Assembly: GCF_021554725.1 (NCBI RefSeq)
Contig: NZ_JAIZDP010000007.1
Location: forward strand, 62,001 to 126,000
Origin: Sinomonas notoginsengisoli
GTDB taxonomy: Bacteria > Actinomycetota > Actinomycetes > Actinomycetales > Micrococcaceae
DNA length: 64,000 nucleotides
Direction of reading: 5' to 3'
Both the position numbers and the translations under genes were made by a program. Shown piece by piece: positions 1 through 64,000 of the stretch (the stretch's first letter is position 1; each line of letters begins with the position of its first letter). The notes under the pieces were generated by a model, which was not told where the DNA came from, made no database searches, and was given only the letters and a program-made list of their open reading frames with translations.

Positions 1-732
1 GCGCTCCGCGGCGCGGATGCGGCGGGCGGCCTCGACGATGTTCTCGGCCTCGGGCTCGGGGCGGCGGATGCGCCACTCGCGCTCGGCGAGGAACTCCTCG
101 GGCACGTCGAAGACCTCGGCCTGGACGTCCTGCGGCAGGGCGATCGTCACCGCGCCGGTCTCGGCGGGGTCCGTCAGGACGCGCAGGCCGTTCAGAAGCG
201 CCGAGAAGAGCTGCTCGGGCCGGTTCACGCGGTCGAAGTACTTCGAGAGCGGGCGGAACGCGTCGTTGACCGTGATGTCGTAGCCGTGCGGCTGCTCGAG
301 CTGCTGCAGGACCGGGTCCGCGGCGCGAGTCGCGAACGTGTCGCTGGGCAGGAGCAGGGCCGGGAGGCGGTTGGCCGTGGCGAGCGCCGCGCCGGTGAGC
401 AGGTTGGACGAGCCGGGGCCGATCGACGTCGAGACCGCGAACGTCTGCCGGCGCCGGGTGTGCCTGGCGTACCCGACGGCCTGGTGGGCCTGGGCCTGCT
501 CGTTCCTTCCCTGGTAGTACGGCATGAGCGCGGGGTCCGCGACCTGCCACTGCTTCAGGGCCTGGCCCACGCCGGCCACGTTGCCGTGGCCGAAGATCCC
601 GAACATACCGGGGATGAGCCGCTCACGGTACTCGGTGCCAGAACCAGCGGGCCCCCCAACGGTATCAACTGTGTACTGGCGGCCGAGGAACTCCACGAGT
701 GCCTGGGCCACCGTCATCGTGCGGGTAGTCAC
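1..732 (-). CDS. iolD: 3D-(3,5/4)-trihydroxycyclohexane-1,2-dione hydrolase IolD, N-terminal part (cut by window edge)
   Basis: Thiamine-diphosphate enzyme that opens the ring of the diketo-inositol intermediate in myo-inositol catabolism. The 244 visible codons give the N-terminal pyrimidine-binding domain: FGHGNVAGVGQAL near residue 45, YYQGRNEQAQAHQAVGYA near 65-85, and a GPGSSNLLTGAAL segment after it, all typical of IolD. The GTG start at 732 is chosen because it overlaps the TGA of the upstream gene (GTGA), which implies translational coupling. An internal ATG at 717 is the alternative. It is third in the minus-strand run iolC-aldolase-iolD. The 3' part lies outside the window. Confidence 0.9.
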   Translation of the reverse strand, partial: MTTRTMTVAQALVEFLGRQYTVDTVGGPAGSGTEYRERLIPGMFGIFGHGNVAGVGQALKQWQVADPALMPYYQGRNEQAQAHQAVGYARHTRRRQTFAVSTSIGPGSSNLLTGAALATANRLPALLLPSDTFATRAADPVLQQLEQPHGYDITVNDAFRPLSKYFDRVNRPEQLFSALLNGLRVLTDPAETGAVTIALPQDVQAEVFDVPEEFLAEREWRIRRPEPEAENIVEAARRIRAAER

Positions 733-1736
733 TGGGCCGTCTCCTTCGCGTCGGGTCCCGGGGGGATTCCGTTGGTGTGCAGCAGGGAAGCCGCGGCTGC
801 GACGGCACCGGCCACGTCGCCGTCGGCCGGGTAGAGCAGGGTGCGGCCGACGGTGAGGCCCTGCACGCCTGGGAGCGCGAGCGCGCGGCCCCACGAGGCG
901 AAGACCTCGTCCTGGTGGCCGGTCGGGTCCCCGCCCAGGAGCACGGTGGGCATGGTCGTCGCTGCCATGACCCGCTCCATGTCCGCCACGACGGGCAGCT
1001 TCATCCACGTGTACGCGCTCGTGGAGCCGAGGGCCTGGGCGATCGCCACGGACTTGATGACGGCTTCGGGCGAGAGGTCGTTCTGGACCCTGCCGTCCAC
1101 CCAGGTCGAGAGGAACGGCTCGACCATCGCGATGAGGCCGCGGGCGGCCAGGGCGTCGACCGTCTTGGCCGTGTTCTCCAGGATCGACGCCGTGGCCGGG
1201 TCGTTCAGCGCGATGCGGGTGAGCATCTTGCCGCCGTCCGCACCGAGGGCCGCGAGCGCCTCGGCGGTGTGGCCGGTGAAGCGGTCGTCGAACTCGTTGA
1301 CGAGCCCGGCGAGTCCGCCGCGGTTCATCGAGCCGAAGACGAGCTTGCCGTCCAGCGCGCCGAGCAGGAGCAGGTCGTCCATGATGTCCGGGCTCGCGAG
1401 CACGCCGTCCACGGCCGGGTTCGCGAGGGCGATCTGGAGCCGGTCGAGAAGGTCGCGGCGATCCGCCATGGCCTCCGGCCGGCCCTGCGCGGCGAGGGCC
1501 CCGCGGGCCGGGTGGTCGGCCGCAACGATGAAGCTCTGCTGCCCCAGGACGAGGCCGGGGTGGCGACGGCGCTCCGCGGCTGCGCGGGCCACCGCCTTCG
1601 GGTCCTCGAGGCGGATCTTGGTGAGGTGCTCGTAGCGGCGGGGATCGTCATCGTGGGCGTTGGCGAGCGGTGCGGAAGGAGCGGCCGTGCCGCGCACGAC
1701 GGCGCCGCTCACCGTGGTCTCGGGCGTGGCCGTCAT
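729..1736 (-). CDS. Cgl0159-type (beta/alpha)8 aldolase of the inositol cluster
   Basis: A 335-residue protein of the Cgl0159 family, a TIM-barrel group found in actinobacterial iol clusters and presumed to act as an aldolase late in inositol breakdown, in the place of IolJ. Visible family features are the N-terminal RRYEHLTKIRLEDP segment, SFIVAADHPARGAL, the LVFGSMNRGGLAG strand and TYTWMKLPV-type segments towards the C-terminus. The ATG at 1736 overlaps the iolC stop (ATGA) and the stop overlaps the iolD start (GTGA), so all three genes are coupled. Membership of the inositol operon is clear. The exact substrate is inferred from context only. Confidence 0.8.
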   Translation of the reverse strand: MTATPETTVSGAVVRGTAAPSAPLANAHDDDPRRYEHLTKIRLEDPKAVARAAAERRRHPGLVLGQQSFIVAADHPARGALAAQGRPEAMADRRDLLDRLQIALANPAVDGVLASPDIMDDLLLLGALDGKLVFGSMNRGGLAGLVNEFDDRFTGHTAEALAALGADGGKMLTRIALNDPATASILENTAKTVDALAARGLIAMVEPFLSTWVDGRVQNDLSPEAVIKSVAIAQALGSTSAYTWMKLPVVADMERVMAATTMPTVLLGGDPTGHQDEVFASWGRALALPGVQGLTVGRTLLYPADGDVAGAVAAAASLLHTNGIPPGPDAKETAQ

Positions 1737-2737
1737 CGGGCCACCGCCTCGGGGACGAGCCGGCCGCGTTCGGCCAGCAGCGAGGTGACCTCGGCCGGCG
1801 TCGGCATCGCATCCGAGCACGCCAGGCGCGAGGCGACGATCGCCCCGGCTGCGTTCGCGTAGTCGAGGACCTGCGCGAGCGGCCAGCCGGACAGGAGGCC
1901 GTGGCAGAAGGCGCCGCCGAAGGAGTCCCCAGCGCCGAGGCCATTGAGGGTCTCGACCGGGACCGGGGCAGAGACGACGCGCTGGGTGCGGGTCTTGGCC
2001 ATGACGCCCTCGGGGCCGAGCTTGACCACGGCGATCTCCACGCCCGCGGCGAGGAGGCGGTCGGCCTGTTCGTCCGGGGTGCCGTGGCCGACGGCGACCG
2101 CGCACTCCTCCTCGTTGCCGATTGCGACGGTGACGTGGGGCAGCACCTTGGCCACCTGCTCGCGGGCGGCGTCCTCGGACTCCCAGAACATCGGGCGGTA
2201 GTCGAGGTCGAGGACCGTGAACTGGGCCCCTGTGCTGCTGGCCTCTTCGAGGCCTGTCCGGGGGCGGGCCTCGTGGGCGGCGATGTGGGCGGCGCGGCTG
2301 GGCTCCTGGCACAGGCCGGTCACGGTGGACCAGAAGATCCTCGCCTCCCGGACCGCGTCGAGGTCGAGGTCCTCAGGGCAAATCTGCAGGTCCGGGGCCG
2401 TGGGGAAGCGGCCGTAGAAGTAGAGCGGGAACTCGTGCGTGACCGGCATGATCGCGCAGAACGTCGCCGGGGTCTGGAGGCCCGCGACGGGGGCAACGTA
2501 GCGGTCGTCGACGCCGAACGCGGCCAGCTCGCGGTGGAGGTACTCGCCGAAGGGGTCGTCGCCCGTTCGGGTGATCACCGCCGTCGTACGCCCATGGCGT
2601 GCGGCAGCGACGGCGACGTTCGAGGGCGACCCGCCGAGGTACTTGCCGAAGCTCGTCACGTCCGCCAGGCCGACTCCGATGTCGTTCGGGTAGATGTCGA
2701 CGCTGATGCGCCCCATCGTGAGAAGGTCGTAGGTCAC
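1733..2737 (-). CDS. iolC: 5-dehydro-2-deoxygluconokinase IolC
   Basis: PfkB-family sugar kinase (334 residues) phosphorylating 5-dehydro-2-deoxy-gluconate in the myo-inositol pathway. The N-terminus MTYDLLTMGRISVDIYPND, the GGSPSNVAVAAARHG motif (PfkB signature 1) near residue 35 and the GAGDSFGGAFCHGL motif (signature 2, catalytic Asp) near residue 270 are all present. The GTG start at 2737 has an AGGAAGGG SD about 9 nt upstream. It is the first gene of the iol operon; its promoter lies in the AT-rich gap at 2815-2905. Confidence 0.92.
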   Translation of the reverse strand: MTYDLLTMGRISVDIYPNDIGVGLADVTSFGKYLGGSPSNVAVAAARHGRTTAVITRTGDDPFGEYLHRELAAFGVDDRYVAPVAGLQTPATFCAIMPVTHEFPLYFYGRFPTAPDLQICPEDLDLDAVREARIFWSTVTGLCQEPSRAAHIAAHEARPRTGLEEASSTGAQFTVLDLDYRPMFWESEDAAREQVAKVLPHVTVAIGNEEECAVAVGHGTPDEQADRLLAAGVEIAVVKLGPEGVMAKTRTQRVVSAPVPVETLNGLGAGDSFGGAFCHGLLSGWPLAQVLDYANAAGAIVASRLACSDAMPTPAEVTSLLAERGRLVPEAVAR

Positions 2738-2814
2738 TTCGCGGTGCCCTTCCTGCTACGCCCACTGTGCCGGGCCGGCTTCGCTGCCTGTGGCGTCGGC
2801 CACAGGTCCACTCT

Positions 2815-2905
2815 GCTACACATTTAATGTCCTGTCAAAAGTTTGTACTGACATATTTACAATATCTTTAAGGTCTGAGTCATCGTACTTTGTCGTTACA
2901 AAGGG
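2815..2905. promoter_or_regulatory. AT-rich divergent control region of iolC and the CynX-type carrier
   Basis: This is a sharp AT-rich island in GC-rich DNA. On the minus strand a perfect -35 box TTGACA (2838-2833) faces iolC and lies inside an inverted repeat TGTCA (2833-2837) / TGACA (2849-2853). A second perfect dyad, CTTTGT-CGTT-ACAAAG, spans 2888-2903 and lies closer to the plus-strand carrier gene. Both look like operators. No iol regulator gene is in the window, so the binder is unknown. Confidence 0.55.
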
Positions 2906-2986
2906 TTCCCCGCCCTCGCCGGATCGCGTGAGAGAGTGGGACTCGCGTCGCCCGCAACCACTCTCCCCGCACCTCGGAAGGACCCC

Positions 2987-4234
2987 GTGACCCGCCGGAT
3001 CGGCCGCACCGCGGCGCTAGCCCTGATCGCCGTCGGCCTCCTGTCGCTGAATGCCCGTGCCCCGATCGTCGCGCTCGGACCAGTGCTCGGCGACATCCAG
3101 GCCGACACCGGGCTCAGCTCGGCCGTCGTGGGGCTGCTCGCAGCGATCCCGGTGCTGTGCTTCGGGCTCATCACCCCAGGCGCGGCCTGGCTCACCGGGC
3201 GGATCGGCATCAACCATGCGGTCCTGTACTTCTTCGGCGGGCTGGCGACCGGCGTCGTGCTGCGCTCCTACGGTGGCGCGACGGGCGCCCTCGCCGGAAC
3301 CGTGGTGATTGGCGTGGCCATGACGATTGCGAATGTCGCCACTCCCCTGCTCGTGGGGCGGGACTTCCCCCTTCAGGCCGCGCTCATGACGGGGGTGACG
3401 ACGGCGGCCATCAACGTCGGCACGACGCTCGCCTCCGCTCTCGCGGCGCCGCTCGCAGCGGCCATCGGCTGGCAGGCCTCGCTCGCCTCCTGGCTCGGCT
3501 TGACGGCCGTCGCGGCGGGCGCCTGGCTCTTCGTGTTCCCCCCGGGCAAGGACGGCCCGCGGTGGTCCGAGGCGGACTTCCGCGGCCGGGCCGCGAAGGC
3601 CCAGCCAAGCACCGAGACCGGGCCCCTCCCCCTCCTTCCGCGGGCCACGGTGGGTCCCGCGAACCGGCGCATGATGTGGCTCTTCACCGTCACGTTCGCG
3701 CTGCACAATGTGGGCTACTACGCGATGACCCTGTGGCTGCCCACCTACCTGGCGGACACGCAGGGGATGACGCCACCCGAGGCCGGGCTGGGCGCGAGCC
3801 TCCTGCAGGTGTTCGCGATCGCGGGGCCGATGCTCATCCCCGCTCTCATGCACCTCTTCGGGTGGGGTCCGATGCGGCTGTTCGCGCTCATGGCCGCATG
3901 CTGGATCATCCTGCCGGCCGGACTCCTCGTGGCGCCGGGGGCGTGGGTGCTGTGGGCGGTGCTCGGCGGTATCGCGCAGGGCGGGATGTTCACGGTCGTG
4001 TTCACGGTGGTGATCAGGCGGGCCCGGACCCTGGACGAGAACCGGCGCATGACAGCCGTCATCCAGTCCGTCGGGTATGCGATCGCGTCCGCAGGTCCGA
4101 TCGTGATCGGCGGCCTGCACGAGGCCGCCGGCAACTGGGCGGCTCCGCTCGCGCTCGTCCTCGCGGCGCTCGTGGTCATGGCCGCCTCCGGCTTCCTGGC
4201 GATCCGTCCACGCACGACGCCGCCCCTCGCCTGA
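2987..4234 (+). CDS. CynX/NimT-type major facilitator transporter
   Basis: Polytopic inner-membrane carrier with about 12 hydrophobic segments and the short loops typical of the CynX/NimT branch of the MFS (cyanate or 2-nitroimidazole carrier-like, real substrates mostly unknown). The N-terminus reads LSLNARAPIVALGPVLGDIQ, the family hallmark in helix 1. The GTG at 2987 is preferred (SD GGAAGGA at 2976-2982) over an upstream GTG at 2936 that would add a non-hydrophobic 17-residue extension. It is divergent from iolC across a shared AT-rich region, so co-regulation with inositol use is possible but unproven. Confidence 0.8.
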   Translation: MTRRIGRTAALALIAVGLLSLNARAPIVALGPVLGDIQADTGLSSAVVGLLAAIPVLCFGLITPGAAWLTGRIGINHAVLYFFGGLATGVVLRSYGGATGALAGTVVIGVAMTIANVATPLLVGRDFPLQAALMTGVTTAAINVGTTLASALAAPLAAAIGWQASLASWLGLTAVAAGAWLFVFPPGKDGPRWSEADFRGRAAKAQPSTETGPLPLLPRATVGPANRRMMWLFTVTFALHNVGYYAMTLWLPTYLADTQGMTPPEAGLGASLLQVFAIAGPMLIPALMHLFGWGPMRLFALMAACWIILPAGLLVAPGAWVLWAVLGGIAQGGMFTVVFTVVIRRARTLDENRRMTAVIQSVGYAIASAGPIVIGGLHEAAGNWAAPLALVLAALVVMAASGFLAIRPRTTPPLA

Positions 4235-4291
4235 CGGCACAGACGTCACCTAGCATCGTGGAGACGGGGAGCCTGACGGAAGGAGCCGGCC

Positions 4292-5047
4292 ATGCTGCCG
4301 GAATCGGTCCAGACCTTCATTGACGCCGAGATCGCGGCGAGCACCACCGACTTCAGCGACCTCCGCGCGGTCTACTTCAACGGCACGCTCAAGCCCAGTC
4401 CCCAGCAGAGTCACACCGACGGGCTCATCGATGTCAGCAGGCACGTGCTCGAGGGGGTGGGGGCAAGCGTCGAGGTGGTGCGCGCCGTCGACCACGACTT
4501 CCCTCCGGGCGTCTACCCGGACATGCGCGAGCAAGGCGCGGCCACCGATGGGTTCCCTGAGCTGTACCACTCGCTCGTCGAACCCGCGGACATCGTGGTG
4601 CTTGCCACGCCGACGTGGCTCGGCGACCAGTCCTCGGTGACTCGGAGGGTGGTCGAGCGGCTGTACGGGTGGTCCGGCGAGGCCAACGCGAAGGGTCAGT
4701 GGGCGTACTACGGCAAGGTCGGCGGCGCGATCGTCACCGGCAACGAGGACGGCGGCAAGCACTGCGCCGCCCAGCTGCTCTACGCTCTGAGCCACATCGG
4801 CTTCACCATCCCGCCCCAGGCTGACGCGTACTGGAACGGGGAGGCCGGTCCCGGCCCCTCCTACCTCGACGACAACCGGGGTGCGAAGAACAACTGGACC
4901 ACACGCAATACGGTCTTCGCCGCGTGGAACATGCTCCACACCGCGCGGCGCCTCAAGGACGCCGGGGGCATCCCCGCCCACGGGAACGTGATCTCCAACT
5001 GGGACCTGAGCAACCAGGACCACCCCAATCCGGAATACCGGGGCTAG
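4292..5047 (+). CDS. NAD(P)H-dependent flavin oxidoreductase, flavodoxin fold
   Basis: A 251-residue protein resembling the WrbA/NADPH-dependent FMN reductase superfamily. The phosphate-binding start of the fold is visible as VYFNGTLKPSPQQSHTDGLI (residues 28-47), followed by the ADIVVLATPTWLGDQSS strand-loop (about residue 100) and GAIVTGNEDGGKHCAAQLLYAL, which holds the second flavin loop. No signal peptide. SD GGAAGGAG lies 7 nt before the ATG. It sits between two transporter genes on the same strand. The physiological substrate cannot be read from the sequence. Confidence 0.75.
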   Translation: MLPESVQTFIDAEIAASTTDFSDLRAVYFNGTLKPSPQQSHTDGLIDVSRHVLEGVGASVEVVRAVDHDFPPGVYPDMREQGAATDGFPELYHSLVEPADIVVLATPTWLGDQSSVTRRVVERLYGWSGEANAKGQWAYYGKVGGAIVTGNEDGGKHCAAQLLYALSHIGFTIPPQADAYWNGEAGPGPSYLDDNRGAKNNWTTRNTVFAAWNMLHTARRLKDAGGIPAHGNVISNWDLSNQDHPNPEYRG

Positions 5048-5060
5048 GCTGGAGCGCCGG

Positions 5061-5083
5061 GCGATATCGCGCGATCGCGCGAT
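5061..5083. promoter_or_regulatory. Perfect palindrome upstream of the EamA transporter
   Basis: ATCGCGCGATCGCGCGAT at 5066-5083 equals its own reverse complement over 18 bp, and it overlaps a second 10-bp palindrome GCGATATCGC at 5061-5070. It lies 34 bp before the preferred start of the EamA gene, a typical operator position. The regulator is unknown. Confidence 0.45.
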
Positions 5084-5117
5084 GGCCGAGGTGGCGGCAC
5101 GCGCGCACACTGATCGC

Positions 5118-6047
5118 ATGAACACTGCTGGACGCAAGGACACCCAGACGGTTCTGGTCTTCGTTGGCGCCCTCATCGTCGCGGGCGGCAATGGGGTGGC
5201 GATCCGTTACAGCAACCGGGAACTGGACCCGCTCTTCGGCGCTGCCCTCCGCTTCGCCGTCGCCGCGCTCATCTTCGCCCTCGTGATGGCGGCCGAGCGG
5301 AAGAAGTGGCCCCGGGGTAGGCAGCTCGTGGGAGCGTTCCTCTACGGGCTGCTGAACTTCGGGCTGGCCTACGGGCTCATCTACGAGGGACTCCGAGAGG
5401 TGCATGCCGGCCTCGCCCAGATCGTGCTCGCCTCCGTCCCGCTGGCCACCCTCCTGCTCGCAGCCGGAGCGGGAATCGAGGCCTTCAGTTGGCGCCGGCT
5501 CACGGGCACCGTCGTCGCCATCGCCGGAATCGCCGTCATGAGCGGGGTCGGCACGACGATGCTGTCCGCATCCTCGCTGCTGGGCATCGTGGCGATAGTC
5601 GCGGCGGCCGTCTCCGTCGGCGCGGGCGCCGTGGTCGTCAAAGTCTTCCCGCCGACGCCGGGCGCCGCGCTCAACGCCATCGGTATGGGGACAGGGGCGC
5701 TGACGCTAGCTATCGCCTCGCTCGCATCCGGTGAGCACTGGACGGCGCCGACCCGGAGCACCACGTTCGGGGCGCTCGGCTTCCTCGTGGTCTCGACCGT
5801 CATCCTCTTCGCAGCCTTCCTCTTCGTTCTGAGGCGATGGAGCGCGTCGGCCACGGCGTACCAGTTCCTCTTCCTCCCGATCCCCGCTCTCATCCTCTCG
5901 TCGTTCCTGGACGGCGAGCCCCTCACACCTGGCCTGTTCCTGGGTGGGCTGCTCGTGCTCGGAGGAAGCTACCTCGGGATGCGCCCCCGCACGCGTGAGG
6001 GCCACTCCCGGGGAGCCGTCGTCAGGACGGTGGCTCATGGGAAGTGA
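5118..6047 (+). CDS. EamA-family (DMT superfamily) transporter
   Basis: Predicted inner-membrane exporter of the drug/metabolite transporter superfamily: two EamA repeats of five helices each, the first beginning TVLVFVGALIVAGGNGVAIRYS and ending near residue 140, the second ending LGGLLVLGGSYLGMR. The C-terminus is basic and cytosolic. The ATG at 5118 is chosen because the protein then begins like relatives (short polar stretch, then helix 1). An in-frame ATG at 5082 would lie inside the 18-bp palindrome and lacks an SD. Substrate unknown; amino acid or metabolite export is usual for the family. Confidence 0.78.
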   Translation: MNTAGRKDTQTVLVFVGALIVAGGNGVAIRYSNRELDPLFGAALRFAVAALIFALVMAAERKKWPRGRQLVGAFLYGLLNFGLAYGLIYEGLREVHAGLAQIVLASVPLATLLLAAGAGIEAFSWRRLTGTVVAIAGIAVMSGVGTTMLSASSLLGIVAIVAAAVSVGAGAVVVKVFPPTPGAALNAIGMGTGALTLAIASLASGEHWTAPTRSTTFGALGFLVVSTVILFAAFLFVLRRWSASATAYQFLFLPIPALILSSFLDGEPLTPGLFLGGLLVLGGSYLGMRPRTREGHSRGAVVRTVAHGK

Positions 6048-6089
6048 CCCTCAGCGACGGTGTCGGTGCCGTTCAGCCGGCGGATGATG

Positions 6090-6995
6090 CTACCGCAGCA
6101 CCACCGTGCGGCTGCCGTTGAGGATCACGCGCCCCTCGCATTGCCACTTGACGGCGTTGGAGAGCGCCTTAGTCTCGGCGTCCCGACCCACGGCCACGAG
6201 GTCCTCGGGCGAGTGGGTGTGGTCCACCTCGATGACCTGCTGCGAGATGATCGGCCCCTCGTCCAGCTCGGCGTTGACGTAGTGGGCGGTGGCCCCGACC
6301 GTCTTGACGCCGCGCTCCCACGCCTGGTGATATGGCTTGGCGCCCTTGAAGGACGGCAGGAACGAGTGGTGGATGTTGATCACCCGTCCCGCCATCTTGG
6401 TCGCGAGCGCGTCGGAGAGCACCTGCATGTAGCGGGCCAGGACCACGAGTTCCACCTCGTACGAGTCCACGAGCGTGAGCAGCTTCGCCTCCGCCTCGGG
6501 CTTCGTCTCCTTCGTCACGGGGATGTGGTGGTACGGGATTCCGTGCCACTCGACCAGGCTGCGCTGGTCCTCCCAGTTTGAGACCACCGCGACGATCTCG
6601 ATCGGCAGCTCCCCAATCCGCTCCCTGAAGAGCAGGTCATTGAGGCAGTGTCCGAACTTGGACACCATGAGCAGCACGCGGGTCTTCTCCGCGGCCGGGC
6701 GGAGCTTCCACGTCATCCCGAACTTCTCGGCAATCGGGCCGAACTCCCCGCGCAGGCGATCGCCGTCGTCGTCCGCCTCCGAAGCGGAGGGCGAATCCGA
6801 CGCCACCTCGTCTCCGGTCTCGCTGCCGGCAGGCGCCTCGAAATGCACCCTCATGTAGAAGTGCCCCGCCCGGCGGTCCCCGAACTGCTTGATGTCGATA
6901 ATGTCGCAGCCGCGCTCTGCGAGGAACCCGGAGACCGCGTACACGATCCCCGGCGCCTCGGCGCAGTCCAGCGTCAGGACGTACTCGGTTGTCAT
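6090..6995 (-). CDS. purU: Formyltetrahydrofolate deformylase PurU
   Basis: Hydrolyses 10-formyl-THF to formate and THF. An N-terminal ACT domain (EYVLTLDCAEAPGIVYAVSGFL, residues 3-25) is followed by the formyltransferase-like catalytic domain with INIHHSFLPSFKGAKPYHQA (catalytic His) and ELDEGPIISQQVIEVDH (catalytic Asp). Length 301 is slightly above the usual 280-290 because of an acidic, low-complexity insertion around residues 55-80, rich in D, E and S. It is the last gene of the glyA-sox operon, starting 4 nt after soxG. It would return THF after sarcosine oxidation loads it with one-carbon units. Confidence 0.93.
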   Translation of the reverse strand: MTTEYVLTLDCAEAPGIVYAVSGFLAERGCDIIDIKQFGDRRAGHFYMRVHFEAPAGSETGDEVASDSPSASEADDDGDRLRGEFGPIAEKFGMTWKLRPAAEKTRVLLMVSKFGHCLNDLLFRERIGELPIEIVAVVSNWEDQRSLVEWHGIPYHHIPVTKETKPEAEAKLLTLVDSYEVELVVLARYMQVLSDALATKMAGRVINIHHSFLPSFKGAKPYHQAWERGVKTVGATAHYVNAELDEGPIISQQVIEVDHTHSPEDLVAVGRDAETKALSNAVKWQCEGRVILNGSRTVVLR

Positions 6996-6999
6996 GCTG

Positions 7000-7725
7000 C
7001 TACCGTACGCCCAGCTCTGTGCGCTCGCGAACCGCGAATTCACGCATGGCGTCGACCAGCCAGCGGCCCACGTGGTCTGCGAAGGAGGCACGCGGCAGGA
7101 TCCGGTAGCATTCCTCGCCGGTCTTCCACAGCAGGACGGGCACGTGGTCCAGGACGGTCGCGATCGCCCGGCCCGCGGCGAAGTTGCGCGGGTGCAGATC
7201 GAACGAGATGCCCTTCTCGAGCACTGCAAGGGCGCTCGGGCCGCTCAGCTCAAACGTGGTGCGGTTCGCCGAGAGGTCGACGACGGCGCCGGGCGTCCGG
7301 CCGCCGCCCTCGCCGAGCGCCGCGCCCACGCGGGCGGCCTCGGCCTGGCCGCGGTCGTGAGAGGCCGAGTCGTCGTCGATGCCGTCATTGCGGGCCACAT
7401 CGCCGACGGCGAGGAACTCGTCCGGACCGATCCACAGGACGGTGTAGCCGCCTCCCGTCGTCGTGCTCCCGTGCTCAGTGGGCAGGGGCACCCCGAGGGC
7501 GGATTCGATGGCTGCGGAGCCGGCCGAGCCCGGCACGGCCCGAAGGCCGAGCTGGGTCAGGAACGGCACCTCGCGCACCGAAACGGGGCGGCCGGAGGCC
7601 GCCGTCGCCGCGCCAGCCGCTGCGAACGCGTCCGCGAGATGGGCTGCGGGGCTCCGCCGGAGGCTCGGGGCGCCCGGCCCGGCGAGCGGGGATTCAGCAG
7701 TGGTCACAATAGTCGTCTCAGCCAT
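7000..7725 (-). CDS. soxG: Sarcosine oxidase gamma subunit
   Basis: The 241-residue gamma subunit of heterotetrameric sarcosine oxidase, a fold related to the GcvT/YgfZ family. Recognisable segments are [14 protein letters not shown] near residue 50, [34 protein letters not shown] and the C-terminal [16 protein letters not shown]. An insertion rich in D, G and S (around residues 105-135) separates two family blocks. The ATG at 7725 overlaps the end of soxA by 8 nt, as is common in sox operons. Cytosolic, in complex with SoxA, SoxB and SoxD. Confidence 0.9.
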
Positions 7726-10696
7726 CACGGCGCTTCCCTTCAGGATCGAACAGGACGGTCTCGCTGACCGTGACATCCACGAGCCGGTCCCCGGCAACGG
7801 CGGTGAGGATCTCGCCGATGCGGTTGCGGCCGTTCTTGATGAGCGCGAGCGCGAAGGAGCGCCCGAGAGCAGCCGAGTGGTAGCTCGACGTCACGAACCC
7901 CTGCATCGGCACGGGGCCGTAGGAGGAGTCCGTGGACACGCCCTGCTCGATGATCTGTGTGCCCTCCGGGAGCCGGAAGGACGGATCGACAGGGAGCAGG
8001 GAGATCAGGTGCTTGCGGTCCGTCCGGGCCGTGTCGTCGCGGGCGTACGATCGCTTGCCCACGAAGTCCTTGGCCTTGGACACGATCCACTCCATGCCCG
8101 CGTCCTGCGGCGTCACTGTGCCGTCGGTGTCCTGGCCGACGATCGGGTAGCCCTTCTCGGCGCGCAGCACGTGCATGGTCTCGGTGCCGTACGGGGTGAT
8201 GTTGAACTCCGCTCCGGCCTCGGCGACGTCCTCCCATGCCTGCAGCCCGTACCACGTGGCCACATTGATCTCGTAGGCGAGCTCGCCGGAGAACGATATG
8301 CGGCACACGCGGGCGGGGATGCCGGAGGCGAGGGTTGTCTCGCGCCAGGCCATGAACGGGAAGGCGTCGTTGTCGACGGTTAGCTCCGGCGCCACCTTGG
8401 CGATGACCGCGCGGGACTTGGGGCCGACCACGGCAACGGTGGTCCACTGCTCGGTCACGGACGTGAAGTTCACGTCGAGAGCGGGCCACTCGGTCTGGTG
8501 CCACTCCTCGAGCCAGTCGAGGACCTTCGCGGCACCGCCGGTGGTGGTGGTCATGAAGTAGCGGTCCTGGTCGAGGCGGAGGGTCACACCGTCATCGAAG
8601 ATCATGCCGTCCGGCCCGCACATGACGCCGTAGCGGCCCAGGCCCGGGGCGAGCTTCTTGAACGCGTTGGTGTAGATGCGGTTGAGGAACTCGCCCGCGT
8701 CCGCGCCCCAGACCTCGATCTTGCCAAGCGTCGTGGCGTCCATGAAGCCGACGGACTCGCGCACTGCGGCGCATTCGCGCAGCACTGCCTCGTCCATGGT
8801 CTCCTCACCCTGCGGGAAGTACCAAGGGCGCAGCCACTGGCCCACGAACTCGAACTTCGCGCCGTGCGCCACGTGCCACGGGTGGATCGACGTGATGCGC
8901 TCCGGGTCGAACAGCTCGCCCCGCTTGCGGCCGGCCATCGCCGCGAAGGCGACCGGCGCGTACGGGGCGCGGAACGTCGTCGTGCCGATCTCGCCAATGC
9001 CCGCGGGAGCTTCGCCTGTTCCCTGCGCCTTCAGCGCGGCCGCGATCACGCCGATCGCGTTCACGCCGGAGGTCTTGCCCTGGTCGTTGGCCGTGGAGAT
9101 GGAGGTGTAGCGCTTGACGTGCTCCACCGAGCGCATGCCCGCGCCCGTCGCACGCAGCACGTCGTGGACGGTCTGGTCGCGCTGGAAGTCCACGAAGTGG
9201 GTATTCCAGTCGGCCGGCCCGCCGGTCTCGCCCGGGACTAGCCAGACTTGGCGCGTCGGGGCTGAAGCGACCGCGGGACGGGACGATACCGCAGTGGCGT
9301 GCTGGCCCGCCTCGGTCACGAAGCCTGCATTGAACGCCGCGACCGCGCCGGCGTGGGCGCCCTCGGAGACCACGTCGGCGGTCTCGTACGAGCCGCGGGC
9401 CGACCCGACGACCTGCTGGGCGTCGACGGTGCTCGCCGGGACGAATCCGGCGAGGTCCTCGTCCCAGCGCAGCTTGCCCTGGCGCTGGCTGAACAAGTGC
9501 ACGAGCGGGCTCCAGCCGCCCGAGACGGCCAGGAGGTCGGCCTCGATCCGCTCGGCAGTGCCGGTGAGACGGTTGGCGGCGTCGAGTCCCCGCACGACGA
9601 CGGCGCTCACCCGGCCGCTCTCGGCCGAACCCTCGGTGCCGCTCACCACAGAGCCGGGAATCACGCGGATACCCTCGGCCTCTGCGGAGAGGGCCGCAGC
9701 GGTCCTCTGCGGCCGGGCGTCCACGACGGCCGCAACGGGAACGCCCGCCGCGACGAGGTCGGCCGCGGTCGCGTAGGCGGAGTCGTTGGTCGTGAAGACT
9801 ACCGCGGAGGATCCCGGGCGCACGCCATAGCGGTTGAGGTACGTGCGGGCCGCGGAGGCGAGCATGATGCCGGGGCGGTCGTTGTCCGCGAACACGATCG
9901 GGCGCTCGTGGGCGCCGGTCGCGAGGACAACCTGGCCGGCGCGGATGTGCCAGAGCCGCTGGCGGGAGACGCCCTGGGCGCTCAGCTCGCGGGCCTTGGC
10001 CGCGCCGAGGTGATCTGTGCGGGACTCGAGCGCCACGATGTAGTTCGAGTCGTAGGAGCCGAACGCGTTCGTGCGGGTCAGGACGGTGACCTCGTCCGCT
10101 GCGGCGAGCTCGGCAGCGGCCGCCGCGACCCATTCGGGTGCGGGGACGCCGTCGACCGTCTCGACCGGTGCGGACAGCAGGGAACCGCCCAGCTCGGGCT
10201 GGTCGTCAATGAGGATCACGCGGGCGCCGGTCGCCGCGGCCTCGCGGGCCGCCGCGAGGCCGGCCGGGCCTCCGCCGATCACGAGCACATCCGTGTGGAC
10301 GTGCTTCTTGTCGTAGTAGGCCTCGTCCTTGCGGGGATCGAGCGTGCCGAGCCCCGAGAGGTACGTGGCGTCGAGGCCGTCAGTCAGCTCGACGATCGTG
10401 GCGGGCAGCATCGTCTCGTCCACGCCGCCGGCGCCGCGGTCCTTGACGGTGAGCCGCGCGTTGGGCTCCTCGACGCCCGCGGCGAGGATGCCGCGCGGGC
10501 GGCCCAGGTACATGGATGGGCCGACCTCGGCCACGCCGTTGGCTAGGAGCGCAGAGGCAACCGTGTCGCCGGCGAAGCCGGTGTACTCGGTGCCGTCCAC
10601 GGTGAAGGTCAGGGGGGTGCCGCGGTCAATCCGCGCTGTCTCCGTCCGCCCGCCGGCGGACTGCCCTGCGGGGAGACGGTGGCTCTGGCTGGTCAC
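7718..10696 (-). CDS. soxA: Sarcosine oxidase alpha subunit
   Basis: Large subunit (992 residues, normal length) that binds NAD+ and the folate acceptor. Order of domains: N-terminal ferredoxin-like part ([22 protein letters not shown], about 30-50), dinucleotide-binding domain ([19 protein letters not shown] near 135), and the C-terminal GcvT-like aminomethyltransferase half from about 600 ([20 protein letters not shown], then [13 protein letters not shown]) that passes the methyl carbon to THF. GTG start at 10696 overlaps the soxD stop (GTGA). With SoxB it converts sarcosine, O2 and THF to glycine, H2O2 and 5,10-methylene-THF. Confidence 0.95.
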
Positions 10697-11010
10697 TTCT
10701 GGCCTCCATTCGTGGCTGCGGGTGCGGCGGCCGGTGCGGACCCTGCCGCCGGGGCCGCGCCGGCGTAGATGCTCTTGAACTCGTAGGTGGCGGTGTCACG
10801 GATCGCGTTGAACCACTTGCGGCAGCCGGCACTGTGGACCCAGCGCTCGGCGAAGGTGCCCTTGGGGTTCTCGCGGTAGAAGAGGTACCTGGACCACTCG
10901 GCGTCGCTCAGCTCGGCGGGGTTCTCCGGGTAGGCCACGTGGGCCTGACCGCCGTAGTGGAACTCGGTCTCGTTGCGGGGCCCGCAGTTCGGGCAGGTGA
11001 TGAGAAGCAT
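10693..11010 (-). CDS. soxD: Sarcosine oxidase delta subunit
   Basis: Small zinc subunit (105 residues) of heterotetrameric sarcosine oxidase. The family pattern is intact: [17 protein letters not shown] with the CPNC zinc pair at Cys6/Cys9, [14 protein letters not shown], and [15 protein letters not shown] with the further zinc Cys near residue 63. The C-terminus adds an Ala/Pro-rich tail of about 20 residues not needed by the fold. An SD (AAGGAG) lies about 5 nt before the ATG; its stop overlaps the soxA start. Confidence 0.94.
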
Positions 11011-11046
11011 GCTCTTGGCTCCTTTCTGTCTTTCCTGGGCCTGGGC

Positions 11047-12264
11047 TCAGTGGGCCACGGCAGCGGCGCCGTGCTCGTCGATGAGTGCGCCGGTCTCGAA
11101 GCGCTCGAGGGCGAACGGTGCATTGAGGGCGTGCGGGGCATCGTTGGCGATCGTGTGGGCCATGGTCCAGCCGGCGCCGGGGGTTCCCTTGAAGCCGCCG
11201 GTGCCCCAGCCGCAGTTCACGTACATGCCTTCCACCGGGGCCTTGCCCACGATCGGGGAGGCATCGAGCGTGACGTCGACGATCCCACCCCACGTGCGCA
11301 GCAGGTGCGCCCGGGCGAAGATCGGGAACAGCTCGACGGCCGCGGCCATCTGCTCCTCGATGACGTGGAATGCGCCACGCTGGCCGTACCCGTTGTAGGA
11401 GTCGATGCCCGCGCCCATGACGAGCTCGCCCTTGTGCGCCTGGGAGACGTACACGTGGACGTGGTTTGACATGACCACCGTGGGGTGGACCTTCTGGTGG
11501 AGCTCGGAGACGAGCGCCTGCAGCGGGTGGGACTGGATCGGGAGGTCGAAGCCGGCGAGCTTGGCCAGGACGGACGAGTGGCCGGCCGCGCACAGGGCGA
11601 CCTTGCCGGTGGCGATCGTGCCCCGGTTGGTCTCGACGCCGACCACGCGGTTGCCGTCCTTGACGAAGCCGGTGACCTCGCAGTTCTGGATGATGTCCAC
11701 ACCCAGTTCGTCCGCCTTGCGCGCGAACGCCCATGCGACGTGGTCGTGCTTGGCGATGCCTGCGCGTGGCTGGTAGGTCGCGCCGAGGACGGGGTAGCGG
11801 ATGTCCTCGCTGGTGTTGATGATCGGGCACAGTTCCTTGACCTGGTCCGCGTCCAGCCACTCGGCGTCCACGCCGTTGAGCTTGTTCGCCCCGACCCGGC
11901 GGACGGACTCGCGCACGTCCTGGAGAGTGTGGGCGAGGTTCATGACGCCCCGCTGGCTGAACAGGAAGTCGTACTCGAGCTCCTCAGGCAGCTGCTCCCA
12001 CAGCTTGAGCGAATGCTCGTAGATCGCCGCGGACTCGTCCCACAGGTAGTTCGAGCGGATGATCGTCGTGTTGCGGGCCATGTTGCCGCCCGCGAGCCAT
12101 CCGCGCTCGAGGATTGCGATGTTCGTCATGCCGTGGTTCTTGGCGAGGTAGTAGGCCGTGGCGAGCCCATGGCCGCCGCCGCCCACGATCACCGCGTCGT
12201 ACGAGGGCTTGGGGTCCGGGTTGTGCCAGAGGAAGTCCGGGTGCTCGGGCAGGAGGTCCGCCAT
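11047..12264 (-). CDS. soxB: Sarcosine oxidase beta subunit
   Basis: FAD/FMN subunit (405 residues) carrying the sarcosine oxidation site. The FAD dinucleotide motif is [16 protein letters not shown] (residues 26-40). With the ATG at 12264 the sequence KHDHVAWAF places a histidine at residue 173, the number known for covalent FMN attachment in characterised heterotetrameric enzymes, which supports this start over the GTG one codon upstream (12267). C-terminal [15 protein letters not shown] is the second flavin contact. The start overlaps the glyA stop; soxD follows after 36 bp. Confidence 0.95.
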
Positions 12265-13580
12265 CACTGGGCTCCGTTCTCGTGATCGGCCCCGGCGCTG
12301 GCCGGGGACAGGTTCGGGTAGAGGGGGTGCTTGTCGGCGAGGACGGCGACGCGGCTGCGCAGCGAGACGGCCAGCTCGTCGTCGAACTCGGGCTTGAGGG
12401 CGGCGGCGATGATGTCAGCCACCTCGAGGAACTCTTCGGCCCCGAAGCCGCGGGTGGCCAGGGCGGGTGTGCCGATCCGCAGGCCGGAGGAGACCATCGG
12501 CGGGCGCGGATCGAACGGGACGGCGTTGCGGTTCACGGTGATGCCGATTCGATGCAGGCGGTCCTCGCCCTGCTGGCCATCGAGCTCGGAGTTGCGCAGG
12601 TCCACGAGGACCAGGTGCACGTCGGTGCCGCCGTTCACGACGCCGATCCCCGCCTCCGCGAGGTCGGGCTGCAGGAGGCGCTCGGCCAGGATCCGAGCGC
12701 CCTCGAGCGTGCGGTGCTGGCGGTCCTTGAACTCCTCGGTCGCAGCGAACTGGAAGGCGACGGCCTTGCCGGCGATCACGTGCTCGAGGGGGCCGCCCTG
12801 CTGGCCGGGGAACACCGCGGAGTTGACCTTTTTGGCGAGGGCGGCGTCATTGGTGAGGATGGCGCCGCCGCGCGGGCCGCCGAGTGTCTTGTGCGTGGTG
12901 GTGGTGGTGAGGTGGGCGTGCGGGACCGGGTTCGGGTGGAGGCCCGCGGCCACCAGGCCCGCGAAGTGGCTCATGTCCACCAGCAGGTACGCACCGACCT
13001 TGTCCGCGATGCGGCGGAACTCGGCGAAGTCGAGCTGGCGGGAGTAGGCGGACCAGCCAGCGATCATGAGCCTGGGCCTGTGCTCGTCGGCAAGTCGCTC
13101 CACCTCGGCCATGTCGATCCGGTGGTCCTTCTCGGAGACCCGGTACGGGACGACCTTGTAGAGCTTGCCGGAGAAGTTGATCTTCATGCCGTGCGTGAGG
13201 TGGCCGCCGTGGGCGAGGTCTAGGCCCATGATCGTGTCGCCGGGCTGGATGAGCGCGTGCATTGCGGAGGCGTTGGCCTGTGCGCCCGAGTGCGGCTGGA
13301 CGTTCGCGAATTCGGCGCCGAAGAGGGCCTTGGCCCGGTCGATGGCGAGCTGTTCGATGACATCGACGTGCTCGCAGCCGCCGTAGTACCGCCTGCCGGG
13401 GTATCCCTCGGCGTACTTGTTCGTCAGGACCGAGCCCTGCGCCTCCATCACGGCGGACGGGGCGAAGTTCTCGGATGCGATCATCTCGAGCGTTCCCTGC
13501 TGGCGGGCGAGCTCCGCGTTGATCGCCGCCTGGATCTCTGGATCGGCCTGGGCGAGGGGGAGATTGAGAAGATTCTCCAT
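12264..13580 (-). CDS. glyA: Serine hydroxymethyltransferase
   Basis: PLP enzyme joining glycine and 5,10-methylene-THF, exactly the two products of the sarcosine oxidase encoded behind it, to form serine and free THF. Motifs: [35 protein letters not shown], and the PLP lysine in [14 protein letters not shown] near residue 225. 438 residues, normal length. SD GGAGG 5 nt before the ATG. It heads the glyA-soxBDAG-purU operon and is divergent from a GntR gene across a dyad-rich control region. A housekeeping glyA copy probably lies elsewhere (inference). Confidence 0.94.
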
Positions 13581-13599
13581 GGTGCCTCCTGGTCTGCCT

Positions 13600-13665
13600 T
13601 CGACTTTGATATTTAACTAATCATCAGCTGATATATTAGTTCTGCACCGATAGTATGGTCCAAGT
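13600..13665. promoter_or_regulatory. Shared operator/promoters between glyA-sox and the GntR gene
   Basis: A nested dyad: AACTAAT (13615-13621) pairs with ATTAGTT (13635-13641) and encloses the perfect palindrome ATCAGCTGAT (13623-13632). A GntR promoter CTGATA-N17-TAGTAT (13628-13633, 13651-13656) has its -35 box inside the dyad. On the other strand a TTGGAC (13663-13658) and TAATAT (13638-13633) pair, with a long 19-bp spacer, also overlaps it. Binding by the adjacent FCD-type GntR would therefore control both directions; ligand unknown. Confidence 0.6.
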
Positions 13666-13703
13666 CACAGGGAGTCAAGCAGGGTCTCGGAAGGAGGCGG
13701 AAG

Positions 13704-14366
13704 GTGAGCATTGAAGCGTTGGAGGGAGCGGCGTCGTCCGTCTCCTTGGCCGAGCAGGCGTACCTCGCGCTCCGTGATCGGCTCATCATGCTGGAGATCA
13801 AGCCGGGCGACCCGATCAACGACTCTGCCCTCGCTGCGGAGCTCGGTGTCGGACGGACCCCTGTCCGCGAGGCGCTCAAGCGGCTCGAGGTAGACCACCT
13901 CGTGGTCTCCTTCCCGCGGCGTGGGACGTTCGCGACCGCCGTGGACATCACCGAGCTCGCGGACGTCTCAGAGATCCGCGAGCAGCTCGAGCCCCTCGCG
14001 GCCAGACGCGCCGCCAAGGACGCCTCGGCGGCGATGCGAGCGCGCCTGAGGGGGGCCGCGGACGCGATTGAGGCGCTCGCCGAGCCGCTCGACCAACGCG
14101 AGCTCATGCGCTACGACATCACCGTCCACCGGCTCATCTACGCCGCGGCGGGGAACCCGCACCTCACGGACACGCTCATCCGCTACGACAACCTCGCCAC
14201 ACGCATCTGGTGCGTCGTGCTGGACAAGGTCCCCTCGGTGGCCGGACACGTCCAGGAGCATGCGGACCTGCTGCGCGCGATTGTCGGCGGGGACGCCGAG
14301 ACCGCCGGACGCCTGGCCCTCGACCACGTCACGAGCTTCGAGGCCACGATCCGCAAGGCCCTCTGA
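13704..14366 (+). CDS. GntR-family regulator, FadR/FCD subgroup
   Basis: DNA-binding protein of 220 residues. The N-terminal winged helix is clear (PGDPINDSALAAELGVGRTPVREALKRLE with the recognition helix at about 45-60, wing SFPRRGTF), followed by an all-helical FCD ligand domain with the metal/ligand pattern ending HVTSFEATIR. GTG start with AGGAGG 6 nt upstream. It is divergent from glyA-sox and 110 bp before mscR, so the likely role is control of sarcosine/one-carbon genes. Whether the ligand is glycine, sarcosine or another acid is not visible. Confidence 0.85.
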   Translation: MSIEALEGAASSVSLAEQAYLALRDRLIMLEIKPGDPINDSALAAELGVGRTPVREALKRLEVDHLVVSFPRRGTFATAVDITELADVSEIREQLEPLAARRAAKDASAAMRARLRGAADAIEALAEPLDQRELMRYDITVHRLIYAAAGNPHLTDTLIRYDNLATRIWCVVLDKVPSVAGHVQEHADLLRAIVGGDAETAGRLALDHVTSFEATIRKAL

Positions 14367-14477
14367 CCCAGGCCTGACCACCCAGAGGCCGCACCGCCGA
14401 CGCGAGACAGGGGCGGCTCGGAAACCGGCTATGGTCATCATGAACCGACACCCTTTCGGACCCTCGGAGGCTTCCCC

Positions 14478-15587
14478 ATGACCACTGCAGACCACGGACG
14501 GCAGATACACGAGGTGAAGGCCGTCGTCGTGCGCGAGAAGAACGCGCCCGCGACCGTCGAGACGATCCTCGTCCCTGACCCGGGCCCGGGCGAAGCGCTC
14601 GTTGACGTCCTCACGTGCGGCGTCTGCCACACGGACCTGCACTACAAGCAGGGCGGCATCGGCGATGACTACCCCTACCTGCTCGGGCACGAGTCCACCG
14701 CCGTGGTCTCCGCCGTCGGCCCCGACGTGACGGACCTCAAGCCCGGCGACCGCGTGATCCTGAACTGGCGGGCGGTGTGCGGCCAATGCCGCGCGTGCCG
14801 GAAGGGCCAGCCGCAGTACTGCTTCGCCACCCACAACGCGACCCAGAAGATGACGCTCGCCGACGGCAGCCCGCTCACCCCCGCCCTCGGGATCGGCTCC
14901 TTCGCGGAGAAGACGCTCGTTGCCGCCGGCCAGTGCACCACGATCGACGAGGACGTCGACCCCGCCGCAGTCGGCCTGCTCGGCTGCGGCATCATGGCGG
15001 GCATTGGCGCCGCCATCAACACCGGCGAGGTCAAGCGCGGCGAGTCCGTGGCAGTGATCGGCTGCGGTGGCGTGGGCATCGCGGCGATCGCCGGCGCCAA
15101 ACTCGCGGGCGCGACGACGATCATCGCCGTTGACCTCGACCCCGCCAAGGTGGAGCTGGCCAAGAGCCTCGGCGCGACACATGGCGTCGTGTCCCGCGAA
15201 ACGGACCCAGTCGAGACGATCCGCAGCCTCACCGGCGGGTTCGGCGCGGACGTGGTGATCGACGCTGTCGGCCGCCCCGAGACCTACAGGCAGGCCTTCT
15301 ATGCCCGGGATCTCGCCGGCCGTGTGGTCCTCGTCGGCGTCCCCACGCCCGAGATGACGCTCGAGCTGCCGCTCCTGGACGTGTTCGGCCGCGGCGGCTC
15401 GCTCAAGTCCTCGTGGTACGGGGACTGCCTCCCCTCCCGCGACTTCCCCATGCTCGTCGAGCAGTTCAAGCTCGGCCGCCTGCCCCTGGACGCGTTCGTG
15501 ACCGAGCGGATCGGCCTCGGCGACGTCGAGGCCGCATTCGAGAAGATGCGGTCGGGCGTCGTGCTCCGCTCTGTGGTGGAGGTGTGA
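14478..15587 (+). CDS. mscR: S-(hydroxymethyl)mycothiol dehydrogenase (mycothiol-dependent formaldehyde dehydrogenase)
   Basis: Zinc medium-chain dehydrogenase of 369 residues that oxidises the formaldehyde-mycothiol adduct. Catalytic zinc residues are in [11 protein letters not shown] and [10 protein letters not shown]; four structural-zinc cysteines lie in [15 protein letters not shown]. The NAD fold is [17 protein letters not shown] near 190. The early WRAVCGQC and [12 protein letters not shown] stretches are characteristic of the mycothiol enzyme rather than general alcohol dehydrogenases. SD GGAGG 7 nt before ATG. It lies next to the sarcosine block, a source of formaldehyde, and is followed by a metallo-beta-lactamase-fold gene as in mycobacteria. 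Confidence 0.9.
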
Positions 15588-15592
15588 CCGCC

Positions 15593-16225
15593 ATGGGCAG
15601 CGCCCGGATCGAGCGTCTCGTCACGTCCGGCACGTTCTCGCTCGACGGCGGCACATGGGAGGTGGACAACAACGTCTGGATCGTGGGCGACGACGCCGAG
15701 GCGATCGTCATCGACCCAGCGCACGACGCCGGCGCTGTCGCCGACGCGGTCTCGGGCCGCACCGTGGTCGCGGTACTGCTCACTCACGGCCACGACGACC
15801 ACATTCGCCACGCGCGGGAGTTCGCGGACATGGTAGGCGCGCCGGTGCTCCTGCATCCGGCCGACCTCATGCTGTGGCAGGCCGTGTATCCCGGTGCTGC
15901 ACCGGACGCGGAGATCGCCGACGGCGAGCCGTTCTCAGTTGCGGGCACCGAGCTCGTGGCCCTCCACACGCCGGGCCACTCGCCCGGGTCCGTGTGCTTC
16001 CGGCTCCAGGCCCTCGGCACCGTGTTCACCGGCGACACCCTCTTCGCAGGCGGTCCCGGCGCCACAGGGCGCTCCTACTCGGACTTCGGCACGATCATCG
16101 AGTCCATCCGCAGCCGGCTGCTCACGCTGCCCGCCGAGACCGTGGTCAACACAGGCCACGGCGACTCGACGACGATCGGCGCCGAGGCCCCGCACCTGCA
16201 GGAATGGATCGACCGGGGCCACTGA
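15593..16225 (+). CDS. Metallo-beta-lactamase-fold hydrolase paired with mscR
   Basis: A 210-residue MBL-fold hydrolase of the glyoxalase II-like group. Metal motif THGHDDH near residue 65, second His in HTPGHSPGSVCF, Asp in FTGDTLF, final His in VNTGHGDST. The ATG at 15593 has a GGAGG 10 nt upstream; a GTG at 15584 overlapping the mscR stop is possible. The gene pair mscR-MBL is conserved in actinobacteria (Rv2259-Rv2260 in M. tuberculosis). The likely role is hydrolysis of S-formylmycothiol or a related thioester; this is inference from the pairing. Confidence 0.82.
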   Translation: MGSARIERLVTSGTFSLDGGTWEVDNNVWIVGDDAEAIVIDPAHDAGAVADAVSGRTVVAVLLTHGHDDHIRHAREFADMVGAPVLLHPADLMLWQAVYPGAAPDAEIADGEPFSVAGTELVALHTPGHSPGSVCFRLQALGTVFTGDTLFAGGPGATGRSYSDFGTIIESIRSRLLTLPAETVVNTGHGDSTTIGAEAPHLQEWIDRGH

Positions 16226-16397
16226 GGCCGCAGGTGTGGACGGCCCGCGTGCTGGGTACGGTGACGATCATGCGCGCCCACTCATCGTGCGCACTGAGCA
16301 CGAGCGCGATACCTCCACCTGGACCCTGTCCATGCTCGACGACGGGCGAGGACGCCCTCATAGAAGAGCCTGCCGATGCCCGGGACATCGTCGCCGA
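16226..16397. other. Gap between convergent genes, nothing recognised
   Basis: 172 bp between the MBL-fold gene and the end of the PucR gene. No convincing ORF, RNA or strong terminator hairpin was found. Confidence 0.5.
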
Positions 16398-17903
16398 TCA
16401 AGGCCGCGGATCATCCTTCAGCTGGGCGTTCCCGCGCACGAGCTTCACCGCGAAGGCGAGCGTCCCGAGCTTGCCGCGGCCCCGAGGATCCCCACCGATC
16501 GCGGCGAAGATGCGCCGCAGCCGCTTGTGCAACGACTGACGCTCGAGGAAGAGGATCTGGGCGGCATCGGTCGCGTTGCAGCCGGTCGAGATCCACACGT
16601 CCAGCGTCCGAACCAGCTCCCCGCCGGTGCGCTGGTCAAGCCTGATGAGCTCCCCCAGCGCCTCCTCCACGATCGAGTCCACGGCCCCGCGGGTGAGCGA
16701 GCGCTCGGCCACCCGCTCCACGAGGAAGTCGGCGGCGTCGTGCACCGCGTCAGTCCACTTGGACGAGCGCCCGAGCCGCCACGTGGCCCGGGCCTCGGCG
16801 AGGGAGAAGGCCGCCTGCCGGATGGACGGCGCGGTGGGCCCAAGGGCCCCTGTGAGGCCGGCCCGGCCGACGGCCTCGCGCAGGACCCCGAGGAGCCGCT
16901 CGCGCTCGGCCTCCCCGCCGCCGTCCCCGAGGGGCATCAGAATGTCCACCCAGACCCCGTCCACGAGGAGCAGGGCGAACGGCAGGGCGGCCCGGGCCCG
17001 CTGCTCGATGTCCGAGGGCCCGTCGGCGGGGCGGCGGACCACCGCCATCGCCACCGGCTGGTCGGCGCGGATGCCAGCGGCCTGGCTCAGCTCGATGAGG
17101 CGGTCGCCGCCTCCCCCGGCGCCGATGAGGCGCAGCAGCTCATCCTCGGCCAGCCGGGCCAGACTGGGCCGATGCTGCTGGGCGAGGGCGAGCGCCGCGA
17201 TGCTCCGCACCCGCGCGAGCACGGTCTCGAGGAGTTCTGCATCGGCATCCGGGGCACCCACGAGCTCGAGGCGGGCGACGCCGATCCCGCCGACCGTGAG
17301 CTCTGCATCCGGCCCGTGCGCTCCCTCCGGCGCGTCGGCCCCTGCCGCGGCGAGCACGGCCCCCCGACTGTCGACCACCCGAACATGCACATTCAGCGAC
17401 TCGGCGATGAGTTCGGTCAGGGGGCCAAGCTGGGCACCCGAGCTCGCAATCCGCTCGGTGAGCGACTGCGAGAGCCGGTCGGCGACCTGGAGTGCGCTCA
17501 CCTGGCCTGAGACGATGCGCCGGTTCACCGCCTCGGCAACCTCGACGAAGGGGACCACCTGCCGCAGCTCGATGAGGGGCAGGGCCGCCTCGTCTGCCGC
17601 CTCGACCAGTTCTGCGGGCAGTCTCCGTCCTGTCCCCGCCGTCTCGACGGCGAGCGCAGCCACCCGGCGCGAGGCAAGGCTCCAGACGTACTCCGCCTGG
17701 GCCGCGGGCTTGAGGGCGAGCAGTGCGGCGCCGCCCGTCAGCAGGAGCTCACCCCCGGAGAGGAGCGGGGCGATCTCAAGCACCTCGCTCGAGTGCACCC
17801 ACCGGACGCGCGCAGCGGAGAGCCCGGCGCCACCGCCCACCACGACCGGTGCGCCGACGGCCAGGACGCCGCTGGCGAGAATGGCCGTCAAAGGCAGGGA
17901 CAC
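16398..17903 (-). CDS. PucR-family transcriptional regulator
   Basis: A 501-residue regulator with the PucR layout: N-terminal purine-catabolism domain (residues 1-130, with LLSGGELLLTGGAALL), a central GGDEF-like/sensor part, and the C-terminal PucR helix-turn-helix (LVRTLDVWISTGCNATDAA, then LHKRLRRIFAAIGGDP). GTG start with GGAGG 7 nt upstream. It is divergent from the NCS1 permease gene and so probably controls it and perhaps creatininase; PucR proteins commonly govern nitrogen-compound catabolism. Effector unknown. Confidence 0.85.
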   Translation of the reverse strand: MSLPLTAILASGVLAVGAPVVVGGGAGLSAARVRWVHSSEVLEIAPLLSGGELLLTGGAALLALKPAAQAEYVWSLASRRVAALAVETAGTGRRLPAELVEAADEAALPLIELRQVVPFVEVAEAVNRRIVSGQVSALQVADRLSQSLTERIASSGAQLGPLTELIAESLNVHVRVVDSRGAVLAAAGADAPEGAHGPDAELTVGGIGVARLELVGAPDADAELLETVLARVRSIAALALAQQHRPSLARLAEDELLRLIGAGGGGDRLIELSQAAGIRADQPVAMAVVRRPADGPSDIEQRARAALPFALLLVDGVWVDILMPLGDGGGEAERERLLGVLREAVGRAGLTGALGPTAPSIRQAAFSLAEARATWRLGRSSKWTDAVHDAADFLVERVAERSLTRGAVDSIVEEALGELIRLDQRTGGELVRTLDVWISTGCNATDAAQILFLERQSLHKRLRRIFAAIGGDPRGRGKLGTLAFAVKLVRGNAQLKDDPRP

Positions 17904-18055
17904 GGCAAACCTCCGGGGTGGAGCGACAATATGTCGCCGGGATACCGCTCGGTAGGCGACAGATCGAGTCTAGGAGGTGACGCGCCACACATCTACGCTT
18001 GAAGACAGCCGGCTACTCGCTCCCCCAGCGATTCCCTTCAAGAAAGTAGTCTCAC
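17904..18055. promoter_or_regulatory. Divergent control region pucR / NCS1 permease
   Basis: Holds a dyad GCGAC-AATAT-GTCGC (17923-17937), with another copy of the half-site GCGACA at 17956-17961, and a long-range inverted repeat CTTGAAG (17998-18004) / CTTCAAG (18036-18042) that could fold in the permease leader just before its weak SD (AGAAAG, 18041-18046). The dyad is a candidate PucR site. Confidence 0.4.
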
Positions 18056-19648
18056 ATGAGCCTTCGTACTCAGAGCAAGACTGAGGACGCCACCCACGTC
18101 GTTGAAGACGTGCTGCAGCCCGTCCCCGAGTCAGCTCGCACCACCAAGGTCTCCGGGCAGTTCTGGATCTGGGCTGGGGCCAACGTTGCCCCCATCAACT
18201 GGATCCTCGGCGCCCTGGGCATCAACATGGGCCTCGGCCTCGCCGACACGATGACGGTGCTCATCCTCGGCAACATCATCGGCATGTTCGGCTTCGGCTT
18301 CTTCGTCCTCCTGGGCCAGAAGACCGGCGCCACCGGCATGCTCCTCGCCCGTGGCGCCTTCGGACGGCGCGGCGCCTACATCCCCGCAGCGATCCAGGCG
18401 ATCGTCGCCGTCGGCTGGTCCGCGGTGAACACGTGGGTCATCCTCGACCTCGTCATGGCCCTCTTCGGCATGATCGGCTGGGTCGACCCGACCCAGATGA
18501 ACCTGGGCTGGAAGATCGCCGTCGCGGCCGTGATCATGGGCGTCCAGGTCGCCATCTGCTACCGCGGCTACGGCGCGATCGCCAAGTTCGAGCGCATCAC
18601 CATGCCGCCGACCCTGCTCGTGCTCGTCGCGATGTCGATCATCGCCTGGACCCAGCTGCCCATCGACTGGAGCTACGCCGGCCCGACCGGCAACGTGCTC
18701 GAGGGCGGCGAGCGCATCGCCGCGATGTCCGGCATCATGACCGCCATCGGCATCGGCTGGGGCATCGGCTGGTTCACCTACGCCCCCGACTACTCGCGCT
18801 TCGTCTCCAAGAGCATCCCCAAGAAGAAGCTGTACTTCACCTCGGTCCTCGGTCAGTTCCTGCCGGTTATCTGGCTGGGCCTGCTCGGCGCGAGCCTCGC
18901 CACGATGAACGGCACGGCGGATCCGGGCGAGCTGATCGTCAAGAGCTTCGGTGTCATGGCCATCCCGGTCATCCTGCTCGTGATCCACGGCCCGATCGCC
19001 ACGAACATCATCAACCTGTACACGTTCGGTGTGGCCACCCAGGCCCTGGACATCCGGATCTCCCGCAAGAAGATCTCGATCATCGTGGGCATCTTCTCGA
19101 TGTGCGCCGTGGTCCTGTTCCTCTTCGCCGAGGACTTCGCGACGCTCCTGGACGGCTGGGTCGTGGCCATCGCCGCCTGGGTCTCCACATGGGGCGGCAT
19201 CATGGCGGTCCACTACTTCGTCTTCGAGCGCCACCACAAGAAGTTCGACTACCTCTTCCTGAGCCCGAAGGACACCCGCCTCAAGGCGGTCAACCCGGTC
19301 GCGCTGATCGCGTTCTTCGCAGGCCTGGTCATGACCTGGCTGTTCATGTACGGCGGCGCACCGATGTTCCAGGGCCCAATCGCCACTGCCATGGGCGGCG
19401 TGGACCTCTCGTGGCTCGCTGGCACGGCGACCTCGGCCGGCCTCTACTTCGCCCTCGGCTACCCGCGGTTCAAGAACCGGATCCACCATGGTGTGCCGCT
19501 GGGGATCATGGGCGGCGTGAGCGACCAGGACTACCTCGAGTCGCACGGCGATGCGTCGGCGCACGACGGCGAGTACGCGCCGTCGTCCGTCGCCTCGCCT
19601 CCCGCCGGGGTCCACGCAGCTGCCGCGGACTCGGCCACGGTCTCCTAG
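18056..19648 (+). CDS. NCS1-family nucleobase/creatinine permease
   Basis: A 530-residue transporter of the nucleobase:cation symporter-1 (CodB/PucI/Mhp1) family with about 12 membrane helices starting at FWIWAGANVAPINWILGAL (residues 42-60), the NCS1 first-helix signature. Other family blocks are GWSAVNTWVI near 122 and YAPDYSRFV near 242. The cytosolic C-terminus (from about 475) is hydrophilic. Located immediately before creatininase and creatinase, it is a good candidate for creatinine uptake; cytosine or another purine/pyrimidine base is the alternative, and a cytosine-deaminase-like gene lies 6 kb away. Followed by a GC hairpin before crnA. Confidence 0.85.
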   Translation: MSLRTQSKTEDATHVVEDVLQPVPESARTTKVSGQFWIWAGANVAPINWILGALGINMGLGLADTMTVLILGNIIGMFGFGFFVLLGQKTGATGMLLARGAFGRRGAYIPAAIQAIVAVGWSAVNTWVILDLVMALFGMIGWVDPTQMNLGWKIAVAAVIMGVQVAICYRGYGAIAKFERITMPPTLLVLVAMSIIAWTQLPIDWSYAGPTGNVLEGGERIAAMSGIMTAIGIGWGIGWFTYAPDYSRFVSKSIPKKKLYFTSVLGQFLPVIWLGLLGASLATMNGTADPGELIVKSFGVMAIPVILLVIHGPIATNIINLYTFGVATQALDIRISRKKISIIVGIFSMCAVVLFLFAEDFATLLDGWVVAIAAWVSTWGGIMAVHYFVFERHHKKFDYLFLSPKDTRLKAVNPVALIAFFAGLVMTWLFMYGGAPMFQGPIATAMGGVDLSWLAGTATSAGLYFALGYPRFKNRIHHGVPLGIMGGVSDQDYLESHGDASAHDGEYAPSSVASPPAGVHAAAADSATVS

Positions 19649-19677
19649 GCCTTCGCCACCTAGGCCTTCTCTCGACA

Positions 19678-19708
19678 GACGGCGGCGGGCCCATGGTCCG
19701 CCGCCGTC
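19678..19708 (+). terminator. Hairpin between NCS1 permease and creatininase
   Basis: Perfect 11-bp stem GACGGCGGCGG (19678-19688) / CCGCCGCCGTC (19698-19708) with a 9-nt loop and no U-run. Probably partial termination, allowing lower crnA expression or read-through. Confidence 0.6.
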
Positions 19709-19763
19709 CCCTTGCCCCATGGCCTTCCCCCCGGCCTTCCCCACGCCCTTCTTAGGAGGAACC

Positions 19764-20558
19764 ATGCCCAGAAGCGTCTTCATGGAGGAGATCGATGCGT
19801 TCACGTACCGCGAGGCGATCGCGGATGGCGCACCCGTCATCATCCCCGTCGGCTCGATCGAGCAGCACGGACCGCACCTCCCCCTCAACACGGACGTCAT
19901 CCTGTCCAAGGCCATGAGCGCTCGGCTCGCCGAGTCGCTCCGCGGGCTCGTGGCGGCGCCAATCGTCTACGGGTACAAGTCGCAGCAGCGCTCGGGCGGC
20001 GGCAACTATCTGGGCGGGACTACGAGCCTGGACGGCACGACGCTGATCTCGATCGCCAAGACACTCACGCTCGAGTTCGCGCGGCACGGCGCCCGCCGGC
20101 TCGTGTTCCTCAACGGCCACTTCGAGAACTACCAGTTCCTGTACGAGGGCGTGGAGCAGGCCACCGCGGAACTCGCGATGCGCGGCCACGACGTCTCGGC
20201 CGTGCTGCTCTCGTACTGGGACTTCGTAGACGAGGACACCATCGAGAGGATCTACAAGGGCACGTTCCCCGGCTGGGACGTCGAGCACGGCGGCGTCCTC
20301 GAGACGTCCCTCATGCTGCACCTGCACCCCGAGCTCGTCCGTCTGGACCGCGTCATGGACCTCCCGGCGGCCCAGCTGCCCCGGTACGACGTGCTGCCCG
20401 TCCGAGCCGAGCTCACCCCGGCTTCGGGGTGCCTCTCGTCCGCCGCAGCCGCGTCGCGCGAGGCCGGCGAGCTGCTCCTCGAGCGCACGTCTGCAGCCCT
20501 CGCGGCGGAGGTCGGCGCCGAGCTCGGGGCGTCGCTCACTGCGGCCACAGGCCGCTAA
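19764..20558 (+). CDS. crnA: Creatininase (creatinine amidohydrolase)
   Basis: Opens the creatinine ring to creatine. The 264-residue protein keeps the whole metal site of the Pseudomonas enzyme with a one-residue offset: Glu33 and His35 in GSIEQHGPHLP, Asp44 in LNTDV, His119 and Glu121 in LNGHFEN. Tryptophans at 152 (SYWDF) and 171 (PGWDVEHGG) match the substrate-gating positions of the family; residue 120 is Phe where the Pseudomonas enzyme has Tyr. Start ATG follows SD AGGAGGA. It lies 150 bp before creatinase, giving consecutive pathway steps. Confidence 0.88.
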   Translation: MPRSVFMEEIDAFTYREAIADGAPVIIPVGSIEQHGPHLPLNTDVILSKAMSARLAESLRGLVAAPIVYGYKSQQRSGGGNYLGGTTSLDGTTLISIAKTLTLEFARHGARRLVFLNGHFENYQFLYEGVEQATAELAMRGHDVSAVLLSYWDFVDEDTIERIYKGTFPGWDVEHGGVLETSLMLHLHPELVRLDRVMDLPAAQLPRYDVLPVRAELTPASGCLSSAAAASREAGELLLERTSAALAAEVGAELGASLTAATGR

Positions 20559-20560
20559 TC

Positions 20561-20577
20561 GTTGCGTCGAACGCAAC
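20561..20577. promoter_or_regulatory. Operator copy 1, GTTGC-N7-GCAAC
   Basis: GTTGCGTCGAACGCAAC, a near-perfect dyad beginning 2 bp after the crnA stop and 16 bp upstream of the -35 box of the creatinase promoter. Its centre is 73 bp (seven helical turns) from copy 2. Confidence 0.7.
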
Positions 20578-20592
20578 GTTGATGCGTCACCC

Positions 20593-20621
20593 TTGACCGT
20601 AATGATCACCACAGCTAGATT
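20593..20621 (+). promoter_or_regulatory. Creatinase promoter
   Basis: Sigma-70-like boxes TTGACC (20593-20598) and TAGATT (20616-20621) with an exact 17-bp spacer. The predicted start of transcription is near 20628, between the two operator copies, so a repressor bound at 20634-20650 would block early elongation. Confidence 0.65.
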
Positions 20622-20633
20622 GAAAACAACCAA

Positions 20634-20650
20634 GTTGCATTGAACGCAAC
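20634..20650. promoter_or_regulatory. Operator copy 2, GTTGC-N7-GCAAC
   Basis: GTTGCATTGAACGCAAC. Shares GTTGC and GAACGCAAC with copy 1. It begins 13 bp after the -10 box of the creatinase promoter, close to the arrangement at the MHS transporter promoter. Confidence 0.7.
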
Positions 20651-20707
20651 TAGGATTCCAAACTTCACTTCACCCACGCATACACCACCCCTTCCAGAAG
20701 GAGACCC

Positions 20708-21961
20708 ATGTCCGTCGACCTGAACCCCGTCACCAACGTCGCCGAGCTCGAGCGCCTCAAGGTGCTCCACAACGGCAGCAAGGGCAAGCTCACCTTCTCC
20801 GATGCCGAGTTCGAGCGTCGCCTCGCCGGCCTCCGCCAGATCATGGCGGCCAAGGACCTCGACGCCGTCATCCTCACCAGCTACCACGGCATCAAGTACT
20901 ACTCGGACTTCCTCTACACGACGTTCGGCCGCAACTACGCCCTGGTCGTCACCGCCGACGACTCGGTCACCATCACCGCCAACATCGACGCCGGCATGCC
21001 GTGGCGCACCTCGTACGGCGAGAACATCGTCTACACCGACTGGCGCCGCGACAACTTCTACTTCGGTCTCCAGGAGGCCCTCCGCCAGCGCGGCGTCAAG
21101 GCCAACCGCCTCGGCGTCGAGGACGACTTCCTCCCCGGCCTGACCCGCGAGAAGATCGCCGCGGCCTTCCCGGGCGCCGAGCTCCTGGACGTCTCCCAGG
21201 ACGCCATGCGGCAGCGCATGATCAAGTCCGCGGAGGAGATCGAGGTCATCAAGCACGGCGCCCGCATCGGCGACCTCGGCGGCGAGGCCATCCGCAACGC
21301 CATCCGCGAGGGCATCTCCGAGTACGAGGTCGCCCTCATCGGCACCGAGGCCATGGTCCACGAGATCGCCAAGACCTTCCCGGACCGCGAGGTCCGCGAC
21401 ACCTGGGTCTGGTTCCAGTCCGGCATCAACACGGACGGCGCCCACAACTGGGCCACGACCCGCAAGCTCGAGAAGGGCGACATCCTCTCCCTCAACTGCT
21501 TCCCGATGACCTCCGGCTACTACACGGCCCTCGAGCGCACCCTCTTCCTGGGCCAGCCCGACGAGGAGAGCCTGCGCCTGTGGAACATCAACGTGGAGGT
21601 GCACCGCCGGGGCCTCGAGCTCATCAAGCCGGGTGCGGTCTGCAAGGACATCGCCGCTGAGCTCAACGAGATCTACGTGGGCTATGGCCTCCTGCCCAAC
21701 CGCACGTTCGGCTACGGCCACTCGTTCGGCGTGCTCTCGCACTACTACGGCCGCGAGGCCGGCCTCGAGCTCCGCGAGGACATCGACACCGTGCTCGAGC
21801 CGGGCATGGTCGTCTCCATGGAGCCGATGATCACGGTCGCGGACGGCCAGCCGGGCGCGGGCGGCTACCGCGAGCACGACATCCTCGTCATCGGCGAGGA
21901 CACGGTCGAGAACATCACGAAGTTCGGGTTCGGCCCGGAGCACAACATCGTCGAGGCCTGA
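20708..21961 (+). CDS. Creatinase (creatine amidinohydrolase)
   Basis: Hydrolyses creatine to sarcosine and urea. A 417-residue 'pita-bread' fold protein of the M24 family without metal ligands. All three catalytic residues of the Pseudomonas enzyme are present with a constant 14-residue offset: His246 (NTDGAHN), Glu276 (ALERTLF) and Glu372 (SMEPMI). The WFQSGINTDGAHN stretch is diagnostic of creatinase against prolidases. SD AAGGAG about 6 nt before ATG. It has its own promoter with two operator copies. Product sarcosine feeds SoxBDAG at 7-12 kb. No urease genes are in the window. Confidence 0.93.
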   Translation: MSVDLNPVTNVAELERLKVLHNGSKGKLTFSDAEFERRLAGLRQIMAAKDLDAVILTSYHGIKYYSDFLYTTFGRNYALVVTADDSVTITANIDAGMPWRTSYGENIVYTDWRRDNFYFGLQEALRQRGVKANRLGVEDDFLPGLTREKIAAAFPGAELLDVSQDAMRQRMIKSAEEIEVIKHGARIGDLGGEAIRNAIREGISEYEVALIGTEAMVHEIAKTFPDREVRDTWVWFQSGINTDGAHNWATTRKLEKGDILSLNCFPMTSGYYTALERTLFLGQPDEESLRLWNINVEVHRRGLELIKPGAVCKDIAAELNEIYVGYGLLPNRTFGYGHSFGVLSHYYGREAGLELREDIDTVLEPGMVVSMEPMITVADGQPGAGGYREHDILVIGEDTVENITKFGFGPEHNIVEA

Positions 21962-22039
21962 TCCCCGGGTCAGCATGCCAGACGGCGATCCCCTCTTCCG
22001 GGGCCGGGCTCGTCACGGGGACTGGCCCCGGCGAGCACA

Positions 22040-22077
22040 GCGGCGCCGCATCCTGCTCAGGCAGGGTGCGGCGCCGC
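22040..22077 (+). terminator. Strong terminator hairpin after creatinase
   Basis: A 16-bp stem GCGGCGCCGCATCCTG (22040-22055) / CAGGGTGCGGCGCCGC (22062-22077) with one G-U pair and a 6-nt loop. The outer stem and the following CGTCGTC are repeated in the hairpin at 24445-24489. Confidence 0.75.
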
Positions 22078-22131
22078 CGTCGTCCGATCCTCACGAGAAC
22101 GCCACGCCCCCGCCACCGAAAGGGAACCACC

Positions 22132-22989
22132 GTGCTCGAGCGCACCGGCGAGAACGCCTTCGAGAACGACGACGGCGAGCAGCCCGAGGGGCGCGGCACA
22201 TCCCCCACCACCAACGCGATCGCGGTGCTGCGTTGCTTCACCGCGGACGAGCCGCTCCTGGGCGTCACGGACATCGCCGCGCGCGTCGGGCTCCACAAGA
22301 GTTCGGTGTCCCGGATGCTCGCGACCCTCGAGGCGGAGCATCTTGTCGAGCGGGACGCCGAGACGCGGCGGTACCGGCTCGGACTCGGCGTCATCGGCAT
22401 CGCAGGACCGCTGCTCGCGGAGCTGGATGTACGGAGAGTGGCTCACCCGGTACTGCGGGAACTCACGGAGCGTACCCGCGAGACGAGCGCGCTGCTCGTG
22501 TGGAGCGGCCATGAGGCAGTCTCGGTCGAGCAGGTCCCGAGCCCTCACCTCGTCAAGCACACCACGGCCCTCGGCACCCGGTACCGGACGGCGCTCTCGG
22601 CGTCTGTGCAAGTCTTCCTCAGCGCACTGCCCGCCGCGCGGATGCGCAGGCTGGTCGTCGACGGCACGGTCGCGCACGCACACACGGACGACGCCGGCCT
22701 GGACGCCCTGGCGATGCGGCTCGCCGCAGCTGCGGAGCGGGGATACGCCGTGAACTTCGGCGAGACCTCCCTCGAGGAAGTCGGGGTGTCCTCGCCGGTG
22801 CACGACCATCGTGGCGAAGTCGTCGGGGCGGTGCTCATCTCGGCTCCCCGGTTCCGGGTCTCACGTGAGCAGCTCGAGTCGCTCGGCGCTGCCTGCGCCC
22901 AGGCAGCTGAAGCCATTGGGCGCCGGCTCGGCGGGGAAGTCACAAACTCTTCATACGGAAGGACCCGCACACAAACCCTTGCCATGTGA
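22132..22989 (+). CDS. IclR-family regulator, copy 1
   Basis: A 285-residue regulator with an N-terminal winged helix (ITN-like entry AIAVLRCFTADEPLLGVTDI, recognition helix LHKSSVSRMLATLE at about 60-75) and a C-terminal IclR effector domain (HPVLRELTERTRETSALLVW, GYAVNFGETSLEEVGVSSPV). GTG start at 22132 has an AAAGGGA SD; the region upstream is mostly terminator. It is about 70 per cent identical by eye to the IclR gene at 24550 over the whole shared length, with almost the same recognition helix. It lies between creatinase and an MHS transporter and is the best candidate to bind the GTTGC-N7-GCAAC sites. Confidence 0.87.
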   Translation: MLERTGENAFENDDGEQPEGRGTSPTTNAIAVLRCFTADEPLLGVTDIAARVGLHKSSVSRMLATLEAEHLVERDAETRRYRLGLGVIGIAGPLLAELDVRRVAHPVLRELTERTRETSALLVWSGHEAVSVEQVPSPHLVKHTTALGTRYRTALSASVQVFLSALPAARMRRLVVDGTVAHAHTDDAGLDALAMRLAAAAERGYAVNFGETSLEEVGVSSPVHDHRGEVVGAVLISAPRFRVSREQLESLGAACAQAAEAIGRRLGGEVTNSSYGRTRTQTLAM

Positions 22990-23008
22990 TGATAGACACA
23001 CCTATTCT
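22979..23008 (+). promoter_or_regulatory. Promoter of the MHS transporter
   Basis: TTGCCA (22979-22984) and TATTCT (23003-23008) with an 18-bp spacer; the -35 box overlaps the 3' end of the IclR gene. Operator copy 3 begins 12 bp after the -10 box. Confidence 0.5.
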
Positions 23009-23019
23009 GATGCAACCGA

Positions 23020-23036
23020 GTTGCGCGAATCGCAAC
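23020..23036. promoter_or_regulatory. Operator copy 3, GTTGC-N7-GCAAC
   Basis: GTTGCGCGAATCGCAAC, preceded directly by an inverted half (GCAACCGA). It has the same 17-bp size and the same position relative to the promoter as operator copy 2. Confidence 0.68.
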
Positions 23037-23061
23037 CCTGAGTTCAGGTGGTTTGTATTCC

Positions 23062-24426
23062 ATGAACACCGAGCATTCCTCCAAGGCGGCCCCCGTGAAC
23101 GTCGACGTCGACGCATCGCTGAGCGGCCAGCCCCGCCCCAATCACGGCCACGGCATCGGCAAGGAAGCCCGCCGCCGCGTCATCTGGGGCAGCTTCATCG
23201 GCAACTTCGTCGAGTGGTTCGACTACGCCGTCTACGGCTACCTCGCCTCAACGATCGCCGCCGCATTCTTCCCCGAATCGGACAAGCAGACCGCACTCCT
23301 GGCGACGTTCGCCGTCTTCGCCATCTCCTTCTTCGTGCGCCCGCTCGGGGGATTCGTATGGGGCCACATCGGCGACCGGCTCGGCCGACGCACCGCGCTC
23401 TCCCTCTCCATCCTCATCATGAGCGGCGCGACGTTCTGCATTGCCCTCATCCCCTCGTACAGCCTCATCGGGATCGGCGCGCCCCTCGCCCTGCTCGTGA
23501 TCCGCGTGATCCAGGGCTTCTCGGCTGCAGGTGAATACGCCGGTGCCTCGGCCTTCCTCGTGGAGTACGCCCCCGCAAACCGCCGCGGGCTCTACGCCGC
23601 CGTCGTGCCGGCCTCGACCGCCGCGGGCCTCCTCCTCGGCTCGCTCCTGGCGGCGCTGCTCTCGATTGTCCTGTCCGACTCGCAGATGGCCGAGTGGGGC
23701 TGGCGCCTGCCGTTCCTCCTCGCGGCCCCCATGGGCCTGATCGGCCGGTACATCCGAACCAAGCTCGAGGACACCCCCGTGTTCCGCGAGCTGGCCAAGG
23801 AGGACGAGGTCATCCACGCCCCCGTCAAGGACATGTTCGCCAACCACTGGCGCTCGCTCCTGCTCGCTGTCGGCGCCGTACTGCTGAACGCCGTCGGCTT
23901 CTACGTGATCCTCTCCTACATGCCCACGTACCTCTCCACAGAACTCGGCTTCGGGGCCACGGAGTCCTTCTTCGCCACAACGATCGCGCTGCTGACGTAC
24001 ATCGGCTTCATCTTCCTGACTGGCCTCGCTTCGGACAGGTTCGGCCGCAAGCGAGTACTCATCTCGGCGTCGGTCTCGTTCATCCTGCTCACCGTCCCGG
24101 CGTTCGCACTCCTGGACACCGGGAACTTCCTGGTGATCCTGCTCGTCGAGGTGTTCCTCGGCGCCATGCTGACCCTCAACGACGGAACCCTGCCAAGCTT
24201 CCTCGCCGAGCTGTTCCCGACCCGCATCCGCTACTCGGGCTTCGCCGTCAGCTTCAACCTCGCCAATGCTGTCTTCGGCGGCACGGCACCGTTCATGGCG
24301 ACCCTGCTCATCGGCCTCATGCACACCAAGCTCGCCCCCGCCTGGTACCTCGTGGCCGCGGCGGTCATCTCGCTCATCGCAGTCCTGTGCGCCAAGGAAA
24401 CCTCGCGCAAGCCGCTCTCGCACTGA
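23062..24426 (+). CDS. MHS-family (metabolite:H+ symporter) MFS transporter
   Basis: A 454-residue MFS carrier of the MHS subgroup (ProP, KgtP, ShiA relatives). Helix 1 reads IGNFVEWFDYAVYGYLAS (residues 48-65), the MHS signature, followed by the loop motif GHIGDRLGRRTAL and RVIQGFSAAGEYAGAS. A second GRK motif (SDRFGRKRVL) starts the C-terminal half. ATG at 23062 preferred (AGGTGG SD) to a TTG three codons upstream. Control by the shared operator suggests the substrate belongs to the creatine/creatinine/sarcosine/betaine group; creatine or a quaternary amine is a reasonable guess. Confidence 0.85.
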   Translation: MNTEHSSKAAPVNVDVDASLSGQPRPNHGHGIGKEARRRVIWGSFIGNFVEWFDYAVYGYLASTIAAAFFPESDKQTALLATFAVFAISFFVRPLGGFVWGHIGDRLGRRTALSLSILIMSGATFCIALIPSYSLIGIGAPLALLVIRVIQGFSAAGEYAGASAFLVEYAPANRRGLYAAVVPASTAAGLLLGSLLAALLSIVLSDSQMAEWGWRLPFLLAAPMGLIGRYIRTKLEDTPVFRELAKEDEVIHAPVKDMFANHWRSLLLAVGAVLLNAVGFYVILSYMPTYLSTELGFGATESFFATTIALLTYIGFIFLTGLASDRFGRKRVLISASVSFILLTVPAFALLDTGNFLVILLVEVFLGAMLTLNDGTLPSFLAELFPTRIRYSGFAVSFNLANAVFGGTAPFMATLLIGLMHTKLAPAWYLVAAAVISLIAVLCAKETSRKPLSH

Positions 24427-24444
24427 CCCGTGCCCGGCACGCCA

Positions 24445-24489
24445 CGGCGCCGCATCCCGGCTGACACTGTCAGCTGTGGTGCGGCGCCG
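24445..24489 (+). terminator. Terminator hairpin after the MHS transporter
   Basis: Outer stem CGGCGCCGCA (24445-24454) / TGCGGCGCCG (24480-24489), inner stem GCTGAC (24460-24465) / GTCAGC (24469-24474). Outer stem and downstream CGTCGTC match the hairpin after creatinase. Confidence 0.7.
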
Positions 24490-24549
24490 TCGTCGTGCGC
24501 TCCTGTCGTGAGCCACGGTTCTGCCCTGCCGCGCCGATAGGGTGTGTCC

Positions 24550-25335
24550 ATGAGCGACAGCAGCGACACGTCCGAGGGGCGGGGCTCCCCCGTCTCGACA
24601 GCCATCGCCGTGCTGCGCTGCTTCAGCGTGGACGAGCCGCTGCTGGGCGTCACCGAGATCGCTGCCCGCGTGGGCATGCACAAGAGTTCCGCGTCGCGGA
24701 TCCTCGCCACGCTCGAGTCGGAGGAGCTCGTGGAGCGGGACCCCGCGTCGCGACGCTACCGCCTGGGGCTGGGAATCATCGCGATCGCGGGCCCGCTGCT
24801 CGCGGACCTGGACGTGCGCCGTGTGGCCCTTCCCATTCTGCGCGAGCTCACCGAGCGAACCGGGGAGACGAGCGCCCTCCTTCTGTGGAGCGGGCATGAG
24901 GCCGTCGCCGTCGAGCAGGTCCCGAGCCCTTCTCAGGTCAAACACACCACTGCGCTCGGCACGCGTTACGCGACCGCGCTCTCAGCATCGGTCCAAGTGT
25001 TCCTCGCGACGCTGCCCGTCGAGCGGGTCCGGGAGCTCGTCTCCAGCGGCGCCGTATCTCTCCCCGCGACGGACGATCCCGGTCTGGACGGCTATGCGGT
25101 CCGACTCGCCGAAGCGACCGACCGCGGATACGCGGTCAACTACGGCGAGACGTCGATCGACGAGGTGGGCGTGGCGGCTACCGTACATGACCACCGTGGG
25201 GACCCCATCGCGGCAGTCCTCGTCTCCGCGCCTCGGTTCCGGGTGTCCGAGGCGCAGCTCGCGGCCCTCGGCGCGGCCTGCGCGGAGGCCGCCGCGGACG
25301 TCACCCGCCGCCTCGGCGGAACCCCCTCACGCTGA
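24550..25335 (+). CDS. IclR-family regulator, copy 2
   Basis: A 261-residue IclR regulator: winged helix AIAVLRCFSVDEPLLGVTEI with recognition helix MHKSSASRILATLE, effector domain with ELTERTGETSALLLW and GYAVNYGETSIDEVGVAATV. It lacks the extra 30-residue N-terminal tail of copy 1. A GTG two codons earlier (24544) is an alternative start. High identity to copy 1, the same position behind a transporter/enzyme gene and the same hairpin before it suggest a tandem duplication. It may bind the same operator with another effector. Confidence 0.86.
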   Translation: MSDSSDTSEGRGSPVSTAIAVLRCFSVDEPLLGVTEIAARVGMHKSSASRILATLESEELVERDPASRRYRLGLGIIAIAGPLLADLDVRRVALPILRELTERTGETSALLLWSGHEAVAVEQVPSPSQVKHTTALGTRYATALSASVQVFLATLPVERVRELVSSGAVSLPATDDPGLDGYAVRLAEATDRGYAVNYGETSIDEVGVAATVHDHRGDPIAAVLVSAPRFRVSEAQLAALGAACAEAAADVTRRLGGTPSR

Positions 25336-25358
25336 GGGGTCCTCCCTGCGTCGATGGG

Positions 25359-25796
25359 TCACTCGGCGATGTCCTCAGCCCAGAGCTCCGGATTCGCGCC
25401 GATGAACGCCTCCATCATCGCAACGGCGCGCTCGTCGTCAAGCACCTCCACCTCGACGCCCCGGGAGCGCAGCAGCTTGAGCTCACCGCCGAACGTGCGG
25501 GCCTCCCCCACGACCACGCGGGGGATCTTGAACTGGATAATCGTGCCCGTGCACATCGCGCAGGGGGCCAGTGTCGTGTAGAGCACGGTGTCGCGGTAGG
25601 TGCGCTGCCGCCCCGCCGCGCGCAGCGCGGACATCTCCCCATGGGCGATCGGGTCGCCGGCCTGCACCCGCTCGTTGTGCCCGACGGCAACCATCTCGTC
25701 CCCGCGGACCAGGGCCGCCCCAATGGGGATCCCGCCCTCGGCCAGGCTGGCGCGGGCGGCTGCGAGCGCCGCCTCGAAGCCAGGGTGTGCGCTCAC
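25359..25796 (-). CDS. Yeast-type cytosine deaminase / nucleoside deaminase
   Basis: A 145-residue zinc deaminase. Zinc/catalytic motif HGEMSAL near residue 50 and PCAMCTG near 85. The C-terminal pattern VVVGEARTFGG, VEVLDDERAVAMMEAFI and PELWAEDIAE closely follows yeast cytosine deaminase (Fcy1), including its C-terminal W-x-EDI-x-E cap, rather than TadA or the large CodA. GTG start overlaps the stop of the alcohol dehydrogenase (GTGA). It may deaminate cytosine or, given the neighbourhood, a creatinine-like ring; a CodA-type fold, not this one, is known for creatinine deaminase, so cytosine is the default. Confidence 0.8.
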   Translation of the reverse strand: MSAHPGFEAALAAARASLAEGGIPIGAALVRGDEMVAVGHNERVQAGDPIAHGEMSALRAAGRQRTYRDTVLYTTLAPCAMCTGTIIQFKIPRVVVGEARTFGGELKLLRSRGVEVEVLDDERAVAMMEAFIGANPELWAEDIAE

Positions 25797-26866
25797 CGCT
25801 GCTGCGCGCCGGCCGGAACGAGCATGACCTTGATCGCCCGACGCTCATCCATCGCGCGGTACGCCTCGGCAGTGTCCTCGAGCGGCATGACCGAATCGAA
25901 CACGAGGCCGGGGTTGATGGCGCCGGAGAGGACGTCCTCGAGCAGTTCCGGCAGGTACTCGCGCGTGGAGGCAGCGCCTCCGCCCACCGAGATGTTCTTG
26001 GAGAACATGGTGCCGATCGACAGCTCGGCCCCACCAGCGGGCACGCCCACGAATCCGACACTTCCGCCCGGCCGTGCACAGGCGACGGCTTGGTCCATCG
26101 ACTCCTTGGTGCCAACGCACTCGAGGACCGAATCCGCAAGTAGCCCGCCGAGGATCTCGCGCACCTCCTTGGCAGCCTCCTTGCCCCGCTCCGAGACGAC
26201 GTCCGTCGCGCCGAACTGCCGGGCGATCGCAGCGCGGTCCTCGTGTCGCGACATCGCGATGATCCGCTCGGCGCCCAGACGCTTCGCCGCGAGGATCCCG
26301 CAGAGGCCCACGGCGCCGTCGCCCACCACCACGACGCTCTGCCCCGGCCCCACATGGGCGGCGAGCGCCGCATGGTGCCCGGTCCCCATCACGTCAGAGA
26401 GGCTCAGGAGGCTCTTGGTGAGCGCCTCGTCCGGGTCCGTGACCCCCGGGACCGCAACGAGTGTGCCGTTGGCCAGGGGCACCCGGACCCGCTCGCCCTG
26501 GCCACCGTCCACGGGCAGGCCTTGCTCATCGGTGCCGCCCCACGCGGCGCGGTGCTCGCAGGCCACCTGCACCCCGTTGCGGCACGGGGCGCACTCGCCG
26601 CACGAGATGGCCCACGGGGCCACGACGAGATCGCCGACCTTGACCGCCGTGACGTCGTCGCCGACCGCCTCGACAACGCCCATGAACTCATGCCCGATCG
26701 GATGCGGCGACTTGGTCTCGCGCACGCCCCTGTAGGGCCACAGGTCCGAGCCGCACACGCAGGCGGCGGTCACCCGCACCACGGCGTCGCCGGGGAGACG
26801 GACCTCCGGGTCGGGGCGGTCCTCGACGCGGATGTCGCGGGTCCCGTGGATCATGGTGGCGCGCAT
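25793..26866 (-). CDS. Zinc-dependent medium-chain alcohol dehydrogenase
   Basis: A 357-residue oxidoreductase: catalytic zinc Cys in TAACVCGSDLWPY and His in PIGHEFMGVV, structural zinc cysteines in CGECAPCRNGVQVAC, dinucleotide fold SVVVVGDGAVGLCGI near 175. Start ATG has AGGAG 6 nt upstream. It forms a coupled pair with the deaminase gene (GTGA overlap). The substrate is not predictable; many relatives are annotated as 'IMP dehydrogenase'-like or formaldehyde-type ADHs without evidence. Confidence 0.85.
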   Translation of the reverse strand: MRATMIHGTRDIRVEDRPDPEVRLPGDAVVRVTAACVCGSDLWPYRGVRETKSPHPIGHEFMGVVEAVGDDVTAVKVGDLVVAPWAISCGECAPCRNGVQVACEHRAAWGGTDEQGLPVDGGQGERVRVPLANGTLVAVPGVTDPDEALTKSLLSLSDVMGTGHHAALAAHVGPGQSVVVVGDGAVGLCGILAAKRLGAERIIAMSRHEDRAAIARQFGATDVVSERGKEAAKEVREILGGLLADSVLECVGTKESMDQAVACARPGGSVGFVGVPAGGAELSIGTMFSKNISVGGGAASTREYLPELLEDVLSGAINPGLVFDSVMPLEDTAEAYRAMDERRAIKVMLVPAGAQQR

Positions 26867-26910
26867 GTGTTCTCCTGGAGGTCAGAGGGAAGGCTCTTTG
26901 GGCCGGGTAG

Positions 26911-26939
26911 TTCAGTCCCAACCTACTCCGGTCTATCCT
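26911..26939 (+). promoter_or_regulatory. Promoter for a leaderless luxR-type gene
   Basis: TTCAGT (26911-26916) and TATCCT (26934-26939), 17-bp spacer. The expected +1 falls on the GTG at 26946. Confidence 0.4.
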
Positions 26940-26945
26940 CATCTC

Positions 26946-28628
26946 GTGGCCGTACACAGCTCCGCGCCGCTCCTCGACGACGGACGTCGGCTGTACGAGT
27001 CCGGTGCCTGGAGCCGCGCGCTTGAGGCGTTTGAGCGCGCTGACTCCGTCGAGCCCCTGCCGGGCCATGACCTCATGCTCACTGCGTTCAGCGCGTACCT
27101 GCTGGGTCGCGAGGACCGCAGCATCGACCTGCTCGCCCGTGCCTTCCGGGACTTCCTCGACACGCACGACGACGCCGCTGCCGCCCGCGCCGCGTTCTGG
27201 CTCTCCTTCGCACATGACACCCGCGGGGACCGCGCCCGCGCGGAGGCGTGGGGACGCCGGCTCGAGGGGATCGTCGAGGACGGCCGTCTGGGCGGCGAAC
27301 GGGCGCTGCTGCTCTCGGGGATGGGACACCGCTCGCTGGCCTCCCCGGATCCGTCCGAGACCAGGCATGCACTCGAGCTCTCGCGGGAGGCCATTGCGCT
27401 CGCCCGGCTGGCCCAGGACACCGACACCGAGGTGTTCGCGCACCTGAGCGCCGGTTGGGCCCTCCTCCGGTTGGGGAGCGCCTCAGAAGGCCTCGGCGAA
27501 CTCGACGCCGCCATGGCCGCGGTGACATCGAACGAGGTCCAGACACCGATCGTGAACGGCGTGGCCTACTGCTCCGTGATCTCCGCCTCGCTGTGGGCCG
27601 ATGACGTGGCCCGCGCCCGTGAGTGGACCACTGCCGCGACCGCTTGGTGCGACCGGAACACGGAACTCGTCCCGTTCCGGGGCCAATGCCTTGTGCACCG
27701 GTCGCAGGTGAAAGTGCTCGACGGCGACTGGCCGGGAGCGCTCGACGAGGCCCTCATTGCCTGCAACCGGCTGCTGCCCGCCGACGCCGGATTCGCGAGC
27801 TACCAGCTCGGGGAGGTTCACCGACTCGCCGGACGGTTCGGAGAGGCAGAGGATGCTTACCGGATCGCCAACTCCGCGGGGCACCGCCCTGAGCCCGGAC
27901 TCATGCTGCTCCGCCTCGCCCAAGGCCGCATAGACACGGCGGTTTTCTCGGCCAGGCGCCTCGCCATCGAGCTGACCAGAGCCTCGGAGCGGGAGGCGTT
28001 TCTGCCGGCCTACGTCGATGTCATGGCAGCCGTCGGCGATTCCGACGCAGCCTTGGTGGGGGCGCGGGAGCTCGCAGAGCTGGCGGGCGCGACCGGGCTG
28101 GCAGGATCCCGCGCCAGCCTCCGGCGTGCCCGCGCACTCACCGCAGAGGGGACGGCCCGCTGCGCTGCCGGCGAGGCGCAGCTGGCGGTCGCGAGCCTCC
28201 GAGAGGCCTCGATGGCGTGGCACGAGCTGGGCATGCCGTACCCGGAGGCCCGTGCCAGGGCAGTTTTGGGCCGCTGCTATGCGGTCTTGGGCGATGACGA
28301 GGCTGCGGCCCTCGAGGTCGACGCCGCCCGCGCCGCCTTCGAGCGACTCGGAGCCGTTCCGGACCTCGCGGCGCTGCCGGCGAGCCCGGCTCGCGGCGCC
28401 GCAGCAGCAGGAGGCGACGTCGCGCCGTCGCCCGTGGTCCCTCTCACAGAACGGGAGGCGGAAGTCGTGCGGCTCGTGGCAGAGGGCCTCACGAACCGGG
28501 CTATCGCCGGCCGGCTCGTGCTGAGCGAGAAGACCGTCGCGCGGCACCTCGCGAACATCTACAGCAAGCTGGGCATCGCCTCCCGCGCCGCGGCGACCGC
28601 CTACGCGTACCGCCACGGTCTCGTCTGA
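26946..28628 (+). CDS. LuxR-family regulator with TPR-like repeats
   Basis: A 560-residue protein: a long all-helical, TPR-like part (residues 10-470; e.g. GRRLYESGAWSRALEAFERA, EVHRLAGRFGEAEDAYRIA) and a C-terminal LuxR/GerE helix-turn-helix (PLTEREAEVVRLVAEGLTNR, then LSEKTVARHLANIYSKLGI). There is no ATPase domain, unlike LAL/MalT regulators. The GTG at 26946 coincides with the predicted transcription start, suggesting a leaderless mRNA. It is 136 bp upstream of a flavin monooxygenase on the same strand, with a tandem GAGGTCACCAC repeat between them, and so is likely to control it. Confidence 0.85.
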   Translation: MAVHSSAPLLDDGRRLYESGAWSRALEAFERADSVEPLPGHDLMLTAFSAYLLGREDRSIDLLARAFRDFLDTHDDAAAARAAFWLSFAHDTRGDRARAEAWGRRLEGIVEDGRLGGERALLLSGMGHRSLASPDPSETRHALELSREAIALARLAQDTDTEVFAHLSAGWALLRLGSASEGLGELDAAMAAVTSNEVQTPIVNGVAYCSVISASLWADDVARAREWTTAATAWCDRNTELVPFRGQCLVHRSQVKVLDGDWPGALDEALIACNRLLPADAGFASYQLGEVHRLAGRFGEAEDAYRIANSAGHRPEPGLMLLRLAQGRIDTAVFSARRLAIELTRASEREAFLPAYVDVMAAVGDSDAALVGARELAELAGATGLAGSRASLRRARALTAEGTARCAAGEAQLAVASLREASMAWHELGMPYPEARARAVLGRCYAVLGDDEAAALEVDAARAAFERLGAVPDLAALPASPARGAAAAGGDVAPSPVVPLTEREAEVVRLVAEGLTNRAIAGRLVLSEKTVARHLANIYSKLGIASRAAATAYAYRHGLV

Positions 28629-28647
28629 GCCCCTCCCTTAATGTTGC

Positions 28648-28679
28648 GAGGTCACCACCCAGCAACCCGAGGTCACCAC
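28648..28679. promoter_or_regulatory. Tandem 11-bp direct repeat before the monooxygenase
   Basis: GAGGTCACCAC at 28648-28658 and again at 28669-28679, exactly 21 bp apart (two helical turns). It is also interleaved with GTTGC (28643-28647) and GCAAC (28662-28666). A typical arrangement for an activator binding the same face of DNA twice. Confidence 0.55.
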
Positions 28680-28764
28680 GTGCACAGAATGACCCATCCC
28701 TCCACACGCGGGATGCATCATCCACCCGATGCAAGCCATCCGACCGCCACCGTACCGTCGAAGT

Positions 28765-29892
28765 ATGACCAGCACCCAGCCCCAGACACCCCTTCCGCCA
28801 CGGCATGACGACAACCCCCGCTCGGTTGAGACGATCATCATCGGGGGCGGCCAGGCCGGCCTCGCGACGGCGCACTGGCTCGCCGAAGCTGGCAGCGAGT
28901 TCCTCCTCCTTGAGGCGAGTGAGCGGATCGGAGCACAGTGGCGCGAGCGCTACGACTCCCTTCGCCTCTTCACCCCAGCAATCGCCAACGGTCTCCCCGG
29001 CGAGCCGTATCCTGGTCCGAGGTTCGCGTTCCCGAGCGCGCGCGAGCTCGGGGACTACCTCGAGTCCTACGCTGTGCCACTCGCAGACCGCATCCTCACC
29101 GGCGTCCGCGTCACGTCCGTGGTCGCCCTCGACGGTGCTGGCTTCCGCATCACGACCACTGCCGGCGAGTACCTGGCCGACAATGTCGTGATCGCGGTGG
29201 GCTCCGACGCGACGCCGAAGGTCCCGGAGGCCGCCGCACGACTGGATCCGGGAATCCGGCAGATGCACTCCAGTCAGTACCGCAACCCGGGACAGCTCCT
29301 CCCCGGCCCGGTGCTCGTCGTCGGGGCCGGGACCTCCGGGGCGGACCTTGCCCTGGAGGCTGTCCAGACGGGGCACGAGACATGGCTGTCCGGCCGCCAC
29401 CCGGGTGAGATCCCCTTGAACGAGCGAATCCGCGGGCCGCTGTTCTGGCTCATCTCGACCTACGTCCTCACGCTCAAGAACCCCATCGGCCGCAGGGTCC
29501 GGCCCAAGATCCGGTCCGGCAGCGCACCCCTGGTCCGCACCAAGCGGGCCGATCTCGATGCCGCGGGCGTCCATCGGACCCAGGCGCGCACGGTCGGCGT
29601 CGTCGACGGGAGGCCGCAACTCGATGACGGCACCGTCCTCGACGTCGCCAACGTCCTGTGGTGCACGGGGTACCGCGGTGACTACTCGTTCGTGCCCGCC
29701 GCGACGATCGGCCCCGACGGCTTCCCTGCCCAGGTGGACGGGGCGGCCGACGACGTTCCCGGCCTCTTCTTCGTGGGCCTCGTGTTCCAGAGGGCCTTCA
29801 GCTCGCACCTCGTTGGCGGCGTCGGGAGGGACGCGAAAATCGTCGCGGACATGATCGCCGCCCGCTCCCGCGTCGGCGCGCCGGCCCGTTGA
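28765..29892 (+). CDS. Flavin-containing monooxygenase / CzcO-type oxidoreductase
   Basis: A 375-residue FAD and NADPH enzyme. FAD motif TIIIGGGQAGLATAHWL near residue 25, NADP motif VLVVGAGTSGADLAL near 190, and the C-terminal VLWCTGYRGDYSFV motif typical of the class B monooxygenase/CzcO group. ATG at 28765 fits a leaderless start 7 nt after a TACCGT -10-like box; an ATG at 28729 is possible. It lies behind the LuxR-type regulator. Substrate unknown. Confidence 0.82.
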   Translation: MTSTQPQTPLPPRHDDNPRSVETIIIGGGQAGLATAHWLAEAGSEFLLLEASERIGAQWRERYDSLRLFTPAIANGLPGEPYPGPRFAFPSARELGDYLESYAVPLADRILTGVRVTSVVALDGAGFRITTTAGEYLADNVVIAVGSDATPKVPEAAARLDPGIRQMHSSQYRNPGQLLPGPVLVVGAGTSGADLALEAVQTGHETWLSGRHPGEIPLNERIRGPLFWLISTYVLTLKNPIGRRVRPKIRSGSAPLVRTKRADLDAAGVHRTQARTVGVVDGRPQLDDGTVLDVANVLWCTGYRGDYSFVPAATIGPDGFPAQVDGAADDVPGLFFVGLVFQRAFSSHLVGGVGRDAKIVADMIAARSRVGAPAR

Positions 29893-29900
29893 ATCGGCCC

Positions 29901-29993
29901 GGATTCCGACCGTCTTTCGGCCGCTGCCACCGCGTGCCGCCCGGGACACGCCGCGAAAGAGAGAGTCTCGCGGGCAAGAAGTGGTCGGAATCC
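29901..29993. repeat. 93-bp element bounded by perfect 11-bp inverted repeats
   Basis: GGATTCCGACC (29901-29911) and GGTCGGAATCC (29983-29993) are exact inverted repeats 71 bp apart, with a smaller stem CCGCGA/TCGCGG (29951-29973) inside. It lies between convergent genes. No target-site duplication is obvious. It could be a two-way terminator, a REP-like element or a MITE remnant. Confidence 0.5.
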
Positions 29994-30013
29994 TTCGCGG
30001 GGACCTGATGACG

Positions 30014-30060
30014 ACGACGGCCGGGCACCCTCCGCGAGGAAGGTGACCGGCCGCCGTCGT
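30014..30060 (-). terminator. Terminator of sucCD
   Basis: Interrupted stem starting ACGACGG (30014-30020) and ending CCGTCGT (30054-30060), with CACC/GGTG closing an inner part and a bulge. It is 15 bp after the sucD stop. Confidence 0.55.
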
Positions 30061-30075
30061 GCTCGAGAGAACCCG

Positions 30076-31011
30076 TTAGAGGTTCGAATCCGGGGTGTGC
30101 ACCGGGTAGACCGAACGGAGGAGGTGGGCGGTTTCGGACGGCGTCCTGCCGACCTTCACGCCCGCGGCCTCGAGGGCCTCCTTCTTGGCCTGGGCGGTGC
30201 CGGAGGAGCCGGAGACGATGGCACCGGCGTGGCCCATGGTCTTGCCCTCCGGAGCGGTGAAGCCTGCCACGTAGCCGACGACCGGCTTGGTGACGTTGTT
30301 CTTGATGAACTCGGCCGCGCGTTCCTCGGCGTCGCCGCCGATCTCGCCGATCATGACGATTGCCTTCGTATCCGGGTCCTTCTCGAACGCCGCGAGGGCG
30401 TCGATGTGCGTGGTGCCGATGACCGGGTCGCCGCCGATGCCGATGGCGGTGGAGAAGCCGAGGTCACGCAGCTCGTACATCATCTGGTACGTCAGGGTCC
30501 CCGACTTGGACACGAGGCCCACGCCGCCCTTGCCGGTGATGTTGGCCGGGGTGATGCCCACGAGGGACTCGCCCGGGGTGATGATCCCGGGGCAGTTCGG
30601 GCCAATGATGCGGGTGGCCTGGTTGCCCTCGGCGTCCTTCTTGGACTGCGCGAGCGCCCAGAACTCCGCGGAATCCTGGACTGGCACGCCCTCGGTGATG
30701 ACCACGACGAGGCCGATCTCGGCCTCGATGGCCTCGACCACGGCGTCCTTGGTGAAGGCCGGCGGGACGAACACGATCGTGGTGTCCGCACCGGTCTCGG
30801 CCATTGCCTCCTTGACCGAGGCGAAGACCGGGAGCTCGAGGGCGTTGCCATGCTGGTCCTCGTGGCTCACCGTAGTGCCCGCCTTGCGGGCGTTGACGCC
30901 GCCCACAATGTTGGTGCCGGCCGCGAGCATGCGCGCCGTGTGCTTCGAGCCCTCGCCACCGGTGATGCCCTGGACGATGACCTTGTTGTCCTTATTGAGG
31001 AAGATCGACAT
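30076..31011 (-). CDS. sucD: Succinyl-CoA synthetase alpha subunit
   Basis: CoA-binding subunit (311 residues) of the TCA-cycle ligase. The N-terminal Rossmann motif [19 protein letters not shown] (residues 10-28), the [14 protein letters not shown] loop and the phosphorylated histidine in [15 protein letters not shown] near 250 are all present. SD GAGAG before the ATG. 12 bp behind sucC in one operon. Confidence 0.96.
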
Positions 31012-31023
31012 TTTCTCTCGTCC

Positions 31024-32202
31024 TTACTTCACTGCGTTCGAGGAGTTCGCCAGCTCGGCGGCCTTGTCGGCGCCCTGGTCCATGTTCTCGGCGAGGGTGA
31101 CCAGCGGGTGGTTCGCCTCGTGGAGGATGCGGCGGCCCTCGTCGACGTTGTTCCCGTCGAGGCGCACGACGAGCGGCTTGTTGGCCGAGTCGCCGAGCTT
31201 GTCCAGGGCACCCACGATGCCATTCGCGACGGCGTCGCACGCGGTGATGCCGCCGAAGACGTTGACGAAGACGCTCTTGACCTGCTCGTCACCGAGGATG
31301 ATGCCCAGGCCGTTGGCCATGACCTCGGCCGAGGCGCCGCCGCCGATGTCCAGGAAGTTGGCGGGCTTGACGTTGCCGTGCTTCTCGCCAGCGTACGCCA
31401 CGACGTCCAGCGTGGACATCACGAGGCCAGCGCCGTTGCCGATGATGCCGACCTCGCCGTCGAGCTTGACGTAGTTCAGGTCGAGGGCCTTGGCCTTGGC
31501 CTCGAGCGGATCCTCGGAGTCCTTATCGGCGAGCTCCTCGTGCTCGGCGTGGCGGAAGCCAGCGTTCTCGTCGAGGGAGACCTTGCCGTCGAGGGCGATG
31601 ATGTCCCCGGCACCGGTGCGGACGAGCGGGTTGACCTCGACCAGTGTGGCATCCTCGCCCTTGAAGACGTCCCACAGCTTGACCAGGACTGCCGCGACCT
31701 TCTCGCGCAGCTCCGGGGCGAACCCGGCAGCCTCGACGATCTCGGCAGCCTTACCTGCGTCGATGCCCGCGGCCGGATCGACCGGGACCTTCGCAAGGGC
31801 CTCGGGACGCTCGACGGCGAGCTGCTCGATCTCCATGCCGCCCTCTACGGAGCACATGGCGAGGTAGTTGCGGTTGGAGCGGTCGAGGAGGACCGAGAAG
31901 TAGAACTCCTCGGCGATGTCCGCGCCGGCGGCGATCATGACCTTCTTGACCGTGTGGCCCTTGATGTCCATGCCGAGGATGTTGGTCGCGTGCTCGAACG
32001 CCTCGTCGACGGTCTTGGCGACCTTCACGCCGCCGGCCTTGCCGCGGCCGCCGACCTTCACCTGAGCCTTGACGACGGTGACCCCGCCGATCTTCTCGGC
32101 CGCGGCCTTGGCTTCCTCGGGGGTGTACGCAACGATCCCGGCAAGCACGGGAACACCGTGCGCCTCGAACAGATCGCGCGCCTGATATTCAAACAGGTCC
32201 AC
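31024..32202 (-). CDS. sucC: Succinyl-CoA synthetase beta subunit
   Basis: Nucleotide-binding subunit (392 residues). ATP-grasp part with [19 protein letters not shown] at the start, [18 protein letters not shown] near 45-60, [19 protein letters not shown] near 200, and the C-terminal ligase domain with [13 protein letters not shown] and [19 protein letters not shown] start. First gene of sucCD; a long 218-bp leader region separates it from pcrA. Confidence 0.96.
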
Positions 32203-32420
32203 GGTTCAGGTCCTCTACGTCGAAAGTAGTTCTGACTCGGAGCACGCACGAGAGTGCCGTGGGGAGCTCCCCTCGGCGGGCCTGATGCTCCAAGGGAAAA
32301 CTGTAGTCCCTCACAGCGTTGCGGATTGAACCGGGCCGACTTTCGTGACCAAGCGCACAGCTCTACCATGTGTAGAATTCGCGCACCACGTTGCTCCCAC
32401 GTCGGCGCAGGAGAAGGGCT
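32203..32420 (-). promoter_or_regulatory. sucCD upstream region
   Basis: 218 bp between pcrA and sucC. It contains a small dyad TCTAC-CATGT-GTAGA (32362-32376) and a TACAGT -10-like box on the minus strand near 32303-32298 without a good -35. No known riboswitch pattern was recognised. Confidence 0.35.
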
Positions 32421-34967
32421 CTAGCTGACCTTGGTCAGCGGCGCGTACCTGAGCAGGAGGCGCTTCTCGCCAATGTCGAAGCTGACCTTGGCGACGGTCT
32501 TGTCCCCGGCACCCTCGACCCCGATCACGGTGCCGTTGCCGAACGCCGTGTGGTTGACCTTATCCCCCACCGCCACGGAGATGACCTCCTTCTGCGGTTG
32601 CACTCGGCCCTTCCTCGTGGACGCGGACGCCGTGGAGGTGGCCGGGGAAATCGAGGAGAAGCTCGTGTTCCTGCTCGTCCCCGCGCCCCAGGAGGATCCG
32701 CCGAAGCGCCCACCGAGCCGGTCGTACCGGCCGTTCCCTTCGCTGCCCGCAGTGCCCACAGCGGGAGGCCTCTTGGAACCCTCCCGCTTCCAGTCGATGA
32801 GCTCGGCAGGAACCTCCCCGATGAACTGGCTCGCGGGGTAGTACTCGCTCTGGCCCCAGAGGCTGCGTACCTCCGAGCGCGTGAGGTAGAGCCGCTTGCG
32901 CGCCCGCGTGAGCCCCACGTACGCCAGGCGCCGCTCCTCGGCGAGCTCCTCGGGATCCGTCGCGGAGCGCCGATGCGGGAACACGCCGTGCTCCATGCCC
33001 GTGAGGAACACCACCGGGAACTCGAGGCCCTTGGCCGTGTGCAGGGTCATGAGGGTCACGACGCCCTGCCGCCTCGCCTCGGCGACCGCCGCGTCCACCT
33101 CAGCCTGGGAGGCTCCGTCCGGCGCATCGGGGATCTGGTCCGCGTCGGCGACGAGGGAGACCTGCTCGAGGAATTCCTCGAGGCTCCCCTCAGGGTTGTC
33201 CCGCTCGTATTCGCGGACGACGGCGACGAGCTCGGCCAGGTTCTCGACGCGCGACTCATCCTGGGGGTCAGTCGAGCTGCGCAGGCCCGCGAGATAGCCG
33301 GTCTGCTCGAGCACCGCTTCGAGCGCCTCTGCCGCGCCCGACCCCTCGGCCACGGCGGCGAGGTCGTCGAGGAGCTTGACGAAGGAGGTGACCGAGTTCA
33401 GGGAGCGCGTCGCGATCCCTGGGGCCTCCTCGGCCCGTCGCATGGCGGCCATGAAGGAGGTCCGCTCCCGCTCGGCCAGGGCGGCGATCGTGCCCTCGGC
33501 CCGCTCGCCGATCCCCCGCTTGGGCTCGTTGAGGACGCGTCGGAGGTTGACGTCGTCGTCCGGGTTCACCAGCACGCGCAGGTAGGCGAGGGCGTCCTTG
33601 ATCTCCTTGCGCTCGTAGAAGCGCGTGCCGCCCACAACCTTGTACGGCAGTCCCACGCGCATGAGGATCTCCTCGAGGCTGCGGGACTGTGCGTTGGTGC
33701 GGTAGAACACGGCGACGTCGCCAGGACGGAACTCGCCGGTGTCCGTGAGCCGGTCGATCTCCTTGGCGATGAACCGCGCTTCCTCGTGCTCATTCTCGGC
33801 CGCGTACCCGATGATCTTCTCGCCCGACCCTTCGGCGGTCCAGAGTCGCTTCTCGGGCCGGTTCGGATTCCTTGAGATGACGGCGTTCGCAGCGGAGAGG
33901 ATGGTCTGCGTGGAGCGGTAATTCTGCTCGAGCTTGATGGTCCGCGCGTTCGGATAGTCCTTCTCGAACTCCACGATGTTGCGGAGGTCCGCACCGCGGA
34001 ACGCGTAAATGGACTGGTCCGAGTCGCCGACGACCGTCAGTTCGGAGGCGTCCTCCCCCGCCCCGACGATCTCCCGCACGAGCGAGTACTGGGCATGGTT
34101 CGTGTCCTGGTACTCGTCCACGAGGACGTGCCTGAACCGGCGCCGGTAGGTTTCGGCCAGCGCCGGGAAGGCCCTGAACATGTACACGGTTTCGGCGATG
34201 AGGTCGTCGAAGTCCATGGCGTTCGCCTGGCGCAGGCGCTGCGTGTAGCCCTTGTAGACCTCGGCGACGCCGGCCTCGAACGGGTCGTTCATGTTCGCAC
34301 GGGCTGCGAAGTCGTCGGCGTCGATGAGCTCGTTCTTGAGCGAGGAGATCTTGTGCTGGATGGCCTTCGGAGCCACCTTCTTGGGGTCAAGTTCGAGGCC
34401 CTTGTGCACGAGCGTGATGAGGCGCAGCGAGTCGGCCGAGTCGTAGATCGAGAAGTTCGAGTTGAGGCCTACGGACTTGGCCTCCCTGCGCAGGATCCGC
34501 ACGCACGAGGAGTGGAACGTGGAGATCCACATGCGCTGCGCCCGCTCGCCCACGAGGGACTCAATGCGCTCGCGCATCTCGGCCGCGGCTTTGTTGGTGA
34601 AGGTGATGGCGAGGATCTCGCCGTGGTGCGCGCGGCGTGTGGCGATGAGGTAGGCGATGCGGTGCGAGAGGACGCGGGTCTTGCCGGAGCCCGCTCCCGC
34701 GATGATCAGCAGCGGACTTCCCGTATGGGTGACGGCCTCGAGCTGCTGCTGGTTCAGGCCCTCGAGCAGGTGTGCGGCCTCAGCCTCGGCCTCGCGCCGG
34801 GCGTCGTCCGCCGGATCCGAGGCGGGCAGCCAACCCTCGGGAAGGTCCTCGGGCGCCCCGTACTCCTCCTCGGGGGCGGGCGGGAGCTCTTCGGGATCCG
34901 GTTCCTCCGCCCTGCCGGGCGTGCCGGACTTGGGCAGGTGGGCGTAGGGATCGAAGAGCATATCCAT
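32421..34967 (-). CDS. pcrA: ATP-dependent DNA helicase PcrA/UvrD1
   Basis: Superfamily 1 helicase (848 residues) used in repair and replication restart. LNQQQLEAVTHTGSPLLIIAGAG then SGKT (Walker A, about residue 90), motif Ia TFTNKAAAEM, motif II HVLVDEYQDTN, motif III VVGDSDQSIYAFRGAD, motif IV LEQNYRSTQTIL, motif V LMTLHTAKGLEFPVVF, motif VI VGLTRARKRL. A C-terminal Tudor-like region (VGDKVNHTAFGNGTVIGVEG) binds RNA polymerase in relatives. Acidic N-terminal tail of about 70 residues. ATG at 34967 chosen over an in-frame start at 35030, which would add unconserved sequence. Confidence 0.95.
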   Translation of the reverse strand: MDMLFDPYAHLPKSGTPGRAEEPDPEELPPAPEEEYGAPEDLPEGWLPASDPADDARREAEAEAAHLLEGLNQQQLEAVTHTGSPLLIIAGAGSGKTRVLSHRIAYLIATRRAHHGEILAITFTNKAAAEMRERIESLVGERAQRMWISTFHSSCVRILRREAKSVGLNSNFSIYDSADSLRLITLVHKGLELDPKKVAPKAIQHKISSLKNELIDADDFAARANMNDPFEAGVAEVYKGYTQRLRQANAMDFDDLIAETVYMFRAFPALAETYRRRFRHVLVDEYQDTNHAQYSLVREIVGAGEDASELTVVGDSDQSIYAFRGADLRNIVEFEKDYPNARTIKLEQNYRSTQTILSAANAVISRNPNRPEKRLWTAEGSGEKIIGYAAENEHEEARFIAKEIDRLTDTGEFRPGDVAVFYRTNAQSRSLEEILMRVGLPYKVVGGTRFYERKEIKDALAYLRVLVNPDDDVNLRRVLNEPKRGIGERAEGTIAALAERERTSFMAAMRRAEEAPGIATRSLNSVTSFVKLLDDLAAVAEGSGAAEALEAVLEQTGYLAGLRSSTDPQDESRVENLAELVAVVREYERDNPEGSLEEFLEQVSLVADADQIPDAPDGASQAEVDAAVAEARRQGVVTLMTLHTAKGLEFPVVFLTGMEHGVFPHRRSATDPEELAEERRLAYVGLTRARKRLYLTRSEVRSLWGQSEYYPASQFIGEVPAELIDWKREGSKRPPAVGTAGSEGNGRYDRLGGRFGGSSWGAGTSRNTSFSSISPATSTASASTRKGRVQPQKEVISVAVGDKVNHTAFGNGTVIGVEGAGDKTVAKVSFDIGEKRLLLRYAPLTKVS

Positions 34968-35030
34968 GATCCATCCATGGTAGTCCGGACCCCGACACTT
35001 CTGCGGTGGCGGCACCAGACACGCAGCCAC

Positions 35031-35069
35031 GAGCGCGGTCCGGCGTGGAACCTCTGCCGGACCGCGCTC
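35031..35069 (-). terminator. Perfect hairpin terminator
   Basis: GAGCGCGGTCCGGC (35031-35044) and GCCGGACCGCGCTC (35056-35069) form a perfect 14-bp stem with an 11-nt loop, 12 bp after the stop of the small gene at 35082. Confidence 0.75.
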
Positions 35070-35081
35070 GCACGCGAGACG

Positions 35082-35330
35082 TCAGCCGCCGTCGCCGGCT
35101 CTCCGCACGCCGTAGTGGTGGCCTTCGCTGTCCGTCTCGATCTCGATCCCGGAGAGTTCCTTCTCCTCCTTGATGTCCTCGGGATTGTGGCCGTGCCGTT
35201 CAGGCTCCTGCATGCTGCGACGGTTGGCCGGACCGTACAGTGCACGCAGATGCCCCATGGCCCGCATGAAGGATTCGGGCTTCGTCTCATGCTCGCCCGG
35301 CTCCCGCTGGTGTGGTTCGTGATGGCTCAT
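35082..35330 (-). CDS. Small hydrophilic protein, function unknown
   Basis: An 82-residue, His/Glu-rich, highly charged protein with no membrane segment or known motif (begins MSHHEPHQREPGEHETKPES). A strong SD (AGGAGGGAGG) lies 6 nt before the ATG and a perfect terminator follows, so it is a real gene. It precedes pcrA on the same strand and neighbours two other small genes with the same SD. Possibly intrinsically disordered. Confidence 0.65.
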   Translation of the reverse strand: MSHHEPHQREPGEHETKPESFMRAMGHLRALYGPANRRSMQEPERHGHNPEDIKEEKELSGIEIETDSEGHHYGVRRAGDGG

Positions 35331-35380
35331 CGCGCACCTCCCTCCTGTGCCTGGTTCAACGATGCGCCGTCATGCAGAGT

Positions 35381-35890
35381 TCATTCAGGTCTGGTCTGGA
35401 CCGTCTCACCGCTCGCGAAGACCTGGCGCATGAGATCGAGGACCCGGTTCCGGGATGCCAGCTGTTCCACGAGGCACCGCTCGAGCTGGTCGGCCAGATG
35501 GCCGCTGATCCATTCCCGGGCATACACGGTGAGCGGCTCGTACATGGCAATGGCCTCGTAGAGGACCTCGAGCGCCAGCGGCAGGACAGCAAGGTCCTTG
35601 ATCCCCTCGGCGGTCTTGCGGAGAACTGTGTGTGCCTCCTTGTCGAGCCCCTCCGCGGCATGCCCTGGGGGGACGGCCACGTTCCGCTCGAGTTCCGCGA
35701 AGCAGTCCTCAAGCACCGCAGCGTGCAGGCGCGCCTCCTCGCTGAGATCGAGCATGAGCGCGCCGACTTCCCGGCGCTGCGACTCCTGCTCGAGGACCCC
35801 TAGAGTCACGATCGCGCGGCGGCTCGCCCCGCGGGCAATGCCGAGGCGGTACACGAACAGTTCATGCGCCTCGGAGAAGTACTCGAACAT
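35381..35890 (-). CDS. Helical protein resembling ferritin-like DUF892 proteins
   Basis: A 169-residue all-helical protein. Pattern MFEYFSEAHELFVYRLGIA, LMLDLSEEARLHAAVLEDCF, EVLYEAIAMYEPLTVYARE, CLVEQLASRNRVLDLMRQV looks like a four-helix bundle with Glu/His spacing of the ferritin-like (DUF892/YciF) kind; the match is weak. ATG at 35890 has GGGAGGGAGG 7 nt upstream. An earlier start at 35917 would read through the SD. Stress-related role is inference only. Confidence 0.6.
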   Translation of the reverse strand: MFEYFSEAHELFVYRLGIARGASRRAIVTLGVLEQESQRREVGALMLDLSEEARLHAAVLEDCFAELERNVAVPPGHAAEGLDKEAHTVLRKTAEGIKDLAVLPLALEVLYEAIAMYEPLTVYAREWISGHLADQLERCLVEQLASRNRVLDLMRQVFASGETVQTRPE

Positions 35891-36022
35891 CGCAGAACCT
35901 CCCTCCCAGCGGGCCAATGGCGGGCGCGAGGTCTGGTGGCACCTGCGACGACGTCCGTCCCAGTCCTAGGACAATTCTCCCGCCGGCTCTCTGCCGGGGC
36001 AATGAACGGGCGTGCCCGTCGG

Positions 36023-36211
36023 CTACTCGTCGGCGCTGCGCTGCTGCTCGGCAATGTCCGCCGGATCGGCCTCGACAATGACCTCCTCCGAGTCGATCAG
36101 GCCGTCCTCCTCGTCCCATACCGTCTCGTCAGGCTCTACCGAGTAGTCGAGCGAAGGGTCCTCGTCTTCGCTAAGGCTGCGGGCCGGATCCTGGCCGTCG
36201 ATGCTGGCCAT
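36023..36211 (-). CDS. Small acidic protein, function unknown
   Basis: A 62-residue, strongly acidic protein (MASIDGQDPARSLSEDEDPS ... ADPADIAEQQRSADE), without membrane segment. SD AAGGAGGG 4 nt before the ATG. Similar small acidic ORFs with an ADPADIAEQ ending occur in Micrococcaceae as hypothetical proteins (memory, not checked). It forms a same-strand set with the genes at 35082 and 35381. Confidence 0.6.
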   Translation of the reverse strand: MASIDGQDPARSLSEDEDPSLDYSVEPDETVWDEEDGLIDSEEVIVEADPADIAEQQRSADE

Positions 36212-36330
36212 CGTTCCCTCCTTGGCGGTGGTGGTTCAGGGTTCCTCCAGCAGATCACCGGGCCCGTACGGAGGTCAAGGCCGCCCGCGTCAAGGCCGTC
36301 CGAGGCCCCGGGGCAGCGTCATCCGGCCGT

Positions 36331-37170
36331 TCAGGTGAGCTGAGCAGAGGCGAGGGCCGAGACGATCTCGCGGACCGCCGTCGTGCCTCCGGCCGCGAAC
36401 CACGTGAGGCCGTTGACCTCCACCGTGGCCGTGCTGCCCCCGGCCGCGGTGACGATCGCCTTGCCCGGGAGCCAGTCCCACTGGGGGCACGAATGCTGGA
36501 ACCAGGCGCCGATCTCGCCCTCGGCGACTCGGCCGAGGTCGCATGATCCGGAGCCGAGGATGCGGAGCGAGGCCGACCGGATGGCCGCGGCGTGCCACGG
36601 CATTGCGGAGAACGGCTGTTCGAGCCAGCGCGGCTGGATGGACGTCGCAACCCCGAGCGCGCCCAGAGCAGCGTCTGCCGGACCCCGCAGTGGCACCCCG
36701 TTCAGGGTGGCAGGTACCTCCCGCCCGCCGAGCCACAGCTTGTCCTCCTGCGGCTGGAAGATCGCACCGAGGAGGGAGTCGGGGTCTGACTCGGAGATGG
36801 AGGCGGGTCCGCGCAGTGCGAGGGCTGAGCACCAGTAGGTCGATCCGGAGAAGAAGTTGTACGTCCCGTCCACAGGGTCTATCACCCAGGTCCGCCCGGA
36901 CAGCGAGGGCACGTCGGTGCCCTCCTCGCCGAAGGCCCCGTCCTCGGGCCGGCAGCGGCGCAGCTCAGCCAGGATGTAGGCCTCCGCCGCCTTGTCCGCG
37001 GCCGTGACGATGTCGGACACGGAGGTCTTGCGCTGGGCCTCGAGCCCGGCCCGACGCATGGCGAGGGCGAGTTCGCCCGCCGTGCGCACGAGGGCTGCGG
37101 CGAGATCGGCGTCGGTCAACGATGGGTCGAGGTGGGGAAGGTCCAGGAGGGGGTCACGGGGCTCAGCCAC
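36331..37170 (-). CDS. Inositol monophosphatase-family phosphatase
   Basis: A 279-residue metal-dependent phosphatase. Metal ligands in AFGEEGTD (about residue 80) and WVIDPVDGTYNFF (about 95-105), and the distal motif CPQWDWLPGKAIVTAAGG where relatives have WD-x-AAG. GTG start. The substrate may be inositol phosphate, histidinol phosphate or 3'-phosphoadenosine phosphate; the sequence does not decide. The iol operon is 34 kb away and not linked. Confidence 0.85.
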   Translation of the reverse strand: MAEPRDPLLDLPHLDPSLTDADLAAALVRTAGELALAMRRAGLEAQRKTSVSDIVTAADKAAEAYILAELRRCRPEDGAFGEEGTDVPSLSGRTWVIDPVDGTYNFFSGSTYWCSALALRGPASISESDPDSLLGAIFQPQEDKLWLGGREVPATLNGVPLRGPADAALGALGVATSIQPRWLEQPFSAMPWHAAAIRSASLRILGSGSCDLGRVAEGEIGAWFQHSCPQWDWLPGKAIVTAAGGSTATVEVNGLTWFAAGGTTAVREIVSALASAQLT

Positions 37171-37246
37171 GTGCCCAGCCTACCCGCGCAGCCTGACCGG
37201 CCCTCACTGTGCAAAGGCCCCTATCCGGGGGACGGATAATGGACGC

Positions 37247-37891
37247 ATGTCGAAGACTCCCGCCCAGCGGGCGCGCAAGCACGGCGACCGCGCAGCCGTC
37301 GCGCCGGCAGCCCACGCCGGGCCGCCTGCCAACCCGACCACCAGGCGCACGCCCGAGCAGGCGCAGGGGAACGCGCGGCTGATCATCATCGCCGGACTCG
37401 CAGCGAGCGTGTTCATGTTCTGGTACTACCACCTGCTGGTGCTCTCGCAGATGGCCCAGCTCTCAGGCGGTCTCGCGATGCCGGACTCGCTCATCCTCGG
37501 CTTCTCCCCGGACTACGCGCACCAGCTCCAGGGCGCCCTCGACGACGCCGCACGCGGCCAGCTGAACTATGTCCACAAGACCGCCGGCACCATCTTCCCG
37601 CTCGCGGTCGGCTTCACGTTCCTGCTCGTCTTCGGCACCTGGCTCAAGCGGAAGGCACTGCGCTGGGCCGCGTTCGCGCTCATCGCGGTGTTCGCCGTGG
37701 TACGCCTGTGGGGCAACGTGGCCGTGGACAACGCTATAGCTCCCGGCGCGGACGCGGGCTCCGCGCTGCTCGCCTCGGTTCTCGTCGTGGCGGGATGGAC
37801 GCTGCTGTTCCTCGTCCTCATCGGTGCCGGAGCCGCTGTCCTGACCGCGAGGCGCCCGAGCACCACGACGCCTGCCGACTCGGACGACTGA
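37247..37891 (+). CDS. Membrane protein, four predicted helices, function unknown
   Basis: A 214-residue protein with a basic cytosolic N-tail (MSKTPAQRARKHGDRAAV) and hydrophobic segments at LIIIAGLAASVFMFWYYHLL, TIFPLAVGFTFLLVFG, WAAFALIAVFAVVRLWG and LLASVLVVAGWTLLFLVLIG. A GATAAT box (37235-37240) ends 6 nt before the ATG, so the mRNA is probably leaderless; an inverted repeat TATCC-N7-GGATA overlaps it. Convergent with the DUF998 gene. Confidence 0.7.
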   Translation: MSKTPAQRARKHGDRAAVAPAAHAGPPANPTTRRTPEQAQGNARLIIIAGLAASVFMFWYYHLLVLSQMAQLSGGLAMPDSLILGFSPDYAHQLQGALDDAARGQLNYVHKTAGTIFPLAVGFTFLLVFGTWLKRKALRWAAFALIAVFAVVRLWGNVAVDNAIAPGADAGSALLASVLVVAGWTLLFLVLIGAGAAVLTARRPSTTTPADSDD

Positions 37892-37916
37892 CCTCGCCCT
37901 CTCAGGCTCTCACCTT

Positions 37917-38771
37917 CTAGGCCCGCGCCCTGGACGCCCGCTCCTGCCGAGCCGGGACCCCGAAACGGTAGGCGATGACTCCGCCCGCCAGGGCTATGCC
38001 GGCCGTGATCGGATACGCCATGAAGCGCTCGAACGTGCCCGGCTCGGGCACGTGGAGCGCCAGCGCGCCGCCCACGAGGGTCGCGACGAGCGAGGACCCG
38101 CCGCACAGCAGCACCGGCCACGCGGCCGCCGTGCGCCGGATCCAGAGGATTCCCAGAACCACCAGGGCCACTGAGCCGCACAGGAAGTAGGCTCCCGCCC
38201 CGACGAGGTGGATGGTCTCGTTGGAGTCCTGTGGGACTAGCCCAACGGTGGCAACTCCAGCGCCGGCGAGGCCCAGGAGGATGCGCACCGCGAGCGTCGC
38301 GGCCCACGGCACCGCGACTGCCGGATGGCCCGACCTGATCGCCGCGGCGAGCCCACCGCGGGAGGACAGGGGCGGCGTTAACCGCGGGCGGCCGCTGACG
38401 GCGCTCTCCTCCGCCCGCGCGAGGAGAGCATGGGACAGCCTCGCCTCGGCTCGGACGGCGGGCGCGTCGGCGGCGACACGCAGCACTGCGGACGTGATGA
38501 GAAGCGCGGCGATGACCATTCCGAGGCCCTGGAGCCCGAACGAGACATTCATGAGCGCATGCAGCGGCGAACAGATCTCGCGCGTGCCATGGGTGCCGCA
38601 ATGCACCTGGCCGAGGTCGCTGATGAAGTTCAGCCGGCGGCTGTACGGAGTTGGGCCTCGCCACGCCGCGATCGTCGCCGCCTCCGCGACGAAGAACTGT
38701 AGGAGGCTGACCGCCGACCACGCGCCCAGATAGTGCCGGACACGTCCTGTCGGTGCGTCTGCGAATGCCAC
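37917..38771 (-). CDS. DUF998-family membrane protein
   Basis: A 284-residue integral membrane protein: YLGAWSAVSLLQFFVAEAAT at the start, then the DUF998 pattern TPYSRRLNFISDLGQVHCGT and LHALMNVSFGLQGLGMVIAA. The family usually has about six helices and about 200 residues; this one is longer because of a cytosolic loop of about 50 residues after helix 2 (residues 95-150). Function unknown. Confidence 0.75.
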   Translation of the reverse strand: MAFADAPTGRVRHYLGAWSAVSLLQFFVAEAATIAAWRGPTPYSRRLNFISDLGQVHCGTHGTREICSPLHALMNVSFGLQGLGMVIAALLITSAVLRVAADAPAVRAEARLSHALLARAEESAVSGRPRLTPPLSSRGGLAAAIRSGHPAVAVPWAATLAVRILLGLAGAGVATVGLVPQDSNETIHLVGAGAYFLCGSVALVVLGILWIRRTAAAWPVLLCGGSSLVATLVGGALALHVPEPGTFERFMAYPITAGIALAGGVIAYRFGVPARQERASRARA

Positions 38772-38823
38772 GCGCCCAGCCTAGCCACCCGCCGGGCGTG
38801 ACCGGCGGAACCCGGCCACCCGG

Positions 38824-38829
38824 TATGAT
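38824..38829 (+). promoter_or_regulatory. -10 box of the tRNA-Arg promoter
   Basis: TATGAT, 30 bp before the mature tRNA 5' end. A GTGACC (38798-38803) upstream has a 20-bp spacing, longer than ideal. Confidence 0.4.
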
Positions 38830-38858
38830 TGGGTCCGTGCCCGGGCCAGCCCGGGCGG

Positions 38859-38932
38859 GCCCCCGTAGCTCAGTAGGATAGAGCGGCCCTCTCCTAAAGG
38901 GCAGGCCATCGGTTCGATTCCGGTCGGGGGCA
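38859..38932 (+). tRNA. tRNA-Arg (anticodon CCT)
   Basis: A 74-nt cloverleaf: acceptor GCCCCCG (38859-38865) / CGGGGGC (38925-38931), D stem GCTC/GAGC, anticodon stem GCCCT/AGGGC around loop CTCCTAA with CCT at 38893-38895, T arm ATCGG-TTCGATT-CCGGT, discriminator A. CCA is not encoded. It reads AGG, a rare Arg codon in this GC-rich genome. Confidence 0.97.
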
Positions 38933-38945
38933 CTTGTCATATCCA

Positions 38946-39398
38946 GTGGCTGACCTGGCCGCGTACCTCGCCGGGACGTGGACCGTGGAGCGCACCATGC
39001 TCGACCGGGCCAGCGGCGTCCGCGGCAGCTTCGCCGGCAGTGTCACGTTTGAGCCGATGCACGACGGCGCGCTCGCCCAGCGCGAGCATGGAACCGTGCG
39101 CTGGGGGAACCACAGCGGGCCGGCCTCACGTGAGTACACGTGGCAGCCGGGACCCTCCGCCGGGGTCATGGAGGTCTTCTTCCCCGACGGCCGCCCATTC
39201 CACACTGTGGACCTGACGGGCGCGTCCGCTGAGGGCGCGCACTGGTGCTCCCCTGACGACTACCGAGTGCACTACGAGGCCGTCGGGCCGGACGAGCTGC
39301 AGTACACATGGGACGTGCGCGGCCCCGCAAAGGACCTGCTCCTCGAGAGCGTCCTGCGCCGGGCCCAGGGAGTGGTTGTACGCGCCCACGGCGCATAG
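38946..39398 (+). CDS. DUF6314-family protein
   Basis: A 150-residue cytosolic protein of the DUF6314 family (lipocalin-like beta barrel predicted). Family blocks seen: AGTWTVERTMLDR, GSFAGSVTFEP, FFPDGRPFH, HWCSPDDYRVHYE and YTWDVRGPAKDLLLESVLRR. The GTG at 38946 is 13 bp after the tRNA; a TTG at 38934 directly behind the tRNA is possible. No SD is visible for either, so it may be translated from the tRNA read-through transcript. Function unknown. Confidence 0.75.
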   Translation: MADLAAYLAGTWTVERTMLDRASGVRGSFAGSVTFEPMHDGALAQREHGTVRWGNHSGPASREYTWQPGPSAGVMEVFFPDGRPFHTVDLTGASAEGAHWCSPDDYRVHYEAVGPDELQYTWDVRGPAKDLLLESVLRRAQGVVVRAHGA

Positions 39399-39483
39399 CA
39401 GGCCGGGAACGGCATGGCAGGCCGTGGCGCGCGCCTGTTATGCCCGGGACGGCCTGTTATCACGAGACCCGCGAGGGAGAGAG

Positions 39484-40653
39484 TCAGACGCCCTTGTTGT
39501 AGACGTCCAGCCCGAACCGGTTGAGCCCCGGGGCACCGGCGTAGCCGAGGTACGGAAGGCCGTACAGGTCCTCGATGCTCGCGAGCAGGCTGTAGTGGTT
39601 GTACGAGGTCGTGGACCAGGTGCCCCCGGCCGTGAACGGCGACACCACGAGGGCGCCCACACGCCCGCCGCCCATGCCGCTGATGCCCGGAAGCGCCGCA
39701 TTCGGCCCGGGGCCCTCGCCGCAGCACGCGCTCGCGTCCTGCTGTGGCCCGTCCGACTCGTCGAACGTGATGACGAGGACGCCGTCCTGCTTGAACGCGG
39801 GCGAACCCGTGATCACTGGGACCCACTGCTTGAGCCACGCGTCCGCGGACACCAGTCCGCCCGGCTGGCCGTCCACGCACGGCGAGTCGTGCCCGTCGTG
39901 GCACAGGTTCGGCGTGATGAACGAGGCCGTGGGGGTGGTCGAGGCCGAGGCAAGGTCGCCGCTCAAGGCGGACAGGTCGACATCGTTCGCCGCGCAGGCG
40001 GGCGAGCCCGTGATGCCCGCGAAGTACACGAACGGGTTGTGCCGGGCCGCGTACTGGTCTCCAATCCGGGCTTTCTGCGTGTCGTCGATCGCGCCGAGCT
40101 GCGGGTGGCGGCAGGGCGTGCCCATGTCCTCCATGTAGCCCTTCCACGTCTTCCCGGCCGCGGTGAGCTGGTCCGGGAGGGTTGGGACGGCCGCCGGGTA
40201 GACGCACCCGGACCCCACGGCCTGGCCCTGTGCGGCCGTGCCGGTCTGGAGGAACGGCGTGTAGCTCTGGCAGTCAGCCTGTGTCTGGCCGTTCGGGCCC
40301 TGGCCGGAGATCTGCGAGATGTAGTTGTCGAGCGAGTTGTGCCCGGTCCCGTAGTACGTGTTGAGCAGGACGCCCTGGCCGCGCAGCGTCTGGGACAGAT
40401 ACGGCGCCTTGGACGCCGGGCCCCACGTCTCGTCGTACCCCTTGTTCTCGAGGTTGATGACAAAGACGTGCGCACTCGGTGGGAGGTAGTGCGGCGCCGC
40501 GTCGTCGGCCGTGGCCGGCTGGCCTGCCGCGCCGCGCACGATTGCGAGGGCGGCGAGCGCCAGCACCGCTAGGGCCGCGAGCACGACGGCGAGCGGGCGC
40601 CGTCGTGCGACGGCGGTGAAGCCGCTGTTCCGCGGCGGGACCGGGGGGGTCAT
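39484..40653 (-). CDS. Exported/anchored acid phosphatase-like phosphoesterase
   Basis: A 389-residue protein of the phosphoesterase family PF04185. A single N-terminal membrane segment (PLAVVLAALAVLALAALAIV) after an Arg-rich start would anchor or export it. Catalytic-domain blocks: HVFVINLENKGYDETWGP (Asn/Glu), GTGHNSLDNYISQISGQGP, and LVITFDESDGPQQD near 300. ATG start overlaps the stop of the phospholipase-like gene (ATGA), so the two are coupled. Probably liberates phosphate outside the membrane. Confidence 0.82.
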   Translation of the reverse strand: MTPPVPPRNSGFTAVARRRPLAVVLAALAVLALAALAIVRGAAGQPATADDAAPHYLPPSAHVFVINLENKGYDETWGPASKAPYLSQTLRGQGVLLNTYYGTGHNSLDNYISQISGQGPNGQTQADCQSYTPFLQTGTAAQGQAVGSGCVYPAAVPTLPDQLTAAGKTWKGYMEDMGTPCRHPQLGAIDDTQKARIGDQYAARHNPFVYFAGITGSPACAANDVDLSALSGDLASASTTPTASFITPNLCHDGHDSPCVDGQPGGLVSADAWLKQWVPVITGSPAFKQDGVLVITFDESDGPQQDASACCGEGPGPNAALPGISGMGGGRVGALVVSPFTAGGTWSTTSYNHYSLLASIEDLYGLPYLGYAGAPGLNRFGLDVYNKGV

Positions 40654-41930
40654 GAGAGCTTCCATCCTTCCGCGATGGCGCGGGCCTTGAGCGGGTGCCA
40701 CTCGTCCTCCGGATCCCCGCCGGGCAGCGGCGTACAGGCGGGTCCGGCGACGAACGGCGGGACGAGGTAGGTGGGCGCGCTGAGGTTCGGCGCGCTGGCG
40801 AGGTCGAGGACCTCGGCAATGTTGGCGGCGTTCGCATCACGGGGGGTGAGGGCCCGGAGGCCCCAACGCCACTCGATCGCCTTGAGGACCGAGGTGTGGT
40901 CGTAGGTGCCGGACACAATCGCGCCGCGGCGGGCGTACGGGGAGATGACCAGGGCCGGGACACGGAAGCCGCGCAGCGCCGTCGTGGGGCTGAGGTCTGG
41001 GGCGGTGGTGGGCGCCACGTGGTCGTAGAAGCCGCCCCATTCGTCGAAATTGACCACGAGCATGGTGCGGGACCAGACCGGGGACTTCGTGACGGCGTTG
41101 TAGATCTCGTTGAGGAACAGCTCCCCGGAGCGGATGTCCGCATGCGGGTGGTCGTCCCCGGAGGTGCCGGACCCCTCGTCCATGAACCGCGGGTCCACGA
41201 AGCTCACAGACGGCAACGTGCCAGCAGCACAGTCGGAGAGGAATGAGCTGTAGGGGGCCGAGATCGGCATGTATTTGGTGCCCCACAACGCCACGAACGG
41301 CACGTCCGAGTAGTAGTACTTCCCGCTCACGCCCGCGGCGGCGAGGCGGTCCCAAATGGTGGGTATCGTCGCGTTCGCCGACGAGTTGTGGATGCGGTCG
41401 GTCTGCGCCGCATGCTGATAGAAGCGGTTCGGGTACGTCTCGGCCATCACCGCGGCGTAGTAGTTGTCGCACACGGTCCAGCCGGGCGCGGCCTGGGCGA
41501 AGAACGCGAGATCGGAGGCGCTGTAGTAGCCGGCGGCGAAGTCGTCGTTGTCTCCAGCGCGGAGGAAGCCGTCGCACTTGCCGTTGTTGTAGGAGATGAG
41601 CCCGCCTTCGTGCGAGTGGTCGGGGTCGGGGTGCGCACAGCCTTGGTAGTCCGTCAGGTGGTGCGTGGCGTGGGGAACGCCGTAGCGGTCGATGAAGGCC
41701 AGGCCATCCTGCTTGCCGTTCGCACCCGGAAGCCAGCCGAGGAAGTGGTCGAACGAGCGATTCTCCATCATCACGACGACGATGTGGTCGATCCCCGACG
41801 TGGCGGGATTGCTGGGCAGGGCCGAGGGAGCGATGCTCCGGGCGGCCGACGGCGCGGCGCCGCCCGTGAGGGCGGCCGCGCTGGCTCCGAGCGTGGCGGC
41901 CGAGAGGAAGTTGCGGCGGGAGATGGTCAC
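40650..41930 (-). CDS. Tat-exported phospholipase C-type phosphoesterase
   Basis: A 426-residue PF04185 enzyme. The Tat signal MTISRRNFLSAATLGASAAA (twin Arg at 5-6) is followed by IDHIVVVMMENRSFDHFLGW (catalytic Asn/Glu region, residues 47-66), DNYYAAVMAETYPNRFYQHA and MLVVNFDEWGGFYDHVAP. The C-terminal PLC accessory domains of the Pseudomonas enzymes are absent, as in actinobacterial forms. GTG start. It is first of a coupled pair, with three PHO-box-like repeats 42-74 bp upstream, suggesting induction at low phosphate. Confidence 0.87.
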   Translation of the reverse strand: MTISRRNFLSAATLGASAAALTGGAAPSAARSIAPSALPSNPATSGIDHIVVVMMENRSFDHFLGWLPGANGKQDGLAFIDRYGVPHATHHLTDYQGCAHPDPDHSHEGGLISYNNGKCDGFLRAGDNDDFAAGYYSASDLAFFAQAAPGWTVCDNYYAAVMAETYPNRFYQHAAQTDRIHNSSANATIPTIWDRLAAAGVSGKYYYSDVPFVALWGTKYMPISAPYSSFLSDCAAGTLPSVSFVDPRFMDEGSGTSGDDHPHADIRSGELFLNEIYNAVTKSPVWSRTMLVVNFDEWGGFYDHVAPTTAPDLSPTTALRGFRVPALVISPYARRGAIVSGTYDHTSVLKAIEWRWGLRALTPRDANAANIAEVLDLASAPNLSAPTYLVPPFVAGPACTPLPGGDPEDEWHPLKARAIAEGWKLS

Positions 41931-41971
41931 GCCACAACAAGTTACCTGCGAGTAGGCCGCGGACTGTCCGA

Positions 41972-42004
41972 CTTCAGCGACTGTTCAATCGCGGTTCACG
42001 GACT
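41972..42004 (+). promoter_or_regulatory. PHO-box-like triple direct repeat
   Basis: Three consecutive 11-bp units: CTTCAGCGACT (41972-41982), GTTCAATCGCG (41983-41993), GTTCACGGACT (41994-42004). The period and the GTTCA core match PHO boxes bound by PhoP in actinomycetes (consensus GTTCACC-N4). They lie upstream of the two phosphoesterase genes, on the opposite strand. Confidence 0.6.
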
Positions 42005-42082
42005 TCCCATGGATCCCACAGCTTGGCGCCACATTCTGAAAGTTCCCTGACAACCGCGCCGAGCTCACTCTCCGCGCGGGGG

Positions 42083-42502
42083 TCACCGAGTTGCCCCGCC
42101 GCGTGCGAGCAGGGGCAGGATGTGATCCGCCAGCAGTGGCGCGAGGTCAGGCGCTGGGTCGGCGGCCGGGTCGATCCACCTGAGCTCGGCGATCTCCGCC
42201 GAGGGATGCACCTCGGCCGGGTTGTGGGTGCCGGGGGCGACAAAGACCGTCGCCTCGATATCCGTTTCCGCCTCGTTCGCCGCATGGGCGAGCCAGAAGC
42301 CCAGAGGCTCAAGATCCGCGGAAGGCACCACAATGCCGGTCTCCTCGAAGAGCTCACGGCTCGCGGTCTCCGCCGGGGACTCGCCCGCCTCGGGCTTCCC
42401 GCCGGGATGCATGAACATCCCGGTCCCGCGCTTGCGCACAGTCAGCAGGCGACCGTCCGGCGCGAACACGCAGACAGCGGATACAACGATGCGTTCGGGC
42501 AC
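42083..42502 (-). CDS. NUDIX hydrolase
   Basis: A 139-residue NUDIX protein. The 23-residue NUDIX box is complete: G of GKPEAGE near residue 35, then REL and EETG ending at about 57, giving the metal-binding glutamates. Before it, LLTVRKRGTGMFMHPGG is the usual strand and loop. GTG start. It probably removes damaged nucleotides or another nucleoside diphosphate compound. Confidence 0.88.
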   Translation of the reverse strand: MPERIVVSAVCVFAPDGRLLTVRKRGTGMFMHPGGKPEAGESPAETASRELFEETGIVVPSADLEPLGFWLAHAANEAETDIEATVFVAPGTHNPAEVHPSAEIAELRWIDPAADPAPDLAPLLADHILPLLARGGATR

Positions 42503-42567
42503 TGTCCGAGCCTACCGAGTGACCAGTCAGGGTTGGGACATGACCCCTCAACCCTCGACGAAGGGGG

Positions 42568-44469
42568 CTACTCGGCGCCCTCCGTGTATCCGGCCGCAGT
42601 GGCTGTCAGCTCCGAGAACTGGGTCGTGTAGAGCTCCGCGTAGCGTCCGTCGGCGGCGAGGAGTTCGCCATGGGTGCCGCGCTCCACGATCGTGCCGCCC
42701 TCGACCACAAGGATCTGGTCGGCCGCCCGGACCGTGGAAAGCCGGTGCGCGATCACAATGGCGGTGCGGCCCTCGAGTGCCTCCCCCAGGGCGGCCTGGA
42801 CGGCGGCCTCGTTCGTCGAGTCCAGAGCGGCCGTCGCCTCGTCGAGGATCACCACCCGCGGCGCCGCGAGCAGGAGCCGCGCAATGGTCAGCCGCTGGCG
42901 CTCGCCGCCCGAGAGGCGGTAGCCGCGCTCCCCCACCACAGTCTCGAGGCCGTCCGGCAGCGAGCGCACCATGTCCTCGAGGCGCGCTCGGCGCAGCACC
43001 TTCCACAGGTCTGCCTCCGTGGCCCCCGGCCGCACGAGGCGCAGGTTCGAGGCGATGCTCTCGTGGAACAGGTGTCCGTCCTGGGTCACCATCCCTACCG
43101 TGCCGCGCATCGAGGCGAAGGTTGTGTCGCGCACGTCGGTTCCGCCGATCCGCACGGCCCCGGAGTCGACGTCGTACAGGCGCGAGAGCAGCTGGGCGAT
43201 CGTCGACTTCCCAGCCCCGGAAGACCCCACGAGCGCAATGGTCTGCCCCGGCTGGACCCGGAATGAGACCCCGTGCAGCACCTCCTCGCCTCCGCGGGCG
43301 TCGAGCACGGCAACCTCCTCGAGCGAGGCGAGGGAGACTTTTTCCGCACTCGGGTAGGAGAACCGCACGTCGTCGAACTCGACTGCCACGGGGCCGCCGG
43401 GAAGGGGTCGCGCGCCGTCCTTCTCTCTGATGAGGGGCGTGAGGTCGAGCACCTCGAACACGCGCTCGAAGCTCACGAGCGCGCTCATGATCTCCACCCG
43501 CGCATTGGAGAGGTTGGTGATCGGCGCGTACAGGCGAGTGAGGAGCAGTGCGAGCACGACGACGTCCCCCGCCGCGAGCTGCCCGCCGATCGCGAGCCAT
43601 CCGCCCACCCCGTAGACGAGCGCGAGCGCGAGGGCCGAGACGAGAGTCAGTGCGGTAATGAAGGTGTAGGAGAGCATTGAGGAGCGGATCCCGATGTCCC
43701 GCACGCGCCGGGCGCGCACGGCGAACTCGCGCGACTCCTCGTCCGGCCGGCCGAAGAGCTTGATGAGCGTCGCGCCAGGGGCGGAGAAGCGCTCCGTCAT
43801 CTGGGTGCTCATCGCCGAGTTGTGCGCGGCGGCCTCGCGGCGCAGGTCGGCGACGCGGGCACCCATGCGGCGCGCCGGAACGAGGAAGACCGGCAGGAGG
43901 ATGAGGGCCAGGACAGTGACCAGCCACGACTTCTGGGCCATGACGGCTACGGTGAGGATGAGCGCGACTGCGTTGCTCACGACGCCGGAGAGGGTCCCGG
44001 CAAACGCGGCCTGAGCCCCGATCACGTCATTGTTGAGCCGGCTGACGAGCGCACCGGTGCGGGTGCGCATGAAGAACGCGATGGGCATCTTCTGCACATG
44101 GTCGAAGACTGCACGGCGCAGGTCGAGGATCACGCCCTCCCCAATCGTCGCCGAGAGCCACCGCGTGAGCATTCCGAAACCCGCATCGGCGAGCGCGACC
44201 AGCGCAATCAGCGCTGCGAGCCAGACCACCGTGGACACGGATGCGCTGGACACGATCGCGTCGACGACCTGGCCGGCGAGCACCGGGGTCGCGACCGCAA
44301 GGAAGGCCGTGACGATCGAGGCCAGCACAAAGGCAACGAGCCGGGCGCGGTGCGGCCGAGCGAAGTCGAGGACGCGCCGGAGGGTCTCGCGGCTGAAGGG
44401 GCTCTTCCCGCCTTGGGCGCGCGAGATCTGGTGCAGCGAGCTCCACGCCGCACTCTGCATGCTGCTCAT
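42568..44469 (-). CDS. ABC exporter, fused membrane and ATPase domains
   Basis: A 633-residue half-transporter. Six membrane helices in residues 40-330 (LVAFVLASIVTAFLAVATPV first), then the ATPase with Walker A GSSGAGKST near 425, signature LSGGERQRL, Walker B VVILDEATAALD and the H-loop IVIAHRLSTV. ATG at 44469 has an AGGAG SD. An in-frame ATG at 44574 would translate the leader hairpin and is rejected. Multidrug or lipid export is likely. The mRNA leader contains a terminator-like hairpin. Confidence 0.9.
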   Translation of the reverse strand: MSSMQSAAWSSLHQISRAQGGKSPFSRETLRRVLDFARPHRARLVAFVLASIVTAFLAVATPVLAGQVVDAIVSSASVSTVVWLAALIALVALADAGFGMLTRWLSATIGEGVILDLRRAVFDHVQKMPIAFFMRTRTGALVSRLNNDVIGAQAAFAGTLSGVVSNAVALILTVAVMAQKSWLVTVLALILLPVFLVPARRMGARVADLRREAAAHNSAMSTQMTERFSAPGATLIKLFGRPDEESREFAVRARRVRDIGIRSSMLSYTFITALTLVSALALALVYGVGGWLAIGGQLAAGDVVVLALLLTRLYAPITNLSNARVEIMSALVSFERVFEVLDLTPLIREKDGARPLPGGPVAVEFDDVRFSYPSAEKVSLASLEEVAVLDARGGEEVLHGVSFRVQPGQTIALVGSSGAGKSTIAQLLSRLYDVDSGAVRIGGTDVRDTTFASMRGTVGMVTQDGHLFHESIASNLRLVRPGATEADLWKVLRRARLEDMVRSLPDGLETVVGERGYRLSGGERQRLTIARLLLAAPRVVILDEATAALDSTNEAAVQAALGEALEGRTAIVIAHRLSTVRAADQILVVEGGTIVERGTHGELLAADGRYAELYTTQFSELTATAAGYTEGAE

Positions 44470-44491
44470 GAGTTCTCCTGAACGTGAAAGA

Positions 44492-44530
44492 CCCGCCGAC
44501 TCGCGATTGGGGGGTGCGCGAGCCGGCGGG
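44492..44530 (-). promoter_or_regulatory. Terminator-like hairpin in the ABC exporter leader
   Basis: On the transcript, CCCGCCGGCTCGCG (44530-44517) pairs with CGCGAGTCGGCGGG (44505-44492), 14 bp with one mismatch and an 11-nt loop, and is followed at once by TCTTTCACGTT, only 22 nt before the ATG. The position suggests attenuation control. Confidence 0.5.
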
Positions 44531-44587
44531 CTAAATCCAGCATAGGCCAGCTGCAGGCCGGACGTAAAATTCATCTCTGCCCATCAG

Positions 44588-44593
44588 TAGAAT
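44588..44593 (+). promoter_or_regulatory. -10 box for the double-HTH gene
   Basis: TAGAAT, with no clear -35. The overlapping ATTCTA on the other strand may serve the ABC exporter, giving a back-to-back promoter. Confidence 0.35.
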
Positions 44594-44654
44594 CGATCTG
44601 CAGAACGTCGGCACGTGCGGGAACAGTCCCGGCGGGCGCATACAAGGGGGGTCC

Positions 44655-45407
44655 ATGCCGGTTTCAGCTCTCGTCTTCCGGGACTGGCTGCAGGAGCTCG
44701 CTCCGGGACGGTCCGCGGCGGATGTATGCCGTCGCTCTGGGCTCAAGCGCAGCACACTCGCCCAGCAGATGGTTCGCGGGAAGGTCACGGAGGCCACGGT
44801 GGTGGCGATTGCCCGCGCCTATGGCGAGAATCCGGTTGTCGGCCTCGCTCGCTTCGCCCCGTACAAGGACCTCGCTGCAAGCACCGCCGCACCCACCGAC
44901 GCAGAACTGCTGAGCCAGGTCTCCACGTCGCGGCTCCTCACGGAGCTGCTGGTGCGCAGCGGCGAGCTCGCCGAGCTTCGCGCAGGCCCCTCCGGGGCGC
45001 ACATCCCCCATGACCGCCTCGACTGCACCACCTGCGAGCCTGACGTGCGGCACTGGGTGGACGCGATTGACGACGGCGACCTCCGCCACCGCGTGAGCGA
45101 CGCCGCGGGGATCGCCCCCCAGAACTTCTCCGCCCAGCTGCGCGCAAACCGTCTCAGCCCCGAGCTTGCCGTCAGCACTGCGCGCGAGGCCGGCGTCGGT
45201 CTCCGCAACGGGCTCGTGGTGACTGGGCTTGTCACAGCGCAAGAGGCCGGATGGCCCGGCGAGGTGTGGGAGGGAGCAGTGCGGCGCCTGCCGGACGCCG
45301 AGCTGGCCTTCATGGCTGCCGACCGGCTCAGCCTGCTCGGCCGCGCCCTGCGCCGGCAGACCTCGGACGAGCGTGCCGTGCAGCGCGTGTGGGAGCACCT
45401 CGGGTGA
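44655..45407 (+). CDS. Putative DNA-binding protein with two XRE-like helix-turn-helix regions
   Basis: A 250-residue protein. First HTH at about residues 8-62 (SAADVCRRSGLKRSTLAQQM), and a second similar unit at about 128-190 (LRHRVSDAAGIAPQNFSAQL, then LSPELAVSTAREAG). The C-terminus DAELAFMAADRLSLLGRAL is helical. No peptidase, kinase or known sensor domain. The gene overlaps the next by 4 nt (GTGA), coupling it to a seven-helix membrane protein. Function unknown; a membrane-signal-responsive regulator is a working idea. Confidence 0.65.
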   Translation: MPVSALVFRDWLQELAPGRSAADVCRRSGLKRSTLAQQMVRGKVTEATVVAIARAYGENPVVGLARFAPYKDLAASTAAPTDAELLSQVSTSRLLTELLVRSGELAELRAGPSGAHIPHDRLDCTTCEPDVRHWVDAIDDGDLRHRVSDAAGIAPQNFSAQLRANRLSPELAVSTAREAGVGLRNGLVVTGLVTAQEAGWPGEVWEGAVRRLPDAELAFMAADRLSLLGRALRRQTSDERAVQRVWEHLG

Positions 45408-46102
45408 CCTGGCTCGCCTGGATTACCTTCGGACTGGCACTCGTGCTCGCAGCAGTCCGTATCCCTGCCGCCGTCAGGGGCCAGAACCGGCTCATGCTGG
45501 GCCTCTTCGCGCTGATCGCGGGAGCAGTACTGTTGAGCATCCAGGGCCCGTACCTGGCGATCGACGCCGCCTTGGGCGGGTTCAACCTCACCAATCTCGT
45601 CCTGAGGTTCCTCCTGTTCGCGATCTCGCTGCTGCTCGCCGTGCGGATCGCGCGCGCCTTCAACGCCCGGGACGCTCAGCACATCCTGCTCGGACCGTGG
45701 GGACTCGCGGCCCTCGGGCTCGTGTGCGTGGGGACGGTGGTGTCCTTCCTGCTCATGGGGGCCGTCCCCTCGAGCGTGGGACTCGGTGCAGGCGAGGACG
45801 AGCACTGGTTCGAGGCCTACGCGTCCTTGGGCCGCGTCTACCCGACGTTCACCGGCCTCGTGCTCCTCCCGTGCCTTGTCCGCGCCGTCCGGCTGCGCGG
45901 CCTAGGCGTGCTTCGAAGCGCTGCCGCCCTTCTCGCAGCGGGCTACGTTCTGCTCGCGCTGACGAACCTGTTCCCGCTCATGCCGGATGAGTGGGTAGCC
46001 GCGAAGCAGACCATGAACTACGGCTCCCTCCTGCTCCTGCTCACTGGCCTCGCAACTATCTGGATGGCCAGCGTCGTTACCCGCCGTCGTAGCGAAACAT
46101 AG
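45404..46102 (+). CDS. Seven-helix membrane protein, resembles the MAB_1171c membrane domain
   Basis: A 232-residue protein made almost only of seven membrane helices (WLAWITFGLALVLAAVRI first, YGSLLLLLTGLATIWMASVV last). The pattern IQGPYLAIDAALGGFNLTNL followed by a helix is like the N-terminal part of MAB_1171c-type actinobacterial membrane proteins, but the cytosolic C-terminal half of that family is missing. GTG start overlaps the stop of the HTH gene. Function unknown. Confidence 0.65.
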   Translation: MTWLAWITFGLALVLAAVRIPAAVRGQNRLMLGLFALIAGAVLLSIQGPYLAIDAALGGFNLTNLVLRFLLFAISLLLAVRIARAFNARDAQHILLGPWGLAALGLVCVGTVVSFLLMGAVPSSVGLGAGEDEHWFEAYASLGRVYPTFTGLVLLPCLVRAVRLRGLGVLRSAAALLAAGYVLLALTNLFPLMPDEWVAAKQTMNYGSLLLLLTGLATIWMASVVTRRRSET

Positions 46103-46250
46103 GGGTAAAATCCAGTCGCCGGAGGAACTGAATTCACATTTTCATTAGTTCATGCCACAATCATGAATGTGTGAACAAGCCCCTGCCGGGGGGACAGGGG
46201 TTCCGCATTGGGGGGATGAGTGGCGGCGGCCTTCGGGCCGCCACCACTCA
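46103..46250 (+). ncRNA. Possible small structured RNA between convergent genes
   Basis: A promoter-like pair TTCACA (46133-46138) and CACAAT (46156-46161), 17-bp spacer, would start RNA near 46168. The transcript would contain a CCCCTG/CAGGGG hairpin (around 46179-46200) and end in the 15-bp hairpin at 46217-46250. The region is AT-rich at its 5' end and also holds an imperfect 13-bp dyad (46133-46145 / 46163-46175). No conserved protein reads through it. Hypothetical. Confidence 0.3.
46217..46250. terminator. Bidirectional terminator with TTCG loop
   Basis: TGAGTGGCGGCGGCC (46217-46231) and GGCCGCCACCACTCA (46236-46250), 15-bp stem with one mismatch around TTCG. It includes the stop codon of the alpha-mannosidase. 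Confidence 0.7.
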
Positions 46251-49200
46251 GCCAAGTGAGGTGGCTTCCCTCGGCGCTGGCGCGTCAGAGGCGTTCGAAC
46301 GCCGCAGCCGCAGTGTCACAAGTTCGAACGGGCGCAGCCGCAGCCGCGCGGCACCGTCAAGCACCGATTCCACCGGCGTCGGGGCACCGCTGCCAGAGGG
46401 CCGTTCAAGCAGGTCCACCGCTGCGATGCCAACGCAGTCGAAGCCCGCACGCACCTCGACGGATGCCCGGGCGCCAAGAGACTCGTAGAGCCGCACCACC
46501 ACGTCCCCGGTCCCGTCCTCGGCCAGTTTCACTGCCTCGACCACCACTTGTGGATTGTCCAGCACCACGAGGGGTTCCACATCCCGCGCGCCGCGCACGA
46601 TCCGTTGCGGGAGGTTGACGTCGTAGCCCTCGCGAATGGCCTCGGCAATGTCCGCACCGGGCGTCACGACCGTCGTAAAGCTGTGGACCCCGGCGTCCGC
46701 AGTGGGATCGGGGAACAGCGGTGACTTCAGCAGCGAGAGGCGGACGGTCGTCGTCGTCCCTCCGTCTCCGCGCACGCTCCGCGTGACGTCGTGGCCATAC
46801 GACGTGCAGTTGGCGATCGCGATGCCGTAGTCCGGCTCGCCGACATGAATCCACCGGTGCGCGCAGATCTCGAACCGCGCCGCGTCCCACGAGGTATTGA
46901 CCGGGATGGGCCGGAAGACGTGGCCGAATTGGGTCTCGGACGCGCTGCGGTCCGCCCGCACGTCCAGGCCGAAACCAAGCTTGAGCAGCTTCTGGCGCTC
47001 GTGCCAGTCAACCTCGGTCTCGATCCGCAGTCCTCGGGCACCTGGAGCCAGGACGATCCGCTGCACCACGCTCGAGTTCCTGAATGCCCGGCGAACCTCG
47101 AGCACCGCGTCCGCGCCGGTGCCGACGGCCGGCGCCACCGAGGCCGCCGCCGTGATGGCCTCGACGTTGTGCCGGTAGAACTCGTCGAGGTCCCACGCGT
47201 CCCACTCGTTGGGCATGTCGCGGTGCAGCTCGAGGAGATTCCCGCGGGCGCCCGGGGCGATCGCGTTGCGGCCTGTCACTGCGTCCACGAGGCCCACGAG
47301 GAGGCCGTCGCTGTCGATCTCTGCGGTCATGGTGCCGTTCTCGAGGATCCATCCGCCCGCCCGCCCGGGCAGCACGCGCGCCGCACTGCCCGGACGCACG
47401 ACGGCGCCACCCCCCAGCGCGGGCACGCCACCTCGGGCGTGGGGGGCTGCGTTGAGGAGGATCTCCCGCTCCCCCGCCCCCACGAGCGTGCCCGCAGCGT
47501 CCGCGATGAGCCGATCGAGGTCATGGCCGATGGCCTCGTAGTTCCGCTCGGCATCCCGGTGCACCCATGCGATGGAGCTCCCGGGGAGGATGTCGTGGAA
47601 CTGCTGGAGCAGGACGAGCCGCCAGATCCGGCGCAGCTCCTCGGCCGGGTAGGGCGCCGCGGCGCGGACGGAGGCGGTGGCGCACCAGAGCTCGGCTTCG
47701 CGCAGGAGGTGCTCGCTGCGCCGGTTTCCGGCCTTCGTGCGGGACTGCGCCGTGTAGGTGCCGCGGTGCTTCTCAAGGTACATCTCGCCCGTCCACACGG
47801 GAGGGCTGGCGTACTCGGCCTCGGCCTCGTGGAAGAACTCGCGAGGCGTGCCCACGCGGACCCGGGGCGAGCCCTCCAGGTTGCTGTAGCGGCGCGCCGC
47901 CGCCATCATCTCGCGCGTGGGGCCGCCGCCGCCGTCCCCGAAGCCGAAGGGGACAAGTGAGACTCCTGCCCGCCCGTGCTCGCGGAAGGTCCGCTCCGCG
48001 TGGGCCAGGTTGGAGGCGCTCAGGTCCGAGCTGTAGGTGTCAGCAGGCGGAAAGTGGGTGAAGACGCGCGACCCGTCGATCCCCTCCCAGACAAAGGAGT
48101 GGTGCGGGAACCGGTTGATCTGGTTCCAGGAGATCTTCTGTGTGAGGAACCAGCGGCAGCCTGCCGCCCTCACGATCTGCGGCAGCGCGGCCGAGTAGCC
48201 GAACGAGTCTGGAAGCCACGCTTCCTCGCACTCAACACCGAGCTCCTCGAGGAAGAACCGCTTGCCCTCGACGAACTGGCGGGCCAAGGCCTCGCCGCCG
48301 GGCATGTTCGTGTCCGATTCGACCCACATGCCGCCCACGGGCATGAACCGCCCCTCGGCGACCTTCTCCTTGATCCGTTCGAAGAGGAGCGGATACCCGT
48401 CCCGGATCCATGCGAGCTGCTGTGCGGACGAGCAGGAGAACGTCAGGTCCGGGTCCTGGTCCATGAGCGCCACGACATTCGAAAAGGTGCGCGCGCATTT
48501 GCGCTGGGTCTCGCGCACGGGCCACAGCCACGCGGAATCGATGTGCGCATGGCCAGTCGCGACGATCCGGTGTGCGCTGGCCTCCGCGGGCGAGGTGAGC
48601 ACCTCCGCGAGCGCCGCGCGGCCGTCCGCGGCGGTGCCCGCCACGTCCTGGGGGTCCACGATGTCCGCCATGCGCTCGAGCGCCCGGAGGATCAGGTGGC
48701 GGCGGGGGCGGTCCATCGGCAGCTCGTGCATGAGGCCCCAGATGGCCGAGACGTCCTGGACGAGTTCCCAGACGGTGACGTCCCGCTCGGCGATGACGAG
48801 GGGGCCGAAGCGGTACAGAGGAGCGTCCCCGGCGGTATCCCTGTCCCCCAGGGGAGTCGGCTGGAAGAGCCAGCCGCCCGCAAGGTCCGGGTTCGCCGCA
48901 GCCTCGACGTAGAAGTCCACCTCCGGGCCGCCCCCGAGCGCCTCGAGCGGAACGTACCGGTTGCGGGGATTGAGGGCCTTGGCAATGCCGCCGTCAGGCA
49001 GCCACGCGAGGCCTTCGCACTGGAACCCGGGAAGCTGCGCGGTGTAGCCGAGGTCCACGAGGACCTCGACATCCGTGCCCGGTCCTCCCCAGCCCTCTGG
49101 CACTCGGCCCGTGAGGTGCAGCCACGTAGTCCCCCACGCTCGGCCCCATTCCTCGCCGGCATCAGCGGGGCGGAATGCCTGGGCGCGCGCCTGCTCGAAC

Positions 49201-49331
49201 GGAACGGGCTCACTCGGGGCATCCCAGCGCTCTACGGCAAGCGGAACCACGCGCCGGTAGACGGCGGGGAAGATCCGCTCACGGAAGAACCGGTCGATAC
49301 GGGCCTCGGTGATGAGCCGATCGTCATGCAC
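46248..49331 (-). CDS. GH38 alpha-mannosidase
   Basis: A 1027-residue cytosolic glycoside hydrolase family 38 enzyme. GH38 N-terminal core: GHAHIDSAWLWPVRETQRK near 270 (zinc His/Asp), catalytic nucleophile Asp in EAWLPDSFGYSAALPQI near 385, and WNQINRFPHHSFVWEGIDGS. C-terminal beta domains follow from about 640. The stop lies in a terminator hairpin. GTG start with GGAGG SD. It stands alone, with no sugar transporter or regulator beside it; a role in mannoside salvage is assumed from the family. Confidence 0.92.
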   Translation of the reverse strand: MHDDRLITEARIDRFFRERIFPAVYRRVVPLAVERWDAPSEPVPFEQARAQAFRPADAGEEWGRAWGTTWLHLTGRVPEGWGGPGTDVEVLVDLGYTAQLPGFQCEGLAWLPDGGIAKALNPRNRYVPLEALGGGPEVDFYVEAAANPDLAGGWLFQPTPLGDRDTAGDAPLYRFGPLVIAERDVTVWELVQDVSAIWGLMHELPMDRPRRHLILRALERMADIVDPQDVAGTAADGRAALAEVLTSPAEASAHRIVATGHAHIDSAWLWPVRETQRKCARTFSNVVALMDQDPDLTFSCSSAQQLAWIRDGYPLLFERIKEKVAEGRFMPVGGMWVESDTNMPGGEALARQFVEGKRFFLEELGVECEEAWLPDSFGYSAALPQIVRAAGCRWFLTQKISWNQINRFPHHSFVWEGIDGSRVFTHFPPADTYSSDLSASNLAHAERTFREHGRAGVSLVPFGFGDGGGGPTREMMAAARRYSNLEGSPRVRVGTPREFFHEAEAEYASPPVWTGEMYLEKHRGTYTAQSRTKAGNRRSEHLLREAELWCATASVRAAAPYPAEELRRIWRLVLLQQFHDILPGSSIAWVHRDAERNYEAIGHDLDRLIADAAGTLVGAGEREILLNAAPHARGGVPALGGGAVVRPGSAARVLPGRAGGWILENGTMTAEIDSDGLLVGLVDAVTGRNAIAPGARGNLLELHRDMPNEWDAWDLDEFYRHNVEAITAAASVAPAVGTGADAVLEVRRAFRNSSVVQRIVLAPGARGLRIETEVDWHERQKLLKLGFGLDVRADRSASETQFGHVFRPIPVNTSWDAARFEICAHRWIHVGEPDYGIAIANCTSYGHDVTRSVRGDGGTTTTVRLSLLKSPLFPDPTADAGVHSFTTVVTPGADIAEAIREGYDVNLPQRIVRGARDVEPLVVLDNPQVVVEAVKLAEDGTGDVVVRLYESLGARASVEVRAGFDCVGIAAVDLLERPSGSGAPTPVESVLDGAARLRLRPFELVTLRLRRSNASDAPAPREATSLG

Positions 49332-49424
49332 GTGCCTGCCTCCAGCCCGGAAAGTCCAATCAGTTGACTAACCTGTGGATCTACAAGCTACCCCGAAGTA
49401 CGCTCTGGCGGAACCGCCTGCCGG

Positions 49425-50285
49425 TTACGATACGGGCGCGAGCCGCTCATGCCCGGCGTACACATTGAAGCCTTCGCCCCTGCTGAACCCGATGAGGGTC
49501 ACGCCGGACTCCTCGGCCAGCTCGACGGCGAGCGTCGAGGGCGCGCTCACAGCGGCCAGGACAGGTATTCCCGCCATCGCGGCCTTCTGCACGAGCTCAA
49601 AGGATGCCCGCCCGGAGACCTGCAGGACCGTTCCGGACAGGGGCAGGCGCGCCTCACGCAGGGCCCAGCCGACCACCTTGTCCACGGCGTTGTGCCGGCC
49701 CACGTCCTCGCGCAGGCACTCGAGCTCCGCGCGGCTGCCCTCGTCGTGGACCGAGAACAGGCCGGCCGCGTGCACGCCGCCCGTCTTGTCGAACAGCGCC
49801 TGCGCCGCCCGGAGCCGAGCGGGCAGTCCGGCGACGAGCTCGGGCAGGAGGCGCACGGCGTCGTGCGCGGGACTGTGGCGCGAGTTCCGGCGAACCGCCT
49901 CGATCGAGTCCGTCCCGCAGATCCCGCACGCGCTCGAGGTCACGACGTTCCGGCCGAGGTCGGGCAGCGCAACGCCGGGGCGGAGCTGGGCGTCGACCAC
50001 ATTGAACGTCTGGTGGCCCTCGGCGTCCTCGCCCGCGCAGAACCGCTCGGAGACAATCTGCCCGGGTTCCCAGACCACTCCCTCGGAGATAAGGAACCCC
50101 GCCACGAGGTCGAAGTCGTCGCCCGGAGTGCGCATCGTGACGCTGTACTTGAGGGTGCCGGCAGGTCCCGTGAGGCGGATCTCGAGCGGCTCCTCGACCG
50201 CGAGCACGTCCTCCTTGTGGCGGACGGGATGCTCGCTGCCGAGGACGTACTTGTGCACCTTCCGGCGCTGGCTCAGACGGCCCAC
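49425..50285 (-). CDS. fdhD: Formate dehydrogenase accessory sulfurtransferase FdhD
   Basis: A 286-residue protein that delivers sulfur to the molybdenum cofactor of formate dehydrogenase. Blocks: PLEIRLTGPAGTLKYSVTMRTPGDD cluster (as shorter pieces at residues 33-56), the cysteine pair in SSACGICGTDSIEA near 120, EDVGRHNAVDKVVGWAL near 198, and SGRASFELVQKAAMAGIPVL. GTG start, AAGGAGGG SD. The formate dehydrogenase itself is not in the window. It links functionally to formate released by PurU. Confidence 0.93.
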   Translation of the reverse strand: MGRLSQRRKVHKYVLGSEHPVRHKEDVLAVEEPLEIRLTGPAGTLKYSVTMRTPGDDFDLVAGFLISEGVVWEPGQIVSERFCAGEDAEGHQTFNVVDAQLRPGVALPDLGRNVVTSSACGICGTDSIEAVRRNSRHSPAHDAVRLLPELVAGLPARLRAAQALFDKTGGVHAAGLFSVHDEGSRAELECLREDVGRHNAVDKVVGWALREARLPLSGTVLQVSGRASFELVQKAAMAGIPVLAAVSAPSTLAVELAEESGVTLIGFSRGEGFNVYAGHERLAPVS

Positions 50286-50323
50286 GGCACCCTCCTTACA
50301 TTGTCACCGGCAGACGCCTCAGC

Positions 50324-50398
50324 TCAATTGTCCCCCGCGTGCGCCACGGCCGTGGAGCCAGCCGTCTGCTTGCCGGCCACACGTGACTCGTTGCTCAT
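50324..50398 (-). CDS. Possible 24-residue small ORF upstream of fdhD
   Basis: ATG at 50398 with AGGA about 10 nt before it, TGA at 50324, product MSNESRVAGKQTAGSTAVAH plus four residues. It ends 39 bp before fdhD. It may be a leader peptide or chance. Confidence 0.2.
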   Translation of the reverse strand: MSNESRVAGKQTAGSTAVAHAGDN

Positions 50399-50475
50399 AG
50401 TGACCCATCCTGCCGCGCCGCGGCGACAATCTCGACCCAGTGCCCAGCATGCGGGCATCGCCGGGGCACCGGGGA

Positions 50476-51846
50476 TCAGGCGTCGAGGGCGCTCCAGTCG
50501 ACCGGCCCCGTGGTGCCAACGGTCCGCCTTCTGGACTTCGCCTTCTCAGCGGGCGTGGACGACGGCGCGGACTCGCCGAACGGGCGGCCCCACGGCAGCG
50601 GCAGGCACGGCACAGGGGCGCCGAGCTCGAGCCCATGCGGCGGGACGACCATGAACCCATCCGCGCGTGCCAGTCCGCGCAGCATGCCCGATCCGATGCC
50701 CGCGGCCGGCGATGCCATGCCGTACATCCTTCGGAACGGAACGACCCGAGTGCGCTTGAGCTCCGGCTCGAATACCTCTCCCGAGGGAAGCTCGACGGCG
50801 CGCGCAGGCTCCCGCCCGGACAGCGCAGCGAGCAGCGGCTCGCCGACCGTGACAAGGCCGACGACGGCCGCGAGCGGGTTTCCTGGGAGACCGAGGAAGA
50901 ACCGCCCGTCCGGAAGCTCCGCGAGGACGGTCGGATGGCCAGGGCGCATGGCGACCCCGTCGACGATGAGCCGGCCTCCCATCTGGGCCACCATGTCACG
51001 GAAGTGGTCGGAGCCTCCCTTGCCGGTTCCTCCCGTGGTGACCACGACGTCCGCCGGGTCCGCCGCCGGAGCTGCCCCCGCGGCGTCGTGCGCAGCGTGG
51101 CTCCCGCCCACTGGACGGTCTGCAAGGGCCGTAGACCACTCGGACGCCGCGTCTCCGATCTTCTCGTGCCCCACGAGGATTCCGCCGTAGGCCTCGATGA
51201 GCGGCGGCACGAGGTAGGTGAAGACGTCCCGCACGAGGCCCGAGCCCGGCAAACCGCTCTCGACCACCTCCGCGCCCGTACGGACGAGCTTCACGAGCGG
51301 CCGGCCGGTGACCCGGAGCGAGTCGTAGCCTGCGAGCGCCGCGAGGGCGAGCTGTGCCGGGCCCAGGGCTGCGGCCGCCTTGAGGAGTACATCGCCCTCG
51401 CGGGCCTCCTCGCCCGCAGGGCGAAGGTCGGCGCCCCCGCCGGGCGCACCGGGCGGAGCACCCGGGGCCACGCGGAGGTGCGGCAGGCCGTCCTCGTCCG
51501 GGGCGATCTCGCCGTACTCGCGGCGGAGGACGGCGCGCGCGCCGGGCGGGAGGGCCCCGCCGGTCACGATCGGCGCTGCCTGGTGCGCTGTCAGCGGCTC
51601 GCCGGGCTCGGCGAGGATCCATGGCCCTGTCCCGCACACCGCCCAGCCGTCCATCGCGGACGAGGTGTAGTGCGGCATGTCCCGCAGCGCCGTGAGCGGC
51701 TCGGCGAGGGTGCGGCCTCCGGCACTGCCAAGAGGCACGTCCCCCGGCGGCAGCGGCCCAGCAGCCTCCGCGGCGGCGGAGCGGGCCTCGGCCCACGTGA
51801 GATGGAGCGCGTGCGGTGCGGCGGCCGGATCAGGGCCGGCGGTCAT
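50476..51846 (-). CDS. moeA: Molybdopterin molybdotransferase MoeA
   Basis: Inserts molybdate into adenylated molybdopterin. A 456-residue protein with TLAEPLTALRDMPHYTSSAM then DGWAV near residue 65, the MPT-binding domain with VVTTGGTGKGGSDHFRDM (GTG-G-SD motif, near 265), LPGNPLAAVVGLVTVGEPLL near 340 and a C-terminal beta domain. ATG overlaps the stop of the DUF6457 gene (ATGA). Ala/Pro/Gly-rich insertions occur around residues 140-155 and 250-260. Confidence 0.9.
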   Translation of the reverse strand: MTAGPDPAAAPHALHLTWAEARSAAAEAAGPLPPGDVPLGSAGGRTLAEPLTALRDMPHYTSSAMDGWAVCGTGPWILAEPGEPLTAHQAAPIVTGGALPPGARAVLRREYGEIAPDEDGLPHLRVAPGAPPGAPGGGADLRPAGEEAREGDVLLKAAAALGPAQLALAALAGYDSLRVTGRPLVKLVRTGAEVVESGLPGSGLVRDVFTYLVPPLIEAYGGILVGHEKIGDAASEWSTALADRPVGGSHAAHDAAGAAPAADPADVVVTTGGTGKGGSDHFRDMVAQMGGRLIVDGVAMRPGHPTVLAELPDGRFFLGLPGNPLAAVVGLVTVGEPLLAALSGREPARAVELPSGEVFEPELKRTRVVPFRRMYGMASPAAGIGSGMLRGLARADGFMVVPPHGLELGAPVPCLPLPWGRPFGESAPSSTPAEKAKSRRRTVGTTGPVDWSALDA

Positions 51847-52151
51847 CCCTCGGTCCCGGCCGCTCCGCGGGCCTTCGCGGCCTTCAGGGCGGTCGCGACT
51901 GCGGACTCCATGGCGGCCCCGGCCTCGGAGCGGCCGCTGCCTGCGGCGACGCCGGCGGCATACGCAGCCAAGAACGTGGTCAGCGGTGCCGCGGGGCGGA
52001 CGATAGCGTGCGCTGCAACTCCCGCCAGACCGAGGACGGCGTCGAGGTCGACCTCGAAGCCGTTGAGCCCCAAGGCCTCGGAGAGTTCGGCGCACCACGC
52101 GCGCAGTACGGCGTCCTTGTCGCCGGGCTCGCCTGCGGATGGCTCACTCAT
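51843..52151 (-). CDS. DUF6457-family protein in the molybdenum cofactor group
   Basis: A 102-residue helical protein: WCAELSEALGLNGFEVDLDA, then VLGLAGVAAHAIVRPAAPLT and FLAAYAAGVAAGSGRSE, the DUF6457 pattern. It is commonly found between mobA and moeA in actinobacteria. ATG at 52151 overlaps the mobA end by 8 nt and its stop overlaps the moeA start. Probably an accessory factor of molybdenum cofactor enzymes; exact function unknown. Confidence 0.8.
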   Translation of the reverse strand: MSEPSAGEPGDKDAVLRAWCAELSEALGLNGFEVDLDAVLGLAGVAAHAIVRPAAPLTTFLAAYAAGVAAGSGRSEAGAAMESAVATALKAAKARGAAGTEG

Positions 52152-52953
52152 GGGCTTCCTCCTGCCGTGGCGTGGCACCCGGAGCCTCTGCGCGTCCGGG
52201 CCCTTCAATGCCCCAGTGCCGCGCCGCTTCCCAGGTGTCGACGTCGTCGGACACATGGCCGGGCAGCCTCAGGGGCAGCAGGTCCAGCCTAGCAATGAGG
52301 TGCCTCAGCGGCCTGTCGGCGAGGCCGCCCTCTGCCGAGAGTTCCTCGAGAACCGCGGCGAGCGGTCCCGACCGGTAGACGGCCAGGAGCGGCTGGACGT
52401 GCCCGCCCTCGTCCACGCCGAGCACGCCGTCGGCGGCCGGCTCCTCCGCGGCGGCTGCCAAGAGCCGTGCCGCCGCCTCCTGCGCCCGAGGAAGGTCCGC
52501 TGCCAGGACCGCCACCCAACCCGGGGGTGTGCCCGGCGCGGACAGAAGCGCAGCAAGGCCCGATGCGAGCGCCGCGAGGGGCCCGGCGTAGGCTGGCTCC
52601 TCACGCGTGTAGAGCACGGCGCGGGCTTCTGGCGCGGGGACACAGCCGGTAGCCGAGGCCGGCCCGCAGGGAAGGGCGTCGGAAAGCGGGGCGGGGCCGC
52701 CCGGTTCGCCGGGACCCGGTCCCACGACGGCGGTGAGGCGTGCCGTCGCCACCGCGTCGAGGGCGTGCTCGAGGAGAGTTGCGCCCCGGTAGGCGAGCTG
52801 GGGCTTGGGGAATCCGCCGAGCCTTGACGCACGGCCTCCCGCGAGGATTACCGCGTCGAAGCCAACCGCCGCGGCGGGCGAAGGGTCCGCGGCAGGCGAG
52901 CCGTCGCCGTCGTGCGTCAGGCCGCCGACTCCGGGGCGAGGAATGGACTCCAC
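52144..52953 (-). CDS. mobA: Molybdenum cofactor guanylyltransferase-like NTP transferase
   Basis: Nucleotidyltransferase with the MobA-type signature FDAVILAGGRASRLGGFPKP and, later, WVAVLAADLPRAQEAA (metal Asp region) and ADGVLGVDEGGHVQPLLAVY. It ends with a DDVDTWEAARHW motif, as MobA proteins do. The start is uncertain: the GTG at 52953 overlaps the HNH gene by 37 nt; a CTG at 52920, overlapping the HNH stop (CTGA) and having GGAG 9 nt upstream, would fit the coupled style of the operon. The core begins at about residue 31 of the longer form. Confidence 0.82.
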   Translation of the reverse strand: MESIPRPGVGGLTHDGDGSPAADPSPAAAVGFDAVILAGGRASRLGGFPKPQLAYRGATLLEHALDAVATARLTAVVGPGPGEPGGPAPLSDALPCGPASATGCVPAPEARAVLYTREEPAYAGPLAALASGLAALLSAPGTPPGWVAVLAADLPRAQEAAARLLAAAAEEPAADGVLGVDEGGHVQPLLAVYRSGPLAAVLEELSAEGGLADRPLRHLIARLDLLPLRLPGHVSDDVDTWEAARHWGIEGPGRAEAPGATPRQEEAHE

Positions 52954-53417
52954 TGCGCTGCGGGCTTCTCCAGTTCCTTGATCTGCCAGACGACGCCGAC
53001 CGGTGCCGCGGGCGCGAAGCGCAGCTTCCAGCCCATCTCGCCTGGGGTGTGGTCGCCCTTGACGTTGTTGCACCGCAGACAGCAGGCCACAAGGTTCTCC
53101 CAAGAGTCCGCCCCGCCACGGGAGCGCGGGAGGACGTGGTCCACCGTGTGGGCCGCCTTGCCGCAGTACGCACACGCGTGCGCGTCCCGACGCAGAACGC
53201 CACGTCTGCTGACTGCAGTCCCGTGGGTCCGCCGCGGCCTGATGTACCGATGGAGCAGAATCACCGAGGGGCGCCCTAGCACATCGCGCGGTCCGACGAC
53301 TGGCTCGCCGTCTTCCGCCACGACGCTCGCCTTTCCGGCGAGCACGAGCACGAGCGCGCGGCGGAAGGTGACCACTGCGAGCGGTTCATATCCAGCATTG
53401 AGAACGAGTGTGCGCAT
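52917..53417 (-). CDS. HNH endonuclease-family protein
   Basis: A 166-residue protein with N-terminal MRTLVLNAGYEPLAVVTFRR and a complete HNH nuclease motif: CAYCGKAAHTVDHVLPRSRG (zinc Cys pair, catalytic DH) followed by NLVACCLRCNNVKGD (second Cys pair). This single-copy HNH protein is conserved in actinobacteria; function in DNA metabolism unknown. A palindrome GTACTG-AA-CAGTAC (53499-53512) lies 82 bp upstream. Confidence 0.85.
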   Translation of the reverse strand: MRTLVLNAGYEPLAVVTFRRALVLVLAGKASVVAEDGEPVVGPRDVLGRPSVILLHRYIRPRRTHGTAVSRRGVLRRDAHACAYCGKAAHTVDHVLPRSRGGADSWENLVACCLRCNNVKGDHTPGEMGWKLRFAPAAPVGVVWQIKELEKPAAQWSPFLAPESAA

Positions 53418-53498
53418 GCGCGTTCCTCACGGCCGCACCCGGTCAGGGGCACAGGGCCGGCTGCCCTGTGCGTAGCCGGGCTGATCGACTCTCCAAGA

Positions 53499-53512
53499 GT
53501 ACTGAACAGTAC
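53499..53512. promoter_or_regulatory. Palindrome upstream of the HNH gene
   Basis: GTACTG-AA-CAGTAC, perfect 6-bp arms. It is not the actinobacterial LexA box (GAAC-N4-GTTC). Confidence 0.35.
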
Positions 53513-53603
53513 CGCGATTAAACGAACACGGTGTCTGGAGGGACCCGGGCGGTCCAGCAGCGTTCACCGGCCAGACACCTTGTGACGTGGGTGTGACATA
53601 CGC

Positions 53604-53639
53604 GAGGACGCCCCCTCCCGATGGGGAGAGGGCGTCCTC
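53604..53639 (-). terminator. Terminator behind the NlpC/P60 gene
   Basis: GAGGACGCCCCCTCCC (53604-53619) and GGGAGAGGGCGTCCTC (53624-53639): a 16-bp stem with one mismatch and a 4-nt loop, 51 bp after the stop at 53691. Confidence 0.75.
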
Positions 53640-53690
53640 GACTGGGGGCTTTGGAGGCCGTTCGCTGCCTCCGCCAGATCTGCGCTGCGG

Positions 53691-54488
53691 TCAGCCGATG
53701 CGGATGGGAACGGGGCCGGAGCCGACGTAGGCGCTGAAGAGCGCCGTGGTGCCGCCATTCCATCCGCCGTGGACGGCCATGCCGTTGCCCACGTAGACAG
53801 CGATGTGGGCCATGCCCATGCCGCCGTTGGCGTAGTACAGCAGGTCGCCCGGCTGGGCCTCCGCCATGCTGACGGTGCGGCCGAGGGACAGGTAGCCTGC
53901 TGGCCACCCGTGGTAGTTGATGCCGACAGCCGCGAGCGAGTTGGTCGCGAGCATCGTGCAGTCCTGCGCGACGCCGAGCTGTGCATATGCGGCGGCGGCG
54001 ATGGCAGCGCCCTTGCCCGACGAGGCGGCAGGCTTGGGGGCCGGAGCCGGGGCGGGCGCGGTGGCCGCGACCTGGACCTTGGGGGCCGGAGCGGGCTGGG
54101 CGGGAGCCCGTACGGCAGGAGCCGGAGCCGGGGCGGGGGCCGGAGCCGGGGCCTCGACCACCGGAGCGGGAGCGGGAGCCTCGACTACCGGGGCAGCGAC
54201 CGACTCGACGGCCGGGCGCTCAAAGCTGAGATTCGCCGTGGCCTCGGCCGAAATCGGTGCCTGGACGGCACTCTCGACATCGAGCGCAACCGGAGCGGAG
54301 GCTTCCCGCTGGGTGGGGACGCCAGCATTGGCAGCGACGCTGCCGGTGAGCACAAGGCCACCAGCGGCGGCGACGACGGCGGCCTGACGGCCGACGCCAC
54401 CGGCGTTCTCGGTGACGGCCTTCGCGATGACTGCCAGCGAGGAGGTGTTGGCCGCGCGGTGGCGGGCAATGCCTGCACGTGTGGTCAT
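53691..54488 (-). CDS. Exported NlpC/P60-type cell-wall hydrolase 1
   Basis: A 265-residue protein: long basic N-region and hydrophobic signal (TENAGGVGRQAAVVAAAGGL then VLTGSVAANAG), a spacer with SFERPAVESVAAPVVE, a Pro/Ala linker (APAPAPAPAPA type, residues 105-165) and a C-terminal NlpC/P60 domain. The catalytic Cys is in VAQDCTMLA (relatives have DCSG), His in GMAHIAVYVGNGM. Its spacer and signal are close copies of those of the next gene. It may share that gene's transcript and riboswitch; a hairpin lies between them. Confidence 0.8.
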   Translation of the reverse strand: MTTRAGIARHRAANTSSLAVIAKAVTENAGGVGRQAAVVAAAGGLVLTGSVAANAGVPTQREASAPVALDVESAVQAPISAEATANLSFERPAVESVAAPVVEAPAPAPVVEAPAPAPAPAPAPAVRAPAQPAPAPKVQVAATAPAPAPAPKPAASSGKGAAIAAAAYAQLGVAQDCTMLATNSLAAVGINYHGWPAGYLSLGRTVSMAEAQPGDLLYYANGGMGMAHIAVYVGNGMAVHGGWNGGTTALFSAYVGSGPVPIRIG

Positions 54489-54517
54489 GGAGGGGGTTCT
54501 CTCTTTCGTGTTCTTCA

Positions 54518-54539
54518 GGCCGCAGGGGGTAGTGCGGCC
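54518..54539 (-). terminator. Hairpin between the two NlpC/P60 genes
   Basis: GGCCGCA (54518-54524) / TGCGGCC (54533-54539) perfect arms with an 8-nt loop. Could reduce read-through from the upstream gene or be an mRNA processing signal. Confidence 0.5.
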
Positions 54540-54594
54540 TTCAGTGGGCAACACGGTCACGAGCAAGCCGCATCACCCGGGGTACGGATTGTTC

Positions 54595-55377
54595 TCAGCG
54601 GGCCATGGTGTAGAAAGCCGACGAGCCAGTAGCGCTCACCGCGTGGAGCAGGGTGCCCTGGGAGGGGTTCAGGGCACTGATCATCATCCCATTGCCGACG
54701 TAGATGCCGACGTGGGCGCCGCCGTTCTGGACCACCAGGTCACCCGGGGAGGGGGTGGCGGTCGGGGTCATGACGGACCACGCCTGGACGCGGGGAATGC
54801 TGATGCCGGCCTGCGCGTAGACCCACTGGGTGAAGCCCGAGCAGTCCCAGCCGGCAGGCGTGGTGCCGCCCCAGACGTACGGGTGGCCGATGCCGGTGTA
54901 GGCGATGCCAGCCAGGCTCGAGCCGGCTGCATTCACCGTCGCCGCGGCACGCGGTGCCGACGACTGGGTGGTGACAGCGGCCCGCTGGGCTGGCGCCGGC
55001 TGAGCGGCCGGCGCTGGCTGAGCGGCCGGCGCTGGCTGAGCGGCCGGCGCCGGCTGAGCGGCCGGAGCCTTCTCGACGACGGGCGCGGCAACCGTCTCGA
55101 CGGAGGGGCGCTCGAAGGAGATCTGGACTTCATTGGACGCGACGACGCTCGGCGCAGAGGCGTTTGCCACGTCGGAGAGGGCGGAAGCCTCACGCTGGGT
55201 TTCCGCGGCCTGGGCGGGAAGCCCGGCGCTGATGATCAGACCGGACGCCGCCGCGATGACGGCCGCCTGGCGGCCGATCGTGCCTGCATTTCCGGACATT
55301 GCCTGCGCGACAGCCTCAAGCGGGCTCGTGCGGGCCGGAAGCGCGCGGTGGCGCGCAGTCAACGTTCGAGTCGACAC
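54595..55377 (-). CDS. Exported NlpC/P60 cell-wall hydrolase 2
   Basis: A 260-residue secreted peptidase. Signal region MSGNAGTIGRQAAVIAAASG, spacer SFERPSVETVAAPVVEKAP, linker of PAAQPA repeats (residues 105-130), then a canonical NlpC/P60 domain: YVWGGTTPAGWDCSGFTQW (catalytic Cys), GDLVVQNGGAHVGIYVGNG (His). It would cut peptide stems of peptidoglycan. GTG at 55377 has GGGAGAGG 9 nt upstream, the end of the c-di-AMP riboswitch; a TTG at 55395 is the alternative. Confidence 0.87.
   Translation of the reverse strand: MSTRTLTARHRALPARTSPLEAVAQAMSGNAGTIGRQAAVIAAASGLIISAGLPAQAAETQREASALSDVANASAPSVVASNEVQISFERPSVETVAAPVVEKAPAAQPAPAAQPAPAAQPAPAAQPAPAQRAAVTTQSSAPRAAATVNAAGSSLAGIAYTGIGHPYVWGGTTPAGWDCSGFTQWVYAQAGISIPRVQAWSVMTPTATPSPGDLVVQNGGAHVGIYVGNGMMISALNPSQGTLLHAVSATGSSAFYTMAR
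54992..55063 (-). repeat. Four 18-bp tandem repeats in the NlpC/P60 linker
   Basis: Four consecutive units of ggcgcYggctgagcggcc (54992-55009, 55010-55027, 55028-55045, 55046-55063), differing at one base, encoding PAAQPA each. Copy number could vary by slippage. Confidence 0.85.
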
Positions 55378-55383
55378 AGAAAT

Positions 55384-55556
55384 AGCCTCTCCCAATGCCT
55401 ACGAGGTGAGCTGTCGGGTTCGGATGGAAAGTATCCGGCGCCCTGACGGATCAGGCCGCTTAACCCCAAGGCCCTCCGAAGAGGACCAAAAGTGGTTCCC
55501 CCGCCTCTGCCAGCGGTATGTGCGAACGGCTCCGGGAAGTGGCAGAGCTCGGCGAG
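55384..55556 (-). promoter_or_regulatory. ydaO-type c-di-AMP riboswitch 1
   Basis: On the transcript: the 5' stem GCCGAGCTCTGCCAC and GGCAGAGGCGGGGGAACCA (ydaO core), GGGGTTAAGC, then the 3' half CATCCGAACCCGACAGCTCA and CCTCGTAGGCATTGGGAGAG, directly before the GTG of the NlpC/P60 gene at 55377. The pattern matches actinobacterial ydaO elements before cell-wall hydrolases. c-di-AMP usually turns such genes off. Confidence 0.88.
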
Positions 55557-55598
55557 CTTCCCGAATGTTCCAACTTGGTAGGAGCTGGAACAGGAATG

Positions 55599-55627
55599 AC
55601 CCTACCCGAGACCAGACGAAAAGTCAC
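55599..55627 (-). promoter_or_regulatory. Promoter for riboswitch 1
   Basis: On the minus strand GTGACT (55627-55622) and TAGGGT (55604-55599), 17-bp spacer; +1 near 55592. A TGTTCCA/TGGAACA hairpin (55566-55592) follows. Confidence 0.4.
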
Positions 55628-55681
55628 ATTCGGATCACGGCCAGAAAAACGGGCGTCACGAACAGGACACGGCGGCCGTGA

Positions 55682-56500
55682 TCAGAGCCAGCCGGTCGGA
55701 TCTACGACCTCGCCGTTCACCATGACTTCGAAGTGGAGATGGCAACCCGTCGAGGCCCCGCTGGTCCCGCTGAGGGCGATGAGAGAGCCTCGGTCGACCT
55801 TCTGCCCCACTGACACGGAGAACGATGCGAGATGGTTGTACGTCGTCTCTAGCCCGTTCCCGTGGTCGACCACGACGCGGTTGCCGCCGCCGTACGGATG
55901 CCAGCCGGCGAAGGTCACCGTGCCGCCCGCCGCTGCCTTGACCGCCGCGCCGCACTGGGCCACGAAGTCCTGCCCCCTGTGGAACTCGGCCACGCCCGTC
56001 AGGGGGCTCACCCGGGAGCCGAAGGGCGAGGAAGGATCGATGGAGTCCAACGGGGCACCAAGCGCATGGTGCGCCTCAGTCGGCGTGATCCTGCCTGCTG
56101 ATTCCGACTCGAGCATGTGCCTGAGGCGGCCGTCGGGGTCCACCGTGCTGCCCACGGACGCGCGGGAGAAGGCCACAACAGCGTCCGTCGAGGCCGTCAC
56201 CTCGGGCTGCTGCTGTGCGATTTCCATGGCGGGGGCAGTCTGGGGCGCCTGGCCTGCGGCCGTGGGGACAGTAACGGTGAGCACGAGCCCTGTGGCCGCG
56301 AGCGCTACGCCGGCCTTCTGCCCTACACCACCGGCCGCGGCCATCTCTGCCAGCTGGCGCATGGGGCCCGGGCGGGCGGCGGCCCGGCGGCCCCGCTGCC
56401 CGTCACTGCGCGAGCCTGCCCCTGTGGAGGTCGACGGCGTGGGGTGGTGGGCGGGCGGCACAGTGGCCCGCCGCCGCCCACGGGTGGCTAGCTGCGTCAA
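55682..56500 (-). CDS. Exported M23-family metallopeptidase
   Basis: A 272-residue LytM/M23 endopeptidase. Basic N-region and signal (GQKAGVALAATGLVLTVTVP), then the M23 domain: RGQDF (His/Asp zinc region, HRGQDF), VVVDHGNGLETTYNHLAS and the HLHFEVMVNG motif near 255. TTG start at 56500 with GAGGG 8 nt upstream. It cuts peptidoglycan cross-links. A c-di-AMP riboswitch precedes it. Confidence 0.87.
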   Translation of the reverse strand: MTQLATRGRRRATVPPAHHPTPSTSTGAGSRSDGQRGRRAAARPGPMRQLAEMAAAGGVGQKAGVALAATGLVLTVTVPTAAGQAPQTAPAMEIAQQQPEVTASTDAVVAFSRASVGSTVDPDGRLRHMLESESAGRITPTEAHHALGAPLDSIDPSSPFGSRVSPLTGVAEFHRGQDFVAQCGAAVKAAAGGTVTFAGWHPYGGGNRVVVDHGNGLETTYNHLASFSVSVGQKVDRGSLIALSGTSGASTGCHLHFEVMVNGEVVDPTGWL

Positions 56501-56502
56501 GC

Positions 56503-56738
56503 GATTCCCTCTCTGTCATCGCCTGCGAAGTTAGCTGTCGGGTTCGAGTCAGAGAGCCACAGACTCGGCCCAGCCGCGTCGGGCAAGGCAGGCGACGGCC
56601 TGAGGCTGGCGCGTGCGGGTTCTTCCGAAGCGTGCTGCGGGCTTCACCCCAAAGCGGCTCACGCCGCCACCGGTGGTTCCCCCGCCTCTGCCATCATCTG
56701 GATTCTGGTCCAGACCCGCTGGCAGAGCTCGGCGTGCA
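56503..56738 (-). promoter_or_regulatory. ydaO-type c-di-AMP riboswitch 2
   Basis: The same core on the transcript: GCCGAGCTCTGCCAGCGG, GGCAGAGGCGGGGGAACCAC, GGGGTGAAGCCC, and 3' GAACCCGACAGCTAACTTCG then GCAGGCGATGACAGAGAGGG, ending at the TTG of the M23 gene. The middle variable stem is longer than in riboswitch 1. Confidence 0.88.
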
Positions 56739-56957
56739 GGTCGGACGACGTCAAGACGTCTCGGCGTCGTTTCTAAGAATACGAGCGAAGTGCAGAATGT
56801 AACAATTCCGTGATCTTTAATGAGACTTAGCTCACAAGCTACTTGCGGGTAGGCATTAATCCAAGCGGTAGAGTTTTTGTCTCTTTCTGTGAACCTGTGT
56901 GAGGTCTCCGCGAGGTCGAGGTCCGCGGGCCGGGATCGCGAGGGGATGAGGGGCGAA
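56739..56957 (-). promoter_or_regulatory. Promoter region of riboswitch 2 / dtxR 3' side
   Basis: AT-rich stretch at 56773-56880. On the minus strand TTGTTA (56806-56801) and TATTCT (56782-56777), 18-bp spacer, could drive the riboswitch-M23 transcript. No gene seen. Confidence 0.45.
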
Positions 56958-57653
56958 TCAGCCGACGGAGACGAAGACGTGGGCGGCGACCTCCGCGGGG
57001 AGCTCGAGAGCTCCGTCCACGCTCGCCACCCGAACGGAGATGTAGTCGCCCACCCGCTCGAGCGAGATCTCGGCGCCCGGATGGATGCCGCCCTCGTCGA
57101 GCTGGACGAGGAGCTCCGGATCCACCTGAATCGGCTCGGCGAGGCGGCACACCACCACGCGAGAGCCGGGAGCGTACTTCCCCATCGCCTCGACGAGCGT
57201 CACGACGCCGTCGGTGAACCCCTCGGACGCCTCGCCGCCCAGATCCTCGAGCCCTGGGATCGGATTGCCGTAGGGGGACTCGCTGGGCCGGCCGAGGAGC
57301 TCAAAGAGCCGGCGCTCCACCCTCTCGCTCATGACGTGTTCCCACCGGCAGGCTTCGTCGTGGACGTACGGCCAGTCCAGGCCGATCACGTCGGCCAGGA
57401 GACGCTCGGCGAGCCGGTGCTTTCGCATGACCTCGGTAGCGCGCTTGCGCCCCGCGTCCGTGAGCTCGAGGTGGCGATCGCCGGAGACAACCACGAGTCC
57501 GTCCCGCTCCATGCGCGCGACAGTCTGGGACACCGTAGGGCCGGAATGGCGCAACCGCTCGGCGATGCGCGCGCGCAGAGGAGTAATGCCCTCCTCCTCG
57601 AGCTCGAGGATGGTGCGCAGGTACATCTCGGTGGTATCGATGAGGTCGGACAT
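56958..57653 (-). CDS. DtxR/IdeR-type iron-dependent regulator
   Basis: A 231-residue metal-sensing repressor. N-terminal winged helix ([20 protein letters not shown]; recognition helix [12 protein letters not shown]), dimer/metal domain with all DtxR ligands in the same numbering: Met10, His79, Glu83, His98, Cys102, Glu105, His106 ([14 protein letters not shown]), and a C-terminal SH3-like domain. Cys102 marks an iron rather than manganese type. Divergent from serC. No siderophore genes are near. Confidence 0.92.
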
Positions 57654-57722
57654 GCGTGCTTCGAGCTCCTGGCGTGGTGGGCGGTGGGGGTCACTGCTCG
57701 ATAGAGAGTCTAGCTTATTTTG

Positions 57723-57795
57723 ATCTGCTCAGATTAGGCGCCGAGGGCGCTCAAGTGCGGATTCGCACGGTCCCGCGCGGGTGCGGCACACTTGA
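57723..57795. promoter_or_regulatory. Dyads between dtxR and serC
   Basis: An operator-like ATCTG-CT-CAGAT (57723-57734), then a nested structure in front of serC: outer arms TCAAGTG (57751-57757) / CACTTGA (57789-57795), inner CGCAC (57764-57768) / GTGCG (57781-57785), centre CCC-GCGC-GGG. Confidence 0.4.
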
Positions 57796-58986
<1,191 letters not shown>

Positions 58987-59019
58987 CACTCGCCGTTCCA
59001 CCGATCCGGCAAAGCGGAC

Positions 59020-59058
59020 GACGTCGGGCCCCCACCTCCGCGGGGGGGGCCCGACGTC
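59020..59058 (+). terminator. serC terminator
   Basis: GACGTCGGGCCCCC (59020-59033) / GGGGGCCCGACGTC (59045-59058), perfect 14-bp stem, 11-nt loop, then CCCGTTGGCTTGT. Confidence 0.85.
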
Positions 59059-59097
59059 CCGTTGGCTTGTCAGTGGTCGTCTGGTGCCGTCTCCGTC

Positions 59098-59616
59098 TCA
59101 GGAACCGGCATCGGGCTGCGCCGGCGTTTCGGACTGTCCCGGCGCTTCAGGCGCGGTGCCCTCAGAAGGCTCGCCCTCGCCGTCGTGCGGCGTGGGCTCC
59201 TCGGAAGCCGCAGGCTGCTCGGCGGCCCGCTCCTCGGGGCGGACTCGCTCCGACCAGGGCACCCACTCAGGGGCGAGGACGGCGTCGTCGGAGGGAACGA
59301 GTCCGATCTCGCTCACAGTGGCCACCTTCGAGCGCGTGATCCGGGCCATGGTGACGTACCACTGCCAGCCCCGATAGCCCGGCAGGAGCGAGGTGAACAG
59401 GTGGGTCACCACACGCTCGCCCTCGCTCTTGGCCGCCAAGTGTTCCCCGATGTCCTCGGGCCGGGCGATGTCGGCGAGGGCCGCCCTCGCCGTGTCCACG
59501 GCGGCAGCGGCCGCCAGGAAGGAGTCCGGCTTCCCAACACGCCAGACAGGCACGCCGGTCTTGCGCTTGGGGGCTGGTGCCGCGCCGGTCTGGGCGGGGA
59601 CGGAGGCGTCAGTCAT
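59098..59616 (-). CDS. DUF3027-family protein
   Basis: A 172-residue protein with the DUF3027 core: VVTHLFTSLLPGYRGWQWYV, TMARITRSKVATVSEIGLVP and LAPEWVPWSERVRPEE; then an acidic low-complexity tail (Glu/Pro/Ala, residues 128-172). It starts 2 nt after the stop of the cold-shock-domain gene, a pairing common in actinobacteria. Function unknown. Confidence 0.85.
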   Translation of the reverse strand: MTDASVPAQTGAAPAPKRKTGVPVWRVGKPDSFLAAAAAVDTARAALADIARPEDIGEHLAAKSEGERVVTHLFTSLLPGYRGWQWYVTMARITRSKVATVSEIGLVPSDDAVLAPEWVPWSERVRPEERAAEQPAASEEPTPHDGEGEPSEGTAPEAPGQSETPAQPDAGS

Positions 59617-59618
59617 GG

Positions 59619-59993
59619 CTAAGCGTCGAGCTGGTCGGCGACACGGCGGAGGACGGCAGCGATCGAGGCACCCTTGTCGGGGTAGGTGCCCTTGGAGAGC
59701 TGGCCCGAAAGGTTGTCGAGGACGCTCACGAGGTCCTGCACGATCGGCGCGAGCTCACGGGCAGGCATGCGCTTGGCCCTGGCCACGGACGGAAGCTTGT
59801 CGAGGACCCGCACGGACAGCGCCTGCGGCCCACGGCGCCCGTCGGCGATGCCGTACTCGAGCCGAGTCCCCGTCTTCACCTCCGTCTCGGCGGGCACGGC
59901 GGAACCGGGCAGGAAGACCTCCTGCCCGTCGTCGCCGGCGATGAACCCGAAGCCCTTCGCCTTGTCGAAGAACTTGACCTTGCCTGTGGGCAC
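59619..59993 (-). CDS. Cold-shock-domain protein with C-terminal extension
   Basis: A 124-residue protein: cold-shock domain PTGKVKFFDKAKGFGFIAGD (RNP1-like KGFGFI, residues 13-18), with the RNP2-like VFLPGS in place of the common VFVH. A helical C-terminal extension of about 60 residues follows (LAPIVQDLVSVLDNLSGQL), as in the actinobacterial CspB-DUF3027 pair. GTG at 59993 starts like relatives; an ATG at 60008 adds five residues. RNA-binding, cytosolic. Confidence 0.85.
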   Translation of the reverse strand: MPTGKVKFFDKAKGFGFIAGDDGQEVFLPGSAVPAETEVKTGTRLEYGIADGRRGPQALSVRVLDKLPSVARAKRMPARELAPIVQDLVSVLDNLSGQLSKGTYPDKGASIAAVLRRVADQLDA

Positions 59994-60173
59994 TGCCCCA
60001 ACCCCCATCCGTGAGGACTCGAAGGATCCGCTCGCGGCATGCGGGCCTCGTCCAGAGGACGGCCTGCACAGCTGTGACGAACGGGTTGCTGTACTGCATC
60101 TAGGTTACTGGCTCGCACCGCCAAAGTCGGCCCGGTGCCAGCACCTGCGCCCTCGCGCTGTTAGGTTGGAGCC

Positions 60174-60458
60174 ATGGTGCCTTCCGTGCCTCATCAGGGG
60201 CCCCTTGACCCGACGGCGGGTGGCGAGCGCAGCGTTTCCCACACTGCCACGCCCACCTGGCGGCGCACAGTGACCGCTGCCGGCGTGATCCTCGCTGTGG
60301 TCTCGCTCGTGGCGTGGGCCGTCATCCTCGGCGCCGCGGCCGCCGGGGGCAGCGAGCCCACGTGGGTGGGCGCTCTGGCCCTGTACGGCCTCCCCGCCGC
60401 GTTCTTGCTCATGGGGGTCGCGATTGCGGGGGCCGTCATCGAACGGAGGCGCCGCTAG
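60174..60458 (+). CDS. Small two-helix membrane protein
   Basis: A 94-residue protein with helices TVTAAGVILAVVSLVAWAVI and WVGALALYGLPAAFLLMGVA, ending in ERRRR (cytosolic). TAG overlaps the GTG of the helicase-associated gene (TAGTG). AGG lies 9 nt before the ATG. Function unknown. Confidence 0.7.
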   Translation: MVPSVPHQGPLDPTAGGERSVSHTATPTWRRTVTAAGVILAVVSLVAWAVILGAAAAGGSEPTWVGALALYGLPAAFLLMGVAIAGAVIERRRR

Positions 60459-62851
60459 TGTCATCCATCCGCGCACTCGCCGAGGAGCTCTCGGCACGCG
60501 GCAATGATTCACTCCGCCGCCTCTTCCTGGCCCGGCCGGACCTCATCCTGCCCGGAGTGCCCGACTTCGCCGCCCTCGCCGCGCGGGCCTCTGCACGGGT
60601 CAGTCTGCAGCGCGCGCTGGAGGGACTGACCAAGCCCGAGATCCAGGTCCTCGAGGCGCTCGTCCTGACCACCAACGAGGACGAGGGCAGGAGCGGCAGT
60701 GCCGTCGAGCTGCGCCACGCCGTGGGCAACGCCACGCTCGGCACCCTCGAGACGATCCTCGCCAACCTCTCGCAGCTGGCCCTCGTGTACCGGGCGGATC
60801 CGCCGGACACGATTCACTCTGCCTCCGGGAGCCGCCGCCGCTACTACCAGCCGGTGACCCGTGTCCGGGAGGTTCTCGGCGCCTATCCGGCGGGCCTTGG
60901 TCGCTGCTACACCGAGCTGGCCACTGCATCCCCGGTGTTCGCTGAGCATGCCGCCCGGATCGTCAACGCGATCGGGACCCTGCAGCCGGACGGGCAGCAC
61001 CAGCACGTTGAGCACCACATCGCGGCTGCCTACGCCCTCGAGCGCTGGGCTGCCCTGCCCGAAGCCCTCGATGGAGCCCCGCCGCGCACTGAGGAAGTCC
61101 TCGCCAAGTTCGCCAACTGGCCCGTCGGCGCCGTGCCTCGTGCGGCGTCCCGGATCAGGCCGGGCCACAGTACCGACAACCCTGTCGACTGGCTCCTGAC
61201 GCACGGCATCCTCGTGCCGCTCGACGACGAGCATGTGGAGCTTGCCCGGCCCGCTGGCCTCGCCCTACGGGGCGGACGGATTGTCCCGGACCTTGCGATG
61301 GCTCCGCCTCCCGCGACGCTCGCAATGACCACCGCTGCACTGCGCCGCAACGCCGCCCTCGGCGCGATCGGTGACATTCTGCGCGCGGTGAGCGCCCTCG
61401 CGGTCGAGGCCTCCGAACGGCCGATCGAGACGCTTCGCGCCGGTGGGGTGGGCACTCGGGAGATGCGCCGCCTCGCGGTGGTGCTTCGAACCGATCTGGA
61501 TCCGGCGGTGTTCGCCCTCGAACTTGCGGCCGCAGCCGGAGTCCTGAGCCTGGATCCGGACACCTCGACGTGGCGGGCCACCGGCGCAGAGGCCTGGCTG
61601 GCCCTCGCCCGTCCCGAGCAGTGGCTCGTGCTGGCTACCGCATGGCTTGACACGACCCGCGTGGCCTCCCTCGCCATGTCCCCAGAGGGCCGTGACCAGC
61701 TCGCCCCGCTGGCGGGCGAAGGCCAGCGCTCGGACGCGCCCGGCGTGCGGCGCAGGATCCTTGAGGTCGCGGCGCAGCTGGCCGACGAGGTTGCCCGGCC
61801 GGACGGACGGGTACCGGTTCCGGACCCGGACTCGATTCGGACGCGGATCGACTGGCTCCAGCCGCGGCTCGTCCGGCGCCTGCGTGGCCTCCTTGAGACC
61901 GTTCTGGCCGAGGCTGCGCTTTTGGGCTTCATGGGGTCCGGCTCCGTGACGGAGGTGGGCGCAGCAGTGCTCCGCGACGACTTCGACGCCGCTCGCGACA
62001 GCCTGGCGGGGCTGCTCCCGGCCGGCCTCGACAAGGTCCTCCTGCAGGCCGACCTGACGGCCGTGGCACCGGGCTACCTCGATCCCCTGCTCGCCCGCCG
62101 GCTGGGCCTCCTGGCAGACCCCGAGGGCCGCGGCCCTGCCACGATCTACCGCTTCTCGGAGGCGAGCCTGCGCCGTGCCTTCGATGCAGGCGAGGACGCG
62201 GCGTCGGTCCATGCCTTCCTCACCGCGCACTCCTCGACGCCCGTGCCCCAGCCGCTCGCCTACCTCGTCGACGACACGGCGGCACGGCACGGCCGCATCA
62301 AGGTGGGCCGCGCGGGAAGCTTCATCGCGAGCGACGACGAGGCCGCGCTGGCGGGCGTCCTCACGGATCCGGCAGCGCGCCAGCTCGGCCTCACCCAGAT
62401 CGCACCGACCGTCATCGTGAGCAACGCCTCACCCCAGGAAGTCGCCAACGTGCTCCGCGAACTGGGCCACTCGCCCGCCGTCGACACGACCCTCGACCCC
62501 GTGGTCCGGCTCCGCCACGCCGGCGTCAGTCCCCTGCGCGTTCCCGCCCCGCGCCCGGCTGTCCCCGACCCCGAGTCGATCGAGACCCAGCTCGCGATCC
62601 TGCGGACCCAGTCACCCGTAGGCCCGAATGGTGACGAGGCCTCCCCGGCGATCGGCATCGAGACCCTGCAGAAGGCCATCCGGCTCAAGCGGGCGGTACG
62701 CTTGAACATTGTCGACGCGCTCGGCAACTCGAGCGTCGAGGAGCTGCGGCCGGTGTCCATCTCGGCCGGACGCGTGCGCGTCTTCGACCCGGAGCGCGAG
62801 ACGGAGCGGGTGCTCTCTGTGCACCGGATCATCGACGTCGAGCTGGCCTGA
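60458..62851 (+). CDS. Helicase-associated (Helicase_C_3) protein, XPB partner
   Basis: A 797-residue protein without Walker motifs. Begins SIRALAEELSARGNDSLRRL and contains winged-helix-like stretches in the middle. The C-terminal helicase-associated domain is LAYLVDDTAARHGRIKVGRA with GSFIASDDEAALAGVL and ends in VRVFDPERETERVLSVHRI. GTG at 60458. It precedes the XPB helicase gene by 46 bp, a conserved actinobacterial pair. Likely partner of the helicase in repair or DNA opening; direct evidence is lacking. Confidence 0.82.
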   Translation: MSSIRALAEELSARGNDSLRRLFLARPDLILPGVPDFAALAARASARVSLQRALEGLTKPEIQVLEALVLTTNEDEGRSGSAVELRHAVGNATLGTLETILANLSQLALVYRADPPDTIHSASGSRRRYYQPVTRVREVLGAYPAGLGRCYTELATASPVFAEHAARIVNAIGTLQPDGQHQHVEHHIAAAYALERWAALPEALDGAPPRTEEVLAKFANWPVGAVPRAASRIRPGHSTDNPVDWLLTHGILVPLDDEHVELARPAGLALRGGRIVPDLAMAPPPATLAMTTAALRRNAALGAIGDILRAVSALAVEASERPIETLRAGGVGTREMRRLAVVLRTDLDPAVFALELAAAAGVLSLDPDTSTWRATGAEAWLALARPEQWLVLATAWLDTTRVASLAMSPEGRDQLAPLAGEGQRSDAPGVRRRILEVAAQLADEVARPDGRVPVPDPDSIRTRIDWLQPRLVRRLRGLLETVLAEAALLGFMGSGSVTEVGAAVLRDDFDAARDSLAGLLPAGLDKVLLQADLTAVAPGYLDPLLARRLGLLADPEGRGPATIYRFSEASLRRAFDAGEDAASVHAFLTAHSSTPVPQPLAYLVDDTAARHGRIKVGRAGSFIASDDEAALAGVLTDPAARQLGLTQIAPTVIVSNASPQEVANVLRELGHSPAVDTTLDPVVRLRHAGVSPLRVPAPRPAVPDPESIETQLAILRTQSPVGPNGDEASPAIGIETLQKAIRLKRAVRLNIVDALGNSSVEELRPVSISAGRVRVFDPERETERVLSVHRIIDVELA

Positions 62852-62897
62852 TCCTCGAAGGGGCTGGCGTCGGCCGGCCTGAGGAGGAGGCGCCAGC

Positions 62898-64000
62898 GTG
62901 AGTGACGGACCACTCATCGTCCAGAGTGACAAGACGATCCTGCTCGAAGTCGACCACCCCGACTCCACCGACGCACGCCACTCCATCGCCGCTTTCGCCG
63001 AGCTCGAGCGGGCGCCCGAGCACGTGCACACATACCGGATCACGCCGCTGGGGCTGTGGAACGCCAGGGCCGCCGGCCTCGACGCCGAGCAGGTCCTCAA
63101 CACGCTCCTGACGTACTCGCGCTTCCCGGTCCCGCACGCGCTCCTGATCGACATCGAGGAGACCATGTCCCGCTATGGGCGGCTCCGGCTCGAGAAGGAC
63201 CCCGTGCACGGGCTCGTGCTGCGGTCCGAGGACTTCCCGGTGCTCGAGGAGGTCCATAGGGCCAGGAAGATCGCCCCCATGCTCGGCCCGCGCATCGATG
63301 CGCAGACCACCGTTGTCCACTCCTCCCAGCGCGGAGCGCTGAAGCAGGCACTGCTCAAAATCGGCTGGCCCGCCGAGGACCGGGCTGGCTATGTTGACGG
63401 CACGCCGCACCCGATCGCCCTCACCGAGACCGTAGCGGCTCCCGCCGCGGAAGGCGGGACGCACGACGTCGGCACCTCGCCGGCGTCGTCCGCCTCACCG
63501 GCGGCGGCACGCGGCGGATGGGCGCTCCGGCCGTACCAGCGCGTCGCGGCGGAGAACTTCTGGGCGGGCGGCAGCGGCGTCGTCGTGCTCCCGTGCGGTG
63601 CGGGGAAGACCCTCGTGGGGGCGGCAGCGATGGCCCAGTCGTCCACCACCACGCTCATCCTCGTCACCAACACGGTCTCGGCAAGGCAGTGGCGCAGCGA
63701 GCTGCTCAAGCGGACCACGCTGACCGAGGACGAGATCGGCGAGTACTCGGGCGCAGTGAAGGAGGTCCGGCCGGTCACCATCGCGACCTACCAGGTCCTC
63801 ACCGCCAAACGCGGCGGCCTGTACCCGCACCTCGAGCTGCTGGATGCAAACGACTGGGGCCTCATCATCTATGACGAGGTGCACCTGCTCCCGGCGCCGA
63901 TCTTCCGCATGACCGCGGACCTCCAGGCGAGGCGGCGGCTCGGGCTCACGGCGACACTCGTGCGCGAGGACGGCCGCGAGGGAGAGGTGTTCTCACTCAT
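62898..64000 (+). CDS. XPB-type DNA repair helicase, N-terminal part (cut by window end)
   Basis: 367 visible codons of a superfamily 2 helicase. N-terminal damage-recognition-like domain (LIVQSDKTILLEVDHPDSTD; PLGLWNARAAGL), Walker A VVLPCGAGKTLVG near residue 235, motif Ia TNTVSARQW, and motif II LIIYDEVHLLP near 330, followed by LGLTATLVREDG (motif III). An Ala/Ser/Gly-rich linker (about residues 180-205) precedes the helicase core. GTG start with GAGGAGGAGG upstream. The C-terminal half is outside the window. Confidence 0.9.
   Translation, partial: MSDGPLIVQSDKTILLEVDHPDSTDARHSIAAFAELERAPEHVHTYRITPLGLWNARAAGLDAEQVLNTLLTYSRFPVPHALLIDIEETMSRYGRLRLEKDPVHGLVLRSEDFPVLEEVHRARKIAPMLGPRIDAQTTVVHSSQRGALKQALLKIGWPAEDRAGYVDGTPHPIALTETVAAPAAEGGTHDVGTSPASSASPAAARGGWALRPYQRVAAENFWAGGSGVVVLPCGAGKTLVGAAAMAQSSTTTLILVTNTVSARQWRSELLKRTTLTEDEIGEYSGAVKEVRPVTIATYQVLTAKRGGLYPHLELLDANDWGLIIYDEVHLLPAPIFRMTADLQARRRLGLTATLVREDGREGEVFSL

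Follow-up and report, generated by a model that had tools for sequence, protein, structure and literature searches.

The adjoining genes A and B of a Sinomonas genome, together with a palindromic candidate operator (O) and a candidate small RNA (D) directly behind them, may form a compact membrane-to-RNA signalling module, a reading to which we give a probability of roughly 0.6. The pair lies at the following positions of the window, i.e., the whole 64,000-nucleotide stretch analysed, which comes from a 3.59-Mb genome with Sinomonas sp. R1AF57 as a near relative:

44655..45407, plus strand: A, candidate regulator of 250 aa, two XRE-like HTH units
45404..46102, plus strand: B, GTG start, 232 aa, seven-helix membrane protein

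An earlier, sequence-only reading had placed the pair at 44655-46102 with a GTGA overlap of the two reading frames and had described the coupling as strict, and inspection of the frames and of relatives bears it out on all of these points. A and B adjoin in 15/15 Sinomonas genomes (the window genome plus 14 further ones) and in four other genera of this first sample. Across a family sample of 245 Micrococcaceae genomes, in which B matches of at least 79 bits were counted (n=107), A is located directly upstream of B, with short gaps, in 104 of the 107 close B relatives. The coupling persists at 20–25% identity and on plasmids, and mobile-looking contigs retain the pair although A is divergent there, so that the genes are kept together even in very divergent plasmid copies. 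A was found in 31 plasmid records (Arthrobacter, Clavibacter, Paenarthrobacter, and others). Variations on the layout are an A-B-B order in two genomes and two tandem A-B pairs in one. Both genes appear to be under purifying selection, with dN/dS of ~0.2 for each. The search for related loci returned one genome locus and no viral relatives, and a library of defence systems gave no match.

The surroundings of the pair vary. In several plasmid-like or mobile copies (among L166, L167, and L169-L173) B is followed by a short gene whose product appears to resemble a ribbon-helix-helix or plasmid accessory protein. At other loci (L062, L065, L066, L144, L160-L165, L168, and L174) the DNA 3' of B seems to encode a convergent PAP2-like protein; the product predicted in L062 was compared with Pfam and gave a weak PAP2 match, and at that locus the candidate operator and D are situated beyond the PAP2-like gene. 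Elsewhere in the window, two matches to the c-di-AMP riboswitch (ydaO/yuaA leader) occur on the minus strand at 55382-55541 and 56504-56720, ~1.3 kb apart or less.

Three features of A bear on its putative role as regulator:

44676..44852, plus strand: HTH unit 1 of A, residues 8-66, recognition helix KRSTLAQQMVRGKV, from AlphaFold and phrog_16278
45045..45230, plus strand: HTH unit 2 of A, residues 131-192, helix APQNFSAQLRANRL, from hhalign to unit 1, phrog_31301, and low-confidence helices
45393..45404, plus strand: C-terminal tail of A (...EHLG), with the terminal Leu/Ile-Gly retained in B-paired copies

The N-terminal unit is XRE-like and is modelled by AlphaFold with a pLDDT of 80–87 over residues 1-60 and of 71 over residues 61-70; phrog_16278 ('HTH DNA binding protein') matches residues 9-66 of the window protein and 19/19 homologues. 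Past residue 70 the model is weak, as is the model of B, both having been built from two sequences, and at unit 2 the pLDDT drops to ~45, yet the series of helices is the same as in unit 1. Residues 150-192 are matched by phrog_31301 ('DNA binding protein', E 2e-4). When profiles of the two halves were built from 85 distinct A sequences (first 75 positions vs. positions 128-205), units 1 and 2 aligned without gaps over 59 columns (hhalign 98.1%, E 1e-13). By this gapless alignment and the phrog matches, A is an internal duplication of one HTH unit. The two XRE-like units proposed from the letters alone are thereby upheld, the second by hhalign and phrog_31301 rather than by a confident model: the structure prediction is confident for residues 1-60 and poor at the second HTH. 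At its own cut-off no Pfam model, HTH models included, matches the window protein, HTH models matching only below their cut-offs, and Foldseek returned Cro, C-proteins, and SinR at non-significant E-values. Single HTH units of the kind found in XRE/Cro-type repressors, including phrog_16278, resemble unit 1; unlike those repressors, A has two such units and a conserved C-terminal tail. This tail ends in Leu/Ile-Gly in 43/48 B-paired copies, very divergent ones included, vs. 3/10 copies without B, and these three unpaired copies all belong to one genus and all retain D. That the end of A follows B in this manner is the best hint, at the level of sequence, that the two proteins might touch. It also lends indirect support to the membrane sequestration that the earlier reading had put forward as an example of how the pair might work.

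B displays seven hydrophobic segments in an analysis of twenty homologues. Because Lys and Arg are concentrated in loops 1, 3, 5, and 7 (means of 1.5–2.7 vs. 0.5–0.8 elsewhere), the predicted topology is N-out/C-in. The most conserved positions are Y50, D54, L57-G58-G59, N61, N64, S123, and G126, many of them at outer loops or loop edges. Aligned with seven long MAB_1171c-type proteins, B matches over its full length (hhalign 99.4%, E 4.8e-21) to the first ~246 residues of these ~340-residue proteins and ends where their cytosolic part begins (~246 of 343). The family of MAB_1171c putative transporters (NF042915) thus shares its membrane half with B over the whole length of B, the LGGxN motif included, whereas the ~95-residue cytosolic part present there is absent from B. 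Together, the seven helices and the end-to-end alignment agree with the earlier description of B as the membrane half of a MAB_1171c-type protein without its cytosolic part. B scores 21.8 bits against the NF042915 model itself, for which the curated cut-off is 100, and no Pfam model matches B at its cut-off. Rhodopsins and GPCRs returned by Foldseek for the weak AlphaFold model of B were non-significant, and we give them no functional weight. No full-length MAB_1171c protein scores above the cut-off in the window genome. A mutant of MAB_1171c forms about half the biofilm mass (PMC8707978), and this mutant phenotype is the only functional literature found for the protein.

The long members of the family differ from B in their neighbours as well, adjoining a peptidase-like protein where B adjoins an HTH protein. 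At four inspected loci (L132, L133, L134, and L135) the long MAB_1171c-type protein stands directly behind a small HExxH protein which, read by eye, resembles ImmA/IrrE; its peptidase family was unconfirmed by Pfam at E 1e-3. These loci could be a related system in which a peptidase replaces the HTH protein.

Aligning the DNA behind B across relatives brought to light a palindrome directly 3' of B. While the pair had been delimited correctly, the span 44655-46102 holds A and B only, and the likely output, i.e., O and the candidate small RNA, is found directly downstream:

46133..46175, no strand assigned: O, 43-bp palindromic candidate operator TTCACA-N3-TCATTA-N13-TCATGA-N3-TGTGAA, from relatives and a reversed-pattern control
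46133..46161, plus strand: putative D promoter, TTCACA-N17-CACAAT, the second hexamer preceded by TG, from the promoter scan

The consensus, TTCACA-N3-TCATTA-N13-TMATGA-N3-TGTGAA, forms a dyad of 6-3-6-13-6-3-6 bases, and variants of it are present in 45 loci. Each arm has two kinds of subsite, which is what a dimeric protein with two HTHs would call for. When three mismatches were tolerated, 17 of 58 relatives had exactly one copy of the pattern each, in every case a short way behind A-B, and the other 41, among which G019 and G035 carry distant A-B copies only, had none; the reversed pattern, used as a control, gave 0 matches among the 58, and no O was found upstream of A. The sole sigma70-like promoter site between 44400 and 46320 on either strand (0.1 expected) falls inside O, which spans the predicted D promoter from the −35 to about +8. 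In lineages that retain O, the recognition helices of A, KR(S/T)TLAQQxVRGK/RV and APQNxSAQL/IxANRL, are nearly invariant, and in those where O was not found (PAP2 context and mobile copies) both helices are altered, kinship being ignored in either observation. Genera g52 and g53 combine a change of ANRL to AGRL (N to G) in the second HTH with TGTAAC in place of TGTGAA as the outer right subsite; again ignoring kinship, this joint change suggests that HTH unit 2 may read the outer subsite. In genus g46 the outer right subsite is altered, yet ANRL is retained.

Downstream of the promoter lies the candidate RNA:

46168..46262, plus strand: D, candidate small RNA of ~95 nt with G-run ATTGGGGGG at 46207-46215 and a terminator-like hairpin, from compensatory changes and a match of model R1

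The start at 46168 was taken from the position of the −10. D consists of a G-run (TTGGGGGGATGAGTGG) followed by a GC-rich hairpin in which 8/16 pairs show compensatory changes, and the covariance model R1 matches 46197-46261 at 66 bits. Several other genera have a T-rich 3' tail or T-runs; the hairpin of the Sinomonas D is terminator-like without a T-run, and a terminator scan found none. Searching the 245 genomes with the covariance model located D behind B or a solo A, on the same strand, at 52/56 full-length places. These 56 places were checked by coordinate; outside the count are some weaker matches, most of which score under 37 bits and many of which are the same hairpin read from the opposite strand. 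The other four places all belong to genus g19 (L222-L225), which has neither A nor B and where the ABC exporter, its hairpin U (see below), and D remain while O is absent and other sequence precedes D. This genus indicates that O tracks A and that D can exist without A. Upstream of its D is a different palindrome (GGTGATCTGATCACGG), perhaps the site of another regulator. Conversely, three copies of a solo A (L118-L120), all from a single genus, are followed by the O-D element, resembling a second circuit whose membrane protein has gone missing; in those copies B is dispensable. Since the PAP2-context and plasmid copies of A-B mostly have no recognisable O or D, the output differs between lineages.

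At gathering score, no Rfam family matches D. The 6C/B11 RNA (RF01066) is another short actinobacterial RNA and is thought to act via homopolymeric loops, which are C-runs there and G-runs in D. Its model matches nowhere in the window genome and not at D, and its known distribution is also unlike that of D. As a partner of D, 6C RNA was dropped because the window genome lacks an RF01066 match.

A second hairpin, U, precedes A and would be part of the leader of a divergently transcribed exporter gene:

44492..44530, no strand assigned: U hairpin, 5' of A, loop read as ATTGGGGGG in the direction of A and as CCCCCCAAT in that of the divergent ABC gene
44539..44568, minus strand: promoter-like TTTACG-N18-TATGCT for the divergent ABC exporter, found by eye, N17 in relatives
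42571..44469, minus strand: divergent ABC exporter, Pfam ABC_membrane and ABC_tran, whose leader would carry U

U is single-copy in the window genome. Across several genera its stems are unrelated and the type of G-run loop on the A strand is kept. On the exporter strand U has a C-rich loop, followed in some genera by T-rich sequence, and some positions that are mismatched on the A strand would pair as G-U there. The TTTACG-N18-TATGCT site is conserved in 14 Sinomonas genomes, with the same arrangement in genus g9; the promoter scan of 44400-46320, run under a stricter rule, did not list it. Orthologues of the exporter exist in 30/30 genomes and adjoin A in some genera only. Within their own genus, the loops of U and D are complementary over 6–11 nt, much of it homopolymer. 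When genera were permuted, the summed complementarity was as high in 1296/40320 cases; support for a U-D kissing interaction is thus marginal, and we offer the pairing as an idea. The exporter was rejected as a general target of D, as genera g45, g46, g49, g52, and g53 have the orthologue elsewhere and without a recognisable U.

In the proposed module, the four subsites of the 43-bp O would be occupied by the four HTHs of an A dimer; binding of O by such a dimer is very probable. A bound to O would block the promoter of D. That D is transcribed seems highly likely, and that A represses it seems reasonably likely because O covers the D promoter. B, whose conserved residues would be largely on the outer side, probably senses a signal and holds or releases A, and D would go up or down in response. 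Control of A by B is likely, and for control through contact or sequestration, perhaps with B gripping the C-terminal tail of A, we consider the odds about even. The exposed G-run of D might then act on C-rich loops, possibly the U loop in the exporter leader. A stronger version, in which a new class of circuit would have a seven-helix receptor contacting a tandem-HTH repressor, one operator per genome, and, as sole output, D, with its G-run loop kissing the C-run loop of U in the leader of the linked exporter, so that an outside signal would pass from membrane to DNA to RNA within a single 2-kb cassette, is improbable.

Among other explanations, A and O-D might form a complete switch that responds to a cytoplasmic cue or to the level of A itself, with B as a passenger, e.g., a co-transcribed small transporter. 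The three solo A copies that retain D without B would fit such a switch, as would the 'putative transporter' name of the MAB_1171c proteins and the roughly halved biofilm mass of the mutant (PMC8707978). However, A remains coupled to B at 20–25% identity and on plasmids, the Leu/Ile-Gly end of A tracks B, and solo A is rare, with solo A plus D confined to one genus, all of which make a passenger role unlikely. Alternatively, A could activate D and B could be an inhibitor whose loss switches D on, by analogy with the two-gene logic of a transcription factor and a membrane inhibitor described for LytTR Regulatory Systems (LRS; PMC6193735). Activation in this manner is doubtful: both the −35 and the −10 of D fall within O, the LRS repeats by contrast sit shortly before the −35 of the operon they belong to, and no O precedes A.

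D could also be the terminator at which A-B transcription ends, conserved as such, with O a relic of a promoter or the site of another factor. The place of the Sinomonas D between B and a convergent gene and the terminator-like hairpin of its final part would suit a terminator, but a terminator needs neither a G-run nor O, nor does it explain a conserved promoter inside O, the absence of O where A is missing, or the persistence of D after a solo A and, in genus g19, where A-B is missing altogether; we thus consider it quite improbable. Least plausible is descent of the locus from a MAB_1171c/metallopeptidase system, with A as a repressor cleaved by a peptidase encoded elsewhere. It is suggested by the four inspected long MAB_1171c loci with their preceding, by eye ImmA/IrrE-like, HExxH protein. 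Against it, no such gene adjoins A-B, Pfam confirmed no peptidase family at E 1e-3, and no full-length MAB_1171c protein of the window genome exceeds the cut-off, leaving cleavage of A a very unlikely scenario. The signalling module, with A as a repressor of D under the control of B, remains our preferred reading.

On this reading, 'hypothetical' proteins and relatives of a 'putative transporter' become a regulatory pair open to experiment, with its candidate operator and its output both specified, and with one operator-like site per genome the circuit would be very clean to work on. The membrane half of MAB_1171c proteins would here be coupled straight to a transcription factor. A further gain is a conserved candidate small RNA with G-run loops, shared by a group of soil Actinobacteria.

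LRS, such as HdrRM and BrsRM, are two-gene units of a DNA-binding regulator and an inhibiting transmembrane protein, with feedback on the promoter of the operon itself via direct repeats shortly before its −35 (PMC6193735), and they appear to be the closest functional analogue of A-B. Both consist of a regulator and a membrane partner, in a candidate operon here, and neither involves a kinase or sigma factor. The LRS regulator, however, has a LytTR fold, whereas A is a tandem XRE-like protein without LytTR among its Pfam matches, and, where the LRS promoter has direct repeats, the one match to the O pattern at A-B is a palindrome over the predicted promoter of a downstream candidate small RNA. 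Because protein families, operator logic, and RNA output all differ, A-B is not a member of the LRS. As a functional kind, pairs of a transcription factor and a membrane protein are already known from the LRS; new beyond the sequence-only reading are the operator-like palindrome over the promoter of D and the structured candidate small RNA itself.
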